DNA from: Desulfobulbaceae bacterium
GTDB taxonomy: Bacteria > Desulfobacterota > Desulfobulbia > Desulfobulbales > Desulfobulbaceae
Assembly (NCBI GenBank): GCA_015489765.1
Contig: WFZC01000046.1
Span: forward strand, 1-51,107
Length of the DNA: 51,107 nucleotides
Direction: 5' to 3'
How positions within the stretch are numbered: position 1 is the first letter of the stretch; each line of letters opens with the position of its first letter. A program made the position numbers and the translations under genes. The notes under the pieces were generated by a model. The model saw only the letters and a list, made by a program, of their open reading frames with translations. It searched no databases and was not told the DNA's origin. Of this stretch, positions 1 to 51,107 are shown piece by piece.

Positions 1-15
1 CAATATGGACTGAAC

Positions 16-1737
16 GTGAATTCCACCAACAAAAAGGTCAGTGCCGGAAAACCGTTCATCAGGCTTACTCCGATGCACAACAACACCGATCAGCTGCGGC
101 GGCACATCCTCTGGCTGCTGCTGATCCGTATCATATTCTTCACCCTGCTGATCGGCATCACGGTTGTTTTGGGCTCCCTCGGCACCCAGGTTATCCTGCC
201 TTCTGATACCCATATTCTGGCCTTTCTCGCCATTCTCTTTATATTTTCCATCGGTTCTTCGGCAACTCTGCAGAAACAGGGGCTGAACCTGCGACAATTC
301 GGATTGATTCAACTCCTTGGAGACACATTTTTTGCCGCCATTCTTGTGTACGGCACAGGCTGCAGCCAGTCCATTTTTACGCCGGTATTTATCCTGCCTG
401 TCATTGCCGGCGGACTGATCATGTACCGAAAAGGCGGACTCATCTCTGCCGCTGCTGCCACGCTTTTGTACGGGATTGTTCTTTTTTTGGAGTACAGGGG
501 AATTGTTCCGGCCTATATGACAGCGACAGCCCTGGATACATCTGATTCGCTACTCAGGATGACCAATCTTTTTGCCATTTACGGGGTTACCTTTTTTATC
601 ATTGCTCTTCTCAGCGGATCTTTTGCCGCCAGACTCCAAACAACGGAAGAGGCCCTTTCCAGGACATCGGTTGAATTTGACCGGTTATCAATTCTGTACA
701 AACAGATATTTGATGATATTGCCACCGGTATTATCACCGTTGATGAACAGGGCAGAATCACCTCATACAATGCAGCCGCGGGACGTATAACCGGCTTTTC
801 CCCTGACGAGGCTGTAGGCCGTGTTTTGTCGGACCTGTTCCCGACTCTGACGTTGAAGAAAAACTCAATTCGTCAGGTCGTTGACCTGAAAAAGAAAGAT
901 GGAACCGTGATTCGGGCCGGTTATTCGTTTTCACCGCTCAACTTTCCTTCTGTTCCTACCTCTGAAGAGAAGGAGCCGGACACTTGCAAGGTAATCACCC
1001 TCCAGGACATCAGCGAGGTTGAAAAGATGGAAAAACGGGTCCGTAAGGCTGAAAAAATGGCTGCAATAGGGGAACTCAGCGCCTCCATAGCCCATGACTT
1101 CAGAAATCCGCTTGCCGCCATCTCCGGGTCAGCCCAGCTCCTGGTTATGGAAAATAAAGGCCGGGACGATGCCGACAGTTCTCTTAGCGAGATAATCTTT
1201 CGGGAATCCAAACGGATGGCAAAGACAATTAACGAGTTTCTCCAATTTGCCCGTCCGGCCCCAATGCATGCGGAATGGTTTGCCATGCGGAGAGTTGCCA
1301 ATGAATCCATTGCCGCTGCCTGTGATGGTAAAGAGGCGCAGGGATGCGATGGCATCAATATAGAAATTGCGCAACATCTTGATGCATTCGGCGATCGGCA
1401 GCAACTGCAGACCGTGCTTATGCATCTTGTGGAGAATGCTCTTATTTTTTCCAGAGAGGAAAACAGCTCTGTCACAATTAGGGCTGGTGAACAGGAAAGG
1501 GGTGGGAAAAATGTTCTCTGTCTGGAGGTAATTGATCAGGGGAACGGTATCGAGCCTGACATTCTGGAAAACATTTTTGAGCCCTTTTACTCAACCAGGG
1601 AAAACGGTACTGGTCTCGGGCTGGCAATCGTTCGTCAGATCGTGGAAATGCATAATGGCAACATTGAAGTGGAAACAGCGCCTGGCAAGGGATGCACCAT
1701 GCGGATCATCCTGCCGCTGCCCTCATACGAGGGCTGA
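16..1737 (+). CDS. Membrane-bound PAS sensor histidine kinase (PilS/NtrB-like)
   Basis: A sensor kinase of 573 residues that would autophosphorylate and pass phosphate to a response regulator, which is not in the window. Residues 30-205 hold about six hydrophobic segments. A PAS domain follows at about 225-335, then HisKA with the H-box around His360 (context SIAHDFRNPLAAI), and an HATPase_c domain with an N-box (LVENAL), a DQGNGI G1 box and a GTGLGLAI G2 box. The TM-PAS-HisKA-HATPase order and NtrB-like H-box resemble the PilS/NtrB class, so a sigma-54 regulator partner is likely; this is an inference. The given start is GTG at 16. An ATG at 73 is an alternative just before the first membrane segment, and neither has a strong ribosome binding site. 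It converges on murA with a gap of about 43 bp. Confidence 0.88.
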   Translation: MNSTNKKVSAGKPFIRLTPMHNNTDQLRRHILWLLLIRIIFFTLLIGITVVLGSLGTQVILPSDTHILAFLAILFIFSIGSSATLQKQGLNLRQFGLIQLLGDTFFAAILVYGTGCSQSIFTPVFILPVIAGGLIMYRKGGLISAAAATLLYGIVLFLEYRGIVPAYMTATALDTSDSLLRMTNLFAIYGVTFFIIALLSGSFAARLQTTEEALSRTSVEFDRLSILYKQIFDDIATGIITVDEQGRITSYNAAAGRITGFSPDEAVGRVLSDLFPTLTLKKNSIRQVVDLKKKDGTVIRAGYSFSPLNFPSVPTSEEKEPDTCKVITLQDISEVEKMEKRVRKAEKMAAIGELSASIAHDFRNPLAAISGSAQLLVMENKGRDDADSSLSEIIFRESKRMAKTINEFLQFARPAPMHAEWFAMRRVANESIAAACDGKEAQGCDGINIEIAQHLDAFGDRQQLQTVLMHLVENALIFSREENSSVTIRAGEQERGGKNVLCLEVIDQGNGIEPDILENIFEPFYSTRENGTGLGLAIVRQIVEMHNGNIEVETAPGKGCTMRIILPLPSYEG

Positions 1738-1780
1738 AAAGGAAAAACCACGACAACAGGACCCTGACGCCGGTGATACC

Positions 1781-3064
1781 TTACGAAGTTCCCCTGTAAA
1801 CAGTTGCCCCCAGGGCCTGCAGTTTATCGATCATATTTTCATACCCCCGTTCAAGATGATAAATCCTTGAAATTTCCGTTGTCCCCCGGGCGGACAGGCC
1901 GGCGATAACAAGGGAAGCAGAGGCACGCAGATCCGTGGCCATGACCGGCGCTCCGCACAGACCGGCCGGATCGATACCGCGGACAATCGCACTGGCGCCG
2001 TCAATGGTGATATCAGCCCCCAATCGTTGTAATTCGGCAACATGCATGAACCGGTTTTCAAAAATCGTCTCGTGAATGATGGAGGTGCCGTCCGCCTGAA
2101 TCATCAAGGCCATGAACTGTGCCTGCAGGTCGGTGGGAAAACCAGGGTAAACAAGGGTTTTCACATCAACACTGCGCAGACGGCAACGGTTGGCCGCCAT
2201 TTGCTCGGCACAGGAAACGGTTAACTTGCCTTCCTCCTCTTCAATATTCACCCCGGCTGCCCGGAGTTTTTCCGTTAACGCCGGCAGGTGGGCGGGTTCG
2301 CATTGGGTGATCTCCACCCTGCCGCCAGTGGCAGCCACAGCAATAAGATAGGTGCCGGTCTCGATGCGGTCGGGAATGATGGTCGTGGTTGCCGGTTTAA
2401 GTGACCGCACTCCGCGGACCGTTAACCTGTCCGTGTCCCGTCCTTCAATATCAGCGCCCATGGCAACGAGCATATCGATCAGGTTGCCGACCTCGGGTTC
2501 ACGGGCCGCATTTTTTATTATGGTCGTCCCCTTTGCCATCACCGATGCCATCAACAGGTTCTCGGTGCCGGTCACCGTGGGTATATCAAAATAGACCGTT
2601 GCCCCGGTCATGGAGGTCTCGCATCGGGCCTCAACGTAGCCGCAGGCCAGGGTGGTTGTGACGCCGAGGCAGGAAAAACCACGCAGGTGATAGTTGATCG
2701 GCCTGGCGCCAATGGCACAGCCTCCGGGCAGCGAAACCCTGGCATAGCCGGCCCTGGTCAACAGCGGTCCCAGGACCAGTACCGAGGCCCGCATTGTCTT
2801 CACCAGATCATACGGCGCCTCGGCCCCGGACAAGGCGCTGGTATCGACGTGGATGGTCCGTCCTTCTCTCCGGTGCGTTGCCCCAAGTGTTTCCAGGACC
2901 TTCAACATTGTTCTGGTATCACGCAGGTCCGGGACGTTATGAATGGTGTGAGTGCCACCAACAAGAAGGGTGGCGGCCAGAATGGGCAGGGCTGCGTTTT
3001 TGGCGCCGCTTATTGCCACGGTCCCGTGCAGGGGTTTACCCCCTTCGATGATTATCGTATCCAT
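1781..3064 (-). CDS. murA: UDP-N-acetylglucosamine 1-carboxyvinyltransferase
   Basis: Catalyses the first committed step of peptidoglycan synthesis, transferring enolpyruvate from PEP to UDP-GlcNAc in the cytoplasm. The 427-residue length is typical. The N-terminal [13 protein letters not shown] motif and the active-site loop [11 protein letters not shown], with the catalytic Cys that fosfomycin alkylates, are intact. It is the last gene of a minus-strand run rho-rpmE-prfA-prmC-murA and starts 23 bp after the prmC stop. No clear Shine-Dalgarno precedes the ATG, so translation may be coupled to prmC. The match to the family is unambiguous. Confidence 0.97.
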
Positions 3065-3087
3065 TGCTGTTTGTTGATTTTTCTCTA

Positions 3088-4005
3088 TTATTCTTTTCTG
3101 CCACAGGCAAACCGGGACCGGCCGCTGTAATCAGGTTTGACAATGACATCCCGGTAGCCGGCATGTTGAAGCATGGCGGTAATGGCCTGCCCCTGGCCGG
3201 CACCGATCTCAAGAACCAGCCAACCGCCCGGATGGAGAAAGGTCAAACTCTCAGGAATAAGCCTGCGGTAACAGTCCAAACCGTCATCCCCCCCGAAAAG
3301 CGCCTGCTCCGGTTCAAAGCGAACCACCTCATCCGCCAGTTCCCCCTTTTCGCTTTTAGCAACATAGGGTGGATTGGCAACAATACAATCGAATTTACGT
3401 AAGCGGGAAAGGGCTGCAAACAGATCTGAACAGACCAGCGCCACCTGGCTATCAAGCCGGTGTCTGCGTATATTGGCAGCTGCCACGGCCAGGGCCGCGG
3501 GGGAAATATCCACGCCAACAACATGACAGCCAAGTTCTCCGGCAAGGACATCGGCTATTACACCGGATCCAACCCCCATATCAAGTAACTGTAATGTTTC
3601 CGGGCACGGAAACCGACCCTTTAACAAGCCAATGGCCTGTTCCAGGACAAACTCGGTTTCATGGCGGGGGATCAGGACATCGGGTGTCAGGTGAAATGTT
3701 CTGGACCAGAATTCGACCTGGCCGACGATATATTGCAGGGGTTCACCCCGCATCCGCCGGTCAACCATGGCTGAGAACCGTTGCGCCTCTCGGGCCTCTA
3801 TCTTGTTATCCAGGGACAGGAACAGAGCTGCCCTGTTGATCTCCAGAACGGCCCCCAGAAGGTATTGGGCCTCAAAATCAGGCCGGGAAACGTCAGCCTG
3901 TTCAAGATGGCGTGCGGCCCGGGCAAGCGCTCTGCCAATGGTCCATTCCTCTGTGGAAGCTGTTATGTTGCCGGGGCTGGACACGTTGGTCAGCAGGGAA
4001 CACAT
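3088..4005 (-). CDS. prmC: Peptide chain release factor N5-glutamine methyltransferase
   Basis: Methylates the glutamine of the GGQ motif in release factors RF1 and RF2, which raises termination efficiency. The 305-residue protein has an N-terminal helical substrate-recognition domain (about 1-90) and a Rossmann methyltransferase domain with the SAM-binding stretch [12 protein letters not shown] and the diagnostic NPPY motif (VANPPYVAK) that binds the glutamine. It lies 51 bp downstream of prfA, its substrate gene, which is the classic arrangement. The ATG at 4005 has no evident Shine-Dalgarno, so the exact start is less certain than the identity. Confidence 0.95.
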
Positions 4006-4056
4006 TTTGTCCAGGGAGAGTTTGGAGAAAACCGGCCAACAACTGACAGCCGGTAC

Positions 4057-5130
4057 TTACTCCTGCATGAGGTTGAGGGCCTGGGTCTGGTAATGGGTAA
4101 TCAAAGGCAAAATAACATCATCGAGATTTCCGGCCAGAACCTGTTCCAGTTTATACAGTGTCAGATTAATACGGTGATCGGTCAGTCTTCCCTGGGGGAA
4201 ATTATAGGTGCGGATCCGCTCACTCCGGTCTCCGCTTCCCACCTGATTCTTCCTGTCTTCGGAAATTTTGTCGTGCTGTTCCTGTTGGATCTTGTCAAGT
4301 AATCGGGCCCGTAAAACCTGCAAGGCCTTGGCCTTGTTTTTATGCTGGGATTTTTCATCCTGACAGGTCACAACCAGTCCTGTTGGCAAATGGGTGACCC
4401 GGACAGCGGAATCAGTGGTGTTCACTGACTGACCGCCCGGCCCGGAAGAACGATAGACATCAAATTTCAGCTCGCTCGGCTCAATGTGCAGGTCGACCTC
4501 CTCTGCTTCGGGAATAATGGCAACGGTCACCGCCGAGGTGTGGATACGGCCCTGGGTCTCGGTTTCCGGTACCCGTTGAACACGATGCACACCAGCTTCA
4601 TATTTCAAACGGGAGTATACCTGATCACCCTTGATCAGGGCTATAATCTCCTTGAATCCCCCGATACCGATGGGATTTGAACTCATGATATCTATCTTCC
4701 AGCCCTGGCTCTCGGCATAGCGGCTGTACATGCGAAAGAGGTCAGCAACAAACAGGGCGGCTTCATCGCCCCCTGTTCCGGCCCTAATCTCAAGGAGAAT
4801 ATTCTTCTCGTCGTTGGGGTCCCGTGGCAGGAGAAGGACCCTGATTTTATCCTCGATCTCTTTTTTCTTCTGCTGCAACTCCTCGGTTTCACTTCGTGCC
4901 AGCTCGGCAAACTCGGGATCCTCAGCTTCATTTTGCAGAATTTCAGCGTTCTCCTCAAGGTCCCGGCAGACGGTTAAATACCGGGAATACAACTCATCAA
5001 GCATGGCCACATGTGAATGCTCACGGACCAGTTTCTGATACTGCTGCTGATTAGCAACCACCTCCGGATCAGCCAGTTGCATCTCAAGGGTTTCCCGTTT
5101 CTCGCTGATATCTTCAAGGTTTTTAAACAT
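4057..5130 (-). CDS. prfA: Peptide chain release factor 1
   Basis: Recognises UAA and UAG in the ribosomal A site and triggers peptidyl-tRNA hydrolysis. The 357 residues are standard length. The catalytic GGQ lies in [17 protein letters not shown], and the codon-reading PxT tripeptide lies in THLPTGLVV, which identifies RF1 rather than RF2. UGA is used as selenocysteine in three genes of this window; RF1 does not read UGA and so does not compete there. The gene sits between rpmE and prmC on the minus strand and is separated from rpmE by a strong terminator, so it probably has its own promoter or depends on readthrough. Confidence 0.97.
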
Positions 5131-5293
5131 GAACTATCCGGGGTTCCAAAGGTAATAACGATGAACAATCAGAACAAACAACGTGTCATCGCAGGATACG
5201 GATACACATTTTCCGTTCGGAAAAAGGTGATAAAGATGGAGAGCCCATCTACACAACGACGGCAAGAAATACAACAGACCGATACAACAAAAT

Positions 5294-5327
5294 AAAAAAC
5301 CACATGGCAGCAGCTGGCGCCATGTGG
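5294..5327 (-). terminator. Rho-independent terminator downstream of rpmE
   Basis: Read on the minus strand, a perfect 9-bp stem (CCACATGGC / GCCATGTGG, arms 5319-5327 and 5300-5308) with a 10-nt loop is followed by six T residues at 5299-5294. It begins 17 bp after the rpmE stop codon and separates rho-rpmE from prfA-prmC-murA. Confidence 0.85.
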
Positions 5328-5343
5328 TGAGAATAAAAAAAAC

Positions 5344-5574
5344 CTATTTATTTTTCTGCTGGTTTTTCTGCTTGTTAAACTTTGCGTATTTCTTTTTAAA
5401 CTTCTCGATCCGGCCGGCGGTATCAATCAGCTTTTGTTTTCCGGTGAAAAAAGGATGACAGGCGGAACAGATTTCAACCTCCATTTTTTCGTTCACCGAG
5501 CCAAGCTCAACAGTATTACCACATGCGCAAACCGCAGTAATTTTATGATATTCTGGATGGATATCCGACTTCAT
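5344..5574 (-). CDS. rpmE: 50S ribosomal protein L31 (zinc-binding form)
   Basis: Ribosomal large-subunit protein of the central protuberance/subunit bridge region, 76 residues. The zinc-binding Cys set is present (CACG and CSACHPF), so this is the C+ form, along with the family motif [10 protein letters not shown] place the start at ATG 5574 rather than the upstream 5604, because GGAGG sits 7 nt before it and the protein then begins [10 protein letters not shown], as in other L31 proteins. Its C-terminus is Lys/Gln/Asn-rich. It follows rho and is followed by a strong terminator. Confidence 0.95.
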
Positions 5575-5687
5575 ATATCGACCTCCGTCAATTGATGTAT
5601 TCAATGAGCTAAAAAATAAAATCTTTTTATATACTAAAAATTCCTTATTTTTTAAAGGAAAAATCTTTTTGATTAGGAAAAAACAGC

Positions 5688-6935
5688 CTACTGGTTCATA
5701 GAGGCAAAAAATTCCGCATTGGTTTTTGTCTGCCGCATGCGATCAAGCAGAAACTCCATGGCATCGGCCGGATTCATCGAGGAAAGAATTTTCCTGAGAA
5801 TCCATACCTTGTTCATCTCATCCTCGGTCAGGAGCAGGTCTTCCTTACGGGTACCTGATTTTTGCAGATCAATGGCCGGATAAATGCGGCGATTGGCCAT
5901 TTTTCTATCGAGAACAATTTCCATATTACCGGTACCCTTGAATTCCTCAAAGATGACCTCATCCATGCGGCTGCCGGTATCAATGAGGGCCGTGGCCAGA
6001 ATAGTCAGGCTGCCTCCCTCCTCAACATTGCGGGCAGCGCCGAAAAAACGTTTGGGCCGATGCAGGGCATTGGCCTCGACTCCGCCGGAGAGAATCTTGC
6101 CGGATGCCGGAGTTACCGTATTATAGGCACGGGCAAGGCGGGTAATGGAATCAAGAAGAATAACAACATCATTTTTGTGTTCAACCAGACGCCGGGCCTT
6201 TTCAATGACCATTTCAGCCACCTGGATATGCCGTTGCGGCGGTTCATCAAAGGTGGAACTGACGACTTCGGCATCCACATTGCGCTTCATGTCGGTGACC
6301 TCTTCGGGTCGTTCGTCAATCAATAGAACAATGAGTTTGATTTCCTTGTGATTATGGACAATGGAGTTGGCAATTTTCTGCATGAGAACAGTTTTTCCCG
6401 TTCTCGGCGGTGCAACGATGAGCCCCCGCTGTCCCTTGCCCAGGGGAGCGGCTATATCAAGGACCCGCATGGAGTAGTTATCCGGTTCAACCTCCAGGTT
6501 TATTTTCTCCTCGGGATACAAAGGGGTAAGGTTGACAAACGCAGTCTTGTTTTTGGCCGCAGCCGGGGGCTCAAAATTGATCGAATCCACTTTGAGCAGG
6601 GCAAAATAGCGTTCATTATCCTTGGGAGCCCGCACCTCTCCTTCAATCGTATCACCTGTACGGAGGTTCAACCTGCGAATCTGGGACGGAGAGACATAAA
6701 TGTCATCGGGTCCCGGCAGGTAGTTGTAATCCGGAGCCCGTAAAAACCCGAATCCATCCTGAAGAACTTCGAGTACTCCGCTTCCTCTCAGCTTCCCATC
6801 TTCCTTGGCCTGGGCCTTTAAAATAGCAAAGATGAGCTCCTGCTTGCGCATGGTGCTGTAGCCCTCGATTTTTAACGAGGCGGCAAGAGCAACCAGTTCC
6901 TTGATTTTTTTGTGTTTCAATTCAGTTGGATTCAT
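5688..6935 (-). CDS. rho: Transcription termination factor Rho
   Basis: Hexameric RNA-dependent ATPase that terminates transcription. The 415 residues have the N-terminal Rho_N helical domain, the cold-shock-like RNA-binding domain ([20 protein letters not shown]), and the RecA-type ATPase core with Walker A ([13 protein letters not shown]), Walker B ([15 protein letters not shown]), and Q- and R-loop motifs. GGAGG lies about 12-15 nt before the ATG. The upstream region of about 700 bp has no convincing gene but does have a good sigma70-like promoter, so rho may carry a long leader suited to autogenous control, as known for rho in other bacteria. Confidence 0.97.
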
Positions 6936-7645
6936 TGACCAGGTCTTCCTCCGATAAGGTCACTTGGGGTATTACGGCACTGTTGCCAATGCCTGACAAT
7001 TCTAAAAATGGCCTGACATCTGCAACTTCAACAGGTCCCGGACAGGCTACAATAATTGAATAAAATGGGACTTTTTTTACCGCTGGCAATGTCGGTCCAT
7101 ATGTTCCAATCAAGGACACCTGAGGCAACAGAAAAAAATCCGTTTTTCCCTATGATGATTCCTGGTTGTCACACGACACATCAACGGTACAAACAGTTAT
7201 TTTCACCAGTAAAGAACCGACAAAAAACAGTAACCGGCCGAATACTGACAAAAAAATGAAATTTCAGTTCATTGAAACAAATACGGCAAGAACATGACGC
7301 AAGACCCTGGCATCGAATCAATAACCGGTGGTCGCACGGAAAACTGATTGTTCTTGAAAAACAGAACAGCTACCGGCTGCAAAATTATTTTAATCAATAT
7401 CTTTATTGAATATTTCCGGCGGAAAATGCCTTGAAACTATAATAGTTGAGAATAGTAAAATGAATTTTTGCGATGTGCGTCTGTCCGTTGAAAAGATCAG
7501 CGAATAAGTCCTCCAAGCCGCAGGTGTTCTGCAACTCCCTCCATACTGGTTAAATATTTGCTTAACCCTTGCATGTCAAGCGTTTTCTACAACACAAAAC
7601 AGGTTTTTCAAAAAATTCCCAAAAAGGAGCTGCACCTGTGCCAGT
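6936..7645. other. Intergenic region upstream of rho (about 710 bp)
   Basis: No credible protein gene. On the minus strand it has a sigma70-like promoter (7551-7579), a 15-codon ORF starting where transcription should start, and an AT-rich stretch down to rho. A 68-codon TTG-initiated frame (6922-7128, minus) overlaps the rho start but has no family features. A long rho leader or a small RNA from the promoter are the two readings I can offer. Confidence 0.5.
7551..7579 (-). promoter_or_regulatory. Sigma70-like promoter, probably for the rho leader
   Basis: On the minus strand a perfect -35 TTGACA (7579-7574) and a -10 TATTTA (7556-7551) are separated by exactly 17 nt. It lies 66 bp beyond the coaE stop and points at rho, which starts about 600 nt downstream. 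The expected start site falls on or next to an ATG at 7544 that opens a 15-codon ORF (7544-7497), so any product of that ORF would be leaderless. Confidence 0.5.
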
Positions 7646-8251
7646 TTATCCTTTTTTTCCGGCCAACATTTTTGCATAGTGCCGTCCAAGATGCATTACC
7701 TGCATACAGGTATGAAACCAGGATGCACTGTTATCAATACAATGATCGGCGCCTTTGATCTTACAGCGCAAGGGCCACTGAATGGACATGGCCTGTTCGG
7801 CATCCCTGATGCTTACCTTGTCCCTATGGACAATCCGGTTGCATCTGATTTCCTGTGACGCGTATACAACAACAATACGATCGACATCCTGTTCCCATCC
7901 GGCTTCAAAAAGTAAGGGTATTTCCACCAGAACAGGATATTTTTTTGCCCTCAGGTATTGCCGGTGCATTTGCGCCCTGGCCAGGGGATGGAGCATGGCA
8001 TCAATCTCATCCCGCAACACCTGATCAGAGAAAAGTTCCGCCCGAAAACGCTGCCGGTCAAGCAGGCCTTCTGCGGTGAAGAAACGGTAATTATGGGATT
8101 CTTTCAAGGCCAGCCATCCTGGTTGTCCCGGTTTCAGAAGTTTCCTGCAGATGGCATCGAGATCAATACGTTCCAGTTGGAAACAACGGGCCCAGTAGGC
8201 GGCTACCCGACTTTTTCCTGAACCTATGCCTCCGGTGATGCCAATCAACAT
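7646..8251 (-). CDS. coaE: Dephospho-CoA kinase
   Basis: Final step of coenzyme A synthesis: ATP-dependent phosphorylation of the 3'-hydroxyl of dephospho-CoA. The 201-residue protein has the P-loop GITGGIGSGKSRVA at its N-terminus, the DLDAICRKLL substrate region, and the LLFEAGWE and RIVVVYAS motifs. The ATG lies 3 nt after the rluD stop codon, which implies translational coupling. The C-terminus carries about 20 extra residues with little family similarity. Confidence 0.95.
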   Translation of the reverse strand: MLIGITGGIGSGKSRVAAYWARCFQLERIDLDAICRKLLKPGQPGWLALKESHNYRFFTAEGLLDRQRFRAELFSDQVLRDEIDAMLHPLARAQMHRQYLRAKKYPVLVEIPLLFEAGWEQDVDRIVVVYASQEIRCNRIVHRDKVSIRDAEQAMSIQWPLRCKIKGADHCIDNSASWFHTCMQVMHLGRHYAKMLAGKKG

Positions 8252-8254
8252 GAT

Positions 8255-9196
8255 CTACGGATACCGTTGTTCAAGTTGGCGCAAAACCTGCCTAATATCT
8301 TCAGGCAATGGGGCGGTAAACTGCATGACCTGTTCACTGACGGGGTGGGGAAAACACAAGGTAGAGGCGTGCAGGAGCTGGCGCTTGACAGGTGGCTCAA
8401 AATTCTCCCTGATCCTGCCACCATAAAGCGGATCACCGGCAACCGGTGCGCCAAGAGAGGCCATATGTACACGTATCTGATGGGTACGTCCGGTTTCAAG
8501 ACCGATCTCGACAAAAGAAAATCCGGGCCAGGATGCCAGGATCTTCCAATGGGTGACAGCATGGCGACCCGACTCGGGGCGGACCGCCATTTTTTTCCGG
8601 TTGACGGGATGGCGGCCAATGGCAGCAGTAAGAGTTCCCCGGGATTTGCCGGGATTCCTCAACAAAACGGCATGATAGGTTTTTGCCACCCGTCTTTGTT
8701 GAAAACTTTTTGATAATGCCTGTAATGCCGTCTCTGTCCTGGCGACGACCATGATTCCGGAAGTATTTTTGTCCAGCCGGTGCACAATGCCGGGTCGTAC
8801 TGCATTGGCGCCCGGTAAAGATTTATATCGATGAAGCAGGCCGTTGACCAGGGTGCCGTCACGATTACCATCGCCGGGATGGACCACCAATCCGGCCGGT
8901 TTGTCGATCACCAGGAGATCATCATCTTCGAAAAGAATGTCGAATTTTATGGGCTGAGCCTCAAGACCGGTTGGTTCAGGCGTTGGAAATCGCAGGACAA
9001 TTTCGTCCTTTTCACGGAGGCGATACCCTGCTTTGACTGGAGAATTGTTCAGCAGAACACTACCGGTACGAATAAGTCGGCCAAGGGCTGAGCGGGAATA
9101 CTCGGGAAAATGGCGAACAAGATAGTGGTCCAGCCGCTGGCCGGCCGAACCGGCTGTCACGATAAATAATTCGGGCAATGGCAGTTGATCACTCAC
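8255..9196 (-). CDS. rluD: RluA-family 23S rRNA pseudouridine synthase (RluD-like)
   Basis: Converts uridines to pseudouridine in 23S rRNA, most likely in the helix 69 region. The 313 residues have an N-terminal S4 RNA-binding domain (about 12-75, QRLDHYLVRHFPEYSRSALG) and a catalytic domain with the signature HRLDKNTSGIMVVA, which contains the catalytic Asp. The ARTETALQALSKSFQ and GRTHQIRVHMA stretches are also typical. The start is GTG at 9196 without a strong ribosome binding site. The gene is directly upstream of coaE. Family assignment is secure; RluD versus another RluA paralogue is judged from the S4 domain and context. Confidence 0.92.
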   Translation of the reverse strand: MSDQLPLPELFIVTAGSAGQRLDHYLVRHFPEYSRSALGRLIRTGSVLLNNSPVKAGYRLREKDEIVLRFPTPEPTGLEAQPIKFDILFEDDDLLVIDKPAGLVVHPGDGNRDGTLVNGLLHRYKSLPGANAVRPGIVHRLDKNTSGIMVVARTETALQALSKSFQQRRVAKTYHAVLLRNPGKSRGTLTAAIGRHPVNRKKMAVRPESGRHAVTHWKILASWPGFSFVEIGLETGRTHQIRVHMASLGAPVAGDPLYGGRIRENFEPPVKRQLLHASTLCFPHPVSEQVMQFTAPLPEDIRQVLRQLEQRYP

Positions 9197-9631
9197 GCAA
9201 AGATGAGTTCAAATGGGATGTGACGTGTATCTTGGATGGAAACAACGATCATCACATATGATGAACTCGTAAAAAGTCCAGACAATGCTTAAAGATGGCT
9301 AAGTAAAAACATAGATATACAGATAAGCGGAGCGAAGCGTAGACTCCGAGGAGTAGTGTTCTATGGCGGGCCCTGACTATACATGTAGTATGTTGAGGGT
9401 CGCCACAGGACACACGACGCAGTAGATCGAAGTTTTTACGACGCCATCACATATAGCCAACAACCATAAATAGAAGCTTCATGCAAGACAGAGACGGTTC
9501 CCTGCCTCTTGGCCATAAACGGCTCAGCCAGCGACCCTTTTTATTGTTGCCATGGCCACAGCCAACCCGTTTCCGTGCTACCGGTTATTATGAAAAAAAA
9601 CAGTAGCCACGCAATAAATTACGTCAGGTAA
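9197..9631. other. Intergenic region between carD and rluD
   Basis: This 435-bp gap is mostly filled by the MITE-like copy at 9259-9449. The remaining 180 bp beside the carD stop hold no gene or RNA that I can recognise. Confidence 0.6.
9259..9449. repeat. MITE-like repeat, copy 1 (191 bp)
   Basis: A 191-bp non-coding sequence closely matched by a second copy at 10192-10383 in the same orientation. The ends are imperfect inverted repeats: the left end reads TGATGAACTCGTAAAAAGTC, and the reverse complement of the right end reads TGATGGCGTCGTAAAAACTTC. An internal hairpin pairs GGCG..CCCT with AGGG..CGCC. There is no transposase, so it would need one in trans. A 4-bp CATA on both sides may be a target duplication. 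It lies between carD and rluD. Confidence 0.8.
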
Positions 9632-10111
9632 TCAGTTGAACAGTTTTTCTATCTGTTCCTCTATTTCCTGTTCTTCAAGATCCTGGGCAAGAGAAAGTTC
9701 TTTGACCAGAAGGCTTTTGGCTGTTTCCATCATTTTTCGCTCCCCGTAGGACAGCTCTTTATCCACCCGAAGGATATAAAGATCACGTAGAACAACGGCA
9801 ACTTCGTAAACCGAACCGGTCTTGATTTTTTCCATATAGTCACGATACCGCCGGTTCCAGGTCTGCGAACTTATTTTGATGTCTCGTTCCTTGAGTATCT
9901 CAATGACCTTGTCAACCTCTTCCCTGGAGATGATTGCCCGAAGCCCGACGTTATCGCTGTTTGTTGTCGGGATCATGATGGTCATGTCATTATCCAGGAT
10001 TTTCATCACATAAAAGGATTGATCAACACCACCAACAGTCTGGGTTTCAATTGCCTGAATGCGACCGACACCGTGCGCCGGATATACGGCCATATCTCCT
10101 GCTGTAAACAC
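9632..10111 (-). CDS. carD: CarD-family transcriptional regulator
   Basis: RNA polymerase-interacting protein that stabilises open promoter complexes in the CarD/CdnL family. Residues 1-60 form the RNAP-interaction (Tudor-like) domain with AVYPAHGVGRIQAIE, and the rest is the helical DNA-binding domain ending in a Glu-rich tail. I choose the GTG at 10111, giving 159 residues that begin at VFTAGDMAVYP, because AGGAGGAAAGA lies immediately before it. An in-frame ATG at 10132 would put that Shine-Dalgarno inside the coding sequence. MITE-like repeats lie 81 bp upstream and about 180 bp downstream, so one copy sits in the likely promoter region. Confidence 0.93.
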   Translation of the reverse strand: MFTAGDMAVYPAHGVGRIQAIETQTVGGVDQSFYVMKILDNDMTIMIPTTNSDNVGLRAIISREEVDKVIEILKERDIKISSQTWNRRYRDYMEKIKTGSVYEVAVVLRDLYILRVDKELSYGERKMMETAKSLLVKELSLAQDLEEQEIEEQIEKLFN

Positions 10112-10191
10112 TCTTTCCTCCTGTTTACACATGTGGGTAAGCGGTTAAATATAATGGATGCAACTTACCGAAAAAAAAACTACCATCATGC

Positions 10192-10383
10192 AGATGAACT
10201 CTTTAAAAGTCCAGACTATGCTTAAAGATGGCCAAGTAAAAACAATGATATACAGGTAAGCGGAGCGTAGCGGAGACTCCGAGAAGTAGTGTTTTGTGGC
10301 GGGCCTTAACTATACATGTACTATGTCTGCAAGTCGCCACAGGACACAAGACGCAGTAGATCGAAGTTTTTACGACGCCATCA
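10192..10383. repeat. MITE-like repeat, copy 2 (about 192 bp)
   Basis: Direct-orientation copy of the element at 9259-9449. It shares long identical blocks, for example GCTTAAAGATGG near the left end and the last 40 bp ending GTTTTTACGACGCCATCA. The internal hairpin is kept although both arms differ from copy 1, including a paired change from CCCT/AGGG to CTT/AAG. This suggests the structure matters. It lies 81 bp upstream of the carD start. Confidence 0.8.
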
Positions 10384-10990
10384 CGTATGAGTTACTGAAA
10401 AAATATCTGGACAGAAGGTGATTGTTGTCAGCACGCAGTATGCTCAATTTGAATGTGGAGGAGGACCATAACAACTCTGCCCTCATAACCCAACAAACAC
10501 AAAACCATCAACGACAAAAAAACTCTAGGCCACCTTGAAAAACTGCCGCCGGACCTCTGCGTCACAGAAAAATGCTCACATATCTAATATGGTGTGCTTT
10601 TTAATTTTCCTGTTCCTTGACCTCGAACGAAAATTCTAATCTTTCAAGGCACCCTCTAACCTGATAATTGATGCTTTGCTCGAATTTGCGCCGCGTTACC
10701 TGCCAACCAATAAATATTATTGCCTTTTTTCTTCCGCAGATGAGCAAAACGATCAATCCGGGTCTCAAGGATAATTACTATACCAAATTTTCCTTAAAAA
10801 AGCAAAAGGTCCCTTGTCCGGATATCTGTCTGATACACCTTCCGGTATGAGCATGACGGATGGAAAAAATTCTTCTGAATATAACGGATGGCGCCGCAAG
10901 GTCAATCCATGCAGCCCACACCGGGAAATCCTCTGATGAACCAAAATATAGGAAACAAGGATATTGTTGTTTTCTGGTACTGGTTGCGCC
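10384..10990. other. Unexplained intergenic region between pth and carD
   Basis: About 600 bp of AT-richer sequence without a convincing ORF, tRNA or terminator. A 60-codon frame on the + strand (10668-10850) has no recognisable features. It may be decayed sequence or contain an unrecognised small RNA. Confidence 0.4.
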
Positions 10991-11575
10991 TTAATTGATC
11001 CGGTTCATGCAACGCTCTATTCCCTGCTGCAGAAACAGGGTAATCGCCTCGTCGAGCTTGGGTAGCAGGTTTGTCAATGTCTTGATTTCATCGCTGGAGA
11101 ACTCAGACAACACATAATGATCCACTGGAATACCGTGCCCGTTTTCATCCCGTGGTGGTCTGCCGATACCGATTTTGACACGGGCAATATTTTTGGTTCC
11201 CAAGGCCTGGATAATCGACCGGACACCATTGTGACCACCAGCTCCGCCACCGGCAACAACTTTTACTCTGGCAAAAGGCAGGTCAAGATCATCGTGGATA
11301 ATAAGAATGTTTGCCAGGGGGATTTTAAAAAATCGAACAAACGCGGCTACACAGTTCCCGGATCTGTTCATAAAGGTCATCGGTTTTACAAGACACATCT
11401 GCTGACTGAATAATCGCTGCCTGCAGAATTCTCCAGAAAATTTCCCCTGCCAGATAGTACAGTTGGCACTGGTTGCAAAATGATCCAGCGCCATGAATCC
11501 GACATTATGGCGGGTTGTTTCATATTTTTGGCCGGGATTGCCTAATCCGACGACAAGATAATCGTTTTCAGCCAT
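10991..11575 (-). CDS. pth: Peptidyl-tRNA hydrolase
   Basis: Recycles tRNA by hydrolysing peptidyl-tRNA released from stalled ribosomes. The 194-residue protein has the N-terminal VVGLGNPGQKYETTRHNVGF motif with the catalytic His, LVKPMTFMNRSG, the DDLDLPFARVKV segment with the catalytic Asp, and GGAGGHNGVRSI. It lies downstream of rplY (ribosomal protein L25), a common pairing, but a rho-independent terminator separates the two genes. Confidence 0.97.
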   Translation of the reverse strand: MAENDYLVVGLGNPGQKYETTRHNVGFMALDHFATSANCTIWQGKFSGEFCRQRLFSQQMCLVKPMTFMNRSGNCVAAFVRFFKIPLANILIIHDDLDLPFARVKVVAGGGAGGHNGVRSIIQALGTKNIARVKIGIGRPPRDENGHGIPVDHYVLSEFSSDEIKTLTNLLPKLDEAITLFLQQGIERCMNRIN

Positions 11576-11681
11576 GGAGCTTGAGATATGGGCAAAGGAA
11601 ATTGAGGCAAACCGTTACAGGGGATCACCCGTCTTCCTGACAACCTTTTACGTCTGTAGCGGGCAACAAATGGCAGAGAAC

Positions 11682-11707
11682 AAAAAAGCCGGGAAAAATT
11701 CCCGGCT
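11682..11707 (-). terminator. Rho-independent terminator downstream of rplY
   Basis: On the minus strand an 8-bp stem AGCCGGGA / TCCCGGCT (arms 11707-11700 and 11694-11687) with a short AT loop is followed by a T run over 11687-11682. It lies about 40 bp after the rplY stop and about 107 bp before the pth start, so pth needs its own promoter or is expressed by partial readthrough. Confidence 0.8.
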
Positions 11708-11748
11708 GTGCATAATGTACCATTTTCCGGTCTTTCGGAAAAGCTGTA

Positions 11749-12306
11749 TTACTGTACCTGAACAAAGGTCATTTCAGGATCATCGAGCATGGTTACCTTG
11801 TCCGGCAATGGAAGATCGCCAAGGGTAAGTCCTGCCTCTCCCCGGTCCAACTCGGTAATATCCGCCTTTATGGAATCGGGGATATCCAGTGGACAGCCTC
11901 GCAGGCGGACACTTGTCTTGAAAACCTGCAACTCTCCACCCATATCAACCCCCCTGGCAACTCCGACAAACTCGATAGGCACAACAAAGTCAAGGGGCTT
12001 GTCAATATCTATTTCCAGAAAATCAACGTGAAGCAGCCGGTCACTAACAGGTTCTTTCTGGATCTCCTGAACCAGCACCTGGCGCACATCCTTGCTGTCA
12101 TCCTTAATCTCAAGGGTTATAACCGCATTGCGGCCATGAATGAACAGAAGATTTTTAAACAGTTCAGTGGCGTCAAACTGGAGCGGCAACGGTTCTTTGC
12201 CACCGCTGTACAGTACCGCCGGCGTCATGCCGTCCATCCGCAAACGGCGCATGGGTCCCTTGCCAAAAACAGTTCGTCGCGCTGACGGCATTGTTACCTG
12301 TAACAT
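11749..12306 (-). CDS. rplY: 50S ribosomal protein L25 (TL5/Ctc long form)
   Basis: Binds 5S rRNA in the large subunit. At 185 residues it is the two-domain form: the L25 fold (about 1-92, with ARRTVFGKGPMRRLR and PAVLYSGG) plus the C-terminal beta domain of the TL5/Ctc class (FVGVARGVDMGGELQVF and VRGCPLDIPD-like text). A Shine-Dalgarno GGAGG lies just before the ATG. A small hairpin (AACAGG / CCTGTT) lies immediately upstream and could modulate translation, but this is only a structural observation. Confidence 0.95.
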   Translation of the reverse strand: MLQVTMPSARRTVFGKGPMRRLRMDGMTPAVLYSGGKEPLPLQFDATELFKNLLFIHGRNAVITLEIKDDSKDVRQVLVQEIQKEPVSDRLLHVDFLEIDIDKPLDFVVPIEFVGVARGVDMGGELQVFKTSVRLRGCPLDIPDSIKADITELDRGEAGLTLGDLPLPDKVTMLDDPEMTFVQVQ

Positions 12307-12434
12307 TAGAAACCTCCTTCTCTAACAGGACCAAACCTGTTGACAAAAAATGAAATATTTCAATAATCGGGATGAGGACTGCTGAGAAATAAACAACTAT
12401 CCACCGTTAACTTGAGTAACTTTACTGTAAAAAA

Positions 12435-13373
12435 CTATACAAACAGATAGCTTACCGAGTCCTCCGCATGTATTCTTCGAATGGCCTCGCCAAGCAGCTC
12501 GCCAACGGACAGCACGGTTATTTTTGAACATTTAGCGGTCTTGTCCCGCAGGGGAATGGAGTTGGTGACCACAAGTGATTTTATACAGGAATCATTAAGC
12601 CGATCTATGGCCGGTCCGGAAAGCACCGCATGGGAACAGCAGGCATGTACCTCACTGGCCCCGTTTTCCTTCAGCTTGGTTGCAGCCCCGCACAGGGTTC
12701 CGGCCGTATCAACCATGTCATCCAGCAAAATAGCTGTTTTTCCTTCCACATTGCCAATAACGTGCATGGCTTCACACTCATTGGCCCGTTCACGACGTTT
12801 ATCAATAATGGCAAGTCCGCAGTTCAACCTCTTGGCAAAGGCCCTGGTCCTTTCAACGCCGCCTGCATCCGGAGAAACCATGACCACGTTCTCAAAACTG
12901 TCACGGATGTATTTCAACATGATCGGGGCCGCATAAAGATGGTCCACGGGGATATTGAAAAATCCCTGTATCTGGCCGGCATGGAGATCCATACAGAGGA
13001 CCCGGCGTGTACCAACGGCCATCAGCATTTCGGCCACGGCTTTTGCGGTAATCGGGACACGAGGCCGTACCTTCCGATCCTGGCGGGCATAGCCGTAATA
13101 GGGCATTACCGCGGTAATCCTGCGTGCGGAAGCCCGGCGCAGAGCATCAACCATGATCAGCAATTCCATCAGATGGTCATTGACCGGTGTGCAGGTGGGC
13201 TGAATCACAAAGACATCGGTTCCCCGAACATTTTCACCTATCTCCACGGAAACTTCGCCATCCGAAAACTGTTTTACCTCGGCTGCTCCGAGGGGCATGT
13301 CAAGGTAGCGACAAATTTCCCCGGCAATTTCGGGATTTGCATTTCCTGAAAAAATTTTCATAATATTGGGCAT
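12435..13373 (-). CDS. prs: Ribose-phosphate pyrophosphokinase
   Basis: Makes PRPP from ribose-5-phosphate and ATP, feeding purine, pyrimidine, His and Trp synthesis. The 312 residues are standard for class I enzymes. The N-terminal [22 protein letters not shown], the [20 protein letters not shown] region, the flexible-loop [17 protein letters not shown], and the PRPP-binding loop [11 protein letters not shown] are all present. It lies between rplY and tRNA-Gln/ispE, a familiar order in Proteobacteria and Desulfobacterota. Confidence 0.97.
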
Positions 13374-13483
13374 ATCAGAGCCTCTTCTCCACCTTTCGGC
13401 CGGACAACTCCAACCCCTCCAGCCACTGTGAACGGTTGAAAATTACCTGGATACCAGTAGAACGTCCGCACTATCAGGAATAA

Positions 13484-13558
13484 TGGCTGGGGCGGAGGGA
13501 TTCGAACCCCCGAATGCAAGGATCAAAACCTTGTGTCTTACCGCTTGACGACGCCCCA
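13484..13558 (-). tRNA. tRNA-Gln (anticodon TTG)
   Basis: On the minus strand the acceptor TGGGGCG pairs with CGCCCCA. The D arm, the anticodon stem CAAGG/CCTTG with loop TTTTGAT (anticodon TTG), and the T arm with GGTTCGAATCC are all in place. The discriminator is G and CCA is encoded. It lies 9 bp downstream of ispE. A glnS gene in the same window implies direct glutaminylation. Confidence 0.96.
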
Positions 13559-13567
13559 ATCCTCATA

Positions 13568-14503
13568 TTACCCATTCCCTGTAAGCGATAAAAAACGGTT
13601 CCAGTCTTTATGTAACGGCTGAACAAGAAATACCTGCTCGTAAGTCTTTCGCATCTGTTCATAACAGGCAGCAGCCTGTTTTTGTCCACCTTGTGCAAAA
13701 AGGGCAAAAACCGTTGGTCCGGAACCACTCATCAAGGCGGATGAAGCACCTGCAGCCAACAGTTGCCTTTTAATATCATTTATTTCCCTAAACAGGGATA
13801 CTGTAACTTCCTCAAGATCGTTTCGCACGTCACAGGGCTGAAAAGACCGATTCAAGAAAGGATTTTCCCTGTTTAGCAGACCATTGAAATGCGAATTTGT
13901 CAGGTTAATTTTTTTTTCATCCAATGTCAATGCTAAATTCTCATAAATCAATTTTGTCGACACGGAAAAACCTGGATTAACCAATACTACGCATTCACCG
14001 TCAAACCCTTTGGCCCGGGTCAACCGGTCACCTATGCCCGTTGCCCAGGAAACCGGCCAATCATGGACAAACAGAGGGACATCGGCCCCGAGTTGCACAC
14101 TGACGGCGGCGAGCTCATCCCTTGGAATCCTTGTTTGGCAGAGCCTGTCAAGACCGACCAGAACTGCTGCCGCATCACTGCTGCCGCCTCCCAGACCCGC
14201 GGCAATGGGGATATTCTTGCAAAGGGTGATCCGGGCGCCGCAGGCAGCGGGCAACCTGTCCGCATAGGTCGTAAAAAAAAATTGGGCCGCCCGCAGGGCT
14301 ATATTCCCCTCATCCCGGGGCAGATCACTGTCTGGACAGTGCAACGAAACAGTACCGGTTGTGATCTCAATCTCAAGGGTGTCACAGAGATCAAGCTTCT
14401 GCATGAGCGATGCCAGGAGATGATAGCCATCATCCCGGCGCCCCAGGACCTGGAGATAGAGGTTGATTTTCGCCGGTGCCTGTACCCGGATTGCTGTTGA
14501 CAT
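13568..14503 (-). CDS. ispE: 4-diphosphocytidyl-2-C-methyl-D-erythritol kinase
   Basis: GHMP kinase of the non-mevalonate (MEP) isoprenoid pathway that phosphorylates the 2-hydroxyl of CDP-ME. The N-terminal QAPAKINLYLQV and the glycine-rich ATP loop PIAAGLGGGSSDAAAVL are diagnostic, and the C-terminal LMSGSGPTVFALF is the third GHMP motif. I use the ATG at 14503 (311 residues). A TTG at 14518 would add five residues and is less likely. It follows the DUF1844 gene closely and precedes tRNA-Gln. Confidence 0.94.
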   Translation of the reverse strand: MSTAIRVQAPAKINLYLQVLGRRDDGYHLLASLMQKLDLCDTLEIEITTGTVSLHCPDSDLPRDEGNIALRAAQFFFTTYADRLPAACGARITLCKNIPIAAGLGGGSSDAAAVLVGLDRLCQTRIPRDELAAVSVQLGADVPLFVHDWPVSWATGIGDRLTRAKGFDGECVVLVNPGFSVSTKLIYENLALTLDEKKINLTNSHFNGLLNRENPFLNRSFQPCDVRNDLEEVTVSLFREINDIKRQLLAAGASSALMSGSGPTVFALFAQGGQKQAAACYEQMRKTYEQVFLVQPLHKDWNRFLSLTGNG

Positions 14504-14529
14504 GATGACGATTGGCAACTGTTGTTCTG

Positions 14530-14850
14530 TTACCTTTCCCGGCAGGTCTGAACAAAACGCATTTTCAGTTCATACACGATCCTGGTCAGCAATTCTCCCT
14601 CCTCATTGCTCAGGTTGCCCTGTGTTTTTTCCTTGAGAAGCGCCAGGGTATCTATCGCGTTTTTGGCAAGATCAAGATCAACACTTTTCCTGCCGGTCTC
14701 CGGGTCGCCGATTTCTCCAAGATGATAGAGAGCAGAGGTGTTCAACGAGAGAACAAACGAGGAAAAGGTGACCTCAGGCATAACGCATTTGCCTGCACTG
14801 TTACGGACCTTACCATCCGGACATCCACAACTGTTATCCTGTTCAGCCAT
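14530..14850 (-). CDS. DUF1844 domain protein
   Basis: Small 106-residue protein of unknown function. The core (about 26-100), with the SFVLSLNTSALYHLGEI segment and a helical NAIDTLALLKEKTQGNLS stretch, matches DUF1844 as I know it from Desulfobacterota and Planctomycetes. The N-terminal 25 residues contain three Cys (CGC and KCV) not obviously part of that core and could bind a metal. GAGG lies upstream of the ATG. It sits just upstream of ispE and is probably co-transcribed with it. Confidence 0.8.
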   Translation of the reverse strand: MAEQDNSCGCPDGKVRNSAGKCVMPEVTFSSFVLSLNTSALYHLGEIGDPETGRKSVDLDLAKNAIDTLALLKEKTQGNLSNEEGELLTRIVYELKMRFVQTCRER

Positions 14851-14928
14851 CTTAACCTACCTCGCTACTATGGTGTTTCGGCCTGACAAAAGACGGAAAA
14901 ACCTGAATATTCTGATCCATTATATCTA

Positions 14929-15020
14929 TCCGAAAATAGCCCGCGTAGCTGTGTCCTTTCGGACTATTTTCATCATTTGTTGTGACTGGGACGGTAAGTT
15001 ATGGTCCAGCCATGCTGGTT
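14929..15020 (-). repeat. Palindromic repeat family 2, copy A (minus orientation)
   Basis: About 92 bp, also found at 16775-16869 and 50255-50343. In the reference orientation it starts with the CCAGCATGGCTGG palindrome, continues through CACAACAAATGATG, and ends with a hairpin in which GAAAATAG pairs with CTATTTTC around a TCCGAAAGGA mini-hairpin. Copy A lies downstream of serA in the opposite orientation to copy B. A fragment of the palindrome region recurs at about 15090-15105. Confidence 0.75.
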
Positions 15021-15024
15021 CATC

Positions 15025-15050
15025 TAAAAACAGGATTACGCCTGTTTTTT
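15025..15050 (-). terminator. Terminator downstream of serA
   Basis: An AAAACAGG / CCTGTTTT stem with a 6-nt loop has an A run on one side and a T run on the other, so it could work on both strands. On the minus strand it lies about 50 bp after the serA stop codon and reads CCTGTTTTTAG. Confidence 0.65.
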
Positions 15051-15100
15051 AACCTAACCTCTGATTCTCATGGTTTATTGTGCCGCCAAGCCATGCTGGT

Positions 15101-16699
15101 TTATCCATCATAGGGTGGCAGCTCAAGAACCATGGCACTGTCAATATCGGCAAGCTCACCCACCCGCGCCAGAAGATCATTATCAACCAGGGTGTCGGTA
15201 TTGAGCAGAATCACATTCTGGTTGGAGGCCTTTTCCCTGCCGACCGTCATGCGCGAGATATTGACGCCATGCTTGCCAAGCGTGGTACCCAGCGCCCCGA
15301 TTACCCCTGGCACATCCTTATTGTAAACCAGCAGCATAGGCCCGGCAGGCAGGGCTTCCAGGCGGAAGGAATTGAGCCGGACAAGACGGGGCTCTTTTTT
15401 TCCAAACACCGTGCCGGCAAGCATGTTTTCTCCCTCGGTCGTTTTGACGGTAACCCGGAGGAGATTGGTAAAATCTTCGGCCTGCTGTGTTTTTGACTCA
15501 ACGACCTTGATCCCCCGTTCCTTGGCAATCAGAGGTGCATTGACGAAATTGACCGCATCCTGAAGAATGGGGGTAAACAATCCCTTGAGCAGGGCGACTG
15601 TCACCGGCCCGGTGTCCTGGTCGGCAAGATCACCGGAAAATTCCAGATTGACCTCTTCCACGCTGCCCCTGGCAATCTGCATGTGCAGGGAGCCAAGCAT
15701 CTCACCAAGGCTGATATAGGGTCCGACTTTGGCAAGGACCTCATCGCTGACAGAGGGGACATTCACGGCATTGCGGACCGCTCCCTTGAGCAGGTAATCG
15801 GCCACCTGCTCGGCAATGGCGGAGGCCACGTTTTCCTGGGCCTCGCTGGTGGATGCCCCGAGGTGCGGGGTACAGATAAAATTTTTCAGTCCCAGCAGCG
15901 GCGTATCCTCCAGGGTGGTCGGCTCCTTTTCAAACACATCAAGGGCGGCGCCGGCAATCCGCCCTTCGGACAGGGCATCAAACAGGGCCTGCTCATCGAG
16001 AACTCCGCCGCGGGCACAGTCGATGAACATGGCATCCTTTTTCATATTGTTGAAAAATTCGGTGGATAAAAGATGACGAGTTCCCTTGGTCAACGGCGTG
16101 TGGACACTGATAAAATCGGACCGTCTGGCAAGTTCGTTGAGTTCGACAAGCTCAACTCCCAGTTTTTCCACCAGTTCAGGCGGCATAAATGGATCATAGG
16201 CAATAACCTTCATCTGCAGTCCATGGGCCCGGGTGCTGACAATGGACCCAATCCGGCCAATACCGACGATTCCCAGGGTCTTGCCGGTCACTTCCCGGCC
16301 CATAAAACTCTTTTTCTCCCACTTTCCCGCCTTCATGGAAGCCGTGGCCTGGGGAATATTTCTGGCCAGGGACATCATCATGGCAATGGCATGCTCGGCA
16401 GCCGTGGTCGCGTTGCCGTCCGGGGCGTTCATCACCACGATCCCCTTTTGGCTGGCCGCGGGAATATCAACGTTGTCCAGCCCGATACCGGCACGACCTA
16501 CCACTTTCAATTTGGTGGCTGCCTCAATGATATCTTCTCGAACCTTGGTGGCACTGCGAATGACAAGACCGTCATATTCAGGAATAATGGCCTTGAGTTC
16601 TTCAGGCGGCAGACCGGTTTTGACATCAACCTCCAGGCCAGCTTCCCGAAGAATCTTTTCACCGATGGGCGCCAGGTTATCACTTATCAATACTTTCAT
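15101..16699 (-). CDS. serA: D-3-phosphoglycerate dehydrogenase
   Basis: Oxidises 3-phosphoglycerate to 3-phosphohydroxypyruvate, the first step of serine synthesis. At 532 residues it is the long form: a substrate-binding domain, a nucleotide-binding domain (GKTLGIVGIGRIGSIV), catalytic motifs (CARGGVLDEQAL, and CTPHLGASTSEAQ with the catalytic His), an ASB domain, and a C-terminal ACT domain (NKDVPGVIGALGTTLGKHG) for serine feedback. GGGGGAGA precedes the ATG. Serine is a one-carbon donor for THF, which links the gene to the folate pathway in this window. Repeat family 2 copies lie upstream and downstream. Confidence 0.97.
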   Translation of the reverse strand: MKVLISDNLAPIGEKILREAGLEVDVKTGLPPEELKAIIPEYDGLVIRSATKVREDIIEAATKLKVVGRAGIGLDNVDIPAASQKGIVVMNAPDGNATTAAEHAIAMMMSLARNIPQATASMKAGKWEKKSFMGREVTGKTLGIVGIGRIGSIVSTRAHGLQMKVIAYDPFMPPELVEKLGVELVELNELARRSDFISVHTPLTKGTRHLLSTEFFNNMKKDAMFIDCARGGVLDEQALFDALSEGRIAGAALDVFEKEPTTLEDTPLLGLKNFICTPHLGASTSEAQENVASAIAEQVADYLLKGAVRNAVNVPSVSDEVLAKVGPYISLGEMLGSLHMQIARGSVEEVNLEFSGDLADQDTGPVTVALLKGLFTPILQDAVNFVNAPLIAKERGIKVVESKTQQAEDFTNLLRVTVKTTEGENMLAGTVFGKKEPRLVRLNSFRLEALPAGPMLLVYNKDVPGVIGALGTTLGKHGVNISRMTVGREKASNQNVILLNTDTLVDNDLLARVGELADIDSAMVLELPPYDG

Positions 16700-16774
16700 T
16701 GTACTCTCCCCCAGGCGGAAATTATCCGACTTCAGTCTTCTGTTTGCAAATCCTCAGTTCTCCGGTTTTCAGCT

Positions 16775-16869
16775 AATCCAGCATAGCTGGACCATATTTT
16801 ACCGTTCCAGCCACAACAAATAATGAAAATATCCCGAAAGGACTCAGCTACGCGGGCTATTTTCGGATA
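16775..16869 (+). repeat. Palindromic repeat family 2, copy B (plus orientation)
   Basis: Second copy of the 95-bp repeat, opposite in orientation to copy A, so that serA is bracketed by an inverted pair. The palindrome reads CCAGCATAGCTGG here. The hairpin arm GAAAATATCCC differs by one base from the pairing partner of GGGCTATTTTC. Confidence 0.75.
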
Positions 16870-17027
16870 AAATTATTATTGCTTTTTACCTGTGAAGCAG
16901 GAACTATAACGGTATTGTCGCAAGCAGACAATACTAAAAACCAAAAACCGTCTCACTGTCTGCGAAACAGTCCGGTGATTGTTTACACGCTTGCATCTTT
17001 ATCTTCAAGTGGCTATAGAAACACTTT

Positions 17028-17062
17028 CCCGATCCTGTTACAGATGCATACATCGGGTTTTT
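17028..17062 (+). terminator. Terminator-like hairpin in the gltX leader (candidate attenuator)
   Basis: CCCGAT (17028-17033) pairs with ATCGGG (17052-17057), followed directly by TTTTT and an AT-rich tail. A nested CTG-TTA-CAG lies in the loop. It ends about 31 bp before the gltX ATG. No plus-strand gene lies upstream for it to terminate, so it would act within the gltX-glnS leader. Confidence 0.5.
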
Positions 17063-17093
17063 AATTATATTTTTATTAGCATGAGGAACGAAA

Positions 17094-18575
17094 ATGACCG
17101 AAGTCAGGGTTCGCTTTCCCCCCAGTCCCACCGGATATCTTCACATTGGCGGCGCCAGGACCGCTCTGCTCAACTGGTTGTGGGCAAGAAAAAATAACGG
17201 CAAACTTATCCTGCGCATTGAAGATACCGATGCAGACCGTTCCACCCAAGAATCCATTGCCGGCATTATTGACGGCCTGACCTGGCTTGGTCTTGACTGG
17301 GACGAGGGGCCCTACTTTCAGACCGAATTTTCCAAGGATCATCAGCAGGCCGCCCAAAAGTTGCTTGATTCCGGCCACGCCTACAAATGTTTCTGCACAA
17401 GGGAAGAGCTGGAGAAAAAACGCGAGGCCGCCCTTGCCGCCAAAAAGGACGTCCGCTACGACGGCACCTGTCGGCACCTTACCCCTGAACAGATAAGGGA
17501 AAAAGAGGAAATGGGTCTGCCCTCGGTCATCCGTTTCAAGGTGCCGCAAAAAGAAGGCGTGGTTGCCTATGAAGACAAGGTGCTGGGGACCATTGAACGG
17601 GCATACTCGGATATCGAGGATTTTGTCATTGTCCGCTCCAATGGCAAACCTCTTTATTTGCTTTGTAACGTGGTTGATGATATCAGGGACCGTATCACTC
17701 ATATTATCAGGGGCCAGGATCACATGACCAACACCAGCAGACAGGTACTTCTTTATCAGGCCTTGGGCGCGCCGATCCCTGTTTTCGCGCACATGCCGCT
17801 CACCCTGGATCTGCAGAAGAAAAAGATATCCAAACGCAGTCATGGTGAAATCGTTTCCGTCCAATTCTACCGGGAAAAGGGCTTTCTGCCCTGGGCCCTG
17901 TGCAATTTCCTGGTTCTGTTGGGTTGGAATCCGGGCACTGACCAGGAAATATTCAGTCGGGAAGAACTCATTGAGGCCTTTACCCTTGAACGTATATCCA
18001 AGGTTAATTCGGTCTTTAATTACCAGAAAGGCAATGCCAAATTTTTTACCGATCCTAAGCTTATTGCCATCAATGAGCACTATCTGCGCTCCATGGAGAT
18101 CACTGAACTTGCGCAACTGGTCAAAAAGGAACTTGAAGCGGAAGGATTATGGGATGAGGCCTATGAAGGGGAAAAGCAGGACTGGTTCCTTGCCACCATT
18201 GATCTGATCCGTGACCGTTTTCACACGCTTAAGGATTTTACCACCGCCGGCAGGGCCTATTTCAGTGATGACTATGAGATAATGGCCAAGCCGTTGAAAA
18301 AAAATATCCTGAAACATCCGGAGTTGAAAACCTGGCTGCCGCAGCTTGGCCAGAGGTTGGGCGAACTGGAGTCATTTACCGAGGAGGAGGTGGAACGGGT
18401 AAGCCGGGAAATGGCTGCCGAGCTGGGCATAAAACCCGGCATTCTCATAAACGGCATGCGCACCGTGTTGACCGGCCAGCTGGCAGGGCCATCCATGTTT
18501 GCCGTCCTGGTGGCCCTGGGCAGGGAAACAGTGGTACGGCGGCTGCGGAACATCGACCACCTCTATGAAGCTTAA
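17094..18575 (+). CDS. gltX: Glutamyl-tRNA synthetase
   Basis: Class I synthetase charging tRNA-Glu. The 493 residues contain the HIGH-type motif ([20 protein letters not shown]) near the N-terminus and the KMSKS-type motif KISKRSHGE at about 245. CFC occurs in the zinc-binding-like region (CFCTREEL), and the C-terminal helical anticodon-binding domain is present. GAGG lies 7 nt before the ATG. It is followed 14 bp later by glnS and probably forms an operon with it. A dedicated glutaminyl-tRNA synthetase next door suggests this enzyme is discriminating; this is inferred from context. Confidence 0.96.
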
Positions 18576-18589
18576 CCGACAGAAACACC

Positions 18590-20278
18590 ATGACTGAACA
18601 AGTAACCGACAGGCCTGTTGATTTTATTCGCCAGATTATTGCCGAGGATTTACAGAGCGGGAAGCACACAACAATCATTACCCGCTTTCCGCCGGAACCA
18701 AATGGTTTTCTGCATATCGGGCATGCCAAGTCCATCTGCCTCAACTTTGGTATTGCTCTGGAAAACAATTCGGTCTGCCACCTGCGTTTTGACGATACCA
18801 ATCCGGAAAAGGAATCAACCGTCTATGTGCAGTCCATCCAGGAAGATGTCCACTGGCTCGGATTTGACTGGGGCGAGCATCTCTATTACGCCTCCGACTA
18901 TTTTGACAAGCTCTACGAATTTGCCATCAGGCTCATTAAAATGGGCAAGGCCTATGTCTGCCACCTCAGCAGTGAGGAGATGCGTCAATATCGCGGCACC
19001 CTGACCGAGCCCGGCAGGGAAAGTCCCTATCGCAATCGCAGTGTTGAAGAAAACCTTGAGCTGTTTGAACAGATGAAAAACGGAGATTTTCCTGACGGGA
19101 CCTGTGCCCTGCGCGCCAAAATTGATATGGCCTCACCCAATATCATCATGCGCGACCCTGTTCTCTACAGGATAATGCATGTTTCTCATCATCGTACAGG
19201 GGACAAGTGGTGCATCTATCCCATGTACGATTTCACCCACTGCCTGTCCGACATGCTCGAGGGCATCACCCATTCGCTCTGCACCCTGGAATTTGAAAAC
19301 AACCGGGCCCTGTATGACTGGGTACTCGACACCCTGGATACCCCCTGTCATCCCCGGCAGATAGAGTTTGCCCGTCTCAATATCAACTATACGGTCATGA
19401 GCAAAAGAAAGCTTTTGCAACTCGTTGACGAACATCATGTTTCCGGTTGGGACGATCCACGCATGTTGACTATTTCCGGGCTCAGGCGACGGGGCTTTAC
19501 CCCGGCCTCCATTCGCAATTTCTGTGATATTATCGGAATCGGCAAACGTGATTCCTGGATTGACATGGGGGTCCTGGAAAAGGCTGTCCGGGACGATTTG
19601 AACGTAACCGCTCCCAGGGTGCTTGCTGTTCTCAGGCCATTAAAAGTGGTAATTACCAACTATCCGGAAGATGAGGAAGAAGAGCTCACCGCTCTTAATC
19701 ATCCCCAGGACCCGGCAATGGGAACCCGCACCCTGCCCTTCTGCCGGGAGCTTTATGTTGAAGAGACCGATTTCATGGAGGATGCGCCAAGAAAATTTTT
19801 CCGGCTTTCCGTGGGGCGGGAGGTCCGGCTCAGATACGCCTACCTTATTACCTGTCAGGAGGTTATCAAGGACGAGAATGGAAATGTGATCGAACTGCGC
19901 TGTACCTATGACCCTGAAACCCGTGGCGGCACGGCCCCGGACGGACGCAAGGTAAAGGGAACCATTCACTGGGTGTCCGCCCGGCACGCGTTAAGGGCCG
20001 AGGTAAGGCTCTATGACCGGCTGTTCACCGTTGAACATCCGGACATGGATAAAGACAGAGATTTCAAGGAATTTATCAATCCCGACTCCCTGCAGATACT
20101 GGAGGGATGCGCCTTGGAGCCATCACTTTGTGACGCGCAGCAGGAGCAGAGATTCCAGTTTGAGCGCCAAGGGTATTTTTGTCTGGACAGCAAGGACTCA
20201 ACTCCGGAACATCCGGTATTCAACCGTATCGTAACCCTGCGTGATTCCTGGGCAAAACTGACGAAAAAGAAAAAATGA
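18590..20278 (+). CDS. glnS: Glutaminyl-tRNA synthetase
   Basis: Class I synthetase charging tRNA-Gln directly. The 562 residues contain [19 protein letters not shown] (HIGH motif), [11 protein letters not shown], and the KMSKS-type [11 protein letters not shown], followed by the two beta-barrel anticodon-binding domains typical of GlnRS (for example [21 protein letters not shown] as fragments). GlnRS is patchily distributed in bacteria; its presence means the Glu-tRNA amidotransferase route need not make Gln-tRNA. A tRNA-Gln(TTG) gene lies about 5 kb away. Confidence 0.97.
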
Positions 20279-20533
20279 CGGGATTGTTAACCCCTGGTGA
20301 ACTTGTCAAAATTCCAATCCTTCCTCTTCTGCAAACAGAACAAAATTCCATAATTGCGCCACAGAATAAATAATCTGTCGACCTTGTTCCAAAGATAGTG
20401 TAAAATTTTCTGTCTCTTTCAAGATGCCAGTGAAAAACAGAGACCTGAATTGAGCGATTTTCACCGTACAAATTTGTGGAATTCTTAATCCAGGAAAGAT
20501 TAACCCTGCACTATTTCGCGAAAGAGAGAAAAC

Positions 20534-21445
20534 ATGTCCGATTCTATTATTGACGTTGTGATTATCGGCGCCGGTCCTGCCGGTATCCAGGCGGCAATCC
20601 ACGCCGCCCGCAAAAAGACCAGCGTAGTTGTTCTCGGTCGTATCGAGAACAGCGCCCTCTATGGCGCCCACATTGAAAATTATGCCTGCATCAAAGGGGT
20701 GACCGAGGGGCGGGTTCTTTTGGAAGCCGGAATTTCGCAAGTACGTAATTTCGGCGCCAAAGTCATCAAAGAAGATGTTCTCGGCATCGCGCAGCCGGAC
20801 AAATTTTTCGAGATTGAACTTGAAAGCGGCACCATAATCCGCAGTCGGACCATCATCTTTTCAATGGGTGTCTCCAAGAAAAAGCTCGGCGTGCCCGGTG
20901 AACGTGAGCTTCTTGGCCAGGGGGTCAGCTATTGTGTTGACTGTGACGCAAACTTCTACCGCGGGGCCAGGGTGATGGTAGCCGGCAACAGAAGCGCTGC
21001 CGTTGATGGCGCTTTAACGCTTACGGATTATGCGCGGAAAGTTTATTTAGTTGCCAAGGAACTCGCTGTTTCTCCCGAACTCACGGAGCGTCTCCAAAAG
21101 AGTACAGTCGAGGTTCTTACTCCTAACTGGGTCAAGGAAATTCATGGCGAAAACGGGGTCTCGTCCGTGACCCTGGAAGATGGCTCCTCCATTGATCTTG
21201 ACGGTATCTTCATAGAGCTCGGCTCCAAGGGTGCGCTTGAACTCGCCACCCAGATCGGCGTGGCCCTGGACAGCGAACGTTTCAAATATATAGACACCAA
21301 CAGACGCCAGGAAACAAATATTGCCGGTATTTACGCTGCCGGTGACATTGTCGGCCCTCCTTACCAGATGGCCAAGGCCGTTGGCGAAGGCTGTATCGCC
21401 GGCATGGAGGCCGCAACCTTTGCCCGCAAGCAGAAACGGGCATAG
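20534..21445 (+). CDS. Thioredoxin-reductase-like FAD-dependent oxidoreductase
   Basis: A 303-residue flavoprotein of the TrxB fold. The N-terminal FAD motif IIGAGPAGIQAA, a redox pair C134-V-D-C137 (VSYCVDCDAN) in place of the usual CATC, an NAD(P)-binding region without a clear GxGxxA motif (VMVAGNRSAAVDGALTL), and the C-terminal AGIYAAGDIVGPPYQMAKAVGEG are visible. The weak NADPH motif suggests a different electron donor, perhaps ferredoxin or F420-like; this is inference. It is preceded by 255 bp without a gene and followed by two hairpins, the second with a T run. Confidence 0.85.
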   Translation: MSDSIIDVVIIGAGPAGIQAAIHAARKKTSVVVLGRIENSALYGAHIENYACIKGVTEGRVLLEAGISQVRNFGAKVIKEDVLGIAQPDKFFEIELESGTIIRSRTIIFSMGVSKKKLGVPGERELLGQGVSYCVDCDANFYRGARVMVAGNRSAAVDGALTLTDYARKVYLVAKELAVSPELTERLQKSTVEVLTPNWVKEIHGENGVSSVTLEDGSSIDLDGIFIELGSKGALELATQIGVALDSERFKYIDTNRRQETNIAGIYAAGDIVGPPYQMAKAVGEGCIAGMEAATFARKQKRA

Positions 21446-21626
21446 TCCACCTGGCTGCAGGTGGCCGAATCCACCTGCAGCTAAAGGCTTTCAACAGATT
21501 CTGTTGTCTTTTTCACCAGAATATGTTTATATAGGCCTGTATTTTCCAATCAAAAAAATCCCCTTCAATCCCGGCTGATACCCTCTCCATCAGGCGGGTT
21601 CTTTTATATTCAAGGAGTATCCGGCT
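21446..21626. other. Post-trxB region with a perfect hairpin and a terminator
   Basis: An 11-bp perfect stem GCTGCAGGTGG / CCACCTGCAGC (21454-21464 and 21471-21481) lies just after the flavoprotein stop. A 6-bp hairpin with a T run follows. The rest, up to the 29-codon ORFs, is AT-rich and likely contains the promoter for pycA-pycB. Confidence 0.5.
21492..21513 (+). terminator. Terminator downstream of the TrxB-like gene
   Basis: CAACAG / CTGTTG stem with a 3-nt loop followed by TCTTTTT, 46 bp after the stop codon. The stronger 11-bp hairpin just upstream (21454-21481) lacks a T run and may add RNA stability. Confidence 0.6.
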
Positions 21627-21716
21627 GTGCAGTCAGATAACTACGCTCTGCCGACAGGCTCCCTGATTGGACAAGACAGCAAAGAATCGTGCCTCCCTGG
21701 CACAAGCAGACGATGA
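21627..21716 (+). CDS. Possible 29-residue leader ORF 1 upstream of pycA
   Basis: A GTG-started frame of 29 codons with AAGGAG about 9 nt upstream. Its TGA overlaps the ATG of the next 29-codon frame (ATGA). No family is recognised. It is included because it forms a chain of overlapping starts and stops that leads into pycA. Chance cannot be excluded at this length. Confidence 0.3.
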   Translation: MQSDNYALPTGSLIGQDSKESCLPGTSRR

Positions 21717-21802
21717 AATCAGAACCGGAAGAAATCCTGGTGTTTCCCTGCCGCAGATGGAAACAACCTGATCCCCAGTCTTCCTGTCTCCGGTTTCAAT
21801 GA
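21713..21802 (+). CDS. Possible 29-residue leader ORF 2 upstream of pycA
   Basis: An ATG-started frame beginning MKSEPEEILVFPCRRW, also exactly 29 codons. Its start overlaps the ORF 1 stop, and its TGA overlaps the first ATG of pycA (ATGA at 21799-21802). The arrangement would allow reinitiation into pycA. No homolog is recognised. Confidence 0.3.
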   Translation: MKSEPEEILVFPCRRWKQPDPQSSCLRFQ

Positions 21803-23274
21803 ACCACAAACCACAACTTCAGGGCGTACAATTGAAAACAAAAATTCTTGTGGCCAATCGTGGTGAAATAGCCATCCGTATAATACGGGCCATCCAGGAA
21901 CTCAATTACGAGGCAGTTGCCATCTACGAGTCACCGGATAAAGATTCAAGGCATATCCGGATTGCCGATGAGGCGGTATGGATCGGTGACGGACCCCGCT
22001 CGGACTATCTCAATATTGATAAAGTCATCGATGCCGCCATCCATTCCGGCGCCGTGGCCATTCATCCCGGTTATGGCTTTCTTGCCGAAAACCCCGATTT
22101 TGCGCGTGCCTGTGAAGAGGCGGGGCTCATCTTTATAGGGCCGCCCTCGGATGTCATTGCAAAACTCGGCAACAAGGTCATGGCCCGTGAGATCATGGCC
22201 AAGGCAGGCATACCCATGGTGCCAGGGACCGATAACCTCAAGCCCGGTGACGATGGCTTGGCCGAGGCCATTGCCTTTGGCAGGAAATACGGCTATCCGA
22301 TCATGCTCAAGGCAACATCCGGCGGCGGCGGACGCGGTATCCGGCGGATAGAAAACGAATCCGAACTGGCCGAGCAATATACGATTGCCCGCTCAGAGGC
22401 CCTGGCAGCCTTTAATGATGATTCGGTGTACCTGGAAAAGGTGGTGGTCAAACCCAAGCATGTCGAGGTCCAGATCATTGCCGACAAAACCGGGGAAACT
22501 ATTCATCTCGGGACAAGAGACTGCTCAATCCAGCGGCGTAATCAAAAACTGATTGAAATCGCCCCGGCCTTCCAGCTCAGTCCTGAACTCAATGAAGAAA
22601 TCTGCCGGACGGCAATTCAGGCGGCCAAGGCGGCCAACTATTTCAATGCCGGCACAGTTGAATTTCTTCTCGACGATGATGGGTCCTTTTATTTCATGGA
22701 AATTAACACCAGGCTGCAGGTGGAGCACACGGTCACGGAAATGATCACCGGTATAGATATTGTCCGTACCCAGATCAAGCTCGCCATGGGCAAGAACCTT
22801 CTCTTTGGTCAGGAACATGTGCAACTGCGCGGCCATGCCATTGAAATGCGCATCAATGCCGAAGATCCGCAGAACAACTTCATGCCCGAAGGCGGGAAAA
22901 CCATCACCGTGTACCACTCTCCCGGCGGTTATGGTGTCCGTCTGGACGGCTTCTGTTACCAGGGTTTTACCATTCCCGAGGCCTATGATTCACTTCTTGT
23001 CAAGCTGACGGTTTTCGGCTGGTCCTGGAACGAAACCGTGGACAGGCTCAAGCGATGTCTGCACAACTTTGTCATTACCGGGCCAAAGACCACCATTCCC
23101 TTTTATCTCAACCTGATCAACCATCCAGACTTCAGGAAAGGTCGGTTTGACACCTCATTTTTAGACGAAAACGAGCAGCTCTTTGAATATGACGAGCAGA
23201 CAAGCGAGGTCAACAAACTGGCGCGTCTGATCGCTGAAATTCATCAGAAAAAACAAAATACCTATGCTGCCTGA
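21799..23274 (+). CDS. pycA: Biotin carboxylase subunit (pyruvate carboxylase subunit A / AccC-like)
   Basis: ATP-dependent carboxylation of a biotin carrier. The 491 residues follow the AccC family: the pre-ATP-grasp KILVANRGEIAIRIIRA, the glycine-rich ATP loop SGGGGRGIRRI, the catalytic FMEINTRLQVEHTVTEMITG, and a C-terminal domain. The family-typical start would be a TTG at 21832 (KTKILVANRG after 1-2 residues); the ATG at 21799 adds 11 residues but overlaps a short upstream frame. It lies 54 bp upstream of the carboxyltransferase/carrier gene, so the pair is most likely a two-subunit pyruvate carboxylase rather than part of acetyl-CoA carboxylase. Confidence 0.9.
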   Translation: MNHKPQLQGVQLKTKILVANRGEIAIRIIRAIQELNYEAVAIYESPDKDSRHIRIADEAVWIGDGPRSDYLNIDKVIDAAIHSGAVAIHPGYGFLAENPDFARACEEAGLIFIGPPSDVIAKLGNKVMAREIMAKAGIPMVPGTDNLKPGDDGLAEAIAFGRKYGYPIMLKATSGGGGRGIRRIENESELAEQYTIARSEALAAFNDDSVYLEKVVVKPKHVEVQIIADKTGETIHLGTRDCSIQRRNQKLIEIAPAFQLSPELNEEICRTAIQAAKAANYFNAGTVEFLLDDDGSFYFMEINTRLQVEHTVTEMITGIDIVRTQIKLAMGKNLLFGQEHVQLRGHAIEMRINAEDPQNNFMPEGGKTITVYHSPGGYGVRLDGFCYQGFTIPEAYDSLLVKLTVFGWSWNETVDRLKRCLHNFVITGPKTTIPFYLNLINHPDFRKGRFDTSFLDENEQLFEYDEQTSEVNKLARLIAEIHQKKQNTYAA

Positions 23275-23328
23275 TAACCACCGGGTTGCTGCTTTTTTCT
23301 CCTGTACGCGAACGAAACGGATATACCT

Positions 23329-25239
23329 ATGATACGGATTACTCAAAAAATGGCACCAGCTGAGGTGCTTGAGGCATTACGACAGGCCAACGGCTATTAT
23401 ATTACCAATACGGCCAGGGACATGTCCCAGTCCGATTATAAAAACCGCATACTGCTTCATACCGATCTCATGGCCGCCGAAGCACGGGAGGAAGCCGGCT
23501 ATTTTTCCCTGGAAATCACCGGCGGCGCATCCATCCATGTCGACATTCTCCGCAAACAGGTTGATCCATTTCTCAAGCTGAAGCTCCTGCGCGAACAGAT
23601 GCCAGACACCATGTTCCAGACCCTGTGCCGGGGTGTCAATCTCTTTGGCTACCGGCCCTACCCCCAGAACGTCATCAGGCTGACGGTACGGGAATTTGCC
23701 AAGTATGTGGATGTATGGCGCACCTTTGACTTCATGAACCATGTTCCTAACATGGAAGCGGTTTTTGAAGAGGTGGCCAAGGCAGGAAAAATCAACGAGC
23801 CCTGCATCTGTTTTTCAACCGGCCCTGAACATACCGATGCCTTTTATGTCAAAAAAGTACAGGAGATTCTCGATGTCACCGGCCCTGAAATCATCCTGTG
23901 CATAAAAAATCACGGCGGTCTCGGCACGCCAAAACGCATCGGCGAGCTGGTGGATGCCATCAAGCAGGCCTATCCGGAACTGATTATTCACTATCACGGC
24001 CACAACACGGATGGCAATGATATAGGCCGCATCCAGGCGGCAGTGCTTAACGGGGCAACCATTGTCGATGCCTCGGACCATTCGTTTACCGGTTTTTACG
24101 GCCCCCCCCCGATACTGACCGTTATTCAGACCCTGAAGGATTACGGTAAAACAGCTATTGGTATCAACGAAGAGGCGGTTATCAGGTCATCGGATGTTAT
24201 TCGTGACCAGCGGCAGTATTATTCCCAGTTCGAGGCCCAGATCAAGGGGTTCATGCCCACGGTCCAGATCCACAAACTGCCGGGCGGCGCAATGGGATCA
24301 AGCCTTGAGCAGGCCTCAAAGGGTGGCTTTCTTGATAAGATGCCGGATATCCTGCACAAGGAACTGCCCAGGGTACAGAAAGAACTGGGCAACTGGTGGA
24401 GCGTTACACCCGGATCACAGATTCTCTGGACAACCGCGGTGACCAATGTCCTTGAAGGTGAACGGTACGCAAATCCGTCGGGTGATCTAAAAAACCTGCT
24501 CCTTGGAAAGTATGGTCCCTTTCCCTTTTACCAGCCTGCGGACTGGATCTATGAAAAGGCATTTGGCCCAGACTGGAAAACAGTACTAGACCGCGACGGC
24601 GGCCTTGAGGTTATTGATGATATAGACATTGACAAGGAACGGGAAACCCTGGCGGGCAAGCTGGATAAAGAGCCGACTGACCAGCAGCTTGTCACCTATC
24701 TGCAACATCCCAATGACGCGGTTGAGTTTTTTAAATTTGAGGAGAAATTCGGCCGCTCCTATGTGTTGCCGCCCGCAATTTTCCTGCGGCAGGGTGGGTT
24801 CCAGCTTGGAGAAAGTCTTGTTTTCCGCGACCATGACGGCAAGGAACATCTCATTGAGATCGGTCCGAGCCAGGAAGATGAAGACGGCAGGACCAATGTC
24901 TATCTCAACGTCGATCATTCCCAGAGGACCTATATTATCGAGCCGGAAGTTCAAAAAGGGGCTGCCTGTCAGGAGACCCTGTCCAAAGGAGAGATTGAAA
25001 AACTGGCAAAAATCGGTGATATCCGCGCCCCGTTCGGCGGCAATGTCTATGATATTTCCGTGGAAATCGGTCAAGAGGTAAAAAAGGGCGACCAGGTTGC
25101 CATTCTTGAGGCCATGAAGATGCAGACCCCGGTCATCAGTGAGGTCACCGGCACGGTGGCGGAGATCACAGCCGAAGTCGGCCTGGCCGTAAAACCGGGC
25201 GATAAAATTATGCTGATAGAACCCTCCGCGGACGAGTAA
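23329..25239 (+). CDS. pycB: Carboxyltransferase/biotin carrier subunit (pyruvate carboxylase subunit B-like, divergent)
   Basis: A 636-residue protein with an HMGL-like carboxyltransferase barrel (about 20-300), a PYC/OADA conserved domain, and a C-terminal biotinyl domain with the EAMKMQ lysine. Several active-site motifs depart from pyruvate carboxylase and OadA. The N-terminal motif is ARDMSQSDYKNRI instead of FRDAHQSLLATR. The metal-lysine motif is CIKNHGGL instead of IKDMAGL, with the Lys kept. The HxH motif is HGHNTDGND instead of HTHDTAGN. The PGG loop is one residue longer (PGGAMGSSL). Pyruvate to oxaloacetate is the best guess from family and partner, but another 2-oxo acid is possible. 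Confidence 0.8.
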   Translation: MIRITQKMAPAEVLEALRQANGYYITNTARDMSQSDYKNRILLHTDLMAAEAREEAGYFSLEITGGASIHVDILRKQVDPFLKLKLLREQMPDTMFQTLCRGVNLFGYRPYPQNVIRLTVREFAKYVDVWRTFDFMNHVPNMEAVFEEVAKAGKINEPCICFSTGPEHTDAFYVKKVQEILDVTGPEIILCIKNHGGLGTPKRIGELVDAIKQAYPELIIHYHGHNTDGNDIGRIQAAVLNGATIVDASDHSFTGFYGPPPILTVIQTLKDYGKTAIGINEEAVIRSSDVIRDQRQYYSQFEAQIKGFMPTVQIHKLPGGAMGSSLEQASKGGFLDKMPDILHKELPRVQKELGNWWSVTPGSQILWTTAVTNVLEGERYANPSGDLKNLLLGKYGPFPFYQPADWIYEKAFGPDWKTVLDRDGGLEVIDDIDIDKERETLAGKLDKEPTDQQLVTYLQHPNDAVEFFKFEEKFGRSYVLPPAIFLRQGGFQLGESLVFRDHDGKEHLIEIGPSQEDEDGRTNVYLNVDHSQRTYIIEPEVQKGAACQETLSKGEIEKLAKIGDIRAPFGGNVYDISVEIGQEVKKGDQVAILEAMKMQTPVISEVTGTVAEITAEVGLAVKPGDKIMLIEPSADE

Positions 25240-25263
25240 GTTTGTACAATCCAAAATAGTTAT

Positions 25264-25317
25264 GCCTGATTGTACTCAAGATATGCCTGCGTGCAATCAG
25301 GCCTTCTTTATTTTTTC
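25264..25317 (+). terminator. Terminator of the pycA-pycB operon, overlapping the darP end
   Basis: GCCTGATTG (25264-25272) pairs with CAATCAGGC (25294-25302) around a 21-nt loop, followed by CTTCTTTATTTTTT. The distal arm and T run encode the C-terminus of the convergent darP gene, so one sequence serves both purposes. Confidence 0.8.
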
Positions 25318-25863
25318 CCTTTGCCGGGCAAGTTCCGCCGCAGCCCTGAGAAGGCGAAAAATTTCCCGGCTGTGCCGGGCCTGCCTGGTCCTGGCATACA
25401 TGGCGGCCAAACGCTGCAGGGCGGATGCATCGACCTGGGGCAGTTCCCGGACAATTTCATCAATGATGGCGCTGGGCCAAAGTTCCGGCAGCTCTTCCTG
25501 GTCGGCCGCCAGTTCCTTTCTCCTCGCTATGGCCTCACTTAGCAGGCTGTCCCGAAAATATTCCAATGCATGCAACTCTTTTTTCTGCTTCAGTTTTTCA
25601 CCTTTTAACCGGCCCAGGTAATCGTACAGCCCGGCAAGCGGTTCATTGTCCAGATTTTTGGTGATGTACCTGGTGATATATTTAATCTGCCGTTTTCTTG
25701 CCCCGCCCTTCAACCCTTGTGTTTCAATGAGCAGCAGGCGGATTTCCCTGTCACCGGGTAGTTTTTTCAGTACTGGTTCCGGCAGCCCGGCTAGTTCACG
25801 AACCAGCTGCTCCACCTCCTTGATTCTTCTCTTCTGTTCCGACCGGCTGATCCTTATAGACAT
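25297..25863 (-). CDS. darP: Ribosome-associated protein DarP/YjgA (DUF615)
   Basis: A 188-residue, highly charged helical protein of the YjgA/DarP family, which binds late 50S ribosomal assembly intermediates. Recognisable features are the N-terminal SRSEQKRRIKEVEQLVREL, the RKRQIKYITRYI segment, and the C-terminal ARQREK-type helix. It follows the DUF166 gene by about 27 bp and probably shares its transcript. Its last codons lie inside the terminator hairpin of the opposing pyc operon. Confidence 0.9.
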   Translation of the reverse strand: MSIRISRSEQKRRIKEVEQLVRELAGLPEPVLKKLPGDREIRLLLIETQGLKGGARKRQIKYITRYITKNLDNEPLAGLYDYLGRLKGEKLKQKKELHALEYFRDSLLSEAIARRKELAADQEELPELWPSAIIDEIVRELPQVDASALQRLAAMYARTRQARHSREIFRLLRAAAELARQREKIKKA

Positions 25864-25890
25864 TCTTTTTCCAGATCCTTTTTAATTATT

Positions 25891-26544
25891 TTACGTTGTT
25901 CTGTTTGGTTTTTCTGCAGGCCCTGCTTCTGCCTCTGCACAGGCCTTTTTCAGGGCGGCCCGATGGACATGGCCGGCATAATGAACCGGACTTTTGCCGG
26001 TTATCGGATCAAATCGTCCGGGATCAGCCGTACAGTGATACTGGACAAGCCTTGGCAGCAGAACAAGGGCATCGGCAACGGTTGAACCGACAACTTGGCT
26101 CAGCACCTCCCAGGAAGCACCGCAGGGTGCGCCCCGAACCACTTTGATATCGGTAATGATTCCGTTGTCCAGGTGTACCCGGTATTCGGGAAAGCCAAAA
26201 CAGCGGCCATAACTCCCCAACCGCTTGTGACGACCCAAACCGCAGCAGGTAAAGGGCGTATACCCCTGTTCATCGTGCTTGCCCGAAGAAACAACGGGAA
26301 TATCCTGTTGGCTGCACAGGCCGATAAGATAATGGGAAAGATCCGGATGGGTCAGGTAATTGAGGACAAGGTCGGCCCCGCGGATGGTCTCGGCGCCAAT
26401 ATACTCTTCTGGCTCATCAACAAATTCGGGCAGATATTCATCAATGGCAACAATGGTAACCCGGTCATCGGGATTGCCGTATTTTTTAATGCCGGCGGTC
26501 TTATTGCGGCCGGAACCGTTTTGTTCAACAACAAGAATATGCAT
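25891..26544 (-). CDS. DUF166 family protein (Cys form; DfsP-like)
   Basis: A 217-residue protein of DUF166, a family known from methanogens and Desulfobacterota whose function is unknown; some members are selenoproteins. Visible features are the N-terminal ILVVEQNGSGRNK region, a Cys-rich FTCCGLGR motif (C100-C101), a further Cys at 115, and RGAPCGASW (C141). These Cys residues look like a metal or redox site. All are encoded as Cys here. It lies immediately downstream of the terminator of the acetyl-CoA operon, so it has a separate transcript, but the neighbourhood supports a link with corrinoid or one-carbon metabolism (inference). No good Shine-Dalgarno is seen. Confidence 0.75.
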   Translation of the reverse strand: MHILVVEQNGSGRNKTAGIKKYGNPDDRVTIVAIDEYLPEFVDEPEEYIGAETIRGADLVLNYLTHPDLSHYLIGLCSQQDIPVVSSGKHDEQGYTPFTCCGLGRHKRLGSYGRCFGFPEYRVHLDNGIITDIKVVRGAPCGASWEVLSQVVGSTVADALVLLPRLVQYHCTADPGRFDPITGKSPVHYAGHVHRAALKKACAEAEAGPAEKPNRTT

Positions 26545-26565
26545 ATATTTGAAATACTTCCCAAA

Positions 26566-26603
26566 TAAAAAAAGCCCGGCATCGGCAAGAGATGCGCGGG
26601 CTT
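26566..26603 (-). terminator. Terminator of the acetyl-CoA pathway operon
   Basis: On the minus strand AAGCCCG..CATC pairs with GATG..CGGGCTT around a 7-nt loop, and a T run follows (26573-26566). It begins 25 bp after the mvhD stop codon. Confidence 0.85.
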
Positions 26604-26627
26604 GTTATAAGGTGGCGGAAATCCGAC

Positions 26628-27230
26628 TCAGTCGGCAAAGGCCTTGTCCAGGGTTTTGGCCATCTTGGTGTTGATCACCTCGTCGATATGTTCCCTGGTC
26701 CAGATCTTGTCCTTGCGCACCGCCTTGGTCGCATTACCGTAACTGATGCGGCTTTTCATGCTGGAGACAAATTTCAGTCCTTTTTCAAGACGGGCCTTCA
26801 GCTCTTCTTCGCTCAACCCCTCGGCCTTGCCAAGCGGTCCAAGTTTCTTTATCTGTTCAGTGAACTCGGTAATCAAACGGACAAAACGGGGCGCCTCGGC
26901 GGCAGAGGCCCATTGGAGATCATAGCGCTCCCGACGGATGCCGATCTCGGCAAGGACCCGGTGAACAAGACTTTCCGCACCCATGGCATCATAATTACCA
27001 ACCTGGTAATGACATTCGCCAAGTTGTCAGCCGCCGGTAAAAATGCCGTCGGCCCCCTCAATAAATCCGCGTAGAATAAACGAGGGATCGACCCTGCCGG
27101 TACACATGACCCGAATGGTCCTCAGGTTGGGCGGGTACTGAAAACGGGATACCCCGGCCGCATCGGCCGCGGCATAACAGCACCAGTTACAGAGAAACCC
27201 CAGAATCCTGGGATTGAATTCATCACTCAT
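26628..27230 (-). CDS. mvhD: MvhD-like electron-transfer subunit with selenocysteine (Sec68)
   Basis: A 200-residue protein interrupted by one in-frame TGA at 27029-27027. Reading the TGA as Sec gives FTGG-U-QLGECHYQVGNY, where relatives have FVGGCHPGDCHY. The N-terminal part (GFLCNWCCYAAADAAG, and IRVMCTGRVDPSFI) is the classic MvhD [2Fe-2S] domain, which receives electrons from a hydrogenase or formate dehydrogenase and passes them to HdrA. The C-terminal 60 residues are a Lys/Glu-rich extension beyond the usual length of about 140. A hairpin ATTACC-AGGTT-GGTAAT lies 17 nt after the TGA. The ATG is 3 nt after the hdrA stop, with GAGG inside the end of hdrA, so the genes are coupled. Confidence 0.92.
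26994..27010 (-). promoter_or_regulatory. SECIS-like hairpin in mvhD
   Basis: A perfect 6-bp stem ATTACC/GGTAAT with loop AGGTT, beginning 17 nt downstream of the UGA. The position and the GGU in the apical loop match what SelB recognises in bacterial SECIS elements. Confidence 0.7.
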
Positions 27231-27233
27231 ATC

Positions 27234-30200
27234 TTATACCTCAGCGGTTTCTTTTTTCGTGGCCCTGCCAAAGGCCTCTATCTGGGCGTTTATCTGTTCA
27301 TTGGTAAAGCCACCCATGGAGATGGCAAAGGTCGGGCAATGGCTGGCGCAGATACCACAGGCCTTGCAAGAGGCAGCAATGGTGCGGGCCTTGCGTTTTT
27401 TCTCCACCTTGATCATTTCAATGGCGGAAAAGGGGCACAGGCTGACGCACAGGCCACAGCCGATACAGGTCTTCTCGTCCACCGATGAAACAATGGGATC
27501 AACGGAGACCGATCCCTTCACCAGTGGTATGGCCGCCTTGGCGGCAGCGGCCTGGGCCTGGGCAATGGTTTCATCTACCGGTTTCGGGCCATGCGCCAGG
27601 CCGCAGACATAAACGCCGTCCACCGGTAGTTCAACGGGCCGCAGTTTCACATGCGCTTCGAGAAAAAATTTATCATCGGTCAACGGGGCCTTGAGCAGTT
27701 TGCTCAACTCCTCGGTTCCGTCCGGCACAATACCAACGGACAGGGCAAGCAGATCAGGGGTTAGATCCACCTCTTCCTGGAGCAGGGAATCAAAAAACTT
27801 CACATGCAGACGCCGTCCTTTTTCATACACCTCGGGTTTATTTTCCAGTTCGTAGGGGATAAAAACAACCCCTTTCAGCCTGGCCTCACGATAGGCGTCC
27901 TCGGCATAGCCATAGGTCCGCATATCGCGATACAGGACAATGACCTGGGAATCTGGATTGATTTCCTTGATCTTGAGCGCATTCTTGACAGCATGATTGC
28001 AGCAGACCTTAGAACAGTAGTTCAGGTCATCGCCCCGGGAGCCGGCACATTGAATCATAACCACGGAATCAGGTGCCCGGTTCTTTGCCCTGCCGGCAAG
28101 GCGTTTTTCCAGCTCCTGCTGGGTAAGCACCCTGGAATTTTTGCCGAGCAGGTAGCCGTCCGGCCGATGTTCATGGCCGCCGGTGGCAAGGATGACAACT
28201 CCATGATCTATGGTATGCTCTTCTTGCTTCTTGCCAACAGTGGTGGCGACAACCGAAGAAAAGTTGCCGATGAAACCGGAAGTCTGCACGATCTCGGCAC
28301 TGGTCAACACATCGATTTTCCTGTTTTTCTTAACACGGGCAACCAGCTTTTTCAGATAACCGGCTGTCTCGCTGCTACTCAGGGTATGGTTGAGCAGACC
28401 AAGATTGCCGCCAAGGGTCTTTTCCTTTTCCAGCAGGACCGATTCAAATCCCTGCTCGGCCATGGTCAGGGCCACCACCATTCCGGCGATTCCACCGCCG
28501 ACAATCAGGGCCCTTGATGTCACCGGCACCGTCTGGGCAGGAAGAGGCTTAAGTTTTCTCGCCTTGGCAACGGCCATACGGACAAGATCCTGTGACTTGT
28601 CCGTGGCCGCGTCGGGCTCCCCGGCATGCACCCAGGAACACTGGTCGCGGATATTGACCATCTCTACCAGGCAGGGATTCAAGCCAGCGTCTTTCAGGGT
28701 CTCCTGAAAGAGCGGCTCATGGGTCCTGGGTGAACAGGCTGCAATGACAACCCGGTTCAGGTTGTGGGCGATAATGGTCTTTTTCAGCGTTTCCACTGCA
28801 TCCTGGGAACAGGAGTAGAGGGAGTCGGTGTGATAGACCACGCCTTCCATATCGGCCACCGAATCTTCCACCTGGTGCACATCCACCACCGAACTGATGT
28901 TGATGCCGCAATGGCAGACAAACACGCCGATGCGCGGTTCATCGGTGTCTGTTTTCTCTTCCGGATAATCCTTATGGATAATTCCCTGGCCACGCTGCTT
29001 TTCCAGAAGTCCGGCAGCAATGCCGGCGGCAGCGGAGGCCTGGGTCACGGATTCGGGAATGTCCTTTGGCCCCTGGAAGGCGCCGGCAACAATCACCCCA
29101 TCCCTGTTGGTGGCAAGGGGCTGAAAGGTCTCGGATTTGGCAAAATTATAGTGATTGAGTTCAATACCGGTAATATCGGCAATGCCTCGGGCATCACGCG
29201 GCGATTCAAAACCCACCGACAGGACAACCAGATCAAAGGGTTCAAACTCATGGCCCCCTTCCAGGGTGGAGTAGGTCAACTGCAACCGGTTCTGCCAGGG
29301 CGTAATATCGCCCACCTTGGCGCGGACAAATTTGATGCCCATGGCTTCGGCCCTCTGCTGGGCCTTGTCAAACTCCTTGCCCTGGGTACGGATATCCATG
29401 TAATAAATGGTGATGTCTACTTCCGGATCATGCTCCTTGGCCACCATGGCCTCCTTGATCGCATACATGCAGCAGACAGAGGAGCAGTAGCCGTTGTCAC
29501 AGCCCAGATCACGAGAACCGACGCACTGGATAAAGGCAATTCTCTTGGGATGCCGGCCATCGGAGAAACACTTCACCTCACCCATGAAGGGCCCGGAGGC
29601 CGTGGTCATGCGCTCAAACTCAAAACTGGTCACCACATCCGGATGGCTGCCGTAACCGAATTTTGCCAGCGTGCTTTGATCAATCCTGCCAAAACCGGGC
29701 GCCAGAATGACGGCGCCGACATTCAACTCGATCTCTTTGGGTTTCTGGCTGAAATCAATCGCATGGCTCTGGCAGACCGGAACGCAGATCTGGCAGGTGT
29801 CATGCTGCAGGTGCAGGCATGATGACGGATCAATATAGTAGGTGGCCGGCACGGCCTGGGCATAATCAATATGAATGGGACGAGTTACCGACAGTCCCTC
29901 GTTATAGGGATCAACATGGTGGCGCGGGCAATACTGGGTGCATAACCCGCAGGCCGTACAGGCATCGGCATCGATATACCGGGGCCGCTGCCGAATTTTT
30001 GCAGTAAAATCACCTGCATTTCCCTCCAATGCCTGCAGATCGGCATTGGTCAACATCTCTATGTTTGGAGACCGACCGGCCTCTACCAGCTTGGGCGCCA
30101 GTATTCAGAGAGAACAGTCGTTGGTGGGAAATGTTTTGTCCAGCTGGGCCATGACCCCGCCAACCACGGCAGACTTTTCCACCAGATAAACATAATAACC

Positions 30201-30293
30201 AAGCTCGGTCAGGTCCAGGGCGGCCTGTACACCGGCAATACCGCCACCGACAACCATCACTGCTCCGGCCCTGTGTTCCATTCCTTTTCCCAT
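27234..30293 (-). CDS. hdrA: Tandem double HdrA with selenocysteine (Sec63)
   Basis: A 1019-residue flavin/iron-sulfur protein interrupted by one TGA at 30107-30105. Decoding it as Sec gives [20 protein letters not shown], where HdrA proteins have CSMCIL, a known Sec/Cys position. The first module (about 1-440) has the FAD motif [13 protein letters not shown] and a [4Fe-4S] [12 protein letters not shown] at about 111-123. The second (about 455-1019) starts with the HdrA N-terminal [16 protein letters not shown], has a second FAD motif [12 protein letters not shown] near 598, and ends with two [4Fe-4S] motifs ([12 protein letters not shown] and [12 protein letters not shown]). HdrA bifurcates electrons in methanogens. 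Here it lies between fdhA and mvhD, so it probably couples formate, ferredoxin and another carrier. GGAG precedes the ATG. Confidence 0.92.
30068..30083 (-). promoter_or_regulatory. SECIS-like hairpin in hdrA
   Basis: GAGGCC-GGTC-GGTCTC, a 6-bp stem with one G-U pair and a GGTC loop, beginning 22 nt downstream of the UGA at 30107-30105. Weaker than the other two but in the right place. Confidence 0.55.
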
Positions 30294-30371
30294 TACAATC
30301 TCCAGAGTAAATTTACTGTCATTCTTGGGGTTCCCCTAAAATACAGGGAATTTTTTTATATACTGACCTGT

Positions 30372-33300
30372 CTAAACAAGCGCCTTGGTCCTCTTTTCTA
30401 TCCTGACAGCGCAGACCTTGGCCTCGGCAATCTTGCACTTTGGATCAAGGGCATCGTTGGTCAACAGGTTTGCCGCCGCCTCCCGGTAATGAAACGGGAT
30501 AAATACCAGGCCCCGTTCAACCCGTTCGGTAATGCGCACCGGCAGGGTAATGGTGCCCCGCCGCGAACAGGCCCTGACGACCTCGCCATCCGCAAGCATC
30601 AGCTCTTCGGCATCCTCGGGATTCATTTCCACATAGGGAGAAGGCGCCGATTGCTCGAGAACCTCGGAACGCCTAGTCATTGTTCCGGTATGATACTGAT
30701 ACAAAACCCGTCCCGTTGACAGGACCAGGGGATATTCATCATCCGGTGATTCATCCGGTCCTGTCCACTCTATCGGGGTAAATAGCGCCTTGCCCCGGGC
30801 AAATTCGCCCTTATGCAGGGTCGGGGTACCGGGATGTTCCTCATCAAAACATGGCCACTGCAGGCCTCCGGACTCCAGGCGCCCATAGTTCATACCTGCC
30901 ATGGCCGGCCAGCATCGACGTATCTCCTCAAAGGTTGCGGCTGCGTCCATGGTTGTGTGGTTGCCTTTACCGATGATCCTGGTCGTCACCTGGTTGATGA
31001 TGGTCAGGTCATCCATGGCATTACCCGGGGGGTGAACCGCCTTGCGCACCCTCTGGACCCTGCGTTCGGTGTTGGTAAAGGTGCCGTCCTTTTCGGCAAA
31101 GGAAGCGGCGGGAAAAACCACATCGGCAAGCTCGGCTGTCTCGGTGAGAAAAATGTCCTGCACCACCAGTATTTCCAGCTGCTCCAAGGCCTTTTTGACA
31201 TGGGAGCTGTTGGGATCACTTAAAATGGGATTTTCGCCCATGATCCACATCCCCTTTACCTTGCCCTCAAGAATGGCGGCCGGCATTTCCGTTGCCGTCA
31301 AACCAGGAGCAGGGGAAAGCGGCGTGCCCCATATCTCTTCAAATTTCCTGCGGTTATTGTCGTCATCAACCCGCTGGTAGCCGGGATACATGAGAGGATT
31401 GCATCCCATGTCACTGGCGCCCTGCACGTTGTTCTGGCCGCGCAGCGGATTTATGCCAGCTCCTTCTTTTCCGAGATTGCCTGTCAGCAGGGCAAGATTG
31501 GCAAGGGCGCAGACATTGTCCGTACCCGAGGTATGCTGGGTGATACCCATGGTGTAATAAATACCTGCCCGGTCGGCCTGGGCGTACATCCTGGCCGCGG
31601 CCTCGATATCAGCGGCCGGAACTCCGGTGATCTTTTCGGCCCACTCAGGCGTGCAGTCCTGGACCGATTTCCTGAAACTTTCAAAATTTTCAGTGCGATC
31701 TGCTATATATTCCCTATCTTCAAGCCCATCTCGAAGGATAACATGACACAGCCCATTGATGAGGGCGCCGTCGGTTCCCGGGTGCTGGCGCAGCCACAGG
31801 GCAGAATCTCCCACCAGATCAATGCGGCGCGGATCGGCAACAATAAGTTTGCCGCCCTTTTTGACCGCCCTGCGCATGCGCACCGCAATAACGGGATGGG
31901 TTTCGGTTGTATTGGAACCAATCACCAGCAGGACCTGATTATCGACAATTGACTCGATGGTGTTGGTCATTGCCGCCGAGCCAAGGACTGTGACCAGACC
32001 GGTCACCGTGGGGCTGTGTCAGTACCTGGCGCAGTGGTCAACGTTATTGGTGCCCAGGGTGGAGCGGAAAAATTTCTGAAAGGCATAGTTTTCTTCGACC
32101 GTACACCGGGCCGATGAAAGCCCGGCCAGGCTGTCGGCGCCGTGCTCGCCGAGAATGCGGGCAAAGTGACCGGCCATGAAATCAAGGGCCTGCTCCCAGG
32201 TTGCCGGTTCAAGGGCTCCTCCCTTTTGCCGGCGGATAAGCGGGGTTTTCAGGCGATCCGGATGCTGGATAAAGGCGTGGCCAAACCTGCCCTTTACACA
32301 GAGATCGCCGTAATTGGGCGCGGCCTCCTTATCGGCGGTGGCCTCGAGCACGGTCTTACCCTTGACCTTGAGATCGATCTGGCAGCCGGTGCCGCAATAG
32401 GGACAGGTTGTTCTGATCGTGTTGACCACCTCGGACTGGACCGGAACTATTCTGTTTTTCTTGTTCAAGGCCCCGGTCGAGCAGTTGTCGACACAGTTCC
32501 CGCAGGAAACACAGTTGTCCTTAAAAATGATCTCGAGACCGACCGGTCTTCCCTTGTCATCAAAAGATTCCGCCTTCAGTTCAAGGGCATCATAGGAACA
32601 GGACCGCACACAACGGGTGCAGTATATACACTTGTTGCGGTCGACCCGGATGGCCCGGTGTGAATCGTCAATGGGATACAGGGGCACCTTGCCCATGCCG
32701 GTCTTGTTGATATTGACATTGAAATCAATATCGAGCCGTTTCAGATCACAGCGGTCAAAGGCCGTACAGCCACAGGAGAGACAGCGTTCTGACTCACGGC
32801 GGGCCATTTTTTCGGTAAACCCGAGTTTCACCTCGTCAAAATCCTGAATACAAACCTCGGGCGGCCGTTCCGGCATTTTTTCGCGCAGTTTGATCTCGAC
32901 ATTATCAAAATTTTTCAGGGACACGTCATCAAAGGAACGGCCCCTGGTAAAGTTGAACCGGCTTTCGGCCGGTTCCTTGGGTACCCCCATGACAAAGGCA
33001 TGGATATTGGCGGCGGCCCGGCGCGCGGACACCACCGCCTGGATCACCGATTTGGGACCGGTGGCCGCATCGCCGCCGGCAAATACCCCTTCAACGCTGG
33101 TCTGGGAAGAACGGGGATTGGCGACAAAGGTGCCCTTGGGAGAAATTTTCAGTCCCTGTTCAAGTTCACCGACAAGCATGTTTTCATCAACCGCAAACTG
33201 CCCAAGAGAACTGACCACCGTATCCACGGAAATGGAATTACCGGAATCCGGAATGGGAATTGGTTCACGCCGGCCGCGTTTATCCGGTTCGCCCAGTTTC

Positions 33301-34547
33301 ATCCGGATCAGATCGAGTTTCAGGCGGCTGCCGGTTTCACTGACACCGCAGATACCGGTCGGGCTGGCCATGAGCAGAAACTGAACCCCTTCTTTTTCCG
33401 CCTCGCGGATATTGCGCTGGTTGGCTGGCATCTCTATCCGGGCCCGGGGATAAATAACAGTGACCTGCTGCAGACCGAGACGGCGCAGGCTGCGTGCCAC
33501 CTCCATGGCAATGTTATTGCCGCCAATAACGGCCGCGCTGTTACCCAGGTCCGGCTTCTTGCCCTCATTGACCATGTGCAGAAAACGGGTGGCGCTGTAC
33601 ACATGCTCCCGGTCGGTACAGGGGACATGCATGGGCTGGTCGATACCGGCACCGATGGCGATAAAGGTGGCGTCAAATCCCATGTCCCGCAATTCCTGCA
33701 GGGTGAAATCCCGCCCCCATCGCTGGCTGAGACGTATGTTTATTCCCATCCGCAGGATGGTGTTTATCTCGTAATTAAGAACATCCTTGGGGATCTTGTA
33801 CTCGGGAAAGCCGTAGCGCAGGGCCCCGCCGAGCTGCGGCTCGGCTTCAAATATGGTTACATCATGCCCTTTTCTGGTCAGGAAAAAGGCGGCCGTCAAA
33901 CCGGCCGGGCCACCGCCGATAACCGCTATTCGCTTGCCGGTGGGTTTTTCCTTGGGGATACCGAGATCAATTTTGTTGGCCATGCACCAGTCGGCAACAA
34001 AACGTTTCAGGTGGTTGATGGAAACGGGCTCGTCAACAAGAATCCTGCGGCAACGGGTCTCGCAGAACCGGGGGCAGACCCGGCCCACGGAAAAGGGGAC
34101 CGGATTACGCTCCATAATCAGACGCAGGGCCTCTTCATACTCACCCTTGGCCACATGGGCGATATACCCTTGAACATTTATCTGGCCGGGACAGGTTAGA
34201 TTGCAGGGGGCCTTGCAGTCGCCGAAATGGGTCTGGGAGAGAATGGCCAGCCGTTCCTGACGATGGGCAATGACATCATTGGAATTGGTTTGAATTACCA
34301 TCCCATCCTGGGCCAGGGTGACACAGGCACGAAAAAGCCCTTCCGTTGCCATGGTGGAACTCAGACCATATTTTTCATAATCAAGGATCTGGACCACACA
34401 GATTTCGCACGGTTTTTCGGCAACAGTTCCCTTGAGCCAGCAAAGGGTGGGAATGGATATTCCGGACCGCTTAGCCACTTCCAGGATGGTCAGCCCTTTT
34501 TCGGCAATGATCTCATTTTCGTCTATGGTAACGGTAACTGTGGCCAT
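30372..34547 (-). CDS. fdhA: Formate dehydrogenase alpha subunit fused to a GltD/NfnB-like flavin module (Sec843)
   Basis: A 1391-residue molybdopterin/tungsten formate dehydrogenase interrupted by one TGA at 32021-32019. Decoding it as Sec gives DHCARY-U-HSPTVTGL, the catalytic position that is Sec or Cys in FdhA and FdhF. Order of domains: a [2Fe-2S] domain (C36, C47, C50, C75); a GltD/NfnB-like domain with a Cys-rich segment (CNLTCPGQINVQGY) and an FAD site (RIAVIGGGPAGLTAAFFL); two [4Fe-4S] ferredoxin motifs (CIYCTRCVRSC and CVSCGNCVDNC); then the catalytic domain with CPYCGTGC. It lies 78 bp upstream of hdrA. The set would interconvert CO2 and formate, with electrons to or from NAD(P)H, ferredoxin or HdrA. 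No clear Shine-Dalgarno precedes the ATG. Confidence 0.93.
31990..32006 (-). promoter_or_regulatory. SECIS-like hairpin in fdhA
   Basis: GTGACC-GGTCT-GGTCAC, a perfect 6-bp stem with a GGTCT loop, beginning 13 nt after the UGA. The loop sequence and the distance closely match the well-studied fdhF SECIS of E. coli. Confidence 0.8.
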
Positions 34548-34622
34548 TCAACAATATCGCAATAAAAAATATGAAAAAATACCAATGATCAACACCCCTG
34601 CCCCGACGACAATGGCAGTTGT

Positions 34623-35975
34623 TTACGCCGTGGGTTTCCACTCCTTGAGAAATGCGGGCAGGTGGCCGGCCTCTCTCGGACCGATTGTGATTGTCCAATC
34701 GGCCAGTTCCTCTTCAAGCTCACCCTTTATGGTAGCGAGATAGCCGGGGATAATCAGCTCCCGGTGTTTCACCTTGTCACAGATGCCCGACTTGTTGACA
34801 AAGGCGGCGATGAGATCGGCGCCAAACTTGCCGGCGGCCCAGGCGGTCAACACTGACAAGCCTTCGGTATCCTTGATGAGCAGCCAGGAAGGAACCTTGG
34901 ACCCTTCGATTTCACCGGACACGATAAAATAGGTCAGGGAGAAATTGCAGGTAATAAGAACCGGTGCATTCTCATCCGGCCCGCTGATAGGATAGATGTC
35001 CTCCTGGACAACCATGGGCCGCTGCGGATCGGTGAAGAGATTGAGCTGTTCCAGCAGCAGCGGAAAGAGAACATCGCCCTGGATGTCGGAGAGGACGACA
35101 ATGCCTGCGTATTTTGCCATCAAAACAGAGGCGATCATGGCCTCCATCATCAGATCGTCGGTCATTTCGCAGGGAAAGGTGATGGTCGGAAAACCCAGAG
35201 GTTTGAACTTTTCCTTTATCGCGGAACGACGGGCAACGATATTGTCCTCAAAACAGCCGCGCATGGTCCTGGCACCGGTATCGATTACCATGTCCTTGAC
35301 ACCGGCATCGACCAGTTTGCCAGCCAGATCGACCAGATCATCCAGATTTTTCCCCTTGACCCCGACAGGCGCCTTCAACTCCTTGCCAAGGGCGGCAAAA
35401 TCATCAAGATTATCAGCGGTCGCCCCGTAAAGCAGCGGGGTACGATCACCACAGGCGGCAGCGGCGGCCTTGATGTTCTCGGGGTTGTCGGACATCAGGA
35501 TAACAGCGGCTTTGGGAAGTTTTTCAATAACCTTTTCCGTAAGAGCGGTAAAGGCCGCCCCGTCTCCGGTGTCCTGCAATGCCACCAGATTGGCCCGCAT
35601 ATAGACCCCGACCCGTTCATACTCCATGGCGTTGAACCGCTCGATTTTGCCATCAATGGATGCTTCACCCTCGTCGGCCTTCATCAGGACGGCTATGCCG
35701 GTGGGATGTTCAAATCTCTTTTCATGCCGGAACAGACAGGTCTCGCCCCCGGAAACAAATTCAGCGTCACCAGAGCCGATGGAAATCGTGCGAATCGGCG
35801 GCGCCGATGCCTCGCCAATGGTTGCCTTGGCCTCTTCGCTGACATAAGGACATGTTTCGATCTCGGCCTGGCCGGCGGCAACTTTCATGGCAAAGGCCAG
35901 ACAGGTGGGAATGCCGCATTCGCCGCAATTCTTCTTGGGCAGCATTTTGAGAATCTGAATACCGGTTAACGCCAT
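34623..35975 (-). CDS. acsC: Corrinoid iron-sulfur protein large subunit (CFeSP gamma)
   Basis: Carries the methyl group on cobalamin from methyl-THF to acetyl-CoA synthase. The 450 residues start with the [4Fe-4S] domain (KKNCGECGIPTCLAFAMKVA, with the fourth Cys in ETCPY), followed by a TIM barrel and a C-terminal cobalamin-binding domain. AAGGAGG lies before the ATG. AcsD, the partner subunit, is encoded two genes upstream within the MetF fusion. The 289-bp gap to acsB contains a strong hairpin. Confidence 0.96.
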   Translation of the reverse strand: MALTGIQILKMLPKKNCGECGIPTCLAFAMKVAAGQAEIETCPYVSEEAKATIGEASAPPIRTISIGSGDAEFVSGGETCLFRHEKRFEHPTGIAVLMKADEGEASIDGKIERFNAMEYERVGVYMRANLVALQDTGDGAAFTALTEKVIEKLPKAAVILMSDNPENIKAAAAACGDRTPLLYGATADNLDDFAALGKELKAPVGVKGKNLDDLVDLAGKLVDAGVKDMVIDTGARTMRGCFEDNIVARRSAIKEKFKPLGFPTITFPCEMTDDLMMEAMIASVLMAKYAGIVVLSDIQGDVLFPLLLEQLNLFTDPQRPMVVQEDIYPISGPDENAPVLITCNFSLTYFIVSGEIEGSKVPSWLLIKDTEGLSVLTAWAAGKFGADLIAAFVNKSGICDKVKHRELIIPGYLATIKGELEEELADWTITIGPREAGHLPAFLKEWKPTA

Positions 35976-36190
35976 TGTCTCTTTCCTCCTTATGCGTATC
36001 GCAAAAACCGGCGGGAACCTTCCCAGGCCGGCAACTCATAATATTTTTTTCTGCTTGTTTTCTTAAACAATGACAGCCCAACCCTGCCTGACCATCATCC
36101 CCGCATTTTGACAAGAAAAATGATTTTTCGCTGGTAATAGGCCGTTGATGCCCAGCGGCAGCATCTTTACCTGACAGCCACTTGTGTAAA

Positions 36191-36223
36191 GAGCGGCCTG
36201 GTGCATGATCTGCCTGGCCGCTC
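36191..36223 (-). other. Strong intergenic hairpin between acsB and acsC
   Basis: On the minus strand GAGCGGCC pairs perfectly with GGCCGCTC across a 17-nt loop, 42 bp after the acsB stop. Only TTT follows, so it is not a convincing terminator. It could protect the acsB message or reduce downstream expression. Confidence 0.5.
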
Positions 36224-36264
36224 CCCCATCTTTACCCTGCAACGGAATCCGGAGCAGGCCACAA

Positions 36265-38472
36265 TCAGCCGATGGCCGTATCCATTTCAAGGGCGGGATG
36301 ACCTTTTTCCTTGAGAAACTGCAAGATTTCCTCTTCCGTGGTCCCCTGCTCCTCTGTGGCAATCATATCAAAGAGTTCAGGCATGCCAATCTCTTCACAC
36401 CGCTGGCGCAGTTTTTCCCCGATCTCCTCCTTGAGCATCTTGGGCAGCCAGACGACCCGCTTGAGCCCGCCTTCGGCCATAAACAGTTTACGGCTGGTCA
36501 GGTAATGCTTGGACACTCCCATGAAACCGGGCGTCTGCATGCCACCGCCCGCCATACCGGCCAGGGTGGTGAACTTCATGCCCGAGGGAGTCATGCCGCG
36601 ATAGTCACGATTGACCACCATTATGCCGTTGCACTGGGGCAGCATGGCGGCGATGGCCTCGAAACAGCCGCAGGCGGTCATCGGATTGTTCATCAGGGAG
36701 TAACAGCTCACCTCGGTTACGGCGCCACGGGATGCCTGGGCGACAAATTCGTTGATGCCGGTATAATAGCCATTGGCCTCATCCGTGCACTCACCCTTTT
36801 CAATGGGCTGGTTGGGACCGGTTGGATTGATCTGGTAGGACGCCTTGCCGTCAAGCCAGTTATAGGCACCGCACATACCGATCCGCTCGGGGGTGATGAC
36901 GCAGACGTGGCTGGGGGCAAAGGACTGGCACAGGGTGCAGGAGTAGAAGACATCTTCGGTTTCATCGGTCATGGAGCCAAGACGCAGGTCACGTTCCGCA
37001 TATACCTGTTTGGCCAGCTCCATGACCTCATCCACCTTGTCCTGGACCGTATAGATTTTGACCTGGACCTTGTCGAGGATGGCGCCGAATTCCTGGTGCA
37101 GCTTGCCGTGCAGAACCACACCGAGATGTTTGAAGGAAAAACCCTTTTCAACGGCCGCCTTGCCGATTCGGATCCACATGATATTGCGCTGGCCGATATG
37201 CATGATCCCCTGGATATAGTTCATCAGATGATGGAACTGGCGCTCGAGGATGGGCTCAAAATCGGATTGCATTTCCCGGCCCGCAACCTCGACCAGGATA
37301 CCGATGGGCAGGTTCTGGCCCTCTTCGATGTCGGCGATATCCGGGCCTTCCATGATAATTTTACCGTCTTCGACCTCATCCATTTCCTTGGATATGAGCA
37401 CCTCGACTCCGGTTGTCCGGCCGCCGCCGCATTCCATGAACAGGTCATCCTTGCGAATGCGCTCGCCTTCAAAGGCCGGACCAAAGGCCATGGGTATGTC
37501 GATCTTGGTGACACTTACCTTGAGGCCGCGCACCTCGATGGCCTTCTGGACGATCTCATCATGGGGCACATTGGAGACCACGTGTTCATAGGTACAGATA
37601 CCGGTGGGCAAGATTTCGGGAATATCGTAATCGGAGATGGTGGGAAAACCCCAGTTGATCGCACCGGCGGCATTGGCATACCATTCATCGGAAACAGGCC
37701 CGAATGCCATCACAAAGGCAAAGGTACGGTCCTTGTTGTAGAGCAGGTTTCCCTTATAATCGCCTGGCTTGATGCCACCAAATGCCAGAGCAACGCGGCA
37801 TGCGAATCCTATGGCGAAAACAGCGGAGGTGTATGACTTGCCAAAGGGAACAAGACGGGTATTCCAGCCGACCTGGACATCATTTTTGACCAGCAGTTCG
37901 GCCATGTTTTTACCCTCGCTCTGGTCATGCATGAAGATATAGAGATTCTTTTCCTGCAGCTCAAGGGCAATCTTGGATGCGACCTCCTTGTCGCTCGGCG
38001 TTCCCATTATGGCGGCAAATCCCGGGGCTGTGCCGTCGACAAATTCAACCCCGCGTTTACGGAAAATGACATCGTCGGCAGCGCCGAGAAAGAGATTATT
38101 GTCCGTCGGGTCTTCGGTCTTGGTGTAAAAATCAGGCTCATTGAGATAGCGTATGGCCTCGTACATTTCCTCGGCAAAAAAGGTTGCCATGCCGGCATCC
38201 AGCGCCGGAGCAAGGTAGGGGAGCCAGAGGTCCTCGGTCACCACGGCCGGCAGCAGGCTACGGCATTCCTGGAAAATATCTTTCATGTCACCGAGTTTTT
38301 CGATCTTGGCGCCAAGCATCGAATAAATAATAGGCAGAAAGTAGGCAGTGTTGGGAAAGGCGACTTCCTTCTCCGGTCCAAACTTGACCAATGCCTCTTC
38401 ATAAGTCTCCTCGGCCATGTCAATAATGTTCTTGGCGCCACGAATCGCTGCAGAACAGATAATCTTCGACAT
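36265..38472 (-). CDS. acsB: CO-methylating acetyl-CoA synthase
   Basis: Condenses CO, a methyl group and CoA to acetyl-CoA at the Ni-containing A-cluster. The 735 residues match the bacterial three-domain enzyme with an N-terminal CODH-contact domain. The A-cluster ligands are visible: CTLCQSFAPSHVC and, 10 residues on, MCGAYN (about 512-535) supply the [4Fe-4S] Cys, and the CGC of TACGCFEAI (about 600) bridges the nickels. CAGGAG lies before the ATG. It lies between metF-acsD and acsC. The same enzyme works in either direction (autotrophy or acetate oxidation), so the gene alone does not tell which. Confidence 0.97.
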   Translation of the reverse strand: MSKIICSAAIRGAKNIIDMAEETYEEALVKFGPEKEVAFPNTAYFLPIIYSMLGAKIEKLGDMKDIFQECRSLLPAVVTEDLWLPYLAPALDAGMATFFAEEMYEAIRYLNEPDFYTKTEDPTDNNLFLGAADDVIFRKRGVEFVDGTAPGFAAIMGTPSDKEVASKIALELQEKNLYIFMHDQSEGKNMAELLVKNDVQVGWNTRLVPFGKSYTSAVFAIGFACRVALAFGGIKPGDYKGNLLYNKDRTFAFVMAFGPVSDEWYANAAGAINWGFPTISDYDIPEILPTGICTYEHVVSNVPHDEIVQKAIEVRGLKVSVTKIDIPMAFGPAFEGERIRKDDLFMECGGGRTTGVEVLISKEMDEVEDGKIIMEGPDIADIEEGQNLPIGILVEVAGREMQSDFEPILERQFHHLMNYIQGIMHIGQRNIMWIRIGKAAVEKGFSFKHLGVVLHGKLHQEFGAILDKVQVKIYTVQDKVDEVMELAKQVYAERDLRLGSMTDETEDVFYSCTLCQSFAPSHVCVITPERIGMCGAYNWLDGKASYQINPTGPNQPIEKGECTDEANGYYTGINEFVAQASRGAVTEVSCYSLMNNPMTACGCFEAIAAMLPQCNGIMVVNRDYRGMTPSGMKFTTLAGMAGGGMQTPGFMGVSKHYLTSRKLFMAEGGLKRVVWLPKMLKEEIGEKLRQRCEEIGMPELFDMIATEEQGTTEEEILQFLKEKGHPALEMDTAIG

Positions 38473-38632
38473 AGATATAACTCCTGAATATTTTTTATTC
38501 TTTATGCTTAGCGGACAAAGGGTGCCTGAAAAATAATATCATCGCATCCAGATACTTGCAGGCTGCAAACCATACGAAAAATTCGATCCATGGGAATATC
38601 TCTCCAATGGGCCGAAGAGTCAAACAAGAGGA

Positions 38633-41398
38633 TCAGGCCACCAGACCGTCGATAAGGGCCTTGGTCATGCTGATGGCCTTGGGATGGCGCATGATCAGTA
38701 CCTCGCCACCGGCCAGCATCATGCAGGATGCGGTCATGGCCTCCATCATGATGCCCCGCCGTTCCTGATCGCCAAGCAGTTCATCGCTTGCCAGCCCGAC
38801 CTCCTTGGTTTTCCATACCTCCCGGCCCAGGTTACAGATAATAGGAACCTGCAGCTTTTCATCCTTCTGGGTCAGGGCGGCTATGCGGATACGCTCCATG
38901 ACCGAATAGGTGTATTCAATACCATAGCCAAGGGCACCGATGGAGGGATCCATGAGTACGGTATCAAGGGGAACACCAAGATTTTCCAACAGAATATTGA
39001 GCTGTTTGGCCAGGTTGACATCAATGGGCGATGCAGCCACCATGGGATGGCCAAAGGCCATGGCCGTTGCCCCAATGGCCCGGTAATTGGCATCTTCCAG
39101 GGGAGCAAGACATACCTTTTTATCACTGATAAGAGAGGTGACATCGCGCAGGGTTTCCGTGTCCTTCTCGTTATTACCGCACCCCCAGACAATGATCGGC
39201 ACGTCAACGGCATCAATGATTGCAGCCGCATCCTTGGCCGCATCGGCAGAGGACCTGTTTTCCCCGTTGGGGTCGGTGCCGATCAGGTAGATGTTGAGGG
39301 CATCGGCCTTGTACTCATCAACACATTTTTTTGCCCAGGCAACGGGATTGTCCATGACATCATCAAAATACCTGGTCAGGGTTGCCGGCCAGTTATCAGG
39401 GGCGATATCCTGCACCTCCATGGCAATAAGCGGTTTATGGGGCTGGTTGCCCTCAAAAAGATGAAAGGGCAGCACCTCGGCTCCACCGACCGTGACAGCG
39501 GTATCGCCATTGCCGAGAACAACCTCCCTGATGGCGCCTGAATACTCCTGCTTATAGGAAGTCGGCGGTACCCTGGTGGCACGCTCGGCCAGGGGTGTTT
39601 CTTCCGCCTTCAAGCCGGGGGCCCCAAGTTCATCCGAAATTGAGCTGGCAGTTGATTCGGCCTGCCCCGCCTTATTGGCATCCTCTTTTGCTTGCTGCTC
39701 GGCCTTTGCCTTTTCCTCGGCTTCAGCCTTGGCGGCGGCCTCGGCCCTGGCCTTTTCTTCGGCCTCTTTTTTGGCCTTGGCCTCTGCTTCTGCCTTTGCC
39801 TTAGCCTCGGCCTCGGCTTTGGCCTTGGCTTCTGCCTCGGCTTTAGCCTTTGCTTCCGCTTCCGCTTTGGCCTTGGCTTCGGCCCGCGCCTTTTCTTCAG
39901 CGGCCTGTTTTGCCCTGGCCTCTTCTTCCGCCCCGGCCTCTGCCGCAGCTTTGATCTGAACATCCGGTTGTGCGGCTGCCGCCTTTTTAACTTTTTCCTG
40001 CTGCCCGGTTTCGGCAACAGGTTCGGGAGTGTCAGCGGGTTTTCCGGAACCGGCACCACCCGTGCTACCTACAGGGGGCTCCTTGCGTAAAATTGCTTCA
40101 GCACCGGCAAATTTCATCAGGGCTTCAAACTGATCATCACTTAATCCATAGGCCTTTTTCAAGGCTTCCAGCCCCAACTTCATGGATTCCAACGCCATCA
40201 GGCGTTCTTTTTCATTCATCTCATGTTCTCCTGCATCACTCTCGGCACCGGCGAATTTTTCGCCTGTAATTTCATTCTCAGGCCCACCTGCGGCCTGTTT
40301 TCTCAACGAATCGGCTTCTGCTCTTGCAGCAGCAATAATAGATGCCGCCTCCTCTTTTGCCCTGGCAAGGATTTCTTCCCCTGCCCCGGTTGTGTCAATA
40401 TCGGCAGCCGGTTCTTGTTCGCAAACAATAACCTTTTCCCGTACAGACGCTGCAACCGTTTCCGCGGCCACGGGCTCTTCAAAGACAGGTCGGGGCAACA
40501 ACCCTGCCCGTTCACAGATCTCGGCAACTGCCTCTTCCCACTCTATGGCCATGACATGGACACCGGCAACCCCGTCAATCTCCCTGACCTGGTTGATAAT
40601 GTCCACGCAAATATTGATTCCCTCTTCCTGTTTGTCTTTGGCCCCTTTCATACGGTCAATGACCTCGTCGGTCACATCCATACCCGGCACAAATTTTTTC
40701 ATATATCGGGCCATGCCAAGGGATTTGGGCGGGGTGACACCGGCCAGGATGGAAACCTTTTTATCAAGGCCCATGTCGCGGCACATCTCCATGAACCTGG
40801 CGAATTTCTCGACATTGTAAATAATCTGGGTCTGGATAAAATCAGCGCCGGCATTAACTTTTTTCCCCAATCGCACTGCCCTGAATTCAAAGGGATAGGC
40901 AAAGGGATTGGCGGCGGCGCCAAGGAAAAACCGAGGAGCCTTGCCCTTGATTTCCTCACCGCATTGAAATTTTTTCTCATCCCGCATGGCCCTGACCATG
41001 CCAAGCAGCTGGATGGAATCCATATCAAACACGCCTTTTGAGCCGGGATGATTACCAAATTTCTGATGGTCCCCGGTCAGGCACAGCAGGTTCTTCAGCC
41101 CCATGGCCGATGCGGCGAGCAGATCACTCTGCATGCCTATACGGTTTCTGTCCCGGCAGGTCATCTGGATCACCGGTTCAACTCCCTCTGACTGGGCGAT
41201 CAATCCGGCCCCAATGCTTGACATCCTGACTATGGCGGTCTGGCAGTCAGTGATATTGACGGCATCTACATTACCACGCAGAATTCGCGCCTTTTTCCTG
41301 ACCACCTCGGGATCGCTGTTTTTGGGCGGCCCAAGCTCGCCGGTAACGGCAAACTCACCGCTTGCAAGCACCCGCTCCAGATTACTCCCTGCTTTCAT
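38633..41398 (-). CDS. MetF-AcsD fusion: methylene-THF reductase joined to CFeSP small subunit
   Basis: One 921-residue frame. Residues 1-300 are a 5,10-methylene-THF reductase barrel (FAVTGELGPPKNSDPE, CLTGDHQKFGNHPG, GADFIQTQIIYNVEKF). Residues 300-393 are a charged linker. Residues 394-440 form a small helical segment starting with MNEKERL. Residues 484-580 are an Ala/Glu/Lys tract with repeating KAEAEAKA units. Residues about 605-921 are the corrinoid protein small subunit AcsD (EVLPFHLFEGN, PSIGALGYGIEYTYSVMER). AAGGAGG precedes the ATG. The fusion would hold the enzyme that makes methyl-THF next to the methyl acceptor. An in-frame ATG at 40219 has GGAGA 7 nt upstream, so a separate 528-residue AcsD could also be made. 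No MetV partner gene is present. Confidence 0.93.
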   Translation of the reverse strand: MKAGSNLERVLASGEFAVTGELGPPKNSDPEVVRKKARILRGNVDAVNITDCQTAIVRMSSIGAGLIAQSEGVEPVIQMTCRDRNRIGMQSDLLAASAMGLKNLLCLTGDHQKFGNHPGSKGVFDMDSIQLLGMVRAMRDEKKFQCGEEIKGKAPRFFLGAAANPFAYPFEFRAVRLGKKVNAGADFIQTQIIYNVEKFARFMEMCRDMGLDKKVSILAGVTPPKSLGMARYMKKFVPGMDVTDEVIDRMKGAKDKQEEGINICVDIINQVREIDGVAGVHVMAIEWEEAVAEICERAGLLPRPVFEEPVAAETVAASVREKVIVCEQEPAADIDTTGAGEEILARAKEEAASIIAAARAEADSLRKQAAGGPENEITGEKFAGAESDAGEHEMNEKERLMALESMKLGLEALKKAYGLSDDQFEALMKFAGAEAILRKEPPVGSTGGAGSGKPADTPEPVAETGQQEKVKKAAAAQPDVQIKAAAEAGAEEEARAKQAAEEKARAEAKAKAEAEAKAKAEAEAKAKAEAEAKAKAEAEAKAKKEAEEKARAEAAAKAEAEEKAKAEQQAKEDANKAGQAESTASSISDELGAPGLKAEETPLAERATRVPPTSYKQEYSGAIREVVLGNGDTAVTVGGAEVLPFHLFEGNQPHKPLIAMEVQDIAPDNWPATLTRYFDDVMDNPVAWAKKCVDEYKADALNIYLIGTDPNGENRSSADAAKDAAAIIDAVDVPIIVWGCGNNEKDTETLRDVTSLISDKKVCLAPLEDANYRAIGATAMAFGHPMVAASPIDVNLAKQLNILLENLGVPLDTVLMDPSIGALGYGIEYTYSVMERIRIAALTQKDEKLQVPIICNLGREVWKTKEVGLASDELLGDQERRGIMMEAMTASCMMLAGGEVLIMRHPKAISMTKALIDGLVA
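39674..39913. repeat. Coding tandem repeat (24-bp unit) in the MetF-AcsD linker
   Basis: About eight to ten imperfect 24-bp units encode the octapeptide KAEAEAKA and variants. Codons vary between units, so this is an old repeat held at the protein level more than a fresh DNA duplication. Alternating acidic and basic residues predict a single stable charged helix. Confidence 0.75.
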
Positions 41399-41454
41399 CG
41401 ATCCTCCTTATCTCCTCATCAACGACAAAAAAGGTCCTTTCAAACCATTTTCAA

Positions 41455-41483
41455 ACTATAGTACAAGTTATACCGCCAGCCAA
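41455..41483 (-). promoter_or_regulatory. Candidate internal promoter upstream of metF-acsD
   Basis: On the minus strand TTGGCT (41483-41478), a 17-nt spacer, and TATAGT (41460-41455). Transcription would start about 50 nt before the metF-acsD ATG, in the 198-bp gap after cooS. Confidence 0.35.
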
Positions 41484-41596
41484 CGCCAGGTGCGGCAGGA
41501 TACGGAAACATACTTTTCCTCAACTTAAGGCGACGGCCCGGAGCGCACGGCATGCACGAGGTCCGAACCGTTTTCATAGTTCAATCCGGTGACAAA

Positions 41597-43585
41597 TCAA
41601 TGCCCACCCTGGCCGCAGCCCATTCCGGGCAAGGCCTTGCCTTCCAGTTCACGGCGCATCTGCATATCCATGAGCACCCGTTCCTGCTTCTTGTTAATGC
41701 CAAGGGCCTCACGTTTTTCATCGATGGCAGCTATCATTGCCCGGGCATGCTTGATCGGGTCTTTTTCAACCCCCCAACAGGCGCCGTAATCCTCTTTCAG
41801 TCCTTCAAGAATATATTGGGAGAACTTTTTGGCGCCGGTCACCGGCAGATCCTGGAAGATAACATGGGCACCGCTGGTAACAAAATACTGCCCGATGGCG
41901 ACCGCCTTTTCGCTCATCCACAGCGGCGCCGAACCAACAGCGGGCAGCTGGGAAATATCATCGCCAAGACCACCTTCATTGACCATTTCCGTCAGGGCAA
42001 TCAGCAGGCGGGAATTATCCACGCAGGACCCCACATGCAGGACAGGCGGCATACCAACGGTTTCACAGACCTCGCGCAAGCCGTCACCGGCATATTCGGT
42101 GGCAGCCTCCGGCCTGAGCAGACCACGGCGGCCAAGGGCCTGGGCCGCACAGCCGGTGGCCAGGACAAGGACATTGTTCTTGATCAATTCAACGGCGATC
42201 TTGAAGTGAACATCATCGGAATACTTGTAATGCTCACACCCGACCAGGGCGCCGACCCCCCGGATGCGGCCGTTAATGATATTGTCATTCAACGGCCGGT
42301 AGGACTGGCGAAAACGACCGCCCAGCATGTAGTTGATGGTCTCGTGGGAGAAGCCGACCACCACGTCCAGTTTTTTATTTTCCGGGATGTAAAAATCACC
42401 CCGTTTTTTGAAGTTGGCAATGGCATGTTTGAGGATCTTCTTGGCTGACTCATAGGCCGCATCTTCCTCAAACTGGATATGAACGGCATCCGGTATCTTG
42501 GCCCGGTAATTGGTGGTGATAACATCGGTGTGCTTGCCCTTGACGACCTGGGCCACCGACTGCATGATGCACTGGACATCGACAACCATTGCCTCCACCG
42601 CGCCGGTGGCCAGCACCATTTCCTGCTGGATAAAAGAACCTGCAACCGGGATGCCGCGCCGCATGAGAATTTCATTGCCGGTGCAGCACACGCCGGCCAG
42701 ATTGACCCCCTTGGCGCCCACCTTTTTAGCCAGGGCAATGATTTCATCATCATCGGCGGCCAGGCACAATGACTCGGCAAGCAGCGGTTCGTGTCCGTGT
42801 ACGGTCACATTGACCATATCTTCCCGCAGGACTCCAAGATCAACGATGGCCCGTTTCGGAACCGGGGTGCCAAACATTATATCGGTCAATTCGGTGGAGA
42901 GCATGGAAGAACCCCAGCCATCGGCCAGCGAGGTGCGAGCCGCCTGTTTCATAATGTTTTTATACTCCTGGTCAACACCCATATGGGTGCGGTGCATCAT
43001 CTCCACGACTTCCCGATCAATGCCCCTGGGTTCGACTCCCATCTCCTTCCATATCTTCTGCTGTTTTTCCGGGGCCCGTTTAAGCATGGTCAAAGTGCCT
43101 TCCTGCTGACCAAACTCGGCCAAGGCGCGTTCACCAAGCTCCAGGGCAATTTCATTTTTATCCCGGCCTTCGGTTTCAATGCCGAAAATGGCCGCCATCT
43201 TGTGGAGTTTGGCCACATCCTTGATCTCATGGGGAGTTTCCCCCTTGGCAGTGGCAATGAACCCCCGCACCATTTCCCGGGCATGATCGGTATGGGCCGC
43301 TGTGCCGGCGGCAACGATACGGGCGAAATTTCGGGCGGCAACGGTGTCGGCGGTGGCGCCGCAGACCCCGACCATGGCATCAACGCCGTCAATGATCTGG
43401 CACGGCCCCATGTTGCAGATCCGGCAGCAGGTGCCGCCGGAACCGAAAAGACAGGCGGACATGCCGCGGTCTTCAAGGCGGTCGTAGGCGGTCCGCACCT
43501 GTTTTGCCAAGTCCTGGTTTAGGAGATCCAGGGTTGAATCTCCGGTTATCGAATTACACGATTGACATCCTTTTATATCCGTCAT
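41597..43585 (-). CDS. cooS: Anaerobic carbon monoxide dehydrogenase, catalytic subunit
   Basis: Ni-Fe-S enzyme interconverting CO2 and CO for the acetyl-CoA synthase (AcsA/CooS type). The start at ATG 43585 (662 residues) is favoured because AGGAG lies about 7 nt upstream and the protein then begins MTDIKGCQSC, with the D-cluster Cys; a longer frame reaches 43645. The B/D-cluster region CLFGSGGTCCRICNMGPC and C-cluster segments (GVCCTGNEILMRRG, ATGCAAQALGRRGLL, LHVGSCVDNSR) are visible. No cooC nickel-insertion ATPase is encoded next to it. It lies between folD and metF-acsD. Confidence 0.96.
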   Translation of the reverse strand: MTDIKGCQSCNSITGDSTLDLLNQDLAKQVRTAYDRLEDRGMSACLFGSGGTCCRICNMGPCQIIDGVDAMVGVCGATADTVAARNFARIVAAGTAAHTDHAREMVRGFIATAKGETPHEIKDVAKLHKMAAIFGIETEGRDKNEIALELGERALAEFGQQEGTLTMLKRAPEKQQKIWKEMGVEPRGIDREVVEMMHRTHMGVDQEYKNIMKQAARTSLADGWGSSMLSTELTDIMFGTPVPKRAIVDLGVLREDMVNVTVHGHEPLLAESLCLAADDDEIIALAKKVGAKGVNLAGVCCTGNEILMRRGIPVAGSFIQQEMVLATGAVEAMVVDVQCIMQSVAQVVKGKHTDVITTNYRAKIPDAVHIQFEEDAAYESAKKILKHAIANFKKRGDFYIPENKKLDVVVGFSHETINYMLGGRFRQSYRPLNDNIINGRIRGVGALVGCEHYKYSDDVHFKIAVELIKNNVLVLATGCAAQALGRRGLLRPEAATEYAGDGLREVCETVGMPPVLHVGSCVDNSRLLIALTEMVNEGGLGDDISQLPAVGSAPLWMSEKAVAIGQYFVTSGAHVIFQDLPVTGAKKFSQYILEGLKEDYGACWGVEKDPIKHARAMIAAIDEKREALGINKKQERVLMDMQMRRELEGKALPGMGCGQGGH

Positions 43586-43670
43586 AGCGAGGCTCCTGGA
43601 AGAGAAGTCTTGGACAACGGGAAAATTGCCTGTACAGCCGGGCAACTACCCCTTGGTATATATCATCGGT

Positions 43671-44558
43671 TTATTCCAGGCCAGCAGCCATTCGGGCGGC
43701 CTGGACCGTATTTTTCATAAGCATGGTAATGGTCATCGGGCCAACACCGCCCGGCACCGGAGTAATGGCGGCCGCCTTTTCCTTGACCGACTCGAACTCA
43801 ACGTCACCGGCAAGGATGGCCTTGCCGCTCTCGCTCTTGCCGATACGGTTGACACCGACATCGATAACAACCACCCCTTCCTTGACCTGGTCCGCCTTGA
43901 TCATATTGGCGACCCCGGCAGCCACGATCAGGATATCGGCCCTGCGGGTATGAAAATCCATGTCCCTGGTCCGGGTGTGACAAAGCGTTACCGTGGCATT
44001 ACCTCCGTCACGCTTCTGCAGCATCAGGTTGGCAACCGGCTTGCCGACAATATTGGAACGTCCGACCACCACCACCTCGGCGCCGCTGGTCTCGACTCCT
44101 GAGCGCTGCAGCAGCTCAAGGACGCCATGGGGGGTACAGGGCAGAAAGCAGGGCTCGCCAAGCACCATCTTGCCGACATTGACCGGATGAAAGCCGTCCA
44201 CGTCCTTGTCCGGATCAATGGCATAAAGTACCTTAGCCTCATCAATGTGTTTCGGCAGGGGGAGCTGGACCAGGATGCCGTGAATTGCCGGGTCATTGTT
44301 GTATTTGTCAACCAGGGCAAGCAGGTCCTCTTCACTGGTATCGGCAGGCAGGGTTACCTGTTCGGAATGAATGCCAAGATTATGAGCGGTTTTGTTTTTG
44401 GCGGCAACGTAGGACTGGGAAGCCGGATTGTCTCCAACCAGCACGGTGACAAGACCGGGAACCAGATCATGTTCCTCTTTAAGCCGGGCAACCTCGGCCC
44501 GCAACTCTTCGCGAATCGCCTTTGCAGTTTCGGTTCCGCTGATTATTTGTGCACTCAT
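43671..44558 (-). CDS. folD: Methylene-THF dehydrogenase / methenyl-THF cyclohydrolase
   Basis: Bifunctional folate enzyme, steps 3 and 4 of the methyl branch. The 295 residues start at ATG 44558, chosen because AAGGAG lies 5 nt upstream and the family begins this way (MSAQIISGTETAKAIREE). The frame runs further up to 44690 without a ribosome site. Motifs are YVAAKNKTAHNLGI with the catalytic Lys, VQLPLPKHID, and VVVGRSNIVGKPVANLML. It is the first gene of the acetyl-CoA operon. The formyl-THF ligase (fhs) that should precede it in the pathway is not in the window. Confidence 0.96.
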   Translation of the reverse strand: MSAQIISGTETAKAIREELRAEVARLKEEHDLVPGLVTVLVGDNPASQSYVAAKNKTAHNLGIHSEQVTLPADTSEEDLLALVDKYNNDPAIHGILVQLPLPKHIDEAKVLYAIDPDKDVDGFHPVNVGKMVLGEPCFLPCTPHGVLELLQRSGVETSGAEVVVVGRSNIVGKPVANLMLQKRDGGNATVTLCHTRTRDMDFHTRRADILIVAAGVANMIKADQVKEGVVVIDVGVNRIGKSESGKAILAGDVEFESVKEKAAAITPVPGGVGPMTITMLMKNTVQAARMAAGLE

Positions 44559-44680
44559 ACATACTCCTTGCCTTGCAGTTATCGATAGAAACCAGAAATT
44601 TTCATGTGGATACCAACGGGGTTGAAGAACGGCTATCCCGAGGGAGGTAAACCTGTAGAACAGAACAGATAAGAGGCTGC

Positions 44681-44709
44681 AGTAAAGCACAAAACAATCA
44701 TTTTTTCAA
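44681..44709 (-). promoter_or_regulatory. Candidate promoter of the acetyl-CoA operon
   Basis: On the minus strand TTGAAA (44709-44704), 17 nt, TTTACT (44686-44681), about 120 bp before the folD start. A perfect inverted repeat TTGAAT-attc-ATTCAA (44742-44757) lies about 33 bp upstream of the -35 and could be an operator. Confidence 0.35.
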
Positions 44710-44802
44710 GCAAAAACTCTCCCTCACCCCTTGAAAGAACATTGAATATTCATTCAACCGACCAATACAATGTGTCACCGGCATTGGTGGACAACAGGCG
44801 AT

Positions 44803-47274
44803 TTATTGACCTTGGGCCGGCCCGGTTCCACTGGCAAGCAGCTCGGCCAGGGCTGTCTGCCGCTGCAGGGTTTCCCTGTTATGAACAGCCATGGCAAAGG
44901 CGCTGCGGGTGCCGACAAAAACCGCCAGTTTCCTGGCCCGCGTCAGCCCGGTATAGAGAAGATTACGAAACAGCATCCGGTAATGTTGAGCCACCACCGG
45001 CATGATGATCACATCAAATTCAGAACCCTGGGCCTTGTGGACGGTAACGGCATAGGCAAGTTCGAGTTCGGTGATCTGTTCCCGGGAATAGGTGACAATC
45101 CTTTTGTCCGGTAGAAAAGAGACCGACAGCCCGGGCCCACTGTTGTCAATGTCGCTTATGTAGCCAATATCTCCGTTAAAGACCTCAAGATCGTAGTTGT
45201 TGCGCCGGTGAATGACCCGGTCGCCGACCCGGAAGACCTTTTCCCCGACCTTGAGCTCGGCCCGTCCCTTTGTTGCCGGATTCACGGCCGCCTGCAGCAC
45301 TTCGTTTAAGCGGGCAGTACCCAGACTGCCGCGAATCATGGGCGATAGCACCTGGATTTCAGCGCCCGGGTAATAGCGCGGCACCCACCGGCAGTAGAGC
45401 TCCCGCAGGACGTCGGTCGCGGTCAGCCCGTAATAGAGGGCAGACCAGGGGTGTACCCTTTTCAGCACAACCAGCAGCTCATCGGCGGCGCTGTCGGCGC
45501 TGATGACCGCCTCAGGATCGACATGGCGAAACTGTTCGGGAAGCTCCAGGGGCTGATCCGAATAACTTACCACTTCCTCGGTTCCGTACAGATCGCCGCC
45601 AACCGCATTCTCCCGTTCCGCCTCTGTCTTGAAATGCCGCTTGATGCGGCGAATAACCTGCAGTTGGCGCACGGTTGCCTCTTCGGCATCCATAAAAAGG
45701 CAATCACTCTTGTGCCAGAGATCGGGTTGCCGGAAGGGCGAGCCTATTTTGGGAACCCTGCCCTGGTTGATAAGGTGTGCTGCCTCGATTATCCGGGATG
45801 ATCCGGCCTGGCGAAATATCTCGCTTAAATGGAAAACAGGAACAGCGCCAGAACCGATGATATCACGCAACACCTTTCCCGGCCCGACCGATGGCAGCTG
45901 GTCAGCATCGCCGATAAAAAGGACCGCTGTTTCAGGCGCAACAGCCCGTAACAGGGAGGCGGCAAGACTGATATCAAGCATGGAACATTCATCAACAACA
46001 AGCACGTCCGTTTGCAAGGGATTGGACTCGTTGCGCTTGAAATCACGGCCCTGGTATTCAAGCAGACGGTGAATGGTCGCTGCCTCAAGGCCGATCACCT
46101 CACTCATGCGCTGGGCCGCCCGACCGGTTGGAGCAGCCAGGAGCACCAACTTGCCCATGGCCTGCAACAGGGCCACCAACGCCCTGGTGGTGGTGGTCTT
46201 GCCGCAGCCCGGTCCACCGGTCAGGACACTGAAACGGGAGGCAACAATCCCCATGACCGCCCCCTGCTGGCTATCCGAGAGCTGCAGGGTGCGATGCTTT
46301 GCATACCGCCTGAGCCAGGATTCTACCCGCTGCCCGTCAACCGGAATCTCGTGACAGAGCTCACGGATTCTGTCGGCAACATACTGCTCGTCATAGTAGA
46401 GGCTGCGGGCGTAAAAGCAGCGTTTCTCCCCAAAGTCATCATTGATTAATCGTATGCAAAGTTCATGGGATACGTTCATCTCTTCAAGGAGCTTGTCAAT
46501 ATTGTCTCCGGGGTTGAAATGGAGCAGCTCCTGCACACCGGCGTGGACCTGGTCAGCGGTCAGATAGCAGTGCCCCTGTTCACGGCCCGCGGATAACACG
46601 TGCCTGACAGCGGCGCGGATGCGCAGGGGGGAGTTTTCGGCAAAACCAAGGGAAAGGGCGATTTTGTCAGCGGAAAAAAAACCGATGCCGTAGAAATCCG
46701 CTGCCAGGCGATAAGGATTTTCCTGGACCAGGGCAATGGCATCATCGCCATACTTCTTGTAGATGCGAACGGCAAACAGGGTGGAGATGCCATGGGACTG
46801 GAGAAACATCATCACCTCGCGCACAGCCCTGTGTTCGGACCAGGCCCTGCTTATCGAGGCCAGTTTCTTGCGGGCGATTCCGGGAACCTCGACAAGGCGT
46901 TCGATGTCATGCTCAAAGACATCCAGGGTATCCTTGCCAAAATGACGCACAATTTTGCGCGCTGTCTTTGGCCCCACGCCCTTGATCAGGCCTGAGCCAA
47001 GGTATTTTTCCAGGGCGCCGGCATCCGCCGGTTTCAGTTCAACGGCACGCTTTGCCTTGAACTGCCTACCAAATTTCGGATGCACGGTCCAGCTGCCGAT
47101 AAACTCCATGGTGGCGCCGGCAAAGACCCGCATCTGGTGAACGGTCACCGTTACCAGTTCTCCATGACCGGAAAAGGGGGTGACCCTGAGCACGGACCAG
47201 CCGTTGTCCGGATTATGATAGGTGATCCGTTCAACGATGCCGCGCAGTTTTTCTTCAATACTGTTGGCCTGCAC
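44803..47274 (-). CDS. recD2: RecD2-type ATP-dependent DNA helicase
   Basis: SF1B 5'-3' helicase of 823 residues, not associated with recBC here. It has an N-terminal extension with an OB-like part and helix-hairpin-helix-like segment (GLIKGVGPKTARKIVRHFG), Walker A VLTGGPGCGKTTTTRAL, the DE-box VVDECSML, and C-terminal UvrD-type motifs (AVTVHKAQGSEFDVIIMPV, and the final LYTGLTRARKLAVFVG). The start is GTG at 47274 with GGGAGGG just upstream. It lies upstream of folD but is separated by about 240 bp with its own regulatory sequences. Confidence 0.95.
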   Translation of the reverse strand: MQANSIEEKLRGIVERITYHNPDNGWSVLRVTPFSGHGELVTVTVHQMRVFAGATMEFIGSWTVHPKFGRQFKAKRAVELKPADAGALEKYLGSGLIKGVGPKTARKIVRHFGKDTLDVFEHDIERLVEVPGIARKKLASISRAWSEHRAVREVMMFLQSHGISTLFAVRIYKKYGDDAIALVQENPYRLAADFYGIGFFSADKIALSLGFAENSPLRIRAAVRHVLSAGREQGHCYLTADQVHAGVQELLHFNPGDNIDKLLEEMNVSHELCIRLINDDFGEKRCFYARSLYYDEQYVADRIRELCHEIPVDGQRVESWLRRYAKHRTLQLSDSQQGAVMGIVASRFSVLTGGPGCGKTTTTRALVALLQAMGKLVLLAAPTGRAAQRMSEVIGLEAATIHRLLEYQGRDFKRNESNPLQTDVLVVDECSMLDISLAASLLRAVAPETAVLFIGDADQLPSVGPGKVLRDIIGSGAVPVFHLSEIFRQAGSSRIIEAAHLINQGRVPKIGSPFRQPDLWHKSDCLFMDAEEATVRQLQVIRRIKRHFKTEAERENAVGGDLYGTEEVVSYSDQPLELPEQFRHVDPEAVISADSAADELLVVLKRVHPWSALYYGLTATDVLRELYCRWVPRYYPGAEIQVLSPMIRGSLGTARLNEVLQAAVNPATKGRAELKVGEKVFRVGDRVIHRRNNYDLEVFNGDIGYISDIDNSGPGLSVSFLPDKRIVTYSREQITELELAYAVTVHKAQGSEFDVIIMPVVAQHYRMLFRNLLYTGLTRARKLAVFVGTRSAFAMAVHNRETLQRQTALAELLASGTGPAQGQ

Positions 47275-47605
47275 TCACCCTCCCCTGTCCCGCTCCCGCA
47301 AACCCTGATACCACATATTGAAAAAAAACTTCCCGGAAGAATTGGCTGCCAAGGCATCAATCAACTCGCCCCCTGCAAACGGCAATTGCAGACGTGTCCC
47401 TGTTGTTGCAAAGGCCTCCAACAAAACGAAAAAGAAAGTAAATAAAAAAGTTCTGTAAATTCAGCAGATACCCCAGTATAGTACCAGGGAAATGCCGAAC
47501 AACCATTGCAATTTGCCGATAACTGATTATTTTTTGCAGGCAACTGGAAAAGGCGGGTTCCCATACCTGTCATGTTGGTTGAGATATCTTTCCGGAGTTA
47601 ATGCA
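47275..47605. other. Divergent intergenic region between recD2 and the SleB-like gene
   Basis: About 330 bp. It must contain the two divergent promoters, but I see no consensus box good enough to name. No ORF or RNA gene is supported. Confidence 0.5.
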
Positions 47606-47971
47606 ATGAGCTTTCTTGAAGGTGTGCTCTGGCTCACCTTGAATATCTACCACGAAGCCCGCAGTGAACCGCGCATCGGCCAGTTGGCCGTGGCCCATGT
47701 CACCCTGAACCGGGCGATTCAGCGCCATGAAAGCGTGGAAGAGGTTGTAACGGCTCCCTACCAGTTCAGTTGGACCTTTCAAAAAAATTCCTATATGCCA
47801 ACCGAATCCGGTGCCCTGCTCACCTGTCTTGAATCAGCCCTGACCGCCCTGGTAAGTCCTGATTTCACCCATGGCGCCACCTATTATCACCGCCAGGACA
47901 TCACTCCTGCCTGGGCGGAAACCAAAACCTTTATCGCCCGGTACGGTGCCCATAAATTTTACCGAAACTAA
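47606..47971 (+). CDS. SleB-type cell wall hydrolase (Hydrolase_2)
   Basis: A 121-residue protein made almost entirely of the SleB/CwlJ-like hydrolase domain: LNIYHEARSEPRIGQLAVAHV contains the catalytic Glu, and the VTAPYQFSW and ATYYHR motifs follow. It has no signal peptide, so its access to peptidoglycan is unclear, and phage-lysis or cytosolic roles are alternatives. The start at 47606 is chosen for the GGAG 8 nt upstream; the frame extends to 47492 without support. The gene stands alone on the plus strand. Confidence 0.85.
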   Translation: MSFLEGVLWLTLNIYHEARSEPRIGQLAVAHVTLNRAIQRHESVEEVVTAPYQFSWTFQKNSYMPTESGALLTCLESALTALVSPDFTHGATYYHRQDITPAWAETKTFIARYGAHKFYRN

Positions 47972-48064
47972 CCCGCACATTTCAGCGGTCAGCTATAAGG
48001 CTTCACGGGTTTTCCGCACCGGTTTCAACCCTCTCGGTGCACACACAACTATTGGATTCATGGG

Positions 48065-48640
48065 TTAAAACTTGACTTTTGGTGCCTGTTGCTCTGATTC
48101 CGGTGTTTCAAAATATTTGGCGGCTTCCACCCCGGCAAGGGCGGCGATAAAACGACCAACCACGGTTCGGCGGTAGGTATTGAGACGTCGTACCGCATCA
48201 TTATACCGTTTTCGTTCCACGGCAATCCTGTTTTCCGTGCCTTCAAGGGAATCCTGGAGCTTCAGAAAGGACTCGTTGGCCTTCAGGTCAGGATATTGCT
48301 CTTGCAGCATGAGCAGCCTGGACAGGGCACGTTCAAACCCATTGGCAGCTTCGACCTTACCCTCGACACTGTCGGCCTTGAAATATTTTGTCCTCGCATT
48401 GGCGATATCTTCAAAAATCTCCTTTTCATGCTTTGCGTATCCCTTGGTGGTGGCCACAAGATTCGGGATCAGGTCAAAACGCCGTTTCAGTTGGTTTTCG
48501 ACCTGGGCCCACTGGGACTTTACCTGTTCATCAAGGGAGACGACCTTGTTGTATTGGCCCACTCCCCACATAACAATGGCCAGCGCCAGCGCTGCCAGCA
48601 CCCCGAGAACAACAAGAACCGTTTTAACGCCCTGACTCAT
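48065..48640 (-). CDS. LemA family protein
   Basis: A 191-residue protein with one N-terminal membrane segment (VLVVLGVLAALALAIVMWGV) followed by a helical domain with the LemA signature (YNKVVSLDEQVKSQWAQVEN, and LKRRFDLIPNLVATTKGYAKHE). The family has no settled function. A Shine-Dalgarno-like purine run (GGGGGAAAGG) precedes the ATG. The TPM-domain gene lies 87 bp upstream, and LemA with TPM proteins is a common pair, probably in membrane-protein quality control (inference). Confidence 0.93.
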   Translation of the reverse strand: MSQGVKTVLVVLGVLAALALAIVMWGVGQYNKVVSLDEQVKSQWAQVENQLKRRFDLIPNLVATTKGYAKHEKEIFEDIANARTKYFKADSVEGKVEAANGFERALSRLLMLQEQYPDLKANESFLKLQDSLEGTENRIAVERKRYNDAVRRLNTYRRTVVGRFIAALAGVEAAKYFETPESEQQAPKVKF

Positions 48641-48727
48641 CCTTTCCCCCTTTTCATTATAAAATTTTTTAGCTTTTATTCATTCAGAACAACGGAAGAT
48701 CGACCTAAGTTAAGCACCAGACAGCGG

Positions 48728-49519
48728 CTACCAGCCACCCGATGCTCCGCCGCCGCCAAAACCGCCCCCTCCACCGGAAAAGCCGCCAAAACCGCCGAAT
48801 GAACCACCGCCCCAGCCGCCGCCCGGATAGATAACCGCACCACCGCCATAGCCTCCCCGGCCGCCATAACGGTTGTTAAAGGAACGGGAATAGATAATCA
48901 GTAAAAAAGCCAGTAGAAAAAGAAAAAAAACAAGCCCGCCAAGCCCCTGGTTCCGCTGTTTTCGCACTGGGACCAGATGTTCGGCTCCGGTAAGCGTTAC
49001 CCCGTAATGCCTGGCAAGTATCTGTACAATTTCACCGGTTGCCACAGATATACCACGGCCATACTGCCCCTGCCTGAAATAGGGCACCAGCACCCTTCTG
49101 CCCAATGATCCCAACATGCTGTCCGGCAAGACGGATTCCAAGCCATAACCGACTTCAAACCGGTATTTACGGTCACGGATTGCGACAACAAAGAGCAGGC
49201 CATTATCTTTTTCCTTCTGCCCTATCTTCCACTTTTCCGCTGTCTGCAGGGAAAAGGAGTTGATATCCGGGCCGTCCAGAGACTCAATGGTCAGAATAAC
49301 CATCTGGGCAGTGGTTTTCTGTTCAAGGGCTGTCAACAGACCTTCAAGTTCCTGCTGCTGCCGGGAAGGAATCACCCCGGCCAGGTCAACGACATGGCCG
49401 GGCGGATTATCGGGCAAAGGCGGTGTAACAGCCGGGACCACCGGCGGCGCCACCGCCCAAAGGCCAAGCAGCAGGAAGCAGCAAAAAAGGAACCGGTTAG
49501 CTTTCCATCTTGTCGACAT
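48728..49519 (-). CDS. TPM domain (DUF477, YgcG-type) secreted membrane protein
   Basis: About 263 residues from the ATG at 49519. A signal peptide (basic MSTRWKANR then hydrophobic, ending around PAVTPP), a TPM domain (GHVVDLAGVIPSRQQQELEGL, and WKIGQKEKDNGLLFVVAIRD), one transmembrane segment (GLVFFLFLLAFLLIIYS), and a Gly-rich tail. The start overlaps the end of the upstream nucleotidyltransferase-like gene by 23 bp, which means coupled translation. The longer frame to 49546 is less likely because it would place nine residues before the basic region. The neighbour lemA supports the annotation. Confidence 0.9.
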   Translation of the reverse strand: MSTRWKANRFLFCCFLLLGLWAVAPPVVPAVTPPLPDNPPGHVVDLAGVIPSRQQQELEGLLTALEQKTTAQMVILTIESLDGPDINSFSLQTAEKWKIGQKEKDNGLLFVVAIRDRKYRFEVGYGLESVLPDSMLGSLGRRVLVPYFRQGQYGRGISVATGEIVQILARHYGVTLTGAEHLVPVRKQRNQGLGGLVFFLFLLAFLLIIYSRSFNNRYGGRGGYGGGAVIYPGGGWGGGSFGGFGGFSGGGGGFGGGGASGGW

Positions 49520-50237
49520 GATCACAGATAAGTTGAGTTGCGGCATAGAGGTTGGTGTACAGATGCCTTACTTCGTCATCATCTGTCAAGGGCGCCTGTT
49601 TGCGTTTCATTATCTGCAGTTCTTGAAACACCTGGGTATCAATTTTTAACGCCGATTCCATGGCAGCAACAATCTCCACAGCCGACTGAGGGATCTTTCC
49701 TTCAATCAAAAAAAGAATAGCCCGAAACAGGGGAATATAGTCGGTTATTGAATTATAAAGGGCCCGGGAAAGCCGGGTATTCTCGGCCAGGGTTTCCAGG
49801 TAAATACGGGCCAGCCAGAGCAATTTCGCCTTGATTTCACGCTCACACTGTAGGCGTAAACATTCAGGATCAAGCTCCAGGCCGGCAAGGATATCGTCAC
49901 CGGCCAAGGTGTAATGGATCTCACGAAAATTAAAGAATTCGATTGGAAAGACATCCAGGGAGCGCTGAATATAGTCTTCGGTCATAAGAAGAGGCGGCGC
50001 AACCATTTGCCGACCGAATCTCTTGCCAAGGCTGACCAGAAAATCAAGAAAATCCGTCCGCGGCTCCCGGATGACAAAAATTGAATTAACATCTGACTGC
50101 TCAGCCTGATAATCGGGGGTAAGGACAGAGCCGACCACGTGAATCGACAGGACCGGGACCGGAGAGTGTTCCCGTACCTCCCGGACAAATGCAAGCAATG
50201 ATGCCGGAATATTTTTTGTATATTGTGTTACGTCCAT
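49497..50237 (-). CDS. Nucleotidyltransferase-fold protein of unknown function
   Basis: A 246-residue protein whose N-terminus shows the nucleotidyltransferase signature G36-S37 followed by S48-D49-x-N51 (VVGSVLTPDY..QSDVNSIFVI). The usual third residue is Asp and is Asn here, so activity may be altered. The C-terminal 120 residues are helical. AGGG lies before the ATG. It begins an operon with the TPM and lemA genes, overlapping the TPM start. I know no named family, so the biological role is open. Confidence 0.7.
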   Translation of the reverse strand: MDVTQYTKNIPASLLAFVREVREHSPVPVLSIHVVGSVLTPDYQAEQSDVNSIFVIREPRTDFLDFLVSLGKRFGRQMVAPPLLMTEDYIQRSLDVFPIEFFNFREIHYTLAGDDILAGLELDPECLRLQCEREIKAKLLWLARIYLETLAENTRLSRALYNSITDYIPLFRAILFLIEGKIPQSAVEIVAAMESALKIDTQVFQELQIMKRKQAPLTDDDEVRHLYTNLYAATQLICDHVDKMES

Positions 50238-50254
50238 AAATGCACCCTACAGGT

Positions 50255-50343
50255 AAACCAGCATGGCTGGACCAAATTGGCCAGCCACAACGAATGATGA
50301 AAATAGTCCGAAAGGACACAGCTACGCAGACTATTTTCAGATC
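50255..50343 (+). repeat. Palindromic repeat family 2, copy C (plus orientation)
   Basis: Third copy of the 95-bp repeat (see 14929-15020 and 16775-16869), between the nucleotidyltransferase-like gene and rlmH. It starts with ACCAGCATGGCTGGACC and ends with the GAAAATAG...CTATTTTC hairpin. A few bases are lost after the palindrome, so it is about 6 bp shorter than copy B. Confidence 0.75.
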
Positions 50344-50379
50344 AACCAATTGCCGTCACCGCGGAAAACAGCCCATCGA

Positions 50380-50847
50380 TTATTTATGATAGTGGCCGCC
50401 GGCATTGATGGTGCAGGCCCGGTACAATTGCTCAAGCAGAATCATTCGGGTCATTTCGTGGGTAAAGGTCAGGGGTGACAGGCACCAGACCAGGTCTGCC
50501 CGGCGCACAACCTGCCTGGGAAGTCCAAGGTGGGCCCCGATCATGAAATAAATATTGCGCCGGCCGCGTTCATGCCATTGACGGAGCTCAGCGGCAAGGC
50601 CCGGTGAATCAAACTGTTTGCCGGAAAGGTCCAGGGCCACCTTCAGGCCGTCATCCCGGCAGGCGGCAAGCAGAATCTCACCCCCGGTTTTCCGGATAAC
50701 ATCTTCGGGGTCCTTATGGCTGTAGCGCTCTTTCAGGACAACGATCTCAACATCGACATAACGGCCAAGCCTGCCGGCATAGTCGGAAATGGCGGCATCA
50801 AGATAACGCGCCCTTGTTTTGCCGAGAAAGAGAAAGGTGAACTTCAC
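50380..50847 (-). CDS. rlmH: 23S rRNA pseudouridine(1915)-N3-methyltransferase
   Basis: SPOUT-class methyltransferase acting on pseudouridine 1915 of helix 69, possibly made by the RluD of this window. The 155-residue protein has the N-terminal FLGKTRARYLDAAISDYAGRL, the SAM knot LSPLTFTHEMTRMILLEQLYRA, and the terminal HYHK. The SAM-loop segment is FMIGAHLGLP where relatives have IGGAxGLP, so one Gly is replaced; the fold should tolerate it. The start is GTG at 50847. It follows a YkgJ-type gene by 18 bp. Confidence 0.94.
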   Translation of the reverse strand: MKFTFLFLGKTRARYLDAAISDYAGRLGRYVDVEIVVLKERYSHKDPEDVIRKTGGEILLAACRDDGLKVALDLSGKQFDSPGLAAELRQWHERGRRNIYFMIGAHLGLPRQVVRRADLVWCLSPLTFTHEMTRMILLEQLYRACTINAGGHYHK

Positions 50848-50865
50848 AGGATTTTTGTAAAAGCC

Positions 50866-51107
50866 TTAACAGGTCACCTTTTCCTGGCCGGCAAGAAAGC
50901 GGCGCAGGCGGCGGCAAAATTCATCATAGCCAAGCTCTCTTCTGATGCCGGGACATGACTGGCTGATGGCGGTGAAATTACCTTCATCCTCAAGAATGCT
51001 CGGGTGCAGGGGCCACTGCCCGCAACGCCAGGGTCTCCCTTCATGGACGGTGCAACCGGAGTCATTATCATAAAATATACAGTGACCGTCCACAACTTTC
51101 ATCTGGA
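50866..51107 (-). CDS. YkgJ-type cysteine cluster protein, 5' end outside the window
   Basis: C-terminal part, about 80 residues, of a UPF0153/YkgJ-type protein. The segment CIFYDNDSGCTVHEGRPWRC and the later SCPG Cys match the metal-binding Cys cluster of this family. The frame stays open to the window edge at 51107, and the N-terminal Cys motif of the family is missing, so the ATG at 51102 is likely internal. It is followed by rlmH. Confidence 0.75.
   Translation of the reverse strand, partial: QMKVVDGHCIFYDNDSGCTVHEGRPWRCGQWPLHPSILEDEGNFTAISQSCPGIRRELGYDEFCRRLRRFLAGQEKVTC

Follow-up and report, generated by a model that had tools for sequence, protein, structure and literature searches.

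The window, meaning the whole 51,107-nucleotide stretch of Desulfobulbaceae DNA analysed here, carries an operon on its minus strand with the gene order FolD, CooS, MetF-AcsD, AcsB, AcsC, formate dehydrogenase, an HdrA-like protein and MvhD (Table 1). The MetF-AcsD gene is a single frame for 921 residues that runs from 41398 to 38633 without an internal stop, and it joins a methylene-THF reductase (MetF, MTHFR) to AcsD, the small subunit of the corrinoid protein CFeSP. This joining is genuine. It had been proposed in the original prediction, with correct coordinates and no strand given, as one frame with both halves intact and a product near 98 kDa, and it is borne out by the frame, by two Pfam domains, by the two TIM barrels of the structure model and by the relatives, the calculated mass being 98.5 kDa.

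Table 1. Positions of the metF-acsD gene, its parts and the neighbouring genes in the window.
Feature	Position	Strand	Basis
FolD, same operon	43671..44690	minus	PF02882/PF00763
CooS/AcsA, CO dehydrogenase, same operon	41597..43645	minus	TIGR01702
metF-acsD fusion gene, 921 aa, 98.5 kDa	38633..41398	minus	one frame from ATG to stop; 125 loci with a homologous fusion
MetF (MTHFR) TIM-barrel domain, residues 1-304	40487..41398	minus	PF02219 at 7-299; TIM barrel in model; PDB MTHFR matches; E21, D110, Q191 invariant
First linker helix, residues 339-370 (AKEEAASIIAAARAEADSLRKQA)	40289..40384	minus	model; AKAEAExIIAAAR consensus
Internal Shine-Dalgarno AGGAG, within codons 389-391 (GCA GGA GAA)	40228..40232	minus	GGA at codon 390 in 71/71, zero parsimony changes against a median of 23; third base of codon 389 always a purine
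Conserved linker island, helical hairpin, residues 391-436 (MNEKERxMALESVxxGLxALKKAYGLSDDQFEAL)	40091..40228	minus	conservation; helices in model
In-frame ATG (residue 394) as internal start, 8 nt downstream of the Shine-Dalgarno	40217..40219	minus	ATG and Shine-Dalgarno in 71/71, unique to this one of the 18 conserved Met columns
Predicted second product, 528 aa, ~56 kDa, AcsD preceded by the helical hairpin and the long helix	38633..40219	minus	translation
Long single Ala/Glu/Lys helix, residues 490-575, ~13 nm if straight	39674..39931	minus	model
AcsD (CFeSP small subunit) TIM-barrel domain, residues 612-921	38636..39565	minus	PF03599; matches 4djd_D, 2h9a_B, 9fzy_E
AcsB, acetyl-CoA synthase, same operon	36265..38472	minus	NF040764
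AcsC, CFeSP large subunit, same operon	34623..35975	minus	NF003195
Formate dehydrogenase catalytic chain	30372..34547	minus	
HdrA-like protein, 940 aa	27234..30056	minus	
MvhD-like protein	26628..27230	minus	
DUF166 protein	25891..26544	minus	

The MetF half matches the Pfam profile PF02219 (MTHFR) with an E-value of 2.7e-42 and 145.5 bits against a cut-off of 24, and positions 2–287 of the 287 in the profile are covered, indicating a whole flavin TIM barrel; in the structure model this barrel matches solved MTHFRs by Foldseek. In the alignment with solved MTHFRs, D110 and Q191 fall on the GD and TQ motifs; E21 lies just ahead of the PPK motif, and all three residues are invariant. We take them to be the catalytic Glu, Asp and Gln, which are E28, D120 and Q183 in E. 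coli MTHFR. The closest NCBIfam model is NF006396 (PRK08645) with 222 bits, under its cut-off of 453. That model represents the bifunctional homocysteine methyltransferase/MTHFR, in which an MTHFR is likewise fused to a neighbouring pathway step, but with another partner domain and in another pathway.

The AcsD half matches PF03599 (CdhD) at residues 625–868 with an E-value of 3e-44, far above the Pfam cut-off, and its score also exceeds the cut-off of NF003376 in NCBIfam; with NF040759 (WLP_AcsD) it scores 313, below the cut-off of 430. The match to chain 2h9a_B has an E-value of 3e-81, and the barrel of the model aligns by Foldseek to 4djd_D with 42% identity and a TM-score of 0.89 by target length, the solved CFeSP small-subunit chains showing 38–43% identity overall. 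As expected for an AcsD, the partners AcsB and AcsC share the operon with the fusion. The whole TIM-barrel subunit and the adjoining AcsB and AcsC are common to this protein and the AcsD/CdhD subunits of known structure (PDB 2h9a, 4djd, 9fzy), but the known chains have 310–323 residues and the barrel at the start, whereas here AcsD is fused or has a 200-residue helical N-terminal extension.

Between the two barrels (residues 1–304 and 612–921) the structure model places a mostly helical linker of about 306 residues, and this part of the model is of low confidence. The link of about 300 residues with a charged Ala/Glu/Lys helix that had been noticed earlier agrees with this length and with the helix predicted at residues 490–575, the length of which differs among species. 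The linker ranges from 245 to 322 residues, and residues 387–440 are much better conserved than the remainder. Fusions from another clade (L074, L080, L114 and L123) have linkers with a coiled coil and TPR repeats, the latter detected by Pfam in L080 and L123, and the linkers of the TPR clade also contain a motif related to the hairpin island of Desulfobulbia. The idea that the longer linkers conceal AcsE or another enzyme was rejected, as they hold TPR repeats and no enzymes.

Matches were found in 90 of 96 related genomes, and all but a few of the intact ones have the two domains in one frame. A search of genome contigs gave 78 loci, among them those of Candidatus Electronema aureum, Desulfocapsa, Candidatus Desulfobulbus rimicarensis and Thermodesulfatator, and 395 genomes from across the phylum added fused frames in further families, most other matches there being separate MetF proteins of about 310–340 residues. 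The fused loci total 125, a number in which some genomes count twice, and they fall into three clades: Desulfobulbia, Thermodesulfobacteria and a third with TPR-repeat linkers. An unfused Chloroflexi MetF (L109) is the one sequence from outside the phylum. A search across Desulfobacterota for both domains on one protein had been suggested as a check of the fusion, with a break at the junction in independent assemblies as its refutation. The fused frames above answer the former; as to the latter, the frame is intact in single-contig genomes (G012, G049, G053, G062, G292, G193, G354 and G392) and broken in a few MAG copies. In these copies (L042, L058 and L063) the break lies in the repetitive linker, probably by assembly error or real repeat polymorphism. 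They could be taken to favour an assembly chimera or a frameshift error that joined two genes, but the fusion recurs in single-contig genomes and in a large number of independent assemblies at 54–99% identity, which contradicts this and leaves it hardly any probability, and chimera or contamination is ruled out by the 125 fused loci.

In unrooted trees of each domain all unfused rows are on one side of a branch, with support of 97/88 for MetF and 100/99 for AcsD, and both trees divide the fused rows into the same three groups. A single fusion event would suffice and is consistent with the trees, although short of proof because these are unrooted. In family f64 (G433, G451) MetV-MetF and AcsD-AcsB are unfused neighbours, and stand-alone AcsD proteins begin directly at the barrel without any linker. 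The fusion is old, and the joining of methyl branch and CFeSP is conserved.

The two other fused clades have the gene order FolD-CooS-HdrA-MvhD-HdrC-MvhD-MetV-[MetF-AcsD]-AcsB-AcsC-AcsE-Fdh, in which the fusion joins the end of an electron-carrier/MetV/MetF block to the start of a CFeSP/ACS block. AcsE is thus located downstream of AcsC in these clades and not between MetF and AcsD, which had been assumed to be its normal place. Nor is AcsE skipped, as had been suggested: the window genome encodes it as a separate gene on another contig (L111, C337), and 28 of 30 Desulfobulbia genomes that carry the fusion have it as an unfused gene. Since AcsE is present separately, methyl transfer from methyl-THF to the corrinoid still requires it. 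The separate MetV (DUF5981) expected with a MetVF-type reductase is encoded in the window genome on contig C31 (L112/L139, 223 aa), adjoining HdrC and a second MvhD, and MetV-type (PF12225) genes are present in 29 of the 30 fused genomes examined, almost all of which include a separate frame of MetV size; the only miss is a genome that is 89% complete. PF12225 was not matched in five relatives without the fusion. In Desulfobulbia the MetV block and AcsE have moved away from the fusion yet are retained, and as MetV, HdrC and AcsE of the window genome are on other contigs their link to the fusion rests on the other clades.

The reductase of acetogens such as Clostridium ljungdahlii (PMC8515935; PMC8760232) is of the MetVF type and has in common with the protein described here the MTHFR barrel and a separate MetV, and the HdrABC/MvhD partners known from Moorella have their counterpart in the MetV, HdrC, HdrA and MvhD genes adjoining MetF in the other fused clades. 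The C-terminal linker and AcsD of the MetF in the window have not been reported for acetogen MetF. It is fairly likely, as part of the overall explanation given below, that the MetF half is a Wood-Ljungdahl methylene-THF reductase of the MetV-dependent (MetVF) type. The fused MetF is not the only MTHFR of the genome, because contig C226 encodes MetF and MetV in a single chain, a protein whose identity with the fused MetF half is only about 30%. This 508-residue protein (L113, 1432–2958, minus strand) has its like in most relatives, as frames of 509–656 residues with a MetV-type domain.

Within the linker, an internal Shine-Dalgarno sequence is located upstream of an in-frame ATG. All 71 distinct Desulfobulbia sequences have the codon pattern [GC(A/G) or TCA] GGA GA(A/G) ... 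ATG, so that AGGAG or GGGAG is always found 8 nt before the invariant start codon. Codon 390 is GGA throughout although GGA makes up 16% of the glycine codons in these genes, the next-best conserved glycine column having 39% GGA. On a tree built from the two domains it shows no synonymous change, against 8 to 34 in the other 43 conserved glycine columns and a median of 23 taken over all 44. The third base of codon 389 is a purine in all sequences, compared with a median of 33% in 63 alanine columns, and the region around the internal start is the top window of synonymous conservation in the fusion gene. When the 18 conserved methionine columns were scanned (Met 1 unscored, its upstream DNA being excluded), only that at residue 394 had a Shine-Dalgarno sequence in every sequence. 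Around a point one codon past the ATG the RNA has less structure than it does over most of the gene (median rank 13%), and an A-rich sequence follows. Conserved Shine-Dalgarno and start codon within the frame, as expected of a gene with two products, are thus both present. A programmed frameshift at this site was considered and rejected, as there is no in-frame slippery heptamer and the codons after the ATG vary. In the Thermodesulfobacteria and TPR clades the internal signal was looked for and not found, the many weak Shine-Dalgarno-like matches being nowhere consistent, and the simplest reading is that it was gained in Desulfobulbia.

Because Shine-Dalgarno and ATG are invariant and the GGA core is without synonymous change, the Desulfobulbia gene probably yields both the 98.5 kDa fusion and, as a second protein, a 528-residue AcsD of about 56 kDa. 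Further genes with in-frame internal starts are those of IF2, ClpB and CheA. The Cas11b protein likewise arises from an in-frame internal start within cas8b (PMC11899642), and such genes have in common with metF-acsD a Shine-Dalgarno sequence and ATG inside the frame, by which the one gene also yields its C-terminal part as a protein, but here the site lies between two distinct enzymes of the pathway and the use of the start is predicted. The original prediction held that peptides showing only separate MetF and AcsD would refute the fusion. It had missed the internal ribosome-binding site, and since this conserved site predicts a product of about 56 kDa, such an AcsD is compatible with the fusion. 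A separate AcsD is not needed everywhere, as two other fused clades are without the internal signal.

The best overall explanation, which we hold with fair confidence, is that the fusion acts as a tether and that the gene has a second, AcsD product. The MetV-dependent MetF would be held to the CFeSP small subunit, linking the methyl-making module (MetV with HdrA/HdrC/MvhD-type electron carriers, and MetF) to CFeSP. The MetF half would produce methyl-THF, and separate AcsE would dock on CFeSP and methylate the corrinoid of the AcsC-AcsD dimer, which would then serve AcsB/CODH; that AcsE acts in between follows from the known pathway chemistry and the known AcsE-CFeSP complex (4djd). The long helix, the helical hairpin and, in one clade, the TPR repeats would serve as a spacer and docking arm. 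In Desulfobulbia the internal ribosome-binding site would give AcsD without MetF, letting CFeSP outnumber the reductase. We infer initiation at the internal site, and also that the tether aids assembly or local methyl-THF supply and that the stoichiometry is set in this way. The chances are about even for a more specific form, where one gene gives a tethered methyl-branch/CFeSP protein and free AcsD, translation sets the ratio of reductase-bound to free CFeSP, and Hdr/MvhD-MetV-MetF~AcsD-AcsC-AcsB/CODH are physically assembled.

The alternatives differ in what they make of the linker and of the internal signal. The gene could be an ordinary domain fusion for co-expression with an inert linker, its Shine-Dalgarno-like motif being a coincidence or a consequence of the conserved peptide DAGEHEM. 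Neighbouring pathway genes commonly become fused, metF and acsD are neighbours where unfused, and the peptide around the site is itself conserved; a conserved peptide does not, however, explain the exclusive use of a glycine codon as infrequent as GGA or the purines of codon 389, and we consider this unlikely. It is about as unlikely that the motif pauses ribosomes, without initiation, so that the MetF barrel folds first. The site lies about 90 residues past the barrel, which would just have left the ribosome, but pausing needs no invariant ATG at exactly 8 nt, a fully conserved Shine-Dalgarno is found at none of the 17 other conserved methionine columns, and the A-rich, less structured sequence after the site also speaks against it. 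A true substrate channel would hand methyl-THF from MetF straight to AcsE docked on the fused CFeSP, and the known AcsE-CFeSP complexes (4djd), near which the fusion would put MetF, are in its favour. Against it are the long flexible linker and the helix of about 13 nm, as well as the free AcsD product, which would leave some CFeSP without MetF, so that such a channel has a similarly small probability. The length and variability of the linker speak against tight channelling, and the direct delivery of the methyl branch onto the CFeSP/ACS complex in the original prediction is for the same reason not supported.

To our knowledge MetF and AcsD are separate proteins in acetogens, and the Wood-Ljungdahl pathway is usually depicted as separate soluble enzymes. 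A full-text literature search found no paper describing MetF/MTHFR fused to AcsD/CdhD. In T. dismutans TDIS_1006 is given only as MTHFR, three genes before AcsE (TDIS_1009) (PMC4911364), a spacing that fits the gene order of the fused clades. The D. rimicarensis paper reports metF and acsABC, acsD being absent from its list (PMC7117923); the contig nonetheless carries the fusion (L044). The Dissulfurimicrobium paper lists MTHFR separately (PMC8780430). Pathway annotation can thus be corrected where genome papers give the gene only as MTHFR or omit AcsD. That a whole group of sulfur bacteria, among them cable bacteria and sulfur disproportionators with an autotrophic metabolism, keeps a reductase and its downstream acceptor in one chain is genetic evidence pointing to an assembly that unites the methyl branch with the CODH/ACS side; assembly and channelling can be tested in cultivated species, and the internal start predicts two measurable products.

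Downstream of AcsC, the formate dehydrogenase chain has one in-frame TGA in the context NNVDHCARY-U-HSPTVTG, the usual place of selenocysteine, and also contains NAD(P)H-type flavin and Fe-S domains. The MvhD-like gene, adjoining that of the HdrA-like protein, has an in-frame TGA in GIFTGG-U-QLGECHY, likely a second selenocysteine, and SelB is encoded in the window genome (C369). A DUF166 protein is encoded near these Hdr/MvhD genes.
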